From Pollenia angustigena (taxonomy: Eukaryota; Arthropoda; Insecta; Diptera; Polleniidae): a stretch of DNA of 64,000 nucleotides. Both the position numbers and the translations under genes were made by a program. The notes beneath the pieces were generated by a model that saw nothing but the letters and a program-made list of their open reading frames with translations, did not search any database and was not told where the DNA came from. Shown here in pieces: positions 1-64,000 of the stretch; within the stretch, counting starts at the first letter, position 1, and each line of letters starts with the position of its first letter. Location of the stretch: assembly GCA_930367215.1 (NCBI GenBank), contig OV884056.1:198751310-198815309 (forward strand), in the 5' to 3' direction.

Positions 1-282
1 TAACTAAAAATTTTCTGCTTCTTTGGCCACCTCTGGTGTAGGGTGTTAAAAAGGAATTTTTTGGCTGTTTGAATGCTATAACTTATATTAATTAAAGAAA
101 GTTAACTATAATGTTAGCAACAAAGAGAATATTACAAGGTCAATAAATCACATTAAATTAAAATAGTAAAACAAGATGTTAGAATCTTTCAAACCTGTCA
201 CCAAAAGTCTAAACAATTAATAAATATTGAATTTTACAAGATTATGCAAAATTATACCATTGGAAAAAATTAAGTTTGTTAA

Positions 283-690
283 AATTTCAAAAGATTTTGT
301 TTTTCGTGCTTAATTCCCAGTTTTTATTCTTGATAAAAACACTTGAAATTTACTGTTGATGGGATAAGCTATTCCTATGCGCATTTCACTGGTTGTTAAG
401 ATCGTCAGGAAACTTCATCCATAAAGATTTTAGAAAAACTAAAGATATTAAACCAAATAAAACTGTTAAACGTATAAGACTTATAAGCAACAGTTCTACT
501 TGTAACAATATCAAAGTTTAAACAAAACACATCAGCAATAAACAGTGGGTTTATCTCATCTTACATTCTCCACTAAGCAACCAGTGAAATGCGCATAGGA
601 ATAGCTTATCCCATCAACAATAAATTTCAAGTGTTTTTATCAAGAATAAAAACTGGGAATTAAGCACGAATAACAAAATCTTTTGAAATT
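283..690. mobile_element. Foldback element with ~110-bp inverted arms
   Basis: The left arm (about 283-395) and right arm (about 578-690) are near-perfect reverse complements; both contain the 14-bp block ATGCGCATTTCACT or its complement. A ~180-bp non-palindromic centre separates them. No coding capacity is seen. A second, diverged copy of the left arm and centre lies at about 36650-36955, which shows that it is a dispersed family. Class is not assigned because target duplications are not clear. Confidence 0.75.
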
Positions 691-1580
691 AAAATTTTGT
701 ATTCCCAAAAATTGAAATTACTTTTTGATAGTTTGTTAAAACTTTAAACCGTTTTTAGGGAAAACATTTAAAATGAAAGGTGTGACTTAAAAGTAGTACA
801 TATAATTCATACGGGATTTCCCGAAAAAAATGATCACGCGCATTTTTCGGGAAAAATATTCCGGTAAATTTGTAAGTGCATTTTTGGGATTTTTTGTTTA
901 ATTATAAAAGCTGCACTAAAGACTTTTTGGATACAATGCTGAAAGCGTAGTAAATACTATTTATGTATGTATGTTAGAGATGTATAAAAATCATTTTGAG
1001 TGCAGCAATTAATAAAGAAAACGTTTATTCCATTGGTAGAAAATCATTTTCTTAAATAGAGGACTTACAAGGTTTTGAAGGAAGTGGTAAAAAGGAAAAG
1101 TCTCTATAGAGATTATAGTATGCTCTTTTGGCTATAAAGCCAACATCTGTAGAAAGTGAAAGTGTTTCTCATCAACAGCAAACTTCTAAAATGAAATAAG
1201 AAATAGAGTGTAAGACGATTCTGTAAATACTATTTCAAAGAAATCTTTTGTAATATTTTGTTTCAATAATTTAACTTTTTTGGCTTTTTATGAATGCTGA
1301 TTGCTTTTCATTAAATATAGACGTTTAATACATTTATAAAGTTAATAGATCTCATGAATTCTTAATTGCTTTTTGTTCAAATAAATTATGCATCGGGAGT
1401 TGCCAGGATTTCCCAGGAAATTAAAAAATCAATCCCGTTTTCTCGGTAAATTAAAAAGTCCGGAAAAAGAAAAGCTTAAAGTAAAAGGAACCGAAACTGA
1501 AATAACGAAACTTATTTGTACTAAATTTTGTGAGAATTATGTTATACGTTACGAATTATAGTGATAAGCTGTGGTCGGTT
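691..1580. other. Unassigned AT-rich DNA
   Basis: No gene is recognised. Short GGGATTTCCCG/TTTCGGGAAA-like blocks near 810-860 and 1400-1450 suggest remnants of a small DNA transposon, but ends could not be defined. Confidence 0.4.
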
Positions 1581-2378
1581 CACACGGAAAAAAAAAATCA
1601 AGTTAAAAACGTCGAAAACAAGGTTGATTTAAAATTTTTCGGTGGTAATGTTGCTTTATACGTTTTTCATGTCAATTCAAACTGATTTACGATAACTTGC
1701 GAACAACATTTTTTCCTTTTAAAATAACTTTAATTCATATTAATTTAATATTGCAGTAAAGTTAGAGCAAAATGTCATTTATATTGAAATAACAATCCAA
1801 ATAACGTTGAATGAAAGTTATTTCAAGTTGAAACAACGTGAATTTCATGTAGAATCAAATTGGTTGGAGTATGATACAACAGTGTGATAGAGCTTCAGAG
1901 ACAATATATGCATTTATCTAAGAATAATTCAAAACACTTACCCCTGTAACACATGTTTCACTTATTTTGTATGCTCCTTTGTTAACAGAAGCATCAGCAG
2001 AATGGCTCGATATGGTTCTCGTCATCATTCTACTTTGAAAACTTGATGCACTATTTAACAATATAATTTTAATTAAAACAATACGGGAATTGTCTTCTTT
2101 TTATAACATATTTTAAACATGAAAATAAAAAAATGTACAAAGTTAAGTATGTATGGATGTTAATTTAACAAGATAAACTTTTGATTTTAATATAAAACAG
2201 GTTTTAATGGATTCAATATTGAACAATGTTATTTTAACAGTGAATAATATTAAATTATCGTGATTTAAGGTTATTTTAATATTTTTAATTTAAAATTAAT
2301 ATGAAATAATGATAAATTTAAGTAATTCTCAATCAACATTTCGCCATGTTAATTTTACATTGGTTTTTTTTCTGTGTG
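1581..2378. repeat. Possible MITE-like element with CACACRGAAAAAA ends
   Basis: The left end reads CACACGGAAAAAAAAAATCA. The reverse complement of the right end reads CACACAGAAAAAAAACCA. The interior is AT-rich and non-coding. Similar ACACAGAAAAA ends bound the segment 4043-4930, so this may be a family. Poly-A makes the similarity partly low-complexity. Confidence 0.4.
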
Positions 2379-2809
2379 TTAATGGTCGGTCCTCATTGTA
2401 TGTTACGACTGGTTAATTATCTATCTTTTTTTGGAACCAAATCTTATTAATTCGTTTATTAACACAAAAAATACTTCTTAACCCTGAAAGGCTGCCCTTC
2501 ATTTTAGTACATTAAGGTTACTCTTCGTCGAATCGACGCAAAAGTGCTAGCGGAACGATTTTCAAAGTAAAAAAATCAACAAACAATATTAATTAACCAT
2601 TTTATTACAAAATAAAATAAGCCATAAAAAACAAAAAAGTTCTTCTTTTTTCTCAAACGAATTTTTAAATTTTTTTGTGTTTTCAAATTAATTATTTTTT
2701 TACAGCTTTTATCATATGCTTTGTTACAAAAAAAAAGATATATGATAAAGTGTTAATAGGCTTTATTGATTTGACGAATAGTCACCATCCAGGGTTAAAA
2801 CTATTGTCA

Positions 2810-3285
2810 TAGTTCTAACAATTTTCGGCGACTTATACCGGTTAAGGTCTTTTCGGGTGCTAGAATCAATCGTGGAACAAAATAGCATTTGTATGGTAAT
2901 GAAATTATATGTGTTAATTTTCGTAAAATTATTTTCAAAAGGCTTGATTCCAAGCCTATAAAAATTTTAAAAGTTATAAAGCGTAATTTACACAAATTAT
3001 GGAAAAATTACGAAAAATTTTAATGTAGGGTGCATAAATCAGCAAATGCATTGCAAAAACTTATAGTTATTGTACACCAAAATTAAGCTTGGACATTTTT
3101 CTTTTAAATTAATTCCTGAAAAGTGGCGAAAATCGTGGTTTTTGACGAAGTTATGAAGAAAACTTAAAGAAAGGCCGGCAGACACGATTTTTGGCAAAAA
3201 TTCGACTTGAGCGACCTCTAAACCTCTTCCGAAAAATCTGAAAAAATTCTCAAAAATACTTTACACTAAAAGCTCTTAAATGTAC
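2810..3285. repeat. Dispersed repeat, copy 1 (partner at 49590-50010)
   Basis: A stretch including TGTAGGGTGCATAAAT, GCAAATGCATTGCAAAAAC and AAAGGCCGGCA recurs in the same orientation near 49590-50010 with scattered substitutions. Non-coding. Element class is not recognised. Confidence 0.8.
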
Positions 3286-3308
3286 ACTAATTTAAGAGCT
3301 TTTAGTGT
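3263..3308. repeat. 19-bp perfect hairpin
   Basis: ACACTAAAAGCTCTTAAAT (3263-3281) is followed by an 8-base loop and its exact reverse complement (3290-3308). It sits at the end of the 2810-3285 repeat. Confidence 0.85.
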
Positions 3309-4042
3309 ACATACTAAATATCTGTGCGAATCAAGAAATTTAAAGTTAAATGGCATATTTATGCTTTGAATGCATATTTTGCTCATATTGCATATCTATG
3401 TTGCACATTTTGAAAAACAAAACATGTTTAAATGTATTTTTTGCCATGCACCATGTAGCAAAAGAGACAACTTCGGTTTTATTCATTGATTGATTTCTTA
3501 TGGTAAAAAATATTTTGTAGAGCACCTTCGTGTGTTGCCTTATATAAAGTGGAGTATTCCAATTTATGTCTTCCTCTACAGCCTTTAACAACCAGGTGGG
3601 GAACGTGGTTCAAAGCAATTATGTATTATGCTGAAATCTTTTAGCAATTTAAAGATGTGCTGGAAGGATTTAACAGTGGTGATGCAGTATCAATAAAAAC
3701 ATTTACAATTTACCAAATATAAAAGCTCAGATAATTTTTGTGTCTTCAAGTTATGGATACCAAAGCAAAACATTCGTTTGATTTTCAACTACTGATTGTC
3801 GATTGCTTTTTGCTAACGAATCAAACTCTGTATTGTGAAATACACATAAAGCACGAAAAAATATAAACACACAAATGCAAATGAATTTAAATTAGTGTGT
3901 TATAAACGACCAAATGCAAAGTGTAAAGAGCACGGAATATACTCCACACAACAACGAAACAAACGAATAACACAAGCTACACCAAATCACACAAATCAAA
4001 CGAATCACACCAAATCACATCAAACAACAGTAAAAAAAGGTT
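3309..4042. other. No gene recognised; CA/AAC-rich DNA
   Basis: Positions 3890-4040 are rich in CACAAATCAAA-like words and contain only short meaningless reading frames. Nothing else could be supported. Confidence 0.5.
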
Positions 4043-4930
4043 ACACAGAAAAATTATTTTTCCAATTCAAACAAAAAATTTGTAGAATCAAACAATTTTT
4101 TGTCTGAAATCGGTCCTATAAACAAATTCGCATATTCAAACAATTTATTTGCATTTGGTTTATTGAAAAAAAACACTGATTTTTTCAAACAAATAATTTA
4201 ACTGAATCAAACAAAAAGTTTACTGAAATTCATATACTAAATTTCAAAAAAAAAAAAAAAGTTTTTGCACAAGCAATGACGCCGCACACAAGTACGCACT
4301 GTATGAGAAGAAGATGACGGCAGAGCAGCCGGCTGGCTTTGAGACACATTTTTTTTGTTGGAATCATTTTTGAACGAAGTCTTTTTTATACACACAAGAC
4401 AATGTTTTTCTTTATCACTCTCTGTTGCTGTATCCTTTCCTTTGCTAAAGAAGAACTGTAACCAAAAACGGCAGCAGACCGACTCGATATGTTTTTCGTC
4501 ATCATTCTATTTTTGTATTTGATGTATTTAACCAAACAGTTTTAAAAAATTGAATACGGGATTTTGTTTCTTGTAATTTTGTTTCTGCTATTGTTTTTCT
4601 TTTAGTTGCACTTTTTTAAAGCGCCCAAAAACAGACTGTGTGTGTTTTTTGTTGTTGTTCTTATATTTCACATAAAGAAGTGTTGCTTACGATCAAATAA
4701 AAAAATGCAATAAGACGACAACATTAAAGAGCGTTAAATATTTCATACAAAATTATGAAAACTTGACACCAATAACGCGTTTATTATATTTTTGAAGAGT
4801 TGTCCACATTTTTGTTGGTTAAATAAAAATCAAACAAAAATATTGTTTCAGTAAAAAAATTTATAGAAATTAAAAAAATTTTCAAACAAGCGTTTGTTTG
4901 AAAATAATTCGGCAATAATTTTTTCTGTGT
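4043..4930. repeat. Possible MITE-like element with ACACAGAAAAA ends
   Basis: The left end is ACACAGAAAAATTATT. The reverse complement of the right end is ACACAGAAAAAATTATT. CAAACAAA words occur inside near both ends. Same terminal style as 1581-2378. Target duplication unresolved. Confidence 0.45.
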
Positions 4931-7439
4931 TTCTTTCACATCGAATTATACATTGCGTTGATTTGTTTTTTTAAATCAAACTACTGCTTAACAACGAGTT
5001 GTTTGAAACCAACTACTATTTAAAATTGATTCGGTTTTCATTGTGTATCATTCGAACTGATTAAAAAAAAAAAAACACAGTATTTGACACAACAATTACT
5101 TGGTGTGGAGAACTGTGAAAAAGAAACAAATGCATTCGTGCAGGGCTTTAATGGGTACTATTGTTAAATGAGAAATCCAATCCATTGCGAAATAAAGTTA
5201 ATTGAGATTGCCATAAATAAGAGCTATGCTTGTAAGCTAATTCGAATTAAACGTGATAAAGTTTGTTTTTAAAAAAATGCACCCATCACTTCAGTTTTCT
5301 TTATTAAAAAAAAGGCAGTAAACTTTACTTTTACAAATATAAAAAATAAAGTAAATGCATATTTTTTTGATTTTTACCGCATATATTTACATTTTTAGTG
5401 CATTTTTTATGCGCATAAAATGCAATTTTAACTGCATAAAAGTCTGAACCCTGATCATAACATAATTTAGTTTTTACGGATCTATGATTAGCCACCGATC
5501 CCAGATAAAGCACATTCTCGAAAATTTGCCTATATAGTATTTGTGGTATAGGGTATCAAACCGACCGACTATAATTTCTTATTTGTTTTTCTTTTACACT
5601 TATTAGATTTGAATTTTTTTAAATTCTACATTTAAAAAAAATCCATTAAAAATACAACAAATTTAAGTTGCATATCCTGTTCTCGGAAAGTTCATGTTTA
5701 TTGTCATATTTTAGATTAAGCCATTAAGAAAACCTGCAAAGAAAAAGAGAAAATCCAATAACCAATTTAATCAATATAGCTAAAGCCCAATAAATATACC
5801 TTTGGCTTAAAAGTACTTTCCATTAAAAATATAAAAAAAAATTATAGCCCTCAAAGAGAAAACTTAATACTCCTTGTCCTTGCCGTAAGTAACAACAACA
5901 CATTCACTTGCTAAAGTCTCTGTAACAATCTATTATTATCATTATCATTATTATTATTATTTATTTTATGATGTTGGATTTTTTCTTAAGCATTCACAGC
6001 ATTTTGCTTCTCGTTTTCTCTACATCTCGATGAGGTTCCTTGAAATAACTACTCCAATTACATGTATCAGCAAAAGCAGCGTTTACATTAGTCGTCTGCT
6101 GCAGTGGAAGAAGTGTAAAGCCCTTATTAAGTTTTGCTTAAATTAAAACACTTAACTGGACGCAAAATAGCTTTTGGTTGTAATAAAAAAGTAAAAAATC
6201 CATCTAAAGTAAAACTAAACCAAGGTAAATGTTAAGCAGAAGAATAATCATAAACAAAATAAACGCCCACGCATGCGTACAAGTGGTTTCAATGTTTAAC
6301 CAATACGTTAAGTAAAAAGCAGGCAATGCATTGTAATGGCGACAAGGCGACTACATTAAAATTTTTCACAGAAAATGAGTCAAATTGCCTTTGAAGTCAT
6401 TAAATTTAACCCTTCAAGGGTATCAGTTATCTGGCGGCATTTCTTAAAGCCTAATTAAGGCGAATTTATGTAAGGTGAACGTTCAAGAACAAATAACTAA
6501 GTTTTTAATTGACATGCTCTTTCTGCCAAAAATACAATATCTTATGAAATTAAATTTAAGGCGAATTTATATAAACAATCACAGACGAACGAATAATCAT
6601 TTGCAGTAACATGTAAATTCGCCGTAACTTAACTTTACATTCTTAAGCTCGGTTTTAGTTAAGTTTGGCTTTAAGATAATTTAAAAATTTGTTGACTTCT
6701 GAGACAAACTACTCACTCAGTAGTTTAACTCTCTGAACATCTTCTAGCTGTTTATGTGTTCAAACTTGGTGTATTGAAAAATAAGTTCTTATAACGTTTC
6801 TCCCATCCCCCTTAATGGGTTAATTTTAAGAGTATTAATTTCCATTTATTATTATCAACATGACTCACTCATTCACTTAAAGGAGATTTTTGTCAAAGCA
6901 ATTTTTACAACCTCATGCTTGTTTTTGTTTAATTCTTAAGAATTTTTATTTGTTTCTTTTATACAAGAGAATGGAAATTAACATGTTAATGTTTAAAGAA
7001 AATCATATATTTTATTTATTAAAACCTCAATTTCATAATTTTTCATATTGTTGTAACCAAACCCCAAAAATCAAAAGACCGTGTGGGTTTCAAATCACTT
7101 TAAAAAAAACATAATACAAAAGAACTAAATGTCTTTAAACATTTTATTGTTTATGCAAAAACAAAACAAACAAAAAAATTTAATTTTGTTTATTACACTT
7201 TAAATTCATAACAATTTCATATTTTATTGTGAAAACGCAATTTAATATTTTGCATGCAGGCAAAATAATATGCAAATTAAAATAAAAATTATTATCATTG
7301 TTTAACTTTCAATGCAAATTTATTATTGTTGAACATGTCTTTTGGCATACAAAGTTTTGTTCTTCAGTTTATAATGATATTCTATACACCTCGCATCATG
7401 CTGCAAAGTTAAAAGTTGCATTTAATTATAATAAACGAA
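4931..7439. other. No gene recognised; AT-rich DNA
   Basis: Contains a degenerate (ATT)n stretch near 5930-5965 and weak inverted GGCGAATTTA words near 6460-6640. No open frame of convincing composition was found. Confidence 0.5.
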
Positions 7440-9070
7440 GTGTTTAGAAACATGTTGCAAAATATACTGTATAAACTTCATATAAATATATAAGCGGAGT
7501 TCAGTATCAGGCTGGCAAAAGAGCAAATGCAAAATATCGTAGCCCTTTTGTTAAATTCAACAACAAAATACACAGAGTTTTTGCTAGATCTCATTAAAGT
7601 GCTACGATATTTTGCGATATTATAGGCTATTGTTAAAAAAACGAATGGCAGAATAATAATATTTCAAACTTTTAACTTTTAAATTTGCTTGAACATGTTA
7701 CTAAAAAGAAAAAAAAGCAACATGTTGCTTTGAAATGCGTGCTTAATTGAGTAACAACATAAAAAAAATAGCTTAAAAAATTTAAAACCTTTGGAACTTT
7801 TGATATTCTCTTTTACTTTTTAACGGGTTGTGTCTGAAAATTCCTTACCTGCAACATGTTGATGTAACAAAATTTTGAGAATGTAGAAATAACCCAACAC
7901 AAAATGTTTTAAAAAACTTTCATTGTTTATTCAAATTAAAAATTTTAGCAATTTTGGATACAAAAACAAAATTCTGTTGTGTAACATATGGGCAAATCCT
8001 GCGTGACGAACGCTACATTCGCACGCGTTTTCTGATTGAAATATAAAAATTTTTTGGTCTTTCAAAAGAGAAAGCTTCAACTTATATACGAATAGCATAT
8101 ATCATAATTTCTTAGCAAGTATTTGTTGCGAAATAATTGATCACAAAGTTTTGTGACGAATTTGGCATGATAAGGTATACAAAATCTAATTCGTAAAAGA
8201 AAGATGACTATAAGAGAAATCTAAACGCACTTATTCGCAGCCAAAAGATGTTGTGATTTTTTTTACAAAAGCCGTATACCCTTTGTGACGCACGCTACGT
8301 AACGCACGCTACAGTTTTTCCAGTAGTATTTTATTATTATATTTTATTGTTTTAACAAAACAAATTATATTTTTATGAATTGCATTTCTTAAACTAATTT
8401 CTTAACTAATGAATATCAACTTTTTTGTTAACGAAATTTATATTTTGATAAGTCTGCTGTAAGTGCTATTTTAAGCACAAAAAACACCCAAAATAATGCT
8501 CAATTCACGTAAAACATTAAGAAATCAGCAGTGGGGTAGGATTTGGTAAAAATTATGGCATTAATGATCATTGAAATACATATTTTTTAATATAAATATG
8601 AAATTATACATCTAGTCTTATATTCCATTAAAAAAAAAATCATTTCAAACATTTTTGGTTGGTGGACTGTTTCTGGGATTTGCCCATATTGCAAAGAAAA
8701 ATGTTGCAGCTAAACTGAATTTATAAACCTTGACATATAAAAAGTGACATAATAGCAATTCGTTGCGAGGAAATTAAGTCACAAGGAGTTAAAGCTTTAA
8801 TAAAAGCATCTTTAAAAATAAAGGATTTAGAAACTTTACAATTAAAAAAATAATTCTGCCATAATTACAAAAGGGTTTTAGATTTTAGATTCAGAACTCG
8901 TAACATGTTGCTTTAGACAGATCTTTTATGATCTTATATGATTTAATACCACATAATTAATTTTAATTAAAAAAAAAATAAGAACTACAAATTTAAATGC
9001 TTAGCAACATGTACATGTGCAGTCTTTTGTGGATAACCCTTTACGCAGCATGCTGCTAAGTAATTTTTAA
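7440..9070. repeat. Degenerate large repeat with GCAACATGTTGC palindromes, copy 1
   Basis: Starts near GTTTAGAAACATGTTGCA and ends near a GCAGCATGCTGCTAA block. Several perfect or near-perfect 12-bp palindromes GCAACATGTTGC occur (for example at about 7718-7731, 7850 and 8905). The order of landmarks matches 9710-11400, so the two appear to be an ancient direct duplication or two insertions of one element. No coding capacity is visible. Confidence 0.6.
7530..7615. repeat. Short inverted repeat, 15-bp arms
   Basis: GCAAAATATCGTAGC (7530-7544) is exactly reverse-complemented at 7601-7615. It lies inside the 7440-9070 repeat. Confidence 0.8.
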
Positions 9071-9709
9071 AGCATTGACATTTTTTTTTATTTCTAGTAC
9101 AATATTCGAAGAAGTGGGCTCCTTTAAGGAACATATATGAGCGAAAAAAATTTATTTATTTCGTATATCTTGAAAACAAGAACCAACCTATAAAAGGTTA
9201 GCTCCACTGGATTCAGCGTGCTCCATATAGGTTAAAACGCCAGGAGCCCGGCTTGTCTGTTTCTTGCAACTAGCACAGTGTACTTATTGCTCAAAATTAC
9301 AATATTAAAATTCTATTTGAAGATTATTTTCTAAAGGTAGCGAAAGAAAAAAAATCATATCTTAAAACAGAAAAAACACCTTCTTCAAAAATCAGCCAAT
9401 AAAAAAATAAGTTTTTTACTTAGTCCGTTTTTAAAATTTAATATTTTGAAGATATTAAATTTTTTAAAAAATATTTTTTTTTATTTTTTTTTTTTTTATT
9501 AGTATTATTATTTAATTAAGCTTGAGGTCTCTTTTTTTGTAAAGGTCGAATTAGAGTCAATTTTTTAATTTTTTCAATATATTTTAGCCCCAAGTATCGT
9601 ATGTTAAGTAGTTTTCGAGATATTGAAGAAATAAGCTCAAAACATTCGGCTAATTCGGTGAAATTGTGACATAACTTTTGAAGAAAATGTTTGATATTAT
9701 AAACGGATT
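9071..9709. other. Spacer between the two palindrome-rich repeats
   Basis: No gene is recognised. Contains homopolymer T tracts near 9475-9500 and moderately GC-rich words near 9230-9260. Confidence 0.5.
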
Positions 9710-11400
9710 GTTTAGAAACATGTTGCACAATATACTGTAGATAATCAGCATATAAACATATTGTTTACTAAAAAGAACCTAATGGCAATATGATAATATA
9801 TTTATATTTATTAAATAGCATTGAACATGTTACAAAGAAGAGAAAAAGCAACATTTAGACATAAAAAAATTCAAGTTGATAATTTAAAAATTTTGAATCT
9901 TTTGATATTCACTTTTACTAATTAAAGTTTTAAGGTTTAAAACGGGCAACATGTTGCCTTAAATAAATGTTGAAAATGTTGTAAACTACCAAAGATAAAA
10001 TGTTCTTTACAAAAATGACTATTTTTATTTAAAATTTAAACAATTTTGGCTACAAATGCATAATACAAAGAAAAATTTTGCATTAAACTGTATTGAGCAA
10101 ATTGTTTATCTGTAAAATTATTACAACATGAAGCTAGAAATGAAAAATTTGTTAATGTATAGTTTGATTCAGATTTTTTTTTTTTTTTTGTAAAAGAGGA
10201 AAAATAGCAACACGTTGCGAAGAAATTTAGTTATAAGAAACAAAAACTTCTCAAAAAAATCTAAATATTAAAAAAAAAAATCTGACATTTACAAAAGGTT
10301 TTAGATTTAAAATACTTTACTAACAAAATTTTGCTATAGGCAAACATACCCTGCAGGAAATGCCACTAGTGAATCTGTACTGATTCACTATTGACACAGT
10401 CACCAGTACTAGTGTCTTATTATACCCCAGGCAATGTTATTTACAATAGACATTTAACATGTGCGTGTCATTGGAAATCTACCACTGACTTTGGTACTAC
10501 TGACTAGGTACTGACTAGGTTGTTCCTTTGGGAACATATGTACCCATTGGAACCAGAGAATCGCTAGTACATTTTAGGTAAAGTAGTCTACACTTTTTGT
10601 AAGTATACGAAATTATAACAATCTTTTTTTTTTTATTTCGTCAACTTTTATAGGAATTGTACTTCCCAGTTGTTATTGATAAAATCGTTTTCGTATTAAA
10701 GCCAAATATAGTGGCAAATGTAATGTAGTATAGACACTTCGTTGACAATGTCACCAATATAGTCGACAAAACTGGTGACTTGGAGACACTTGTACCCAGG
10801 TTTCCTTCAGCGTATGTTTAAGGATTATTGAGGAGGTATTATTCAAAACCTAACTATTTTTCATTCGACAGAAATGATTTTTTGTTTTTGGTAACATTAA
10901 AATGAAAACTCAGCGAAAAAAATTGGCCCAACTCTATAATTACAACAGAAAAACGGAATACAAAGCATGATTTCAAGTTTGAAATGACATTCCTTAAAAA
11001 ACTCTTTTCTCAAATTGTGCAAAAACACAAAAAGTGGAATAGTCAAGTCAAGGTACATTAACACAAGGAAGATTCATTTGGGAGTGTAGACATGCTGCTC
11101 TATAAAAATAACCGACTTGTCGAAATTGTCTTCATATAATACAAAAGAAATTTAACGCACACATGTACAAATTTTGGCTTATATACACGAATTTGACAAT
11201 TGGGTTTTATGTCTGTCCTCTAACGAGTCTACCTTGTGTAAATATACCTTGAGTCAAGTGTTGTAAAGATTTCCTCATTTAGTGCCAAATGATTAATTTA
11301 TATTTAAATATACACTACACACAACAAATTTTACTCCTTATCAACATGTACCTAAACAATATTTTGTTAATAACCTTAATGCAGCATGTTGCTAACTCAT
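9710..11400. repeat. Degenerate large repeat with GCAACATGTTGC palindromes, copy 2
   Basis: Shares with copy 1 the start (GTTTAGAAACATGTTGCA at about 9709-9726), a GAACATGTTAC...AAAAGCAACA block (about 9830-9855), GGCAACATGTTGCC (about 9945) and an end block ATGCAGCATGTTGCTAA (about 11379-11395). A separate inverted-repeat element (10342-10819) interrupts it. Confidence 0.6.
10342..10819. mobile_element. Inverted-repeat (MITE-like) insertion
   Basis: The left end reads AAACATACCCTGCAGGAAA. The reverse complement of the right end reads AAACATACGCTGAAGGAAA (17 of 19 match). The interior differs in composition from its surroundings and holds repeated ACTAGTG/GACTAGGTACTGA words. No coding capacity. 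Superfamily unassigned. Confidence 0.6.
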
Positions 11401-12569
11401 TTCTAAATTTTTTAATAAACTTTTAATTATTTTTAATATAATTACCCAATTCTGAGTAAAAACTCATTCGGAGTTTTTTTCCTTATTGAATTTAAATAGG
11501 AGAACTTGTGGAAGGGAAAACATTTCCAGTTGCTTATCTTAAGTTTATGATATTTCTAGTATTAAACATTTTACCGATCTTTTTATTTCTTTTTATTTTC
11601 TAGAAATGTTTCTAATTGTATATTTTTTTTCTATTTCAGTTGACCGTTTTCAATTTTCATTAAAAGGAGATATTGGTGAGTCATTGAATAAGAAATTTTC
11701 TAAGAAAAAGGGAACAAGAAAGACTAATATTTAAGCTTTTAACAATATGTATTTTAAATAGTCATTTGTTCAGTCTTTCTTACACTTGTTGCGACATTTT
11801 CTCTTAAATTCATTCAAAAATATTCAAAATACATTTTCTCTTATTATTAAAAAAAAAAAAAAAAACAAACAAATAATTCAAATGCTTTCCCCAAATTATA
11901 GTGTTTATAGTGTGTAATACGATTGTTTACACATCGATCTACAACACGTTGTATTGCAACCCCAATATATCCGAACCAACACGACCCCCAGTCAAATGCA
12001 GTACAAACATATCGAAGGCAAATGCGGTAACCCAATTTTTTTCGAAGTTTCAATCATAATTTTTTGTGGTTTCAAATTAAATTTGAAAAGAAATTATGAT
12101 TTTCCCCGATTTTGTTTATTTACAACAATAAACATCCGTTTAGCGTTCAATGCAGAAAACTAGTACGGAAAGGAAAAGTTACATGCTGTTGTTTAAAATA
12201 AAAAATCTTTATTATTTTTTTTTATATTTTTAAATGGAATTATAAAAACATGTTTCTTATTACAATTAGGGTTTCTTATTTTCTGTTTTCTTTTTCTTAT
12301 CCCGAGATCGCAAAAAATATTTTATTTTTTCGAATAATAATCTCAAATGACCTGACTCCGAAAGGACTAATAAAATGTGTCCATACAAGGGCGATGTCCT
12401 CTTAAAACGACTTTAATGCTCTCCTTTAGAACGCTGACCGGACCAGGTAACACTGTTCGTCGAAGGAGGAGGAATGTGTCCGCTTAAGAAAGGTGTATGT
12501 AAAGGGAGATTACACTGCAATCAATTATTGACAATCAGTCTTGAGAAAAAAAAACTTTAGAAAGCCTTA
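11401..12569. other. No gene recognised apart from a weak micro-exon candidate
   Basis: AT-rich DNA with poly-A near 11849-11864. A possible 36-nt exon is at 11640-11675 (listed separately). The rest shows nothing I can support. Confidence 0.4.
11640..11675 (+). other. Possible 36-nt micro-exon (weak)
   Basis: It is preceded by a pyrimidine-rich tract ending TTTTTTTTCTATTTCAG and followed by GTGAGTCATTG, so both splice signals look good. Only one phase is open (skip two bases), giving DRFQFSLKGDI plus a leftover base. Its end phase does not fit directly to the exon at 61460, so it would need another exon between them, or it is untranslated, or it is chance. Confidence 0.15.
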
Positions 12570-14186
12570 AGGCCCAACCCTAATATGCAAAGCCGTACTT
12601 AACCTGCTGTCAAAAACCAACAAAAACTCTCTCAAATGTATTAAAAAAAAAACCAAAACAAAATTAAAAAACATTTGTTTCCGTACAGAATGTGCGATCT
12701 ATTTCGCACTTTGCTTAAGCAAATGACAATTTCGTAAAATTTTTGATATTCTTTAATTAGGCTTGAGTTCATCAAATTTAATTTTCATTAAATTATTTTC
12801 ACTGAGGGAAGGAATTTTACAACTTGGATTTTTTATTATTTTTTTTTTTTTTATTGATAATTTTTCCTGGCTGAGCTGTGATTTGAACCCGGGTTGATCT
12901 TTACATGTTTCAAGAAACACCACTTTCTATCGTCCGAAGATCTTTGTGTTCTACCCACTGCACCACTGCGGTGCCCGTTAGCCAACAGTCAAACATCAAT
13001 CTTTAACCAGTAGTACTGGTGGTTCGAAATTTGCTGTTATTATCACTTAAATTTCAAATTACATGTTGCCTCCTTTTTCCTCTGTTTTTTCGTATTCTTT
13101 CTGTCAAGACTTTGTCTTGAAAACCTGAATACATTTGTTTATTATGTTTTTTTTTTTTTTTTTTTGTCCACTTTCGTCGACATTTTATTTGTACAAATTA
13201 AAGTACAAATGTAAACATTAGAGCTTGTGCCATAGCTATTTCTAAGAACAATTTTTGATTTTTAGTTGAACTGTTAATTTTTAATTTTTGATATTCTTTA
13301 ATTAGGCTTGAGTTCATCAAATTTAATTTTCATTAAATTATTTTCACTGAGGGAAAGAATTTTACAACTTGGAATTTTTTTTTTTTTTTTTTTTTTTTTA
13401 TTGATAATTTTTCCTGGCTGAGCTGTGATTTGAACCCGGGTTGATCTTTACATGTTTCAAGAAACACCACTTTCTATCGTCAGAAGATCTTTGTGCTCTA
13501 CCCACTGCACCACTGCGGTGCCCGTTAGCCAACAGTCAAACATCAATATTTAACCAGTAGTACTGGTGGTTCGAAATTTGCTGTTATTATCACTTAAATT
13601 TCAAATTACATGTTGCCTCCTTTTTCCTCTGTTTTTTCGTATTCTTTCTGTCAAGACTTTGTCTTGAAAACCTGAATACATTTGTTTATTATGTTTTTTT
13701 TTTTTTTTTGTCCACTTTCGTCGACATTTTATTTGTACAAATTAAAGTACAAATGTAAACATTAGAGCTTGTGCCATAGCTATTTCTAAGAACAATTTTT
13801 GATTTTTAGTTGAACTGTTAATTTTTAATTTTTGATATTCTTTAATTAGGCTTGAGTTCATCAAATTTAATTTTCATTAAATTATTTTCACTGAGGGAAG
13901 GAATTTTACAACTTGGAATTTTTTTTTTTTTTTTTATTGATAATTTTTCCTGGCTGAGCTGGGATTTGAACCCGGGTTGATCTTTACATGTTTCAAGAAA
14001 CACCACTTTCTATCGTCAGAAGATCTTTGTGTTCTACCCACTGCACCACTGCGGTGCCCGTTATCCAACAGTCAAACATCAATCTTTAACAAAAAGTTTC
14101 CTAAAGTTCAATATAGTTTGCCTCATGTGATTTACATGTATTCGCACATTTGCTTAAGCCAACTTAAGCACATTGTGGTTGGGCCT
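12570..14186. mobile_element. Harbinger-type MITE, copy A, split by a SINE array
   Basis: Ends AGGCCCAACC (12570) and GGTTGGGCCT (to 14186) are inverted. Both are flanked by TTA (12567-12569 and 14187-14189), the 3-bp TWA target duplication typical of PIF/Harbinger elements. Its sequence runs to about 12740, then resumes at about 14089 (AAAAAGTTTCC). The insert is the SINE array. The uninterrupted relative at 14582-14849 confirms the reconstruction. Confidence 0.8.
12741..14088 (-). repeat. Tandem array (2.5 units of ~545 bp) containing a tRNA-derived SINE
   Basis: The block beginning TTTTGATATTCTTTAATTAG recurs at 12741, 13286 and 13830, a period of 544-545 bp. Units are nearly identical apart from poly-T length and single changes; the third is cut short. 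Each unit carries on the minus strand a SINE head with a pol III A-box-like element (GTGGTGCAGTGGGTAGA, about 12951-12970 in unit 1) and a B-box-like GGGTTCAAATC (12881-12891), followed by an A-rich and AT-rich tail. The rest of each unit (about 235 bp) is non-SINE flank. Near identity implies recent tandem duplication or an assembly duplication. Confidence 0.8.
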
Positions 14187-14581
14187 TTAAACTGTAACGA
14201 ATAACGCTATTCTGGTGGTATTTGGTTAGTTATAGTCTCATAAAACTACAAATCAGAGGGCAACATTTCATGTTGGTCGGTTCATAATTTCCCATGGACC
14301 CCCCTAAAGCCCCACTTAAAATAAGAAAACTCTTCTAACGGATAATTCTTTTGTAGATAAATTTGGTCTATTTAAGTTTAATAAGACTAGAAATCACACA
14401 ATTAAAGCTTGTGAAGAGCGGTCTATAACTTAGCATAGCACCCATAAAAAGCCTTTTCAAACTTCTGGTGGAGGTTATTAAAGATTCCTAACATCCAAAT
14501 ATAGCACATACTTGTTTTTATTAGTTTTTAAATCAAAAACTGCCAGCTACTGAAATGAGAATTCGTAAAAACTAAGACTAA

Positions 14582-14849
14582 AGGCTCAACCATAAAATGC
14601 ATAGCCTTGCTTAACCTACTGTCAAAAATAAACAAAGTCTCTCAAATGTATTTAACTAAACGAAAACAAAATAAAAAAACATTTGATTCCGTACGGAATG
14701 TGCGATTAGATTCGAACCTTGCTTAAGCAAATGACAGTTTCATTAAACTTAGCAAAAAGTTTCCTTAAGTTTAATATGGTTTGTCTTATATAATTTACAT
14801 GTATTCGCTCATTCGCTTAAGCCAACATAAGCACATTGTGGTTGGGCCT
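14582..14849. mobile_element. Harbinger-type MITE, copy B, uninterrupted (268 bp)
   Basis: Ends AGGCTCAACC and GGTTGGGCCT, flanked by TAA on both sides (14579-14581, 14850-14852). It is collinear with copy A and shows the state without the SINE: AGTTTCATTAAACTTAGC runs directly into AAAAAGTTTCC. No coding capacity; it would be mobilised in trans. Confidence 0.85.
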
Positions 14850-14852
14850 TAA

Positions 14853-16624
14853 GGTCTGTAACAGAATAAAGCAGTTGTAATAGATGCTGAAGCTGACGAA
14901 TGCTCTGTAGAGCAACAAAGCTTTTACTTCAACTGCAACGACTACTAAAACAACGTATACTTATAGAATATGTATTCTGTAGACATTAAAATTGCAGTTT
15001 TTAACTTTTGAGAGCTTGCAGCGCTCTTCGTAACGTTGTACTAAAGCGACTATTCTGTTCTCCACTTAAGGCCGAACATTTTGGGACGATCTATTCGTTC
15101 TAACAACTCCCGCCCACTTTGTGAATATTTTCCCAGGAATTCCTGACAATATTCACCCAAGTAGAAACCCTGTTTACAAATTTTATGTTTTTTAAAGAAA
15201 AACAAAATTTGTACTTTTCTAAAAAAGAAAATTTTTTATTAAACTTTAGTTTTCTATAAGAGGTTTTAAAGAACGCACGTTTATTTCTTTTTAACTGTTA
15301 ATTTCTTGAAAAAATTAAAAATTGAATAGCAAAAAGTTGTCAAACAAAATGTTGCAGTGCAAAAGGTAAAAGAGAAAGAAATGGATGTAAAACAAATTTT
15401 TTGTTAAGTTATTGCTAAAAGGAAAAAGTTTAGTGAGTGAGCGTACAAGCACAATATTGACAAATTGATCAATGTAAAACAGTGATCAATTTGTCAATAT
15501 GTTAAGCCTACTAAACGTGTTCTCCATTGACAATTTTGTTTTGCTTAAGTTTCTATACATTACAAATCATTAAAAAAAAAAAACGAAACGAAACGAAACG
15601 CTATACAAATTTACGATTAATGCCCGGCATATAATTTCGTTTATCTTGACATTTTGTATGAACATTTGACGTTTGCCAAGGCACACGCACGCACCTTTTT
15701 TTAGCTCTCTGAAATTTGGTGACTCTAAATAAAAATAAAAAATATACATACACTAAATACAAACATAAATATCACATATTTTAGGCTTAACAAAAATTAA
15801 ATACCAAACAAATACAAAAAGTAACTATAAATATATTGGCATATATTTGCATAAAAACTCTTTAATCACCTTTAAATTATTTGAATTTTTTTCTCCATAC
15901 AATTTGCAATCCCAATAAGAAAAAACTTAAACGTATATAATTTATTGAAGTCTGAGTTGTCTGAAGCATTTAAATGCTTCAAGTTTTATTCACAAGTCGT
16001 TTTGTCATGTCCTCTAGTCTTTGGTAAATAATATTTTGATTTGTACGCAAAAAAGAAAAAAATACAATAAAAATCGATTGCTAAGAAATTTTTGTGTGTA
16101 AATAAGTCTTTAAAATACCCACGAATCTTTTTTTGTTAAGTTTAATTGTAAATTATCTGCTTAAAATACTGTTAATAATGATTTATCGTTAGTCCAGTTA
16201 AAAGCTCATTAAAGTATCAATTATTGGTTCATTGTTCAAAATAAACGAGTTCTTGATAAACAATTATTTATTTAATAGAAAAATCGTCGATGATGGTTTT
16301 ATTTCTATGTTATTTTTTTTTTTTTGTTTAATTAATTTTTGAAATAGTTTAGGAAATGGGAAGACACCTATGCAAAGATCATAGAAAAATTATCAGAAGA
16401 TTTATTTAAAAAATTTTCTTTTTTAATGAATTTGTGTAACTTTTGGCAAATTATCTATTTAAAGGCTGTTTTCTAAACAAAATCTATTTAACACTTTTTT
16501 TGTAATTAAAAACTTTCTTTAAATTAGTTTTAAAACGTTAAAAGTTCTATCGCATATTCTACTTTAATGGTCATAGTTAAGAAATATTTCTTATTCAAGA
16601 AGCTTCAAAATTTTTAAAGTGTTA
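14853..16624. other. No gene recognised; AT-rich DNA
   Basis: Contains a perfect hairpin at 15454-15500 and four (CGAAA)-type units near 15580-15600. Otherwise featureless to my reading. Confidence 0.5.
15454..15500. repeat. 18-bp perfect hairpin
   Basis: ATATTGACAAATTGATCA (15454-15471) is exactly reverse-complemented at 15483-15500, with an 11-base loop. No T-run or gene context suggests a specific role. Confidence 0.9.
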
Positions 16625-18039
16625 CAGTAGTTTTGATTTAGCTGCACAATCTCCTTTGCACGATTTTTTGTGCAGCTAAATCAAAAATGCAGTTATCTTA
16701 AATGCATTTACCTGCCTTAATGTGCAGGTACACAATTGTTGTTACTTGCACAAAAGTGCAGCTAAAGCAAAGTGTTTGATTTAAAAGTAGAATAAAAAAA
16801 TTATTTTATTAATACATAAATTTATATTTTATTAAAATGTTATTCAACCCAGCTAGCATTTTCAATCGTCAAGGGGTCTACTGGGAATCTCACAAAGAGT
16901 GGTTTTGATAGTCGACGAGCTAATTTTTTAATTGACGACAATTCCTTGCACGGGAGAAACTGTTACACGTGCTGATACCTATGAGAGCTTCTTCCATAAC
17001 GCAGCGAAAAACGCTTATATTAATCGTAAAGGAAATCGTTTATGATGTATGTAGAGATTGTCTAACGAGTCTTTCTAAAAGCATGCCAAGAGTCGTATAA
17101 GACTCATGTAGGTATTATTTTAGAACTTGTGAAATGCTCAGCCGTATGAAGGAGCTAACTAAATAAGGGCATCAAGCGTATTTTTCATGTCAAAACTTCT
17201 AATTTTCATACAATTTCCATAAAACATACCTTACGGTCGCGAAATCAACACCATCCTGTCGGCAAATCCTTTTTTACAGATCCTTAGGCCGGTTTGTTTT
17301 ATTAAAATTGTATTGGCAATAGCATTTTCATACTTCAAAAACGGTCTTATTTATTTAGCTCAGTAATTGTTATACGACTCTTACAGAGAGTCCCAAGAGG
17401 TTCATTCCAAGATTTAAAGACGAGTCAGATAATCATCAGAAGATTCTTTTAGGAGTTGTATATTAAACATAATCGTCTAACAAACAGTCTATGCTAGCTG
17501 GGAAATAACAGATAATTATATACATGTATGTATGTTTATTTAATATAAAAGAAACATTATCAAAAACAATGAGAATTCACAAAGAACGTAAACATTTATG
17601 GAAAAAAAAACGAAATAATTGCGACTTATGTTTTTATAAACAGCTTTTATTGGATATTTATGTGAAAAAGTGGCCACAATATATTTTTATATGTGCAGCT
17701 ATCTGTGATGTTTTGTATGAAAATATTTTAAAGCTGTGCAAAAATATGAAAAATGTGCAGGTATACAAAAAGCACGTAAAAAAGGTATTTGCAGAATAAT
17801 TCCAGAAAATATTAATTTTGGGCAGTTAAGTCAAAGTGCAGCTAACTTTGATTTTTTGTATGAAAATAATTTTAAAATGCTAAAAATTTTGTGCATTTAT
17901 CTTAAATGTGCAGGTACAGAAAGTGCACTTAAAAAAGGAATTTGTATGGAATTATAAAGAATAATTCCAAAAATTATCAATTTTGTGCAGTTAAGTCAAA
18001 AGTGCACGTAAACAAAAGGCAGTTAAGTCAAAACTACTG
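16625..18039. mobile_element. Pogo-like non-autonomous DNA transposon
   Basis: Starts CAGTAGTTTTGATTTAGCTG and ends with the reverse complement of CAGTAGTTTTGACTTAACTG (18 of 20 match), flanked by TA on both sides (16623-16624, 18040-18041). The TA duplication and CAG termini fit pogo/Tigger-type Tc1-mariner elements. Subterminal GTGCAG(C/T)TAARTCAAA words recur several times in both halves. A separate MITE (16848-17502) lies inside. The small open frames around 17520-17960 have no recognisable domain and I do not treat them as genes. Confidence 0.75.
16848..17502. mobile_element. MITE nested in the pogo-like element
   Basis: CCCAGCTAGCAT (16848-16859) is inverted at 17491-17502. Base composition differs from the host element on both sides, whose GTGCAG words stop at the left end and resume beyond the right end. 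Target duplication not resolved, so superfamily is left open. Confidence 0.65.
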
Positions 18040-18273
18040 TATTATAGGTTTATTTAATAAATCTATTTTCTGAAAGAAAATCGCAACAGCAAAGCTTTTA
18101 AAGAAATAGTTGCTTTTAAAAAATTATGAGGTATATTATATTATGACGCGCCATATTTTGTTTACTCATTAGCTTACAGACGTTTTAATGAAAAGCTTTT
18201 AAAAACAATTTTTAATTTTCCACAAAAAAATTTTTTTTTAAAAAATCTTAAAAAACCATTTTGTACACCTATC

Positions 18274-18480
18274 GGACCTGTTCTGAAAATAACGTACTTT
18301 TAATATCACACGCGTGATTTTGTGGTATTCCGAAAATCACACCGTTTATGTGTTGCTCGTTATGCTTTCCGCAATGGAAAATCACACTGAAAAACATAAA
18401 ACCGGAACATCACAATATCACACGTGTGAGTTTAAAATGCACACGTGATTTGAATTAAAGTGATTTTCAGAACTGGTCTG
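18274..18480. mobile_element. ~207-bp MITE, family with 61009-61228
   Basis: Terminal inverted repeats of the form RGACCWGTTCTGAAAAT. Inside are CACACG(C)GTGATTTTGTGGT and related CACACGTG words. The copy at 61009-61228 is collinear over its whole length. Non-coding. Confidence 0.8.
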
Positions 18481-19948
18481 TGTGTCAAGATTTTTTTAAC
18501 ATTTTTTCCAAAAAATTTAAGAAGTCCTTAAGATATTTTTTTAGGCATTTTTATTAACACATTTTAAGGAAAGCTTTTTCTGAGAAAGATGATAAAGAGT
18601 TTTTGTTTAGAAACTATGTTGGTGTTCTATTTTAACGCACTCAATAAAGTTATTTCCAAATTTTTTCTAAAAAATTCAAAAACTTTTTATTTTTTTTAAC
18701 AATTTTTAAGATCTGGTTTTAATGTGCTTTAGTTTTACAAAAGGTTGCTTTTTGTCAACTCTATTTGCAGTTGTAACTAAACTTAAGCAAGTTACTTTAT
18801 TTAATTGTTTGCCAGTTCAGTTTTTTGCACTGCCACTTGCAAATTAGCTATCAAAAGTTTTCTTGGTAGTCAAAAAACTTCATTAATAAGATTTAGTTTT
18901 ATTTATTTATTATTTATTTTATTAGAATTTTTGTTTAAGTATATTATGGTAAACTTTTCCTGCGAAAGCTAAAAATAACTTCCAAATTCTTGCGTTTTGC
19001 CTTTTCGATTTCCAGAACACCCCTGTATTACTTTAACTTACAGTCAACAGAATGTTTTTGACAGTTTAAGCTCGTAGTTAATAATAACTGAAATCGGTGA
19101 AATCGGCCGTAAACGCTTTTCATTTAAGTTTTTGGTGTAGGTTATTGTTGCCATTTTAGGTGTTTTTCACTTTCATCGGGCAGCGTTATTAAATTCTTTA
19201 ATTTGTAGGGACTTTTTTAAATATTCATTTTTGTACTTGAAAAATGTTATAAAATATACGTTATTGCTATTATAATTTGTAAGCCTTTAACTTTAAAGTA
19301 AAAACCCAATATTTCTAAGTTTTATAATCAATACGTTGTAATTTAAATTTTTTTTTTTACCTTGGGAAAAAGACAGAAAGAAGTTTATTTTCTAAGGTAA
19401 TCAATTTCGTTTCTTACAACAAGAATAATATTTTTTTTCTTAATTGCTTGCAAGCTTTGTTTTGCAAGCTTTTACAAGAGCTTTTGTTCATAAAAAGCGT
19501 TTAAACATATTTTTTATTGCCCATAAAATACTTTTAAAGAAGAATTTACAGAAAATGTTTAAGGGATTTTATTTTTTTCAAGCATGTCTGTTAACAAAGA
19601 AGACTTTGTTGGAGTAAACTATTAAGAAAACTTTGTTATGTTTAAACATTTTATTTGATTTTGATTTTTTGCCTTTTAGCGACGTCTCTGGTTGAATCAT
19701 TTAAAGATAATTTTTTAGTCCTATTTCACATTTTCTACATCAAACGTATTTGGAGCAGCTTAACTTTTTTCAAAATGACACAGAAAGCAACTACTTATGT
19801 GCATATTGAAAGCAAATCTTATATAAGGGACTTACTACATAATATTTTTGTAATTAATTGTTTTGCAAAAATTTACCGCTAGAAATGATTGGTCTAAAAA
19901 GCTTTGTTGTTCTTATACAACAAGTGCATAAAAGTTTTAAAAGAATTA
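18481..19948. other. No gene recognised; AT-rich DNA
   Basis: Only T-rich and A-rich sequence with short chance reading frames. No repeat boundary could be supported. Confidence 0.5.
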
Positions 19949-20040
19949 CAGTTATTTCCGCTTAATTGAGTTTCTAAAAATGCACGACTTTTGACGCAAA
20001 CAAACGGGAACTCAATTAAGCAGTATTCGGTTAATTGAAT

Positions 20041-20045
20041 CGCCG
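20041..20045. other. Transib target-site duplication, left copy (CGCCG)
   Basis: CGCCG directly precedes the element. The identical CGCCG follows it at 23928-23932. Transib elements are known for 5-bp, GC-rich duplications. Confidence 0.95.
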
Positions 20046-20081
20046 CACATAGGGGTTTTTTGCCAATCTAGCCGGACATTA
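20046..20081. repeat. Transib terminal inverted repeat, left
   Basis: 36 bp, identical to the reverse complement of 23892-23927; starts CACATAG. The CAC start is shared with Transib ends and with the heptamer of V(D)J recombination signals. A T-run (GGGGTTTTTT) follows at once. Confidence 0.97.
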
Positions 20082-20731
20082 CTTTTTGTTTTAGCTTATA
20101 TTGCTTCTTAAAAGTTATTGAGTGCCCCTAGATCGATGAAACTTGGCAGAAATATGTGATATTGTCATAGGCAGGTAAACCTAAAAAATAAATAAAATCG
20201 GACCAAGGAGGAAAATGTTCCCCCTAGAAGAACTAATCCAACCTCTGAAAAATGCAATTTTTTTTAAACTTTTCCCATACTTTTGTTTGGCAAATGCAAC
20301 TTTTAACGTCGGCGAAAGTTAAAAAACCTAAAATAAGACCCATGAGATCGTAAAATTACACTTTTCGCCCCCCGCCCCCTTTTGAGGACGGTTACATAAA
20401 ATAATATTTAAAAAAAATGTAAATATTAAAAGAAATAGATTACTAACGCCTTAATACTATAAAAATTAAATTTTTGAACTTTAATGGGTAGGGGGAGATA
20501 TCCCTCCAAACACCCCCCCCCCCGGAACGACCCTGTAAAATTTTTTTTTTTTTGCTAATTTCCAAAACATATTAATTTTTAAGATTTTATGTGACTTTTA
20601 TATATTTTATAGTATTTAATTTATCTGAAAATAATTAATATATTCGTAATAATAACTTATTTATAATAGTAACAGCAAATTTTATTTAAAATAATAACAA
20701 CTAATTTATTTAAAATAACTTCTCTTTTGCA

Positions 20732-22768
20732 CTAAGATGATGATGAGTGCCATGGTTCTTCTTCGTCTGCTTCTTCAAAATCCTCTTCTGAATCTGAATT
20801 CTCTTCAGAGCCAAGTACAGGTGGAAGCATAAAAGAAATTGCTTCTTTCGTAAAGGGTAGTGACTTTTTTTTTGGAGTTGGTCTTATACTAGTAATCAGT
20901 GGGTCAGAACTGAGCAAAAGTCTATTTATAACATCTTTGTTACACTGAACCCTCGAAAACTTTCTAGCAAAATTCTGCCTGTAAAGCCGAAAATGTTTAT
21001 TTCGTGCCTCAGACGCTTCTTCTGATAATAGCCCGATAGGCAACAATGCCTCACTCATTACAGTTGCGCCATGTACTAAAATCTTGTGCATTGTAGGTGT
21101 CATAGGATGCCAGGGATATAGAGTAACGTAAAGTTTTGCAGTGTCTAAGCAATAATTGGCAAACTCGTGCAAATGGATTTTGTGACCACTTGTAATTACT
21201 TCAATAATAACTTTGATCCGGTAGATGAAATCCAATGCAATTCCAGTTATTTCTGCAGCTAATTCAGGATTGGAAAAAAATCGTCTGCTGGTGTTACCAT
21301 CGTTGCTGTTTCCAAATCCAGTCTTCGGTACATCCACTATTAGCCCTAATTCACTTCTAAATTTTTCTTGGATAGTTTTTTTCCTCTCATTAACAATAGT
21401 TTTGTCCTCATCCGATCTTAATTGCCACTTTTTTACTGTGAGTTTATACGATAGGTGTAATATGCTCTCAAATAGACGAATTCTGGCGTGCAAAGTAGAT
21501 AATCCGAAAGAAAGTGCATCTACGTCTATATCCCTTTTGATTTTCAAATTGTTAAATTCTTTTGAAGTAGCCCCACAAATATAGCACTTCATTGTGGACG
21601 TAGTTTGTGTTGCGGCATTACATACTTTTGCATCTATCATTGTAAATACCATTGTATGTTTTATGGAATATAACTTTCCTTCCATTAAAAAATTAGTGTT
21701 TTGTAATGTAGTAATGGCATCTTGTACATAATTAATTTCTTCTTGGATTACATCTACAGTTTCTTTAACAAATCTGATGCGAATAGGTCTACAATATCGC
21801 GGTGATGAAGGAGTTGGATTTTGCCATAATATTTTCTCCTTTTTTGCACCATATATTAGTCGAAGCGGTACGAAACTACTCTGAAAAATATGAGAATCAG
21901 AAGCATCATTTTTCATCTTTTGCTTAAATTGTGCCTGGTGTGATCCATCGCAGCCCCATTTGCTTATTAGTTCGAGGGAGTTGCATTCTTCTATTTGTGA
22001 ATCACATAAAACATCTTTTAAATATGTAAGTAATCTACTTGCAGTATGATTAAGCAAATCCTGAAGATTTATTTGAGCACATGTTTCCGTTACTTCAAAT
22101 GATTCTTTTGGAGGATAGCATTCACTTTTCTCTCTCTGCAGAATTTTGTAGCTAGGATAAACCTTCTTAGCGGCACTTCGGATTATTTCATATTGTTTTC
22201 GAGAAAGATCAGCTTCTACAAATATAGAAAGAGCCTTTAGAGGGGTTAGCTGTTTTACTTTATCCTCTTGTGCAGCTTTGTATGCTTTTTTTATTTTTGT
22301 GGCTCTTGCCGGAGAAGACACAATTTCTTTAAGCAGACCTGAGGCATCTTTTTTTCCAGACGTTTGTAGTTGTGTTTGGGTAGCGTGCATCAATAAATCA
22401 GCATCGGTTTGAGTTCGCAAGATTTCAGTTTTTCTTCTCTTACTTCTTTCGGTCAATTCAACAAACGGCTTTTGTAGTCGTTTTGAAGACGAACTCCCAA
22501 AAAAAGGTATTGTCACTGTTCCTTCCAGCCATTTGGCATGCATGCTTACAAATCGATCCTTTTTTCTTTGTGCTGAATGCCAAAATATTTTAAAAAAATA
22601 TTTGAATTTCTTTAAGCATTGATTTACTACTGATATGTCACTATCTCCCTGACATTTTGAAATTTCGCACAATTTTCTAACTAAAAATTGTAATTTCTCT
22701 TCAACGAGTTTAGAACTACATTCTTGTATAATTTGGAATAACTCTAAATTCGTATACACTTTTTCCAT
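20732..22768 (-). CDS. Transib transposase, RAG1-related DDE recombinase
   Basis: A 678-residue protein that should bind the Transib ends and cut and paste the element in the nucleus, by chemistry related to RAG1. Seen: a candidate DDE triad of D274 (in KWGCDGSH), D379 (in FTMIDAKVCN) and a Glu in SEEASEARNK (E587 or E584). A zinc site like that of RAG1 is suggested by C395-x2-C398 (CYIC) and H561-x4-H566 (HKILVH). Between them is the conserved-looking block GFGNSNDGNTSRRFF (about 484-498). The C-terminus (about 654-671) is strongly acidic, followed by a Ser run. The N-terminus is basic and Ser-rich around 90-115. Length fits the family. The ATG at 22768 is the first in frame and lies 3' of a TATATATTTAAA-like stretch; AATAAA words follow the TAG stop. 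No frameshift or stop is seen. Family assignment rests on motif recognition plus the matching TIR and 5-bp duplication. Confidence 0.93.
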   Translation of the reverse strand: MEKVYTNLELFQIIQECSSKLVEEKLQFLVRKLCEISKCQGDSDISVVNQCLKKFKYFFKIFWHSAQRKKDRFVSMHAKWLEGTVTIPFFGSSSSKRLQKPFVELTERSKRRKTEILRTQTDADLLMHATQTQLQTSGKKDASGLLKEIVSSPARATKIKKAYKAAQEDKVKQLTPLKALSIFVEADLSRKQYEIIRSAAKKVYPSYKILQREKSECYPPKESFEVTETCAQINLQDLLNHTASRLLTYLKDVLCDSQIEECNSLELISKWGCDGSHQAQFKQKMKNDASDSHIFQSSFVPLRLIYGAKKEKILWQNPTPSSPRYCRPIRIRFVKETVDVIQEEINYVQDAITTLQNTNFLMEGKLYSIKHTMVFTMIDAKVCNAATQTTSTMKCYICGATSKEFNNLKIKRDIDVDALSFGLSTLHARIRLFESILHLSYKLTVKKWQLRSDEDKTIVNERKKTIQEKFRSELGLIVDVPKTGFGNSNDGNTSRRFFSNPELAAEITGIALDFIYRIKVIIEVITSGHKIHLHEFANYCLDTAKLYVTLYPWHPMTPTMHKILVHGATVMSEALLPIGLLSEEASEARNKHFRLYRQNFARKFSRVQCNKDVINRLLLSSDPLITSIRPTPKKKSLPFTKEAISFMLPPVLGSEENSDSEEDFEEADEEEPWHSSSS

Positions 22769-22930
22769 TTTACTCTCGAAGCTTCAAAATGGTTCTGATT
22801 ACAATTTTATGCAAAAACCACAATATATATTTAAAAAAACTAAGTACCTAGAGCCCAGATTTGATTTTTTATTATATATTATTTTTGTTGTTAATGATTT
22901 TAAAAGTTATGCAAAACAGGTACATTTATT

Positions 22931-23369
22931 TTGCTCTATTAAATAACGTCCTTTAGCGGCCGCACAGGTGGTTAAAACCCGTTACTTACTGTTTCGCACA
23001 TCCCTTTTTTTACACAGGTAATATTAGGCTTATATGTAATAATTTAAATAAAAACCATCTACGTACAACCAAAACATTTTATGACTGACGAAAGGGTTTC
23101 TATCATATGTACCTATGCAAGATGAGCAAAAACAGAAAAAAGGTAAAAAAATTTGTTTGCTCTATTAAATAACGTCCTTTAGCGGCCGCACATGTGGTTA
23201 AAACCCGTTACTTACTGTTTCGCACATCCCTTTTTTTACACAGGTAATATTAGGCTTATATGTAATAATTTAAATAAAAACCATCTACGTACAACCAAAA
23301 CATTTTATGACTGACGAAAGGGTTTCTATCATATGTACCTATGCAAGATGAGCAAAAACAGAAAAAAGG
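22931..23369. repeat. 213-bp direct repeat pair inside the Transib
   Basis: 22931-23143 and 23157-23369 are nearly identical (a visible difference is CACAGGTGG versus CACATGTGG), with a 226-bp period and 13-bp spacer. Each includes TTTAGCGGCCGCAC and GGGTTTCTATCATATGTACC. They lie upstream of the transposase start, so they could hold promoter or transposase-binding sequence (inference). Confidence 0.95.
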
Positions 23370-23891
23370 GGAAATTTTCAAAAAATCATAAAAAAAAATG
23401 GCGCAACAACGCGCAACGTTTTTTTTTTGAATTTAAAAGTAGAGATTTCAAATTTTATCGTGATGTATAAAATTTTTAAGAACTCAGCGGAACTCACCTT
23501 CAAAATCCTTTTAAATTTTTTTTTTTTACAAAAAAGTGAACAAAAAAATCGTTTTTTTTAATTTCGTACTAATTTTTTTATCATAAAAAATTCAAATAAA
23601 ATTTTTCTAAAAATTTTCATAATTAGCTGTTTATATAGTCTTTCACAGAAAAAAAAATTAAATGTAAAATCTTTATTCGTTTATCTACAAAAAAATATAT
23701 TGTAAACCTCCCAAAACCGTAAAAAGTCAATGAACACGCATGCAATTTAATCAACTTTCCTGGTTTTAACAGTGTCCCAAAACCACAAATCTCAAGCAAA
23801 AGACTAGAAAATTCACTATACGATGCAGAACTTTGTTGTCTGTCGAGCTGCGTACTTAAATTTTTCCATTTCTTAAAAAAAATTTTTTGCT

Positions 23892-23927
23892 TAATGTCCG
23901 GCTAGATTGGCAAAAAACCCCTATGTG
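23892..23927. repeat. Transib terminal inverted repeat, right
   Basis: Exact reverse complement of 20046-20081, followed at once by the second CGCCG at 23928-23932. Confidence 0.97.
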
Positions 23928-24364
23928 CGCCGACACAATTAAAACGAAAATCGCTTAATTGAGCAAGATGTGCAATAAAGCGATACACCCATGTGTAGAT
24001 AGAAAATAAAATATAACATTTATTTATATAACATAAACATGACTTTCCTGCCGCTAAATAATTTTTTTTACGTTTGTGGAGCAAAAAGACATTAAGTAGA
24101 CGGAAACAATTAACCGAAACATTTGCACTTGTTTTTCGCAATGCGGTCTTATTTTGCGAAATAATAAAGAGGGTGACGTAATTAAAAGGAACTCAACTAA
24201 GCGGGTATTTTTACATAGACAGTTATACTGAATGATTTCGTTCCATGATTTTTAGTTGAATAAAACGGGAAACTCAATTAAGCGGGGCTCAATTAACCGA
24301 ACACAGCTGTATTATCAATTGCCAATTACCAGATTTAACCATTAGTGTGAAAAAAAACCTTTTT

Positions 24365-24950
24365 AAACAAATTAAATAAAATTGTTATTGATAATCTTTC
24401 ATTCTTGACGTGGCTGGGGCTCGAACCCCGGCCGGCAGGTTACCATGACATGTTTCGATTGCAACCACTCAATCTCCTCAGATGGATTTGCCGTCTTACA
24501 CTCGCAGTCATCGACGACTGCTGACGTCAATAGTCAAACATCAATCCTTAAACCAAATTCAAGTTGTGCTGAAAAAGGTCAACAGAAAAGAAAAAGACAA
24601 AATGAAAAAACCAAAAATGTACTTGGACTTCAAGAAAAATTCTTGACAAGAGTACGAAAAAACAGAAGTAAGAAAAAAAAACATGTAAAATCAATTAAAA
24701 TGGATATTCATTCAGGAAAGCAAATTTCGATCTACCAAATGTTAGAATACAATTTGGTCTAAGGATTGATGTTTGACTATTGACGTCAGCAGTCGTCGAT
24801 GGCTGCGAGTGTAAGACGGCAAATCCATCTGAGGAGATTGAGTGGTTGCAATCGAAACATATCATGGTTTCCTGCCGGCCGGAGTTCGAGCCCCAGCCTC
24901 GTCAAGAATGAAAGATTATCAATAACAATTTTAATTAATTTTCCTGTTGT
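24365..24950. mobile_element. Head-to-head pair of tRNA-like SINEs
   Basis: Arms at about 24372-24563 and 24749-24935 are near-perfect inverted copies. Each has a GTTCGAGCCCC/GGGGCTCGAACC B-box-like site, a GATTGATGTTTGACTATTGAC head and a GATTATCAATAAC tail. Head and tail match the SINE in 12741-14088, so this is a second subfamily. A further copy is at about 40680-40932. The A-rich spacer (about 24564-24748) is open in one frame, but that looks like a by-product of base composition. Confidence 0.8.
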
Positions 24951-25060
24951 AAAATTCCTTTCTTCATAAAAATAATTTAATGAAAAATTAAATTTCATGA
25001 ACTTAAGCCTAATTAAAAATATTAAAAATTTGGATTAAAAACCATAAATAGTTCAACAAA

Positions 25061-27042
25061 ATAACCACAATACTAATTATTTAAACAAAACTTTTATAAG
25101 ACATTAGTAGGGGTAATCCCCGGAGTGCTAGTCCTAACAAAAAAAAAAAAAAAAAAAAAAAAATGAATTTTTTCAGTAAAACAGCTTTTAAAGTTGGTTT
25201 TGTTTTTAAAAAAGGCTTTTCTCAATGAAATTCTTTTGAAAAAAACATTAGTCTATTTATTTATAAATAATATTGTAAAAAGCTTTTTCGAAAGGCAAGT
25301 TTTGTGATGGCTATTTTTTGTGAAAAGAGGTTTGTAAAATGCATTTATGAAAGCTTTCAGAAGAAAGTCCGTAACAAATGAGTAAATTCCTGTTAAAAAA
25401 ATTTAAAAAAAAAACATTTAAACTTTTAAGCATTTTTTTTTGAAAAAAAGTGCAAAAAATTAACTTTATCTTTACAATAGCTTTCATATTCAATTTTAAT
25501 AATGTAAACGATGTTTGGCAAAAAGGCATTTACAAATTAAGAATTAAAATGATTGTTAAAATTATTCTTAATACATATTAAAACTTTTCAGGAAAAGTTT
25601 GTGAAAATATATATATAATCTATATTTAAATATTTGCTAAGTAAAATATGTACCTGGATTTGAAGTACTTAGATTTAATTTTACCACAGAACTTTTAATT
25701 ATAATTTAAAGACTTTTTTTCACCTTTAAAGCCAATTCGAACATTATTACCTCTTAAAGTCATTTATGTTTAATAAATATCTCTTAATTGACATTATCTC
25801 TTGCAAACATCAAACATTTTAACCTTCTGAACCTGTACGCATGCGCCATTTACAAACCTTATCTTATTATTCCTGCAGTTTGTGTGGTTAGTTCACACAA
25901 AATCAATTCATATAAAAACCAAAACAAAGAAAAACTCAAAAACAAATTGTGTACTATTTAAAACTTTTACTTAATACGAACATAAACACTATATAATTTA
26001 AAAAATTTACAAACAAAGACCAACAGCAACACCGGCAGCAGCCATTAAAGCGGCAATTAATCAAAGAGCTTTTTAAGGCTTTCAAACAAAACCAAACAAA
26101 ATGTGAAATATGTTCACCTTTACTTTTTTGCATATTGTACCTCTTTGCCTGCCCCTGGAAAAACTGAAAACAATTTAACAAATTTGTTTTTGCTTAACAA
26201 TTGGGGAGAAAAAAATCATGCGTTTTTTTTTTTTTTTGGTAAATATGAGCTGGAATCCCAGGATTTGTGGTAGTGACTAGTGATGTCACCACAAAAAATT
26301 TTATGAAAAAATAACAAGTTGTAAACATTTGATGGCTGAAGGCAGCACTATAAAGAAAAAAACTATAAAACGCTGACTCTACAGGCCATCACATTAGATG
26401 GCAGGCATTCAAAAATCATCATCTACTGCCAGCATCACATGTGTGCTTATCCGAGGCTTTTCCTTTCAAATTTTTTTTTTTTTTACGAAAAATGGAGATA
26501 AAATTAAATGGAAAATTAGCTTTAGTTAAAAATCAATTTAGCAAAATGTTCATTTTCTTAACATTCTTTTTAGTTGATGGGGTTGTTTGTTTAAATATTT
26601 TAAATGGCAAAATTGTAAACTGCCCGCTTGTCCATCTTTCAAATATTTTTATATTTTCCATTTTTTACATTTCATCCTTTTGTGACATTTAAATAAAAGT
26701 TTTTTTTCTTTTTATAAAAACTCACGATTATTTTCTTAACTTCAAGTTGTCTGAAAAGCTCAAAAATGTATTTGGAATCTTTCTTTTGAATGCTTGTCTT
26801 TTGGGGGTTTTCGTTCGATTGCTTATGGATTTTTAAAAGTTGTCAGGATTTGTTGTCAAATTTGTAAAAATGGTTACAAGAAATTAATTTAAATGAATTT
26901 TGTTTTGATACATAGTTGCATTTGATAAAAAAAAAATATATCATTAAGTTTGGAGTAACTTTTAACTGCAAAATAAGTAAATCAAATAATTTACATGCAC
27001 TATTTTGAATATTGGAGATTTAAATTTAAAGTCATAATTACA
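25061..27042. other. No gene recognised; AT-rich DNA
   Basis: Poly-A of about 23 bases at 25139-25163 and poly-T near 26222-26239. Short frames such as 26441-26692 are AT-driven and match no family I know. CAG/AAC-rich words near 26020-26060 are of the kind seen in fly untranslated exons, but no splice evidence supports one. Confidence 0.5.
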
Positions 27043-27205
27043 TAAAACGCAACGCCAAAGAATAACATTGAAAGCAAAATTAAAGTTATTATGCGTTTGA
27101 AATTATAAAAGGCAATGTGAATTTCTGTAGAAAGCAACAACAAAATTACAAAATATTTATGACTTTGTTTTTGCTTTCAATGTAATTCTTTGGCGTTGCG
27201 TTTTA
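27043..27205. mobile_element. 163-bp MITE with ~35-bp inverted arms
   Basis: TAAAACGCAACGCCAAAGAA at the left end is inverted at the right end, and pairing continues through a CATTGAAAGCAAAA block. The interior is short and non-coding. Target duplication not resolved. Confidence 0.8.
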
Positions 27206-27749
27206 CAGAATTAGGGCCTAAGAGAAAAATTTAAAATTAATCTAATAAAATGAAAAAATTAAACTGGAATCTTTCAAACTGTGGACTCATTTTAATAGTA
27301 AAGCTTACTTCCGACTTTTTTGCAAATTATGGCTGACTTCCTAAATGTACTAATACAAAGTTTGTATACAGTTTAACTACTATATTTTAACCATGAACAT
27401 GTACAATGTACCGAAACAATGCAACTATGTGTTCTGCTTATTAAAACGTTTTGAAATGTAAGTGATGCAATGCATAGTATTAAAATAAATCTTTATTGCT
27501 TGCAAATTCAATGTCAAAAATCACAAAGCATCAACTTTAAAACCGATGTTCTGATTGCTTTTTTGCTGCGTTACTAATACATACTAACCATTGATGTCTT
27601 GGAAGAGTTTGCATTGCATATATATTGTACTGCGGCGTAATGAAACATTATACTTTGTTCTTATACAAAGTATTTGACGTTTTTGAAGTCAGCCTATATA
27701 ATGCTGCATACTTCTTGGATTTTCGCTTTAAAACTACATACATCTGTTA

Positions 27750-28685
27750 CAGGGTTGTCAGATTTTTTTGAGCTCCATCGCCAAACCGGATGTCAGAAAT
27801 CGCCAAACGTGAATTTTGTTCAGTTTTCGAAATCTTTTTTTTTTTTTAATTAAATTTTGCATACAAAAAAAGCTGATATAATATTGCAGTCAAAAATCGC
27901 CAAAAGCTGAGTAAAAATACAAAAATATCGCCGAAAGTAAATTTTGTTTAGTAACTGTTATTTTTTTTTTTTAATAACATAAAATGTAGACAAATTTTCG
28001 TTTTTTGTTCGACAGGTTTTAGTTTCCACTGCAGTTTTTTAAACCTTGGAATTAAAAAGTGACTGAATAATTGACTTAAAATGATAGTCTGTGTTTATAC
28101 TGCTCATGTCTTATTGACAAGATTCGTCCTTTTTCTTCTTTGAACATTTATTGGCGTTCAAATGATTCATGTCATGTTGACGCCATGTTTTTTATTTTGT
28201 TTTATTTGATATTGAAAACAAAAACAAAATTAAGCAACGAATAAAAAAGCGAAACGTAAAGACAGTACATGCATCTGTGTACTCGTTTCTTTCCCCCTCG
28301 TCCCTCTCGCCTATAAAGTAGCAATCTTGTCAATAAGACATGAGCCGTATGAACACAGACATAATTAAACAAAAATCATGTGAAAAAAATTAGCAAGATT
28401 TTTTTTAACTAGTAATGATAACAAAAAAGGACAAACTGCTTAAAAATCTATAAGTATGTGTGTATTTATTTATATATATTTAGCTGGAGCGGCCTAACTC
28501 CGCTTATGTAAATAAAAGTGCAAATTTTTTATTTCAAAATCGCTGAAATAATATGAATGGTAAAAATAGCCAAGTAAATCGCCAGTTATATCAAAAATCG
28601 CCAGTCGCCAAATGGAAAATCCCATCGCCAAACACGTTTCAAAATCGCCACGTTTGGCGAGAAATCGCCATATCTGACAGCCCTG
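27750..28685. mobile_element. hAT-like non-autonomous element (936 bp)
   Basis: Ends CAGGGTTGTCAGAT and ATCTGACAGCCCTG (one mismatch in 14). Flanks are ATCTGTTA and CATCTGTA, a probable slightly eroded 8-bp duplication. TCGCCAAA-type words repeat inside near both ends. Related CAGGG-TG-CAG ends occur at 57228, 63638 and about 40933. Another inverted-repeat element lies inside (28087-28360). Confidence 0.8.
28087..28360. mobile_element. Inverted-repeat element nested in the hAT-like element
   Basis: About 38-bp arms: GTCTGTGTTTATACTGCTCA at the left pairs with the right end, two mismatches, and both continue through TGTCTTATTGACAAGATT. The interior lacks the TCGCCAAA words of its host element. 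Confidence 0.8.
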
Positions 28686-30429
28686 CATCTGTATGTATAT
28701 GCATATTCATTTTCAAGAGATCATAGAAAATCTAAATCAATCTAAAAAATTTAAGAGAATATGAAAATTAAAACCTGTTAAAGCTGTTATGATACTTGCT
28801 ATTTTTTGTATTTTTTCTATATTGGAGAACAGTGCAAATATATTTGCGTAGGAAAACTGACTAAGTATAAAGAGTATGATTATATCATAAAAAATCTTAA
28901 AAATGCAAACAAATATACATGTGTTATCGATAAATAATCTAAGACTGTCAAAAAAAATACAAAATTTTTTAACTTAAAATTGACATTTCCAGATTAATTG
29001 TTAGCACTGTTGCCAATTTTTTTAATTTTTGATCGAAAGAAACGGTTTTTAACTTTTTTTTTTTTGCGATTTTAAGCTTTTATTACGGTTTTTTGTGGGG
29101 AAAAAACGTGGGCAGTATTGTTTGTTTTGTTTACATTTTATCAAATTGTATTTCTTGTTCTTTCTCGCATTTGTTGTTTCATTCAGTCAATCCTAAAAAA
29201 ATCCAATACAAAAAATAGCAAGTATCATAACACCTTAAACTTTTGTAGTCTGAAATAGTTATACCTATTTTTAGGCTTTTTTAAAATTTAGTTTTATTTG
29301 TTTTTAGAGGGCGCCTTAATTACAAAAGAAATTGTAAACAATTACAATGAGAAAAACTGAAGGCTTTTAAGCTTCTATTTTTGTACAGAAAATTACTTAT
29401 TGTTAGGCTAATTACATTTTTCTAAAACTCTGCATACTTTTTGGGATATCTTCATGCGAAAACGAATTTTGTAATCAACTTTGAGAAGATCAAAGTAAGT
29501 AGAAGGTTAACAACTTATATAAGAAATAAAAAAGAGTTTATCAGGTATGTGATGGAAATCGATTTTAAGAACGAAACGATTTGAAACCGAAAATATCGTT
29601 TTCAGTATCTTTTAAAATGGATTTTAAATTCATATTCCTTTTATTTTCAGTCTTTATTCTTTAAAATTTTTTATTATATACGTTAACTGAAGTGTATTCT
29701 GAACGAAAATTTAAGACTATAATTCAGAAATGGATTTTAAAATCCTTCGAAATTCATCACACCTTCTAAAAACGTTCGTTTTGAAATCGATCGATTTTCA
29801 TCACAATCCTGTATAACTAGCATTTGTTAAAAATCAGTTTTTTTGGCAAGTATTGCCTACTTTAATTTTTTTGCAACACTTAACAAACTCTATACAATTT
29901 TGAACTAATGAAAAGATCGGGAATTTGTTAAGGTTCTGTTTCTTAAAAAACTATTGCCTAACTTTAGGTTCTAGGCGGCATACTTTTCAAGGCTTATCTT
30001 TTGCTCAAATAAATTGTACGCCAAATTAAGGAAGGAACAATAATAACAATTTTCTAAAAAGTGGATTTACAATGGTTTGAATTTTATTGAAAATTTGTAT
30101 GATCGGGATTGCGATTAAAATTTATTTTGTTAATCGCGATTATTAGTCGAACTTTTTTTTATTTTTTATTCTTATTAATATTGTATAATACAATAAATAA
30201 TATAAATTGGGAGTGCTTGCAACTATGGCCTTCGACTCCAATGGTTAAATACTATGACCATATTTACATTATGCAATTAATGGCGCAACTTTCGCATGCA
30301 ACTTTTTGTTTGTTAGCAAGAGGAGTAGGGAAGAAAACGGGGTTGAAAAAATTTAAAAAATGCATGAAAAAATGTAAATGTAAATGTGAAAAGAGTTTCG
30401 TAGCAACTTCTTTAAAAGAAAATAGAAAA
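28686..30429. other. No gene recognised; AT-rich DNA
   Basis: Contains ATCGATTTTCATCAC-like words near 29550-29810 and short AT-driven frames (for example 30109-30447) without a recognisable domain. Confidence 0.5.
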
Positions 30430-31341
30430 AACAAGTTAGAGTGCTAAATTCGGCTATGCCGAATCTTTGATACCCTCCACCGACAGTTCGAATGTTTAAG
30501 GAGTAAAATCTGTATGATGTTATTATTATCTTAAACTGTGACGATTTGTTATTAATTATGGTTTTAGGCGACTAAACTGTTTTCCGGTAGTAGGGTTTAT
30601 ATGGGGCCTAGGGTAAATTATGGACCGATCATCACGAAATTTCACAGCGTCATTTCTAGTACTTCAAAACTGTGACGTACCAATTTCTGTTATGATAGCA
30701 TTATTAATTATGGTTTTAGGTGTACTAAACTGTTTTCCGGGAGTAGGGTTGCTATGGGGCCTAAGGTAAATTATGGACCGATCGTCACGAAATTTCACAG
30801 TGTTATTTCTAGTCCTAAAGAACTTTGACGCACCAAATTTTGTTACGCTAGCGTTATTTTTTTACGGTTTTAGGCGTACTAAACTGTTTTCCTGGAGTGT
30901 TGTTTATATGGGCTTAGGGTAAATTATGGACAGATCATCACGAAATTTAACAGCGTGATTTCCAGTCAAATAAAACAGATTTTTTGCAAAATCTTATCTC
31001 ATTCCGTGCCTTGTTCCAGCATTTATGTTATATTTTGTAACAAAATTATCAATTTTTTTAGGTGGTGGTTCCACATTTTGATTCATAGCTCTGGTCCTAC
31101 TGAACCGATTTTGCTGGATTTCAATTTTGCACCAAGTTTGTTCATTTCTTTTGAGTTGTTCGAAAGTGAGCGTGTTTTCAACAGACGGACAGACAGACGG
31201 ACATGGCTAAATCGACTTAAAATTACTCAAGGACCCAGAATATATATACTTTGTGGTCTGAGATGAATAATAAAAAAGTTTCACACGGAATGACAAACTT
31301 TATATACCCTCTTCACAACTAATTGTGGTGGAGGGTATAAA
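30430..31341. repeat. Dispersed fly-type repeat with internal ~153-bp tandem units
   Basis: The left end holds the palindrome ATTCGGCTATGCCGAAT followed by GATACCCTCCACC. The right end holds GGTGGAGGGTATAAAA. Inside, GTTTTAGGCG(T)ACTAAACTG recurs at 30561, 30713 and 30867 with GGTAAATTATGGACCGATCATC after each, so three diverged units. A GACGGACAGACAGACGGACA block sits near 31183-31203. Common in higher-fly genomes as I recall; class not assigned. Confidence 0.7.
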
Positions 31342-31380
31342 AACTCGGCGATAATTGCATAGCTTAAATGCGGTCTATAT

Positions 31381-31611
31381 CTGTGGCGTTTTGACAAAAC
31401 AAAAAGTGGAAACAAATTTTGTTAATCATACGAATTTTCATTCAAAAAACATTTTTGTTTACGTTTTTAAAATTTTGTATTATTACCGAGATTTTGCTTT
31501 CATTTTGGTTTATTTTAATTTTGAACAAAAATTATTTTTTCGCCGATTTTTTTTTTTTTAACTTTTTTACTATCTTATCTCGACTTAAGATGTTTTGTCA
31601 AAATTCCACAG
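31381..31611. mobile_element. 231-bp MITE, family with 59314-59513
   Basis: The left end CTGTGGCGTTTTGACAAAAC pairs with the right end GTTTTGTCAAAATTCCACAG. The copy at 59314-59513 has the same ends and the same TACAAATTTTCATTCAAAAA-type interior. Non-coding. Confidence 0.8.
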
Positions 31612-31799
31612 ATATGTATTCTAGATACTTATTTACATATTGTTTAATAAATTACATTTTTTTATAAAGTTAAGAATTTTAGAGATGTTGTTTTGGCTTG
31701 GGTTCTTCAGGCTGGAAAGGGTCGTTTCAAAAATAATCGAACTTTTATTTTTTTCATTGTGGAACAAAATTGCTTGTTTGATTGTGCCTTATAACCGCA

Positions 31800-33060
31800 T
31801 AAACCGCTGAAATTTTAGGTGGGCGTGGTACTTCCCATACAAAGACAATACAAATTAATGTCTATCTGGAGATCGGCAAGAGCTTAAGTTGCCAAATTTA
31901 GTTCATTTGCTTTCGTTAGTAATACACAACATCTCACAAAATTTCGGATTGGAGAAGTGGGCGACGCACAATATATATTAATTTATATATGGAGAATACA
32001 AAACATCTCATAAAAATTGGGCTGGATTGCAGAAGTGGATTGGAGAAGTGTAGTACATTTAAAGTAATTAATAAAAAATATGATGATGAAAATATTTTTT
32101 TGGTTTGTTAAAAAAGTTCACGCGGGGATCGGGTTTGAAACAACCATTTTTATCTCAGGGAAATTTTAAAAAATATACACCTGATATTTGTTTATTTTCC
32201 TATACGTATAACTTCAATACTATTTTGGAATTTATCCACAGCTTTAGATTTAAAACTTTTCCTACGGTTTAGAATTCATCGCGGCTTAAAATTTCTGGGA
32301 AGGTTTTAGAAATTTGCTTCCCTGGAGTTTTTCATGAGGTTTTTTTCGCAAAACTAAAACATACTAAAACATTCTTAGCCACTCCTTATGACAAAAATTA
32401 GGTTGTAGCCCTAGTGGACAGCTCTTATACAACAATATTATAAAGTAAAAAAGAGTAAAAGTTTTCAAATTAGGTACAAGCATATTGGTTATCAATACAC
32501 AACAAACAAATGTGGTGGGTCCTGAGAAGAGGGGATGACACAAAACGGATTTATTTAAATCTTAAGAACGGTTAAAGATGAAGTGTCCAATTTTGGTTCA
32601 CATAGCTGGGTTATCAATACGAAACATCTGTCAAAAAAGAAGGTGGGAGTGGATAAGTGGGCGTTGTTCCTCGCATTCAAAGACTGTAGTGTATCTAAAG
32701 AACGGTAACAGCTTAAGTTTCCGAATTTGGTACAAATAGCTTAGTAATCAATAGCAACATGAGTCAAAAAGTAGGCTGAATTATATAAGTGGGCGTGGTG
32801 CAAAATAAAATTCCATATATCTGAAAAACGGAAGTGTAAAATTGCCCATATTTGGTACATGCAAATGGAATGGTTATGAATATTCAGTAAAAAATGTGAG
32901 GGATTGGAGAAGTGAGCGTGGCGCAAACTAGAATTTTGTACGACAATGGCAACAGTTACAACTTACAAATTTGGGACAGATAGCTTCGCAATAAATACAC
33001 AACATCTGTTAAAAAGTGGGCTTTATTATAGACGCAGGCGGGGAACCGACAACACAAAGG
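31800..33060. repeat. Highly diverged tandem repeats with GTGGGCGTGG motif
   Basis: Units of roughly 100-130 bp share AACAGCTTAAGTTNCCAAAT, AATACACAACATCT and GGAGAAGTGGGCGTGG. Copies are seen near 31860-31970, 32600-32670, 32700-32800, 32870-32930 and 32950-33050. No coding function is visible. Confidence 0.6.
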
Positions 33061-33559
33061 GCACATAGATTGCTATATAACTAGAGCGAAGCCATCTGGT
33101 TTAATCTAGTTGCTTTTAAAGGATAATTGAAACACAGCCGCGAATAACGTTGTAAAAGCTACTATTTGCAAAAACTGTTTTTTTTTTGCAGATAACCGTT
33201 AAGATTATTCTCGTTCACTGTTTAAACCTCAAATCACCCAAAAGTATGCAAAATTATGTCAGCTAGTGGAAGAACGTTGTAAGTTACTTAAAAATGATAC
33301 AAAGTAAATGGTTTTAAACGTGGAATAACGTTTTAAAAGCCACCAGTCATGATGCTTTGCGTAGTGGAAGAACGTTTTAAATGGCATCGTGATTGTAGAT
33401 ATGAAACGTTTTTCCACTAAAAAAAAAAGTTATAAACTGTAAAATTTCATGAAATTTAAGTTTTAAATTTCTTGATTTTTTGCATAAAAATTTTTTAATA
33501 ATCTAAAAAAAAAAATAAAAAATTAATAATCTTGCCTGTTAAAAAAGTTTTTTTGCTCT

Positions 33560-34680
33560 CCTTTTTTTCTTTATTTATTTATTGAATCTTCATATATTAA
33601 ATATGAACTAACAATAGTTAATCAAATCTTAACCTAATGCTTTATTTTATGTCCTGCCATTGCCAGACAAAAATTTTCTTCATCACGGGTTCTGTTCACA
33701 TATGTAGGTGTTTATCGCTCATCTTAATGGATAAGTGCTGCAGTGTCTCTTCTTCTTAAGCGAGAGTGGCCGCTATCATTTAAAATATTTCGAGCTAGTG
33801 GATTTGGGTGCAACTCTAGCCTTTTCAAATATTTCACCGCATACTTCGTAATAATATTCCTTACCAGTGGCACATTGAGATCCTTGTGGATATTTGAGTT
33901 TTTAACATACCAAGGGGCAGCTGTAATTATTCGAAGAAGTTTATTTTGGCGCCTTTGAATTTTTTCGATATTTGAGGCCGAGGCAGTGCCCCACAGTTGA
34001 ATACCGTAGCACCATATTGGCTTTAAAATAGCGTTGTAAAGTAGTAGTTTGCAATCGAGACTAAGAACAGAATTTCTTCCAATAAGCCAGTTAATTTGAA
34101 TTGATTTTAGTTTCATTTGGGTTAATTTTGCTTCTATATGGCATTTCCATGTTAAACGCCGATCTAGATGAATACCGAGATATTTGACATGCGATTGTTG
34201 AGGCACTAGTTGATTGTCGATTTTAATAGGGGGGCATGTTTCCCGACGCAAGGTGAATGTTATATGTACGCATTTTTGCTCATTGACCTTTATTCTCCAT
34301 TTTTTTAACCACAGTTCTAGTTGAAATATATGATCCTGCAGGTATCGAGATGCTTCACGACTGTTCTCGTGTACGCTTAGAAAAGCTGTATCATCAGCAA
34401 AAGTTGAGGTTAGGGTGAAATTTTATGTTGGCATGTCCGGGGTATATATAAGGTAAAAAAGAGGGCCCAGGATGCTTCCCTGGGGGACTCCAGCTTCAAT
34501 TGGCTGAGGAGAACTTAAAAAATCACCTTCTTTAATAATAAATTTTCGACCGACCAGGTAGCTTTCTAACAGCTTGTGTGTATTAACCGGTAGGTTTAGC
34601 TTCAATTTATGTAACAAGCCTACATGCCAGACTTTGTCAAAGGCTTGGGAAAATCAATGCTCTCCAGAAAAAAATTATTT
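33560..34680 (-). mobile_element. 5'-truncated Jockey-like non-LTR retrotransposon
   Basis: Minus-strand LINE fragment: the 3' part of a reverse transcriptase, a stop, about 160 bp of 3' untranslated region, and a T-rich (A-rich on its own strand) end near 33560. The 5' end stops inside the reverse transcriptase near 34680, as expected from incomplete reverse transcription. Boundaries are approximate. Confidence 0.8.
33724..34680 (-). pseudogene. Reverse transcriptase fragment (Jockey-like), broken
   Basis: Remnant of a LINE reverse transcriptase, which would copy the element's RNA into a chromosomal nick. Reading from 34680 downward: motif A region (SQAFDKVW) near 34640, GVPQGSILGP near 34475, the catalytic FADD near 34390-34402, then KYLGIHLDRRLTW and LLYNAILKPIWCYGIQLWG, typical of the Jockey group C-terminus. 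It ends at a normal stop at 33724. Damage: an apparent one-base deletion just before the motif A residues (about 34655) and a TAA at 34423-34425 between GPLFYL and FADD. The frame is otherwise open on both sides of that stop. The endonuclease and ORF1 are absent. Confidence 0.88.
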
Positions 34681-34717
34681 TATAACTTAAAACGTTATTC
34701 GCGGATGTGCTTCAATT

Positions 34718-35760
34718 GCTTACTTATTTTATCAAGAAGAAAACTACCACTTCTTTGCATCTCTTAGTAGTTATGAGGACATTAAACTTGTATTTTCTGA
34801 TATCAAAATTTAAAGATATATTTTAATATATTCCTGAGAACACGGCTGAATTTAAAAAATCAGCAAATTAAAAAAAAAGTAATGAAAATTAAGAAAAAAT
34901 TTGTTATATATATTAACCATGCCTGAGGAAAGATTCCCAAAACCACATTGGATTATTTAAACAACACGTCGATCTATAACGTATATGGAGTACTAAATGG
35001 CTGGGAAGCCTTTATTTTTTAATCTCTTTTGTCCTAAAATTTTATATTGAAAGAAATGTATCTCTGATTTTTAATCTTAATTGCATGATTTTTATTTGAT
35101 AACGATAAAACTGTGCAATTTCGCTTATAATTGACTTGTAAGCCCTATTAAAAACGTTATTACTTCATATCTCAAGCATCAATTCAAAATACTAAAAAGT
35201 TATATAAATTTTAACACTTACGATTATCTCACCATTAAAATAACGACTTTTGCCAAAATAAAACCACAAACAAACCCCAAAAATTTAAGTTACAAGATAT
35301 TGCTTAAAGATTTGCTCATTATAAACTTTAATGTTCATTATTAAGTGAATATTATATCATATTTGCAAGACATTGGCATTTAATGCACGTGTCTAAATTA
35401 GACAATAAAAAGAAAAAAACAGAAATACAAAAAATAATAATATTAATCATATAATACCCTTGGCAGCTTTTAAGATAAGATAGATACTTAAAAATATTAT
35501 AAGCAAAATTGTTCGTTATAGACGGCTGATAAATAAAAAAAAATTAAACAAAAAACGCGTATAAAATATGAAGACAATAAACCAAACCACACCTAATAAA
35601 CAAATGCAATGTTAACGATTTACTCGTAAGTACCCCAGTTACGACAAGAGTTGAACAAACAAATAATGATTATTTGTGAATTCAATCAAAATTCAAGGGC
35701 AAGGACGTAACGTTTTCAAATAATAATAAAAACGATAGAAAAAAAACACTTAAACTGAGT

Positions 35761-35799
<39 letters not shown>

Positions 35800-36174
35800 T
35801 GGATTAATTGAAAAAAAAAACAAAAAGATTTTTTAAAAATATTATAAATTACGAATGAATTAGCAGAAATTAATTTATCAAAATGGGAAAGTATGCCAAT
35901 TGCTATTTCAAGATAAAAATCAGAAAACAATTTTACTCTGCAGCATATTAACTGCGATCTTTTGCTTGTAATTGAAAGAGTCTTTGCATTGCGGACTAAT
36001 TTATAAAACCTTTTGGCGAACAATTATCCGATACGAGAGCAGTTCTTAAATTAACTGATCCAACGAAAAATATAAACCCATAACAAACTTGGAAAAATGC
36101 TCTTTATATCACAACATTATCTTTTTTCAGCTTGATACATTTTTCGCACCTTTAGTCAGCGTTGAAAATGATAA
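34718..36174. other. No gene recognised; includes a (GA)n microsatellite
   Basis: A perfect (AG)n run of about 36 bases lies at 35763-35798. The rest is AT-rich without recognised repeats. The long frame opposite the microsatellite is an artefact of the run. Confidence 0.6.
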
Positions 36175-36490
36175 TTACAGCAAATTTCGAACCACCAGTG
36201 TTGCTGGTTAAAGACTGATGTTTAACTGTTGGCTGGCAGGCACCGCAGTGGTGCAGAGGTTAGAACGTCAAAGATTTCTAGAAAAAGAATGTGGTGATTC
36301 TTGAAACATGTAAATTCAACCCGAATTCGATCCCCATTTCAGCCAAGAATAAAAATTATCAATTAACTTTAATAAACTGCATGTTGTACAATTCCTTTCT
36401 TCAGTAAAAATAATTTAATAAAAATTAAATTTGATGAACTCAAAAAAACTAAAAAAAATTAATAGTTCAACTAAAAATCACAACTGCTAG
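36175..36490 (+). mobile_element. tRNA-derived SINE, single copy
   Basis: The head CAGCAAATTTCGAACCACCA, then GCACCGCAGTGGTGCAGAGG (A-box-like), GAATTCGATCC (B-box-like) and a tail AATTAAATTTGATGAACTCA match the SINE inside 12741-14088, here on the plus strand and diverged by scattered substitutions. Confidence 0.8.
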
Positions 36491-36649
36491 TCCACAGCGT
36501 CGATATCTTGTTTATTGTAAGAACTGTCTATTTCTTTAACATATTTATCAACTGCAGACTTCAACTTTAAATCGTTAAGCCATATACCATTGAATTTGTA
36601 TAGAATGGATAGAAAGAAACAGTAAATTTTAAAAAGAGCAAACTATAAA

Positions 36650-36955
36650 AAATGTTATTAAGATTTTCGTATGACGTGCTAAATTCCCAATTTTTCATAT
36701 TTGATAAATACACTGAAATTTATTGTTGAGGGAAAGCTAGCTTCTATGCGCATTTCACTGGTTGCTTAGGCCAGATCATCAGGAAACCTTTTCCAAAAAT
36801 TTTAGAAAAGCTAAAAATATTATACAAATAAAACCCTAAAGCTAATAAGAATTTTAAACACTCAAAGTCTTACTTGTAACAATATCAAAGCTTAAACAAA
36901 ACACCAACAATAAACAGTGAGTTTATCTTTTCTTACATCCCCCTACAATTGGTTG
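36650..36955. repeat. Partial foldback element (relative of 283-690)
   Basis: Shares CTATGCGCATTTCACTGGTT, TACTTGTAACAATATCAAAG and CAATAAACAGTG with the 283-690 element in the same order. The right arm is missing. Confidence 0.75.
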
Positions 36956-37527
36956 GGTTCTTTCCGACTCGAATGTTAGTTTTTTTCTTTTATTATGGTT
37001 TTGTTTATTCTATGAAATGTTGTCAACAAAACAAAGCGGTAAATCGCTGAATTGGCCCATAAACCGCTGATTCAGCAACACTTCAATTTTAAGTTGAACA
37101 ATTTTAAATTTTTTTTTGACATAATTTTATTTTTTATCGATAACTTAAGTAAATTTTTTGACAGTTTTCCATTTATCTTAATACATCAAAACTCTTTGCA
37201 CTATTTCTATTACATTATATTTGTACAGTTCACCACAACTTGAACAATACATTAACAATGTAGTGTCTTAAGGGCTTTAGCAAAGTTTTTACTACCGAGT
37301 CATTTTTCAACATTGGAAATAGAAAATAAACCGAGGGAGCTAAACCTGGCTCGACCAAGTAATTCGAACAATACTGCATTGATTTTGGCCATTGCAATTG
37401 TAGATGTGTGATCTGGTGCACTGTCTCGACGAACGATCACGTACTTTCAGTAGATGTTCATTCAATACTCTAAAAAATGCGTTTTGTTAGACGCCAAAAT
37501 TTTTTGAAAACCTAATAAAAATGCTAA

Positions 37528-38336
37528 AGGTTCGTTCACAATAGGCAGCAACATTTTTACTGGTGGTCATCATAAAGCAACATTTTTTTTTCGCAACCGC
37601 ACATATTTTCAATTAAGAAAACGTTTGCAAATTTGTCCAACAACAAAATTATATCATTAGCTAAAATGCAAAAAGGCGTAACTAACAAAAATATAATTTT
37701 ACAGGAGAAGCAAAAAACTTTATAAATTGAAATCTGTAAACATGTCAGAAAACATGCATTGATAAGTCGTCCATGGAATCATTCAAAAAATTTTAAAAGG
37801 AAACCACTTTCATTATATTTTGTTAGAAAAAAAATGGGTTATTACGTAATTTTGCATTTATAAAAAACACTCTTGTAGTTACGTCCCTTTGTTTTTGTAA
37901 ATAAAAGCGAAATTTTTGATCGCAGAAGTATAAAATGTTATCAAGACATGTAGTTTAAGTGCATTCATAATAATCAATCAAAAACTCGATTTTGAATTTT
38001 TATTAGTTACGCCTTTTTGCATTTTAGCTAACGATATGTAATTATTTTTATTTTTTTTTTAACATTTTGTTAAAGTTTTCATTCAAAACTAAATTAAAGT
38101 ACTTGAAACGTCATTTATATTTTCATACAAATTGTTAATGGCGTTTATAATAATTTGATTGAGTTTTGAATAAAAATTTTAACAAATTGTTCCAACAAAT
38201 AATAACAAATACGAAATATTGTTCTGCGCAAAATTTTCAAACGGTGTGTGTGTGTGCGTGTATGTGGTCGCGAAAAAAATTGTTGCTCTATGATAAACAC
38301 CAGTGAAAATGTTGCTGCCCATTGTAAACGAAGCTT
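37528..38336. mobile_element. Inverted-repeat element with ~75-bp arms
   Basis: The left arm (from GGTTCGTTCACAATAGGCAG, 37530) and right arm (to 38334) pair with scattered mismatches over about 75 bp, both including GCAGCAACATTTT and AGCAACA. (GT)n occurs near 38245-38260. Contains another inverted-repeat element at 37651-38038. Target duplication ambiguous (TAA left, TTA right). Confidence 0.7.
37651..38038. mobile_element. Nested MITE with 34-bp inverted repeats
   Basis: ATATCATTAGCTAAAATGCA at the left continues into AAAAGGCGTAACTAA; the right end is the reverse complement with one mismatch (ATATCG). No coding capacity. Confidence 0.75.
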
Positions 38337-38359
38337 TATTATTAAACTTTATTATACAA

Positions 38360-40056
38360 CTAGCTTAACCCGGTGCGCTTCGCTACACTGCTTTAACCAC
38401 CTCTTCAGTTGAGAGTTGTTTAATATATGCATCCTATGGGAGGTATTTCCCCCTGCGCCAGCCCGCTTTATTTTTATTTTCAAAAGTGTAGTATACCATA
38501 AGAGTAACTTCTACAAAGTTTAAAAATTCTTACTATAACAGTTTTTAAGATATGCGATATTAAACATTGGCGTCCGATGAGGGGTAACACTTCCCCCGCT
38601 GCTATTTTGTTTAAATTTTGGGGCTCAGAAGATCCTACTACCAAAAGTTCAACAAACTGCCAGCGGCTCTTATTAATATTTCTATCTATGAGGGGTACTG
38701 CTCCTCCTCTGTCTACCGCGCCCCTTTTTAATTACAATTTGCCATAATAGTAGCTTTAACCACGTTTGAAGACTCTCCCTTTAATAGTTCTTCATTTGAG
38801 CTATCTTTAATATATGCATCCTATGCGAGGTATTAACCCGCTTTATTTTTGCTTTCAATAGTGTAGTATACCATAAGAGAACTTCTACAACGTTTGAGCA
38901 TTCTCACTAAAACAGTTCTTAAGATATACGATATTAAACATTAGCGTCCTATGGTGGGTACCATTTCCCCCGCTGCTATTTTGATTCAATTTTGGGGCTC
39001 AGAAGATCCTACTACCATGAGTCCAACAAATTGCTGGCAGCGGCTCTTATTTATATTTCTATCTATGAGGGGTACTGCTTCTCCTCTGGCTACCCAGCCC
39101 ATTTCTCTATTGAAATTTTTAGTTTACCATAATAGTAGCTTTAACCACGTTTGAAGACTATCCCTTAAATAGTTCTTCAGTTGAGCGGTATTTAATATAT
39201 GGATCCTATGGGAGGTATTTCCCCTCTTGAGGCTACCCGCTTTATTTCTATTTTCAAAAGTGTAGTATACCATAATTGTGACTTCTGCAAATTTGGAACA
39301 TTCTCACTATAACAGTTCTTAAGATATGCGATATTTAACATTGGCGTCCTATGGTGGGTAACACTTCCCCCGCTGCTATTTCATTTCAATTTTGGGGCTC
39401 AGAAGACTCGACCAAAAGTTCAACAAAATGCGTGCAGCGGCTCTTATTAATATTTCTATATATGAGGGGAACTGTCTACCCCGCCCATTACTATATTGAA
39501 ATTTAAAGTTTGCTATAATAGTAGCTTTAACCACGTTTGAAGACTCTCCCTTTAATAGTTCTTCAGTTGAGCGATATTTAATATGTGCATCCTATGAGAG
39601 GTATTGCCCCCCTTCGCCTACCCGCTTTGTTTTTATTTTCAATATTGTAGTATACCATAAGAGTGACTTCTACAAAGTTTGAACATTCTCACTATAACAG
39701 TTCTTAAGATATGCGATATTAAACATTGGCGTCCTATGGGGGGTACCACTTCTCCCGCTGCTATTTTATTTTAATTTTGAGGCGCAGAAGATCCTACTAC
39801 CAAAAGTTCAACAAAATGCGTGCAGCGGCTCTTAAGATATGCGATATTTAATACTGGCATCCAATGGGGGGTACCAATTCCCCTGCCCCTATCGAAAAAA
39901 TAAGTAGCCTATTTTATTTTTAGGGCTCACGTGATGCTACTGTAAAAATGTCAGGAAAATCGGTTCAGTAGTTTAGGAGTCTGTAAGCCAACATACAAAC
40001 AAACAAACAAACAAACAAACAAACATGCAAACATTTTTCATTTTTATATATATAGA
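38360..40056 (-). mobile_element. Non-autonomous Helitron with internal tandem repeats
   Basis: On the minus strand it begins TCTATATATATAAAAATGAA, preceded by A, followed by a (GTTT)n tract. It ends GCACCGGGTTAAGCTAG followed by T, with a GC-rich imperfect hairpin (GCGAAGCGC) just before. A|TC...CTAG|T ends are the Helitron hallmark. Inside are about four units of ~363-396 bp, with GCTTTAACCAC at 38390, 38753, 39138 and 39534. No Rep/helicase gene, so it would be mobilised in trans by rolling-circle replication. Confidence 0.85.
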
Positions 40057-40679
40057 TAGTAGAGAGAGAATTATGCGTTTGTGCTGATGTGTGTAACATT
40101 GTTATTATAAATCATTATTACGAAACTTTTGTAAATATTTCTTATGAAGTTAATAGCTGCGTTCGTTTACGCCAAAATTTGTACTGGATTTTACTGAAAT
40201 GCGTTCGCGTACACATAAATTTGTAAACTTTTCATATTACTCACCTACTGGATTTTACTGGAAAAGTAAACGAACACACATATTATAAACTCAACTCTTG
40301 AGAGGAGAACAAAATTTCCTTTTGCCATTATAGTGTGAGTAAATTCAAAACTTTAAAGTCGTTTTAGGAAAACTAATATTTTTGAGTTATGATGATGTTC
40401 AAGCAAATGAGCGATATAAAGATCTGAATGTATAGCCAGTTTTGCAATCTTCAAATACAAACATCTTAATATTAGTGCGAACTTTTACTCTTCATTGCTT
40501 AATGTAAAGTACCACAGACTCTGCAATAACTGTAATTGAAATCACTAAAATAACAGCTGATATTGTTTTTATTGCCATTTCATTTATCTTATATCAAAAG
40601 CAAGGTTAAATAATTAGGTTATCGAAAAATGTTTAGTATTGTGGTTATTTTGTTGTACTGTTTATGGTTTTTAATCCAA

Positions 40680-40932
40680 ATTTTGATATATTAAATTAGG
40701 CTAAAGTTCATCAAATTTAATTCTCATTAAATTATTTCTTCATAAAGAAAGGAATTTAATAACATGAAATTCGTTTAAATTTATTAATAATTTTTCATTC
40801 TTAACTGCCGTGGGGGTCGAAACCAGGCTTTCACGGGCAGGTTACCCTTTCATGTTTGAATTGTAAGCACTCAATATCTTCAGAGGATTTTGCCATTTAA
40901 CACTCACAGCCATTGACGACTGCTGGCGGCAG
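40680..40932 (-). mobile_element. tRNA-like SINE (same subfamily as 24365-24950)
   Basis: Shares the AATTAGGCTAAAGTTCATCA tail side and the GGTTACC...CATGTTT and CACTCAATATCTTCAGAGGA body with the inverted pair at 24.4-24.9 kb. Its 5' end abuts CAGGGGTGCCAGAT, the start of a probable hAT remnant. Confidence 0.7.
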
Positions 40933-41408
40933 GGGTGCCAGATGATTTTGGTAAGAAATCGGCATATTTTCAAAAAAAAAAAAAAAAAAATCGCCATTAT
41001 CGGCACTTTAATTTAAAAAAATCGGCAAATATCTCTTTTAAATACAGTAAAACGTTTTTTAGAGACTCAAAAAAAAAAAACAAAACAGAACCATTCGGCT
41101 TAACCTTATGTTAATAACACAAAAAATGACATAAAAATCAATAAAAATAAAAATGTTACAATTAAATTGTAATTAATTAGAAACAACAATTTATGTGTAT
41201 ATTCTGTACTTTAGGGTACTTTTTGTTATTGTTGACATTTTTATTAAATCCTAAATTTTAATATCAGCATCAAATATTTAAAATTTTAAACAATCTTTAG
41301 AATGAAGAATTCCTTTCATAGAATAATTTTGCAGGGTACATCAAAATTGTGTTTTATTTAGTTGACTTTGCTAAAAATTCTTTCCACTCTGTGGTGTGGG
41401 TATAACTA

Positions 41409-41853
41409 CCCAGTAAAAAATGTGCTCCAAAAGGAGCAGGTTTGACGTATGAATTCACACCTCAAATCGCTTCAAACCTGCTGATGGGATGCCTGATTTT
41501 TGTATGGGGTGTTCCCGGTTTGGAGGACTATTTTCTGCTGACAATAAGCGCTTCTTTTAGTATGCAAGCAAAGCACTCCTTAATAACTTTTTTTAAGGGC
41601 TAACTATATAAACATATTCATTAATGTTTTGCTTTTATATGTTTAAATGACATTTTTAATTATTTTCGTAAACCATAATATTTTTTTATTTTTTTCGCTT
41701 TAAAACCTTCTTCATTATCAGCACTAAAAAAGCAGCTTTTTTGTATATTTTATTCATTATTATTTACTGCTAAATTAGAGCTCTTTTATTGAAGCGCTCG
41801 ATTATGCGCTTTTTCTCGTAAGTGCTTCAAAAAACTCGATTTTTTTTACTGGG
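41409..41853. mobile_element. 445-bp MITE with CCCAGTAAAAAA ends
   Basis: CCCAGTAAAAAA (41409-41420) is inverted at the right end (to 41853). TA lies on both sides. The interior has GCTCCAAAAGGAGC and GTGTTCCC words but no coding frame. Confidence 0.65.
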
Positions 41854-41855
41854 TA

Positions 41856-44340
41856 TCTATTTATTAAAAACTTTGATAAATTAACAACTTCTGTTTGTTA
41901 AATTTCACGGGAAGGAAGTCTTTCATCATATCTTTGGTACTTTTGCACAGTATCAGGGGATTGCAAAAAAAATTTTGTTGTTTTTTTTAACATAAAAGAT
42001 TAATATTTTCCTACTATAAAAACTAACAATATTTTTCTTTCCCACATTTTTTTAATTCAATAGCTTTTTTAACTAATTTCCTTTAAATAAATGCAACAAA
42101 AGTCTTTTGTATTTATTAAATAAATGCATTTTACAAATTGCTTTTTGTCTGCTTACAATATTATTTGTTTTTTCCTTTATGGCCAATAACATTTTGAAAA
42201 ATGTTTGTTTCTTTCAAATCACTTGCAATGGCACCAAAAAGTACTTATATTTTTATATGCAATATATTTTTGCTGCTGCTGCTGCCGTTGGAAGTTGGAC
42301 GGCTCGGTTGCCAGTTTTTTTTGCTGTAGCTGCTGCCGTTGTTACTGTTAGTGCGTTATAACTGTCAACTATCCCTCTTAGAGCTGTCAATGAATTTCGG
42401 TTTTATCTATTTAACAAAAAAAAAAAAAATTTTTATTTTTTAAAACATTTTCCCCTTTTTATATGGAAAAGTCTTAGAAAAAGAAATAACAGTTTTGTAA
42501 ACTATAAAATTTATTTCAATTTGTGCGTTTTATAAACATTTTGCTTTTTTTGTGTATTTTAATTCGGTTTCTTTTGATATTTTTATTTTCAAATAAAAAA
42601 TGTTCAATTTAAATTACCAGTAGTTACGATTTGACAGCCATCAATCTATATAATGGACATTAAGTAATTTTTAGCTTTTTCGATTGATTTAATTTTATGA
42701 CCATTTTTTTGTTTTTAATTTTTTTATAGGTTAAAGCCAGTATTTTATATTGAATCATAGATGTTATTTTTAAGATTTTTACAGTTTGGTTTTACATCTT
42801 GTTACAAATTTCTGAGTAATTTTAAGTGATTGAATTGTTTTTTTTTTTCACAAAAACAAAAGTGATTTATTGTAGCTGAATGTAAAGCTTATAAAAAACA
42901 TTTTAATCGCTTTTTACGAAAGTTGGCCCTTAAAAAAGATTTTATTTAAGATCAATGAAATAAAAACTTTTACTTTTCAAATTCGGTATTTTTGTGTGGC
43001 CCTTTATTCGTTTTAGATGAATTTAATAGAAAGTTTAAATGGAATTTATTGCCCGTTCTTAATTGTTTGGTTAATAAATGTTGTTAGCATTCTTAACAGG
43101 GAATACCGATATATCGGCGGTACTTCGGATTTGCCGATACATCCCCAGCAAAAACTTGGTAATGACTTGCCATTACTGAACCACTTACTTTTCAATGACT
43201 ACTTCATACCATCTGCATTACATAGAAGTAGTTTGGTAATGGCTGACATATAATCTGATACCTAAGTACTTGTGTATGAGTTGATTAACGAAATTTATAA
43301 TTCATTCATAATAAAATGCATCTACGGTTTAATTTTTTTCAAATCTAATACAAATTGGTTTTAAATATTTATTCTTACAATTTGTTTTTTTTTTATTACA
43401 CTGAAAGAAAAATGCTTCATATATTTAATGAATCATTTTCATAAAAACATTTTCCTTGGGTAAATGAAAATTTTCATTGTCTAAATGGAATTTCATAGTT
43501 ATAATGAAGTATTTTCGTTAAAATCGCTTTGGATTTCGTAATTACGTTAAAAATTTTCATTGGATATATGAAAACTTAAGTTTGTCCAAGTTAAACAAAA
43601 AATTTTAATTGGGAACATAAAAAAACAATATACAAACATAACTATATTCATAAATTAATACAAAATTATAGTTTCCTTAAAAAATGTTTAATTGTTAATT
43701 AAAAAATGTAAGATTTAATAATTTCATACATCTAATGTTAGACCTATGCCATTAATTTTATGAATTAAAAATTTTTTTTTATAAAAGCAACATATTTCTA
43801 TAATTGCCTTCATAAATTTAAATTTTAATTATGACAATAAAAATGTCATTATAGTAATGAAAAAAAAAAACTTTCAATCAACGTTTTTATTGTTATTAAG
43901 GACAATTTAATCTCATATTTACGCTCTAAATTGAGTAAAAAACATAGTTTTTTTTATCTAAAAACTATACTATACTACAGTGATTTTATGTTTTCTACAA
44001 ATTTAGAAGGTATTAATTTATATTTTAATTTAATTTGCTGTTATGTATTAAAATCCATTACAGAACTTGAATTTCCTAAACCCTTTGAGCTTCATCCAAT
44101 ATTAAGCACTAGACTATGTTTTATGATAAGAATTTTATAGAAATGTAAAAAAATTAATGACTTTATAAATTATATAAAACAAACATGTTAATACTGAAGT
44201 AGATGATTTATTTTATTTTAATATGTGTATATATAATACATATTAGTTATTAAGCACTTGTACTTTGAAATAAGACATTTGAAAATATAATGAAATTTTG
44301 TTTGTTTAATATTAGCAGGAGGTGTAAAATTTGTTCATAT
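41856..44340. other. No gene recognised; AT-rich DNA
   Basis: Contains a short GCTGCTGCTGCCGTTGG stretch (42272-42290). The interval 43400-43880 is full of diverged ATGAAA/TTTCAT words resembling a decayed repeat. Short frames here look like chance. Confidence 0.5.
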
Positions 44341-44468
44341 TTGTTCACAATCTATGAAAATGTTGCTCATAATCTATGCACAGTTGTTCATAGTCTTTTC
44401 CCAGTTGTTCACAATCTATGAAAATGATGTTCATAACCTATGCACAGTTGTTCATAAGACATGCTCAT
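44341..44468. repeat. Two 64-bp tandem units
   Basis: TTGTTCACAATCTATGAAAATG recurs with a 64-bp period (CACAATCT at 44346 and 44410), each with CTATGCACAGTTGTTCATA. Diverged TTGTTCAT words continue to about 44560. Confidence 0.8.
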
Positions 44469-44828
44469 AGTGCTGAACTTAAGTTATGAACAAGTGTGCA
44501 TATATTATGAACAACTGTTCTTGGCCGTTTTTCGTGAACAATTTGTGCATAAGTTGTGCCCATACCGCATAACTTCTGCACACAATTCTCTCCGTGTAGT
44601 AAAAGAGGAAATTTAATTTCCCGTATTTCCCCTTTTTGATACTTTTTTCTTCTCATGTAGGTTCGGTTGACAAAAAAATTAAGAAATCGTTCCTAACTGG
44701 TTTGCCTATGACGATTTATATATAAGATTTTTATAGTCGAAATATTAGAAAACCGCCCTTTTTAAAACCTTTTCTTTAGCTTCACTTCGGAAAATCAAAT
44801 CTTGTAACGTTAATTTAACCGCCTTATA

Positions 44829-45090
44829 CTCAATGCAAATGGATGAAACTTTGCAGGCATACATATTCCCGATCACAGTACACGAATACATTGGCGTAGC
44901 CAGGATAAAATCTAGAGGGAGGGGGGGGTCAAATTTTTTTTTTTTTTTGGTAAAATTCTTTTTTGACCGCCATTTACTCAATGCAAATGGATGAAACTTT
45001 GCAGGAATACATATTCCCGATGACAGTAAACGAATACATGGGCGTAGCCAGGATAAAATCTAGGGGGGAGGCGGGCAAAATTTTTTTTAA
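44829..45090. repeat. 148-bp tandem duplication
   Basis: CTCAATGCAAATGGATGAAA begins at 44829 and 44977. Both units run through TTTGCAGG(C/A)ATACATATTCCC and GGCGTAGCCAGGATAAAATC to a G-rich run and then poly-T. Confidence 0.9.
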
Positions 45091-46833
45091 ATGTTCTTTT
45101 TAAAAAAAAGCGTTTCTTAAAAAAATTTTTTTGAAATGTTCTTATTTATTTTATTTTTTGATAGAAATAACTTTGTGTAATTGGTTGGAAAAAAAATAAG
45201 TTTTATTTATGTATATTTTCTGCATAAGTATGTATGTGTTAGTAGCAAATTTTAACGCTTATAATTTTGAAAATATTGAACCGATTTTAATATATCGTGC
45301 ATTTCTGTTAGTAAATATTTCTCAAATGGTGTATTTTTGTTCAAATTGGTTGACATTCTGAGGAGAAAAGTGTTCTAAACTGTTTTGCCTATGCCGATTT
45401 ATATAAAGATAACTTTTCATTATTTATTGTATAACATAATATACATACTATATTATTAATAATTCATAAAAGTACACGACTGTTTACAAGGCGCCACTTT
45501 GTCAGCCCCAAAAAGGTTGTCGAACAATGCTGCAATAAACTGTTGTGTTTGTGACAAATGAAAACTATAGACAGCAGTTGTTGTTTAACAAATTTGACAG
45601 CAATTCTTGACACATTGCCTAAATTTGGTGAAAACGAAACAAACGAACTTAAATTAAAAAAAAAATGAACATGATGTTTTCACAAGATTGACATTTGACG
45701 ATAAAAATTACTCAAACAAACATACTTTCCTACATAAATTAAATTAAACTATATGTTTGTTTTTTTCGATTTTTATGGAAAAACTATAAAATTTAAAAAA
45801 AAAATAAGCAAGAAATCAATCTATATATAAATTCCCTAAACAGTTGATCAGTTAGAAATAAAAATTTTGTATTATGAATTTTTCGCACGTATTAAAATAA
45901 TGTTAAGTTTTCATGTTATTTATGAGGTCTAGACTGGAGCTCTACACGAACAATGAGTTTATATGTTTTCATGTTTATTTATTTTTTTTTTTAAGGTAAG
46001 AATATGTCCAAGTCAACACCTTTAACAGGCAATAATACATACTAGTGTCTCCGTTGTCGTTTAATATCACAAAACAACAACTAATGAATATTTTATAAAA
46101 TGTTTAGTTAGTTGAATATTTTTTTTTTTTTCTTCTCAAAATAAAATTAATACGAATTAATTACTAATAATACCAAGGGGTATTAAAAATTAGACAGAAA
46201 ACGAAATAGCAAATAATTGTAAACAAAACATGTTTGTATAATTAATTTATAAAATTCAAACGTGAGATTTTTTATTAAAAAAAAACTACTTAAACACACT
46301 CATTGGTTTTAGTTGTTTAAACAAAAAAAAGTTTATACAAACAAATATTTGTTAAAAACTTCAATATAGTCATGATTTTTTTTTTTAATACTAAACAGAA
46401 GGTGATATTTTTTTAATATAATTTTATTATTTACAGTTATTGAATACAAACAGTGGCAATAAGTTTGTTTAATAATATGGCACCTAAAAGTAGGCACAGC
46501 CTTTAAAAATAATAAACCATTTTAGATTTCCGGCAAGCCCTTTTCCTGTAATTTGCTTATATTTATGCAAACGTTTTAAAAATTGTTCATTAAATTATGG
46601 ATTAGAATTTTATTTACACATTTTTCAAACATATGTTTACTAGGTAACGGACCTCTAAGCAAATCTATAAGTTTCTTTAGCGTTTAAATGACAAGTTTAG
46701 TTGGTTTCTAACCGAATCACATTTTTTGCTGAAAAATGTCATGAATTTATTTGTGCCTATTTTAACAAATTTTCTTATTAATGCACTTGTTTTACATTTA
46801 TTGTTTAAAACTGCATATAAATTCACTTACTTT
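45091..46833. other. No gene recognised; AT-rich DNA
   Basis: AT-rich sequence with scattered homopolymer runs; no repeat ends or coding signals could be supported. Confidence 0.5.
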
Positions 46834-47390
46834 TTATACCCACATCACAATGGTGGAGAGGGTATTATGCATTTGTGCTGATGTGGGTAACGCCTTAAAA
46901 TATTGGTCCTAGACCCACCTTAAAGTATACCGATCGTCTTAGAATCACTTTCTGAGTCGAACTAACGATGTCCGTACGGCTGGCTGGCTGGCTGTCCATG
47001 TAACCTTGTGCGCAAAGTGCAGGTCGCAAGTTTGGAGATAATTTGATGAAATTTGGGTCATAGGTTCTTATTGGCACAAGGACCAAGCCTATTAAAAATG
47101 GGCCGAATCGTAGGACCACGAGGGAAGATATGGGGAAATTTCTTCCTCTCAGAAACTATTAAACCGATTTTAATGAAATTTAAAACATGGATAGATCCAT
47201 ATCTATATGGACACATTAGCTATACAGTTTTTCAAAAATAGGACCACAAGGGGAGGTAGGGGGCAATTTCTGCCTCTCACAAACTTTCAAACCGATTTTC
47301 ATGAATTTTATAAGCATAGATAAATCCATATTTATATGGATACATAAGCATGATGTGTTTTTAATACTGACTATACTTTCTTACTTGTTT
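46834..47390 (+). repeat. Dispersed fly repeat, copy 1 (partner at 52381-55366)
   Basis: Begins TTATACCCACATCACAATGG, includes a (GGCT)4 run near 46978-46993 and CACTTTCTGAGTCGA, and ends near CTTTCTTACTTGTTT. Internal units around CATAGATAAATCCATAT repeat twice. A reverse-oriented copy is split by a LINE at 52471-55060. Class not assigned. Confidence 0.75.
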
Positions 47391-47589
47391 AATTTACGCT
47401 AAACATTTTTGTGTCTTTACACAGTTTATAGCAATGAAACAAAAATCCGAAAAATAATTTAAGCTTGAGTGCTGTAAAAAAAATTGTTTACTTACCAAGC
47501 TTCTGCGGAAATCATGTTAAAATGTGTGTAAGGAAAATTTTGAAGACATTTTAAAAGCTTTGCTTTTGTTGTTACCAATGTGAAGAGTT

Positions 47590-48280
47590 GACATACTATT
47601 GGTCTCTATTCAAATAGACATTCCAATAAGTTTAAAAGAACGAAAATGCCCCGTTGTAAAAGGTGTTTGTTTAAACCCGATAGAACTTATGAAAGGGGTG
47701 GCTTTACAACGAAATGCCCCGGGTTGGTATTTCACCTTTTGGTGTAATAACCTCCGGGGAAATCAGGTGCAATCAATACTTGGGATTCGGAAAAATTTTA
47801 AATTGATAGATAGCAGGAGATCTTCAGGATCCCTTGCGATTGCGGTTAACCACAGATGCTTTCAGGTACCACGAGAGTCAGTTGTGATTGCAAAAGTTTC
47901 GCTTTTTAGCTGAAAATATATTTTCGGGGGCCACTGGGTGGTTGTGGTTTGCTATCCAAAGTCGCGGAAAGGGATAACGTGAAAACCCCACTAAAAGCTT
48001 CTTTTTCGCCACTTGTTGGCTACTCAACAGATGCTACTTGAATCCAAAAGTAGTGGAGGTTAGATAGGTTCAGCTGCTAAATAAATCTTGCCGGATTAAG
48101 CAATCAAATTGGTACCTGTGTGTGTGGCTCAAGGGCCTCCCTCGGAGGCAGTTGCTTGCCACCCAGTGGTTGAGATCTACCATGGAGGAGGACCTATAGC
48201 AGGTATCCCTGTAATTCTTTTCGACAGTTATAAAACGAACTATCTTTCTCCGCTCATTTTTTAACATTTCTGATCAGTAT
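47590..48280. other. GC-richer island, unassigned
   Basis: Composition is clearly less AT-rich than its surroundings (for example AATGCCCCGGGTTGG, GGGCCTCCCTCGGAGG). A 104-codon frame at 47599-47913 has no recognisable domain. It may be part of an old retroelement untranslated region, but I could not name one. Confidence 0.4.
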
Positions 48281-49589
48281 ACTTTGGCAAATCATCATGA
48301 ATAGATTCATGCTTAAATGAATTTAAATTTATTTTAATTATTAGTCATCAATTCGCGCAATTTACTCACTTACCGCATATGGAGTGCGAAAAACCCACAA
48401 CAGAGCCCACAACCCCTTTTACCTTAAAAAAATGCACTTTATGCATCGGTTCTCATTTCTTCAAAAATAATGCCGGAGCTCACGTAACGGTCATTGAAGA
48501 TTATTACCGCCCATATGCCCCAAATCGTTTGCAAATGTTAATTAATTAATTAATACATGGTGTTTCGAATAAAGAAATTTTTTTTAAGTTCTATCGGCCT
48601 TAAAAAAAATCCTTAATTTTCCATGAATTTGCCATATAACCATGTGATAGAAAAAAAATCTATATCTCGTTAATTCTTATATTTTCATTTCCGAAGGTTT
48701 TAGTCATCCACATTTAAATTGCTTATCTTTCAGAACAACCTGTTCAATATTATTTGCACAAAAATCCTGTCCCTAGGCATTACACTTCAAGTGCAGTGAA
48801 TCTTAAAGTCATGACTGTCAAAATTGTTTTAAAAAAACGCCAGCTCTTTTTATCGCTGTTTACCATAAAGTTGTTTAGTATGCATAATTATAACTTCAAC
48901 CATCAACAATCGTAAAAGACGACTAACTACAACAATTGTAAATTATTTAATTAATTATTTTTGCACACTTTATTTTACTTAAATATGAATGTAAAGTAAA
49001 AGCCCAACTTCATTTGGCTAGAGGATATCCGGCCATAATAATAAAAAATCACATTTGCTCATTTAATTTATTATAAATGATTCAATCGGTGGCATGACAA
49101 GTATATTTTTATTGAACGAGTGTGTTATGAGCAATTGCAAGTGCAAAAAATGGCCAAATACTATAAATAATTATTTTTAATAATGTTAAATATGTTTTAA
49201 TTGTCCATAATTATGAAAAGGAAAACGTTTGAATAAGAGGTAAATTGATTTTTTGTTTATAAACATATTTTATTTGGGTGCTAAACAAAGAAAAAATAAT
49301 GCGAAATATATGTAAATGTATGTGTGAATAAACGAGGCTAATTCGTCGGTAGGTTAGATTCAATAGGTAGCCGATACAGTGATGGCTTATGACCCACAAC
49401 AGTCCCGTTGGGATACCCTTAGTCAATGACAAGTGTTAAATTAAGATAAATCCATGCATCATTTCGGTTTCCTGCTGAAAAGAAAGATTAACCAGAGTAT
49501 TTTCTTTCTCCTATTCATTCTAACAAGCAAAAGCAAAACGTTTGATTGTTTGGTGGGTACGAGTAATAATATTATAAACTGGGTACAAA
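48281..49589. other. No gene recognised; AT-rich DNA
   Basis: Short (ATTA)n near 48540-48552; otherwise nothing supportable. Confidence 0.5.
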
Positions 49590-50010
49590 GCTGAAAACCG
49601 GTATAACTCCGGAACGGTAAAAGCAAATTCAAAAACATTTGAATTTAGATTATTTAGAATAAATTTATCTCTCAAACTGCATTGTTGGTTTGTTCCATTT
49701 TCATAAAAATTTTAAAATTAATAAAGCGTTATTTACAAAAGTTATAGAAAAATTACGATAAATGTTAATGTAGGGTGCATAAATGAGCAAATGCATTGCA
49801 AAAACTTATAGTCTTTGTACACCAAAATAAAGCTTGGACATTTTTCTTTTTAAATAATTTCCTTAAAAGTGAAGAAAATCGTGGTTTTTGACAAAGTTAT
49901 GAAGAAAACTTAAAAAAAGGCCGGCACACCCGATTTTGGGCAATAAGTTGACTTAAGCGACCTCTTCCGGATTATCTCAAAAATACTTTACCCTTTAAGC
50001 TTTTAAATCA
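49590..50010. repeat. Dispersed repeat, copy 2 (partner at 2810-3285)
   Basis: Collinear with 2810-3285 through TGTAGGGTGCATAAAT, GCAAATGCATTGCAAAAAC and AAAGGCCGGCA. It lacks the 19-bp hairpin at the matching end. Confidence 0.8.
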
Positions 50011-50995
50011 TGCTTGAGCCACAAAAACTTTTTTTTGAGACACACTAATGCAAAAATGCACAGAAAAAATTTAAAATTGTCTCCAGTCACCAAATGCATA
50101 GAATCAAGCAAACAATTTGTTGATTTTGCGCCTATTGTATGTAAATATATAAAATTTTAAATATTTTCTTCCCAAAAATTGTCTTTTTAATTTTAATTAA
50201 AAAAAAATGTTAAAAAAACTTTGCCGTTTCAAACAATTTATAAACTAATTTAATTAAATATAGCTCAATACCCATGTTCTGTAACTATAGTGAGAACTTC
50301 TCGCATCGAAAAGACGTGACACGTTTCTCGAAAAGTGAGAAAAAAGTGTGTCTGTAACTCATGTCGAAAACTATCAAAAGAGATTACGTCGTAACGTTAT
50401 AAATGGCATAACACTGCACTCGAAGCCGATGTGACATTGCAAACGTTGAGAACGCGAGTAACACATATCGTTGACGGCGACCAAAATCTACTAAAATTTA
50501 AAATTTTTCAACGACGGCGGTGAGAATAGAGCCGACGCCTATACCAAATAATGTAAAGTGCGACTTTAATGTTTGTTGTTTGTAAACGATCTTTGAAAAC
50601 ATTCGTATATTTTATAAAAATGTTTAAAGCAGAATAATTAAACAATGAAAAAATGTGCCAAGAACAAAATATTATTATTATTATTATTCTTTGTATTTTT
50701 CATTTTTAATTTAATTTTAATTTAACACTAAAAAAGTGTTGACATTTTTTGTCGCTCCGTTTTTATTCGTGAGTTTATTCGACAGTTCAAAGCGAAAACT
50801 TTTCTCACAAAAATGTTATAGACACACTTTTTCTGTAAATTGGCGATTAATTTCCTTAAGCGACAGCTAGTACTCGCCAAAAACAAAAAAGTTACAGACA
50901 CAGCTTAGTGAGAAAAACAGCTGTTTGTTTCAATTTATGGCATTTTTGTTTCATTTCACACATTTCAATCGAAAAGTTTCTCGACGCGAGAGTTA
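50011..50995. other. No gene recognised
   Basis: Contains scattered CTCGCRTCGAAAAG and GTCTGTAAC words near 50290-50370 and 50830-50990 in opposite orientations. This could be a decayed inverted-repeat element, but ends were not clear. Confidence 0.4.
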
Positions 50996-51748
50996 AGGCT
51001 CAGTTAGGCGAACGTTGCTGTAGCGTTTCTGTACTGTATTCATCAGCTGTTCGCTTTTTGTTATATGAAAACCAATACTAAAGCTTACCGAAATGGAATG
51101 TACCGTAGTTGCAACGTACCAATCTGTATAAAATAGAATTTCATGCCGTTGTTACGTGACATTTGTAAGACAGTGATGGCCGGCTTGTATGTTACATTGA
51201 ATGCGGGTAATTTTGCTCTTTTTTGCTGGTACTTTTTTCAGTATATCTATGGAATCGCGACAAAACAACTTACAATACAACATATTTCCAAATATACAAA
51301 TATACATATGTTTAGATGTTTAAAATAAACAAATGCATATACACATACAATGGAAATGTGAAACATGTAAAAGACTTTAAATGGTATCAAAACCTGTTTT
51401 GGTGTATGCACATTTACAATATATGTATGGTAAAAATTTATATATGCCAAAATACAAATTTATTTATTGTAAATCTATAATAAAAATATTAAATTATTAA
51501 AATTTTTTACATACACAAAATACTGTTTAAATACAATTTGAATCACGTGGTACCTTTTCTGCACAACGGTCACCATTTGAACATTTTTGATTCCCCTTAC
51601 TGTGTGTTTTGTTTTATGTATACTATTGCTTTTTGTTTATGTATGGGAAAACATATGACACCTTTTTAAACGTTCTATAAGTGCACCAACGTGCTTACAG
51701 TACGGTGCGGTACATTACGGGTACAGCAACGTTCGCCTAACTGAGCCT
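50996..51748. mobile_element. Harbinger-type MITE (753 bp)
   Basis: AGGCTCAGTTAGGCGAACG... (27-bp perfect TIR) is inverted at the right end. TTA flanks both sides (50993-50995, 51749-51751), the 3-bp duplication expected of PIF/Harbinger. GTACNGTA words recur near both ends. Two short frames inside (51143-51328 and the complement of 51247-51450) look like chance. Confidence 0.85.
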
Positions 51749-52470
51749 TTACAGAACACAAGCACAGGTATTGACAATATCCAACAACAATTCTACAAGT
51801 TTAATTTAATTTATTTTAAACCATGGTAGAATATGTAAAAGGCATCGTCATTATAAATTTTGTTCTCAATTTTAAAACCCATATAACGTCAAACAAAAGA
51901 AAATAAGAAACAAATTAAAACAACCATCAAAATCAAATAAATTCATTTGACATTACATGGAAAAATAATGACAACTCTCCCTAATGAACATACCTGGTAC
52001 TTATTTTACTATGTTTTAAACGAAAAAATCAATTTAGATTTTTTGTTATTTAGTTAATATTTTAATTAAACAAAAGGCATTTCCCTCATGAAGTCTACTT
52101 TCGGTGTCAACTTACCAGGCACTAGTAGAATGGTGCCAGATAGGGATGGAATTTTGACTGCACCTAATTTTCCTGGGAGGATAAAGATCAAAAAGGTGAA
52201 ATATCCCTGAGATTACCCCTGCAAACCCCTGGGAGGTGCACTTTGGGAGAGATAACGTTGTAAAATTATATATGGTGGCATATAAGAATGCAAGACTTTT
52301 GTGCAGAAGCTTTGCAACTGAGGTTTTGGAAGTCGCCCATTTTGAAATAAATAAAACTATATTATACTTAACAAATTTTAACAAGTAAAAAAGTATATTC
52401 GGTCAAGTCCGACCATATGATACACTACATCACAGTATCATAGCCATCATGCTTATGTATCCATATAAAT

Positions 52471-55060
52471 ATTATTATTATTATTTATTAATAGATATGA
52501 AATAATTTGGACATTTAAAGTTCTTAATAGTATACAATTTATTTTATCTATATATGGCGTAACAAAATGTTGTAAGCCAGATTAGCAGATTACTATTATA
52601 TTGACTGTAATATATGATTAGGGTACATTTCTATTTATTTGGAATATAAAGATATTTCTAGTAATTAAATTCATTTAACAACAATTTTCTATACGTCAAA
52701 CAAACTTTAAGGTATTTATATAGTTTGCAATAGTTCAAGCCGTTAAGTTTGCTGATGACCTCATTTACATTAAGCTGCCTTTTACCAAAATATTCCAGCC
52801 TGTATGTGTTGTATATAGGGCATACACCGATAAAGTGTTGTATGTTTTCAGATTCATCCGAGTTACATATTGTACATATAACAACCGTATTGGTTCTAAA
52901 TGCTCTTCCATTTAGGTCTAGTAAGCCGCCTCTAGCTTTTATTATAATGCCAGTCATCCGGGCGTTAAAACCTTCTAGAAGAATTGGAATACGATTAAAA
53001 TTTAGTTGTGGGTAGAGGTCGTGGAACTGTGAGTTAGATGCATCAGACAAAAACTCTTCCCTCTCTTTTACCATCAGTTGATGGAGCACACCCTTCCAAT
53101 TCTGGCTGATAAACGAGGTAGTGTCGTCAGGAATGAAGTTGATGCGTTCTTTTAATGATTCCCAATCGTTGAACCAGTACAGTTTATTATTTATTACATA
53201 TTAAGCCAGTATGCGTGGTAATCTTTGTGGATTGATTTTTAAAACTTTGTTAACATAACAGAAGTGTAACTTTAAGGAGGTGATAAACAGAGAATTAAAA
53301 CCAGTTTCTAAGTGCAACATATAATTTGGAGTAGAGTTTGGCAAGTGTAGCATTTTCTTTACGAAAAATCGGAGTAGTTTTTCAACATCTTCGTATTTCT
53401 AAAAGCCCCAAACCTGTGCAGCATATAACATTATTGACCTGGATGCAGCATGAAATATTTTTAATTTATTGGTATTAGAAATGACTGGGTTATTTATATA
53501 TTTGCACCATGTGGAGTTAATAGCGAGTTTGGAGGACGATAGTTTGTTATAGAGATGTTTTTTAAAAGACATGTTATATGTGATTTCTACACCTAGATAT
53601 TTGTAGTAGTTCACTATCTCAATATATTCTTCACCATATTTCCAAGTCAGATTTGAAGAGATCCTGGTGCCAGAGCGGAATACCAGTATTTTTGACTTCT
53701 CAAGGTTAACTTTAAGGCACCATGTCAGACAGTATTTACGTAGTTTATTGATCATAGCTTGTAAACCACTTGCCGAGTCAGATAAGATAACAATATCATC
53801 TGCGTATGCCAAGATTTTAATATTCACTCCGGCCACGGTAATACCCCCAGGTAATTCTTCATCTAAATCATTAGTATACAGTGAAAAAAGAATTGGACTA
53901 AGGATACATCCTTGTTTTACTCCAACCTCGACAGCCAAGCATTTCGATAAAGAGTTACCGTACCAGATTTGACTTTCGTTGTTTTCGTATAGGCATTGTA
54001 ATAATCTAATTATCTTAGAAGAAAGCCCGAGGCACGACAGTTTGTAGAAAAGACCGTTACGAGGTATGATATCAAATGCGCATAAAAAATCTACAAAAAA
54101 TGCGAAGGTATTTTTTCCATTGGCTTTGTTGATATGTACGATGTTAGAGAGGTTGAATAAATTATCTACAGTCGAATAATGTTTTCTGAAGCCAGCTTGG
54201 AATTCTTTTAAAATTTTATTATTATCGATCCAAAAAGATAATCGGTTGAGTATAATTGTAGTAAAGATTTTACATATGGCATCTATTAGTGAAAGTCCTC
54301 GATAATTTGCTGGTATATTAGCGTCACCCTTTTTGAAAAGCGGTATAATAATAGATTTGCGAAAGTTTTTAGGTACTGACTCATGTAAAAAGATTTTGTT
54401 ATATATATTAATTAGCTTGTGTAATAACTGGTCAGGAGCGTATTTGTAGAATTCATAACTGATGCCGTCTTGGCCAGGAGCTTTGTTAAGTTTTAATGTT
54501 TTAACCACTGTAGCTAGTTCATAGTATTCTGTGGGTGAATCAAGTACCGGGTCGATAATATATGGCATAGCCCAGCAGATTTCAATTGATTCTTCGTTGT
54601 ATTTCAGAATTTTGCTAAAATATAAGTAAAAATCATCAGCACATAAATGCCCAGAAGTTTGCAAATTGCGAGTTTTTAATGTATTCGACAGTTTCCACCA
54701 ATCGCTAGAACATTTTACCCTGTTAAGAAGTTCCAAATTTTTGTTATACAAGTCGAGTTTTTTAGTTCTACATACCATAAGATACTTGGCTCTTGCATTT
54801 TTGTAGCGAGTTTTGTTTTCAGTTGTATGGTTTCTTCTGTATATTTTAAGATTGTTTTTCATGCATAACCGCAAGCGGGCGCACTTCCAATCAAACCACT
54901 TTTGTCTGGGTTCAAAGGAAAACGTATTTCTGGCAGTTGTTTTATATGCTTGTTTGATATTGTTTGTTAGATTTGTTAATAAGACATCCACTGAATCTGT
55001 TTGAAAGTTCTCATTTGTATTAATACGATTGAATCTGTCTGCGTATGTATCGGCAAATTT
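52471..55060 (-). mobile_element. 5'-truncated non-LTR retrotransposon with (TAA)n tail
   Basis: Minus-strand LINE of about 2.6 kb. Its 3' end is a (TAA)n-type tail (ATTATTATTATTATT on the plus strand, 52471-52490), preceded by about 170 bp of 3' untranslated region. It encodes a reverse transcriptase and a C-terminal CCHC region. The 5' end falls between where an endonuclease and the reverse transcriptase would join, so endonuclease and ORF1 are missing. Clade not assigned; the (TAA)n tail and C-terminal CCHC would suit I/R1-like groups. Confidence 0.85.
52658..55060 (-). pseudogene. LINE reverse transcriptase with two nonsense codons
   Basis: The open frame from 55093 to 53399 shows, by residue: a linker rich in K/R with WFDWKCARLR (66-75), LNKAPGQDGISYEF (202-215), NYRGLSLIDAICKI (263-276), the motif A aspartates in FVDFLCAFD (333-341), GVKQGCILSP (391-400) and the catalytic AYADD (429-433). 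A TAG at 53399-53401 interrupts it. The same frame continues to a TAA at 53201-53203, then on to a natural stop at 52658. The last segment carries C-x2-C-x9-H-x4-C (CTIC...H....C), a zinc-knuckle-like motif. No frameshift is needed, so only two point changes separate this from an open frame. The first 11 codons of the open frame (55061-55093) belong to the flanking repeat, not to the LINE. Confidence 0.88.
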
Positions 55061-55366
55061 AAATATGGATTTATCTATGTTTATAAACTTCATTTAAATC
55101 GGTTTAAAAGTATGTGAGAGGCAAATACTGCATAGCAAATGTTTCCATATAAATATGTTTCTATCTATGATTTAAATTTTATTTAAATCGGTTTCTGAGA
55201 GGCAGAAATTGCCCCCTATCTTCTTTCGTGGTATGATTCGTACCATTTTCAATATGCTTGGTCCTTGTGCCAATAAGAATCTATGTGCCAAATTATCGGA
55301 CATTATTAGATCAACTCAGAAAGTGATTCTGATACCCTCACCACGATTGTGGTGTGGATATAAAAA

Positions 55367-57227
55367 CTATTAGCACAATTGGAAGTTAGCAATTTATTAC
55401 AAACATATTGTTTAGTCTTCAAAATTAAAAAAGGACAGTTTTGTATACATTTAAGCTAATTGAATGATTACACAATGGTGAGACATAACTTCTGCATAAC
55501 CGTCTTACTCAACTTCCTCTTTAATTGTTGAAGCCCCTTTTACACAAAACAGAAAATGATGGGGTATTTCTGATTAAAAAGCACTATAATATATTTAAAT
55601 TATAGTCTTTTTTAATCGAAGACTTCAATTAACAAAGAAAAATGTGTGTCCGCCTCCTATCACCAACTTTTCATTAAACAAAATCATTATAAAACGATTA
55701 ACGTATCAAAACGTCAAATAAAATTTCACTACTTTTTTTTAAAGATTTTAAAGCAAAATCCCAAGTCAAAGGTTGACAGGCCCATACGCATGTACCGAAT
55801 TAAAAAATTATTTAAGAAAATACCACATTCTTTTTTTATTATCTTTACTCAAGCGTATTGTATTAACTGACTTTTCTTAAATGCTTTTAAGCTTTTTTCA
55901 GTTTCCTATAAAAATGTGGCCATAATTATGATAATGGAAAACAAAATTGGTTACAACCATAATTGACTGGATTTCGTTAGGCATTGCGCATGTCTAGTCA
56001 TAAATGGAAGACGAACAAATACAATTGGAAATAACCGCAACGCCATCTGGCTGTCATGTCTCAAAGAAAAAGATGTGGCTGAAATCTAAGAGTACGTATA
56101 AACGAAGGCATGTAAATTGGGGAAGTTTTTGCTCTTTTTAATAACAGGCTGCTTAAAAGCTTTAAAATATGTTATTTGTAGGGCAAGTTTTTGTATGGGC
56201 GATACGGAAGCTAAAAAGCTTATAAAACAAAAAGATCTGCTGCGAAAGACTTTAACATTCGCCTTACAATTACCCAGCCGGGTGACCATTTCGGTTGCAA
56301 TCATTAATAACTTCCTTAAATTTGGTTTAGTAAAAAGGAAATTTTTATTCACTGAACAAATTTTTAAGTTCTTTAAAAAAAAAGAAAAAAATGTTGTATG
56401 AAGGAAACTTGTTCATCGCCGGGTGGGTATTGGTAAAGAATGTACCTAAAAACATTTAGTACTGCAAAGATTTATGAGAACCGTATAATTATTATTTTGT
56501 TAAGGAAATTGCTCGTTGAAATAATTTTTTTCGAGTTTCTAAAAACTAAAATCATCAATTATCGTCCAAATTTATACAACATATTGAAATGTTCAACTAA
56601 AGACAGTAGTAAATTTTGACCATACATATAAGCACCTACCATATGGCCTAATCTCATGTTGGATCATAACCACTAGGTGACAAAAAGTGCGTTTACAAAC
56701 CGCCACAGTGTGGGATCGACAAACACACACGCAGGTTGCAGTTAAAGGTGTATAAGAACTGGAGCTATCTTAACCCCGGTGCTTCTATTCGAATAGAAAC
56801 AGCAACTAGGGATAACTTTTCCTCTCAGCTAATACCATCCACAAGTGGATACCTGTCCTGAAGATTCATGACACCAATGCCCGCGATTAGGTTTTTAAAC
56901 ACAGCCGCCACAGATCCCCGAAATATTCCTTTTTAAAAAAAGTTGACTTTAGTTTTTTTGAGTTTATGACTTTCCCCATCGGACAGAGAACAACCTGATA
57001 AAAAGCAACCTTCTATCAGAAAAAAAAAATCTTCCACAAAGATAATCATCCTGAAAGATTGGAAAATTACCCCCAAGAAGCAAACTACTAGCGTAGGTCT
57101 CAATCAACAGCCAGACCGATGGCTTGCTTACCGGGGACTTTTGAATCCCGTGGCATCATAAAGGACGAATCTACCAATTTTGAATTTTTGTCGAGTTCCA
57201 GGTATCTCTCCTGAAAAGAACTCCATG
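55367..57227. other. No gene recognised; GC-richer from about 56640
   Basis: 55367-56640 is AT-rich and featureless. From about 56640 the composition is less AT-rich and continues beyond the hAT MITE to about 57840, which suggests one older element of unknown class interrupted by the MITE. Confidence 0.4.
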
Positions 57228-57596
57228 CAGGGCTGCCAGTTACTTTTTTCCTTGTCCCCAAAAATTAAAAAAAATCCCCAAATTAAAAAACAAAACCTTA
57301 AAAATGATATATTTTTTTTTCTGACCAAATTTTAATTTTTTTTTAAATAGTAAGAAAAATTTTAATAAGAATCCCCAAAAATCTCCAAATAAAAATTTTT
57401 GGTAAAAAAATTATTTTATTTTGTTTGTAGCGACTGGTTTCAACATGTTTCTTAAATCCTTTTTATTCGATTCCAGTAAGGAATTACAAGCAAAACAATA
57501 GGTTGCTTTTGAAGAAGACTGAGCCAATTAATAAGAATTTGTAGATTGTTTGAAATTCCCAACTTTGGGGATAAATCACCAAGTCTGGCAGCCCTG
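57228..57596. mobile_element. hAT MITE (369 bp) with perfect 8-bp duplication
   Basis: Ends CAGGGCTGCCAGTTACTT and the inverse of CAGGGCTGCCAGACTTGG (13-bp perfect core). ACTCCATG occurs immediately before (57220-57227) and after (57597-57604), the 8-bp duplication of hAT elements. TCCCCAAA words repeat inside. Confidence 0.93.
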
Positions 57597-57604
57597 ACTC
57601 CATG

Positions 57605-59313
57605 GTAGTACGACTTTCAAACAGAAAAGAAAAACTCTTCCAATATCTCTTGTAGGCTTCTCTATGTACTTTCCTGCTGCCAGGCTTAGGTCACTTTGAA
57701 ATCCTTTAGGATTTCAGGTATTGACCATACCTGTTTTCCCCAGTGGATGTATATCAAGAAGTAGGAGCCCTCTTGCTGCTTTACTACGACCCCCCGAATC
57801 TCTCAGGGGATGTACTTTATTTTCACTAAGTGGCCAATAAAGCATTTTTTCATAAATCTCGCGAGTTATATAAAACTTGCCCTGGTTTTTAGATTTCGGA
57901 TTTTAGTACAGATAGACATTTAGAAAAAAAAAAGAAACACTTTCGATGGATACAAATATATTTAATAACTGACAATCAGTTGATGTGGTTAAGTAATCTA
58001 TAAAATTTTGTGTGATTTAAGTTTTGTCATAAGTGAGGTAAAACCGATTAAGTCAAAAATTAGAAACAATAAAAAGGTTTTTAATTATAAATTTTCACAC
58101 TTAACGAAAAATGGTAATAAATAAAAGGCTGTTAAGAAGGTTTTATAAAAAATTTGTTAGTTTCAGTTTATTTCTCTTTTAACTTTACTTAGTCTGTTTT
58201 ACCTATTGAACGTTTGCTATCAATATAACCCAGTCTTATAATCAAAAAGACCTCAAGGCATAAAATCAAAACCAAAAAATGTTTAATATAGATTTTTATT
58301 GTTTTTGGTTTTTTTCTTTGGCGAATAAAAATATGTCGATGAATGATTAAGTGTGCACAACAACAGCATGTGGTCTGATTCATTTAATTGCAAAGCTGTT
58401 GCAACAACAAACAAAACAAAAAAAAAAACATCAGCAGCATCAATAAAATCAAAACAACCAACAACAATAGCAAAAAATCTCGCACAGTAGAAAGAGGTAA
58501 TGAAATGGGGAGAAATAAAAACAAAAACAAATTTCTAGCCTTGTTGTTACCTTGACTTGCAAAAAGATGTTGTTGCAACTTGTATTGTTGCCAAATACTA
58601 TTTAGCAAGGCAGCACAGAGATTTTGTTTATACGATATAAGCTCTATTTACTAAAATGCAAAAACTTGACAGCTTTTTTGCAGCAGCAACGGCTACAACA
58701 ACTAGACCGAAAAAGTCGGAAAAAGATGCAATATTAACGATTTAATGTCTAGAGGGCATTTGGCAACAGGTAGCTTTTGTAGACAAGCAACAGCAGCAGC
58801 AGTGATTTTTTTTTTTTTTTTTTTTTGCTGCAACAAACTTTTGCCGCCGTTTAGGCTGTTTTGTATAAAAATTGTATTGTAGAAAATTGCAATCATTTTA
58901 AAGTAGAAAAAGCACCGCCTAATGTGCCGGTTGTTGGTGTTTAAGTTTAACACTATTTATGGCTTTTTTGTTGCCTCATATAGTATTTTTTTTTTTTTTT
59001 TCTTTACAAAAATTGTATTTCAATATTGTGTGTTTATAAAACATATATGAATGATTAATATGTTTTTAGCCAGCAGGAAAATTAATTCAACAAACTAAAG
59101 AAGTTTATCAACACACTTTTACTTACTGGAAATTGTTATTTTATTTAAAAAAAAACACTTGTACCGGAATCGGCGTGATTTAGTTAACAAAAAAAAAAAA
59201 AAAAATAATAATAATAAATTCAACAAAATCGACAAATTTTTTTAAAAATTTCTAACGTTATTAGTTATTAAGGTTGTTGCTTTTAAGATGTTGAGTTCAT
59301 ACGCAGTATATTT
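57605..59313. other. No gene recognised; poly-T and CAG/CAA-rich stretches
   Basis: 57605-57840 continues the GC-richer segment. 58390-58620 and 58780-58800 contain CAACAACA/CAGCAGCAG words, common in fly untranslated exons and introns. Poly-T runs lie at 58806-58827 and 58987-59001. No splice evidence for an exon. Confidence 0.45.
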
Positions 59314-59513
59314 CTGTGGCATTTTGACAAAACATCTTAAGTCAAATTTTAAAAGATAAAAAAAATTTTGTTTATCATACAAATTTTCATTCAAAAATCA
59401 TTTTTGTTTACGTTTTAAAAATTTTTTTGTATTATAAACAAAATTTTTCTTTAATTTTAAAAACTTTTTTGCTATCTTATCTCGACTTAAGTTGTTTTGT
59501 CAAAATGCCACAG
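59314..59513. mobile_element. 200-bp MITE, family with 31381-31611
   Basis: The left end CTGTGGCATTTTGACAAAAC is inverted at the right end. TCTTAAGTC/GACTTAAG words extend the arms. Same family as the 31.4-kb element. Confidence 0.85.
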
Positions 59514-61008
59514 ATATAAAGGTTTTTTGGTGACAAAATATCATTTAAGAGGCAGAAGTTCCATTTAAGAGGCAGAAGTTTCATCTGCTGCTAAGTTTCT
59601 CTATGAACTATTGCTGTTCAACAAAAGCAGTTTTGCAGTGGAAGTTAGATAGATCCGCCACCTACGAAAAGGTTAATTAAATGATGTATCGATGACTTTG
59701 GAAGATACATTGCAGGTCAATATAATATTTTTGAGCACATCTGCTTAATCGTTATTCCTCTTCTGAAATCGACGCACAAGCCTCTGCTGGCGCAACTTCC
59801 CTTTGGTATTGTGCTCTAGGAGAAAAAGGTGCAAACAATATCTCAAACTTGATCAGTACTTTGAATTGTTTAGATTGTTACAAGATCTTGAGACTATCAA
59901 GGTTCTAAATAAGTTAGTACTGATGGCTTTTCAGAAATCATGTGATGTCTGTAGCTTAATACTAAGTCATGCTGAACATATTAAAAGTTGATTTTAACTT
60001 AAACCTAATAACCGATTTCGGCCTGCTAAAGGACGGTACATCTTGTGCTATTGTTCGACAGAGCTTTACAAGTAGTCATGTTTGGAAATAAATTATCCCG
60101 TCTTCTTTAGAAAACTTGCAACCGTATTCAAAACGAAAATTTCTGTACTCCGACTAGACTCCGCTCATCGAGTGAGCAACTAAAATGTTAATTAAGCTTA
60201 ATCACCATTTAGTCATAAGGTTATTCTAAACACCCCGATTAAGAAAAATTTGTACATCTCGGTTTTAGTTAAATTCAATTTACAGAAATCGCAAATTGAC
60301 AGCAGTTAATCAGGAGTTTAAAAGTCTTTGATCATTCGATAATCATAGTTTTATATAAAAATGTTTTGAATAATAAAACCTTAATCAGAGGATATGCAGT
60401 AACTAAATTTTTGTTTTGAATGCGGGTGTTGCTTTTTAACAAATGTTTCAATAAAATATAAATTGAAAAAAAAATTTCTTATTCACATTTTTTTACAGAT
60501 TTTACCCATTTTGAATCCCTCTTTTATAAACCCAATTTATCAACCGCTCCTATTTTTCCATGCACAAAAATATTTAATTTTTTTCTTTTTGCATTTTATT
60601 AAGCATGTAAATACAATTTAATTTTCATTTTAAAAACTTGCCACTTCATTCAATGCTTTTTGTTGCAAATTTATCGTTGACCAAATGTGTTAAGGTTAAA
60701 AATTACAATCATTTTAAATTTTTGTGATTACATTGAATATTACAATGTATTAAAGACACAGAGACATGGCTACTAAATGTTTGCGATTTTAATTCCCGGA
60801 GATATTATTAAGTTGTAAGCAAAGACCATAAATAATAAAAAATTGAATTAAGGAATTTTCTCTTTTTCTCTCTTTAATGATTGTAATTTAACAAATTGCA
60901 CAAAACATGTGTCAGTTAGTAGCGAGGAATCTCCGCTAAAATGTTTAAAATTGTATAGTTGTTGTGAAATATTCGACAATAGACAATAGATATTTAATAA
61001 AGTCTATC
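59514..61008. other. No gene recognised
   Basis: Includes a 21-bp near-tandem AGAGGCAGAAGTT(C/T)CAT duplication near 59549-59586. The 62-codon frame at 59803-59991 has no recognisable domain and no splice support. Confidence 0.45.
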
Positions 61009-61228
61009 AGGCCGGTTCTGAAAATCTTGTGCTTTTAAAATCACACGTGATTTTGTGGTGTTCTAAAAATCACACCATTTTTGTGTTGTTCGATGTGCTT
61101 TCGGCTATTGAAAATCATACTGAAGAACACAAAAACGGAACACAAAAATATCACACGTATGATTTTTAAAAGGCACATGCGCTTTGAAATCACTTGATTT
61201 GAAATAAAGTGATTTTCAGCACAGGCCT
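61009..61228. mobile_element. 220-bp MITE, family with 18274-18480
   Basis: Ends AGGCCGGTTCTGAAAATC and GATTTTCAGCACAGGCCT. CACACGTGATTTTGTGG inside. It ends about 230 bp before the splice acceptor of the host exon. Confidence 0.85.
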
Positions 61229-61459
61229 GTATAACAAAAATTCATTGTTACTTAAAAATTAAACAATATTCTTGTGTTTTCTAAAAATGTTTCAATTTAT
61301 AATGATAAATTAGATTATGATTAACATTTTGTAATATAAATATTGGTTCCAAATCGTCTTATTATTATTCGTTCTTCCAGTTATTTCTTTTAAAGGAGAT
61401 TTCTCCTTGTAAAGATATACATTTTTACTTATCATAACCGTTTTGTTTCTCTCTTCCAG

Positions 61460-63261
61460 AATCACACTCCATGGCTATACGACAATGTCCAATGCTCGTG
61501 AATTGGCATTGTTAGAGAAATGGTCGTCTGATGGTGCTACAATTATACCACCCCTTTCTTCGCCCACCTCTCCCAAAGCAACAAAATTTTGCTGTTGTCC
61601 AAATCGACGTCGCTATAACATCAAACAACCCAAATTAACCACCACACTACACGTTCGCAACATTTTCGTCGACAACGATTTCAATTTTATCGACGATCCC
61701 ACACTTAACGAAGACGACAACGACAACGGCAATAGTCAAGAATTGCAATTGTCTTTAGAAGACACAAACAACTATAAAAGAGCTGAAAGTTGGCCCAGTG
61801 CTAAACGAGCACACAAATATAATTTGAACAATACGAAATTATTGGAAGCTGAAGTTCACAAGGAAAATTTACAGTACAATGTGGCGTCAGCTAAAGAGAA
61901 CAATGATTATGATGATCTTGATGAAATTGTAAATAATAACAGTAGCAAAGTCATAACGAAAGAATTAAAAACGAAAAAAGAAAACGAACTGGTAGAGGTT
62001 GCAAAAATCGTTGGAGAAGTTGAAGAGGAAGCCGCAAAATGGCGGCATAATAAAAGCTGTCATAATAATCGAAGTAATTGTTTAATGAATGAACACGAAC
62101 GAAAGTCTAATAGCAGCAGATGTTCAACAAATGAATTCACCCACAAACAGCAACTGCAGCAGAAGCAACAACAGCAGCAGCAGCAAATAAAAGAACAAAT
62201 AGAGGAAGTTTTTAGAAAATCAAATGTCAAGAAGCCTTTAAAACAAAGTGGCAATGAAGACGGCAGTAATGCAACTCAACATAACAGACTACAAACGACG
62301 ACTACAGATATTGAAGTTAACAAAGAGTGTGAGAATTTTGAGAAGACAAATGCGAACTTAGAAGCAACTAATGAACAAATCTTAACAAACACAACAACAA
62401 AAACCACATCACCATTAATCCAAAGACTTAGTGAAATAAGTGAACTAAAATCTAGTTTAAGTAAAACAACTTTTAACAATAAAACACACCAACAACAACA
62501 ACAACAACAGCATCAGCAGCAGAAGTCGGATAAACTGCAACATTGTAACAATTGTCAGTTTTGTTTCAATCAAAATTGTCGTAACTTTTCACAACTACAA
62601 CAAAGTTTACAACAACACAACGAAAGTTGCCTTAACAACAATACCTCTTGTATAAAGAACAAGAACAATAACAACAATAAAATGACAATTACTACACAAA
62701 CGAATGTGGCAAATAATCAGCAACGTAAGCGTAGTATTATTCTCAACAATAGCAATAATATTGCTAGTGAATGTGATACATTAACATTGCCACAAGAGCA
62801 AAAAGCAGCAGTAGCATCTAATAATACAACAACAACAACATTGCCTAGTTTAATAACATATTCAACAAAAATGCCAGCAACAACACCAACATCTCCCATA
62901 CCACGTTCTAATGCTACAAACAACACTCCTTTATCACCTCTAACAACAACTGTGATTAAAACTACAATGGTGAAACGTAGTCCTGCTAATGAGTCGACAG
63001 CAATGACGACAACATCACCACCACCAACATCTCCAGCAACGACACCAACATCCGCCTCATTAACGATAGAAAAATCTTTAGCATTCTTAAATAATGTCCA
63101 AGATATCGCTAAGGAGAATAAACCTGCGAACAACAAGTGTTTGACAGTTCCAAAAGCGACAACAAGTACTGTAACTGCAACAACAACAACAGATACGGAA
63201 AATACTGCATTCGCTTCTTTAAGTGTAAAGGAACGTATTGCTGCTTTAGTAGCTGGAAATG
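61460..63261 (+). CDS. Large exon of an unidentified host gene, Gln/Asn/Thr-rich protein
   Basis: Function not recognised. The exon follows a good acceptor (TTTGTTTCTCTCTTCCAG, AG at 61458-61459) and ends at a good donor (G|GTAAGTTAAG, GT at 62-63 of 632xx). The frame is open through the acceptor side; the first in-frame ATG is at 61485 (MSNARELALLEKW), so it could be a start or internal, and 592 codons follow it. An out-of-frame ATG lies at 61471. Seen in the protein: a CCC cluster in a basic patch (KFCCCPNRRRY), an acidic stretch (NEDDNDNG), Lys/Glu-rich likely coiled or disordered segments, two poly-Gln runs (near 62158-62190 and 62488-62523), a Cys-rich patch (HCNNCQFCFNQNC), Asn- and Thr-runs, many S/T-P sites, and LSVKERIAAL at the exon end. 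Low complexity suggests mostly disorder. The gene continues past the window; an adaptor or cytoskeletal scaffold is only a guess. Confidence 0.85.
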
Positions 63262-63637
63262 GTAAGTTAAGATTTTTTTTTTTTTAATTTTTGTTGTCAT
63301 TTACAAAAATGATAAATGTGGTTTTTAACAGGTTATATGGAATAGTATTTGGTTGTAGTCGCTAGAAACTTCTTTAGGAAATTAACATACAGAATTGTAA
63401 ACTATAGTCCTCCTGTCCTTTAAACTGTTGTAAAAATCATTAAAGAAGAACGTTTTTATGTTTCAAAATATGTATATTAAAGCTTTAAGGCAAGGCGAAT
63501 TAATTTTTCAGCTGAGCTACTTTTTTGTAACTCAGGAAGAGACATGTCAAAAGTTACTTGGGTACGTCAAAGATCAACTAAAGCAACAATAAAAATACTA
63601 TGTTGTGTTTTTTTATTGTTGTGTTATCTATTGCCAC
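63262..63637 (+). other. Start of the following intron
   Basis: GTAAGTTAAG at 63262, then AT-rich DNA with poly-T. No second exon is seen before the window ends. Confidence 0.7.
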
Positions 63638-63765
63638 CAGGGATGTCAGATGTGACGATTTTACGTCATTTTGACGATTTTTTTCGCTGAATTTACCAAA
63701 ATGACGATTGACGATTTTGAATGTAGAGTCACTTAGGTGTTGACGATTTAATCCCGTCAATAAAT
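63638..63765. repeat. hAT-like remnant (left end only)
   Basis: CAGGGATGTCAGAT matches the hAT-type end of 27750, followed by repeated TGACGATTTT words. No matching right end was found. The right limit is approximate. Confidence 0.5.
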
Positions 63766-63838
63766 TTAGTTTAAACTTTAATCTTTCATCAAATTTTTAA
63801 CACTTTAATCTGTCATGTAAAGTTTTTTTATTACCGAA

Positions 63839-63999
63839 CGTTTCCACATGCAAGTAATTACTTGCAAGTAGTGTATACGTATTATCAACAAAAAATCGAG
63901 GAAACAGCCGATTGGCTGAATGAACAAAAATTGTGTGAATGTTAGTGAAAAAGTGTCAGTGTATTGAGTTTTTCGAACTTGCACTTGCATGTGGAAACG
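63839..63999. mobile_element. 161-bp MITE with 17-bp TIR
   Basis: CGTTTCCACATGCAAGT (63839-63855) is inverted at 63983-63999. Additional ACTTGCA words follow inside both ends. The right flank lies outside the window, so a target duplication cannot be checked. Confidence 0.75.
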
Positions 64000-64000
64000 G

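Follow-up and report, generated by a model that had tools for sequence, protein, structure and literature searches.

The window, a stretch of 64,000 nucleotides of the Pollenia angustigena genome, harbours a 3882-bp Transib element at positions 20046-23927, delimited by its ends and a CGCCG target site duplication and carrying a transposase frame. The left terminal inverted repeat (TIR; 20046-20081, plus strand), which begins with CACATAGGGG, is the reverse complement of the right one (23892-23927, minus strand). Both are 36 bp long, and the similarity ends abruptly at base 37. CGCCG is present on both sides of the element, with an unstranded left copy at 20041-20045 and right copy at 23928-23932. 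The perfect TIRs and the perfect 5-bp duplication reported in the initial annotation are thus both real. They are also what is expected of a Transib, as CAC is described as the invariant start of Transib ends (PMC7204232) and a 5-bp duplication as typical of these elements (PMC4411706, PMC7204232, PMC3276498). With up to three mismatches allowed, the first 20 nt of the TIR were found at only two sites in the window, and 100 shuffles of the window gave no match. As inverted repeats alone are common in the window, where 16 blocks with 20 or more exact bp remain within 8 kb once very AT-rich ones are discarded, it is the combination of ends, duplication and transposase that carries the weight. 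The heptamer at the element end, CACATAG, differs after CACA from the RSS heptamer, CACAGTG. A nonamer resembling that of the RSS, GGTTTTTTG at end positions 9-17, was noticed by eye; the resemblance exists only in the reversed orientation and there is no spacer, and we give it no weight.

The transposase is encoded on the minus strand by one uninterrupted frame (20732-22768) of 678 codons plus a stop codon, as announced. In 200 shuffles of the bases of this frame, no open run exceeded 137 codons, compared with the 678 observed. An AATAAA hexamer just past the stop codon (20705-20710, minus strand) is a candidate poly(A) signal, and a second one is found at 20681-20686, both identified by motif only. 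Among the listed frames of 80 or more residues, the element contains only one besides the transposase frame, of 119 residues, which is antisense and overlaps the transposase gene. Judged from frames only, the element thus contains neither a RAG2-sized nor another gene-sized second frame, and hence no linked RAG2-like gene of the kind that characterizes RAGL (RAG1L-RAG2L) transposons. Between the start of the gene and the right end, upstream of the gene, lies an unstranded tandem duplication (22930-23374) of two 219-nt copies with a spacing of 226, which are 99.5% identical over the 214 nt aligned by BLAST. It could represent a duplicated promoter or leader, or else an accidental duplication. 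Neither tblastn nor blastn detected further copies of the element within the window. Searches for relatives in collections of viral contigs and of prokaryotic genome contigs returned 7 and 11 pattern stretches, respectively, none of which was confirmed; given their content, these collections have no bearing on fly genomes.

Other repeats are present in the window. A foldback or MITE-like repeat (24369-24941), with 191-bp arms that are 95.8% complementary and about 190 bp apart, is located approximately 440 bp from the transposon, and sequences partly similar to it (66-79%) occur within 12737-13949 and 40627-40931. There is a direct repeat at 12738-14090 (spacing of about 545 bp, 97% identity) and a tandem array of 3.7 copies with a 385-bp period at 38402-39834. 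A probable fragment of a non-LTR retrotransposon on the minus strand (52658-55093) comprises a 564-residue frame with a reverse transcriptase domain (RVT_1, E=1.5e-35), followed by a 180-residue frame with no Pfam match; a second RVT_1 piece is found at 33724-34422. Finally, a plus-strand frame at 61413-63287 contains long Q/N/T runs and matches no Pfam family, and its N-terminus is conserved in flies. In the version of this frame that spans 61482-63287, the first 130 residues match 11 proteins. Unnamed ones are 90% and 87% identical, two from Glossina 72% over 84%, one from Teleopsis 77% over 55% and one from Drosophila guanche 61% over 55%. By their bit scores, these matches point to a calyptrate host, less firmly so in view of the Teleopsis match.

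The Transib identity of the transposase and its kinship with RAG1, both proposed in the initial annotation, were upheld by sequence comparison and by the predicted fold. A phmmer search matched residues 175-645 to HzTransib of Helicoverpa zea with an E-value of 5.3e-116, and a profile built from 48 homologue rows recognized the protein with an E-value of 9.9e-164. Identity to vertebrate RAG1 and amphioxus BbRAG1L is 14-17%. The predicted fold matches the RNase H fold of the HzTransib/RAG1 type. As these matches span mainly residues 172-634, the N-terminal 170 residues were barely probed by the fold search, and the N-terminal domain folded alone without an alignment has a pLDDT of 47. The HzTransib sequence in the PDB (6pqn/6pqx) likewise leaves about 170 N-terminal residues of the window protein uncovered. 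In the phmmer search, rows for DnaK (E-values of 0.23 and worse) were considered as noise. The window protein matched no Pfam family at the curated cut-off, a KIF21A row (E=0.037) also being taken as noise. PF26100 is precomputed for many homologues, yet our Pfam scan reported it neither for the window protein nor for four homologues that have this precomputed assignment (P0004, P0025, P0035 and P0064). The RAG1 family PF12940 matched three of four scanned homologues, all under its cut-off.

All eight residues named in the initial annotation (D274, D379, E584, E587, C395, C398, H561 and H566) carry the letters given there. The HzTransib residues aligned to D274, D379 and E587 are spaced like the published catalytic triad of that enzyme, D126/D225/E436 (PMC6941560), which designates E587 rather than E584 as the catalytic glutamate. 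In the RAG1 profile match, D274, D379 and E587 align to D600, D708 and E962. As the D600/D708 stretch by itself reaches only 5.9 bits (compared with 16.8 bits for that of E962), the mapping of the triad leans on HzTransib and on the fold. C395, C398, H561 and H566 align with the C/C/H/H residues of HzTransib and are invariant in all 48 rows; by its residues, the putative C2H2 zinc site expected of a Transib is present. Of this pattern, proposed in the initial annotation to be common to RAG1, the histidines align to RAG1 H937 and H942, and the RAG1 cysteine pair lies out of register at the edge of the match. The window element has in common with vertebrate RAG1 and BbRAG1L the RNase H-type fold, the DDE positions and the histidine pair, and it differs from them by its symmetric 36-bp ends and the absence of a RAG2-sized frame. 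Its designation as a relative of the ancestor of the V(D)J recombinase is acceptable in the broad sense in which it applies to all Transibs, the protein being far nearer HzTransib than RAG1.

Its closest relative, P0002, is a 529-residue frame without the N-terminus, 95% identical over 529 columns, and it is the only relative at that level. In a tree of 31 rows, P0002 is the partner of the window protein, P0001 joins them next, and the three belong to a 7-row clade (support 97/97) that includes sequences from Euphydryas (Lepidoptera) and Brassicogethes (Coleoptera). The Euphydryas editha protein P0022 is 78% identical over 67% of the window protein, and the Brassicogethes aeneus protein P0026 is 77% identical over 68%; both are recorded as shorter proteins, of 452 and 465 residues, respectively. 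Such identities over two thirds of the protein across insect orders suggest horizontal transfer, by which the element may have entered this fly or its forebears, a proposal held more weakly than the mechanism of transposition outlined below. Transibs have been proposed to have moved massively between hosts (PMC9435367).

A description of this copy as having all parts present was nevertheless too strong. It fits the ends, the duplication, the frame and the candidate DDE residues, but a conserved GRP motif reads KRL (residues 96-98; 22475-22483, minus strand). In the 48 aligned rows, G, R and P are found in 44, 45 and 43 rows, respectively. Among 120 listed homologues, a pattern search located the region in 91, and GRP is present in 88 of these. 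As for the 29 that it missed, GRP was recognized by eye in the listed stretch of 16 and is absent from that of two, and no stretch is listed for the other 11, several of which are truncated. Where a column is conserved in 95% or more of the other 47 rows, the window protein departs from it in four cases, G96K, P98L, L522I and A586S. The number of such departures is lower in 29 of those rows, equal in 4 and higher in 14, and the serine of A586S is also found in P0002 and HzTransib. On sequence grounds, L522I and A586S count as mild changes of the core, and G96K and P98L as two non-conservative hits on one motif. A nonamer-binding domain (NBD) with GRP is described in both Transib subgroups as equivalent to that of RAG1 (PMC9435367), whose GGRPR motif is reported to touch DNA (PMC6941560). 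Accordingly, GRP is proposed to be the equivalent of the AT-hook-like RAG1 GGRPR, with which the profile match aligns it at a non-significant -1.5 to -2.2 bits. In the window protein, the segment surrounding this core is conserved, and the core itself reads KRL. The NBD is a sub-feature reported for Transibs and does not define the superfamily.

We are highly confident that a full-length Transib DNA transposon, equipped with a transposase gene of its own and either live or live until recently, has inserted here into the fly genome. This reading draws on the ends, the target duplication, the open frame, the predicted fold of the HzTransib/RAG1 type and the catalytic triad documented here. By analogy with its relatives, a transposase dimer would bind the CAC-initiated 36-bp ends, and the DDE site in the RNase H fold would nick and hairpin the flanking DNA, as HzTransib and RAG do. 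The 3.9-kb element would then be released, and its insertion elsewhere, across a 5-bp stagger, would generate the CGCCG duplication.

Whether the copy can still mobilize itself is the one point on which the most serious alternative departs from this explanation. It might be structurally complete with an impaired enzyme of its own, having been inserted recently, perhaps by the transposase of another copy, and be starting to decay. We consider this only slightly less probable than its opposite. The two non-conservative changes that turn GRP into KRL speak for it, as do the missing N-terminus of the nearest relative, P0002, and the lack of another copy in the window. The four departures from conserved columns taken together, and the divergence of CACATAG from the RSS heptamer, also count against a working copy. 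However, KRL need not be fatal: the PDB sequence of HzTransib aligns only from about residue 171-175 of the window protein onward, past the GRP segment, and yet the enzyme is reported to cleave in vitro (PMC6941560), so the segment may be dispensable. The mildness of the two core deviations also argues against impairment. As for the single copy, it is not odd either, since autonomous Transibs are described as usually present in one or a few copies (PMC4411706).

The uninterrupted frame and the conserved core might also be expected of a Transib gene domesticated by the host, that is, an exapted recombinase that is no longer a mobile element. Domesticated transposon copies are expected to lose their ends and target duplication. 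Here, perfect ends and an intact duplication mark a recent insertion, and relatives at 77-78% identity are found in other insect orders, all of which makes domestication very improbable. A ProtoRAG-type (RAG1L-RAG2L) transposon, which the RAG1-like fold and C-terminal match might bring to mind, can be dismissed almost outright, given the single long frame, accompanied only by the 119-residue antisense overlap, and phmmer scores of 391.8 bits for HzTransib versus 22.1 for BbRAG1L.

The insertion site of the Transib has an odd feature. The flanks of the element (left arm, 20011-20045, plus strand; right arm, 23928-23963, minus strand) together form an imperfect inverted repeat, which places the insertion on the axis of a palindrome of about 66 bp. 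In the target reconstructed by removal of the element and one CGCCG, 26 of 33 aligned columns match, and the axis of symmetry runs through the central base of CGCCG. Among the 42 CGNCG sites of the element-free window, the target scores 36 and the runner-up 21. In gapped tests, centre-anchored arms gave 10 of 60,113 centres as good, confined to three places; arms allowed to begin at any point up to 40 bp away gave 72 of 60,113, in 8 clusters. A gap of 1 nt separates the two arms in alignment, and the ungapped test is weaker: 17 of 30 pairs match, a score equalled by 382 of 60,113 centres and by 15 of 500 local shuffles. As single-stranded DNA, the target is predicted to fold at -15.9 kcal/mol (z -4.6), with one of 200 shuffles as good. 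These values describe a single case, which was noticed before being tested. RAG has been reported to target hairpin tips in vitro. It is tempting to speculate that the tips of long palindromes (cruciforms) attract the Transibs of the 7-row clade, an idea that we nevertheless regard as unlikely. If true, hairpin-tip targeting would be an ancestral habit of Transibs and RAG, visible in nature. Palindrome targeting, if it proved general among copies, would connect the sites that Transibs choose in nature with the in vitro preference of RAG. The target motifs of Drosophila transposons are described as short palindromes, with CCANTGG for hopper and transib2 (PMC3276498), as opposed to CGCCG for the window element; in this one case, the palindrome of about 66 bp is different from such short motifs.

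The initial annotation took a live insect Transib to be an exception, a premise that is outdated, as active Transibs have been documented in flies. Transib1 is reported to have spread through Drosophila melanogaster in 2013-2016 (PMC12230796), and lethal insertions that carry 5-bp duplications have been linked to it (PMC12974806). As for hopper, 533 insertion sites have been described, 532 of which have a 5-bp duplication (PMC3276498). As these papers present them, both elements share with ours the Transib superfamily and 5-bp duplications, and they have been active recently. Among the matches listed in a search of the Transib literature, no paper title deals with the present element, and among those listed under calyptrate family names the word Transib is absent; its family may already be catalogued in Repbase or Dfam.

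An intact Transib in an insect is thus no longer surprising by itself. The window element is a complete insect Transib that may be active, in which one motif is altered and whose target is suggestive; KRL, in a motif conserved elsewhere, qualifies the possible activity. The element enlarges the set of characterized RAG1 kin by a complete fly Transib that lends itself to assays. With an N-terminal segment that extends beyond the HzTransib structures and a natural variant of GRP, it would make it possible to test the role of the NBD-like motif in the binding of transposon ends.
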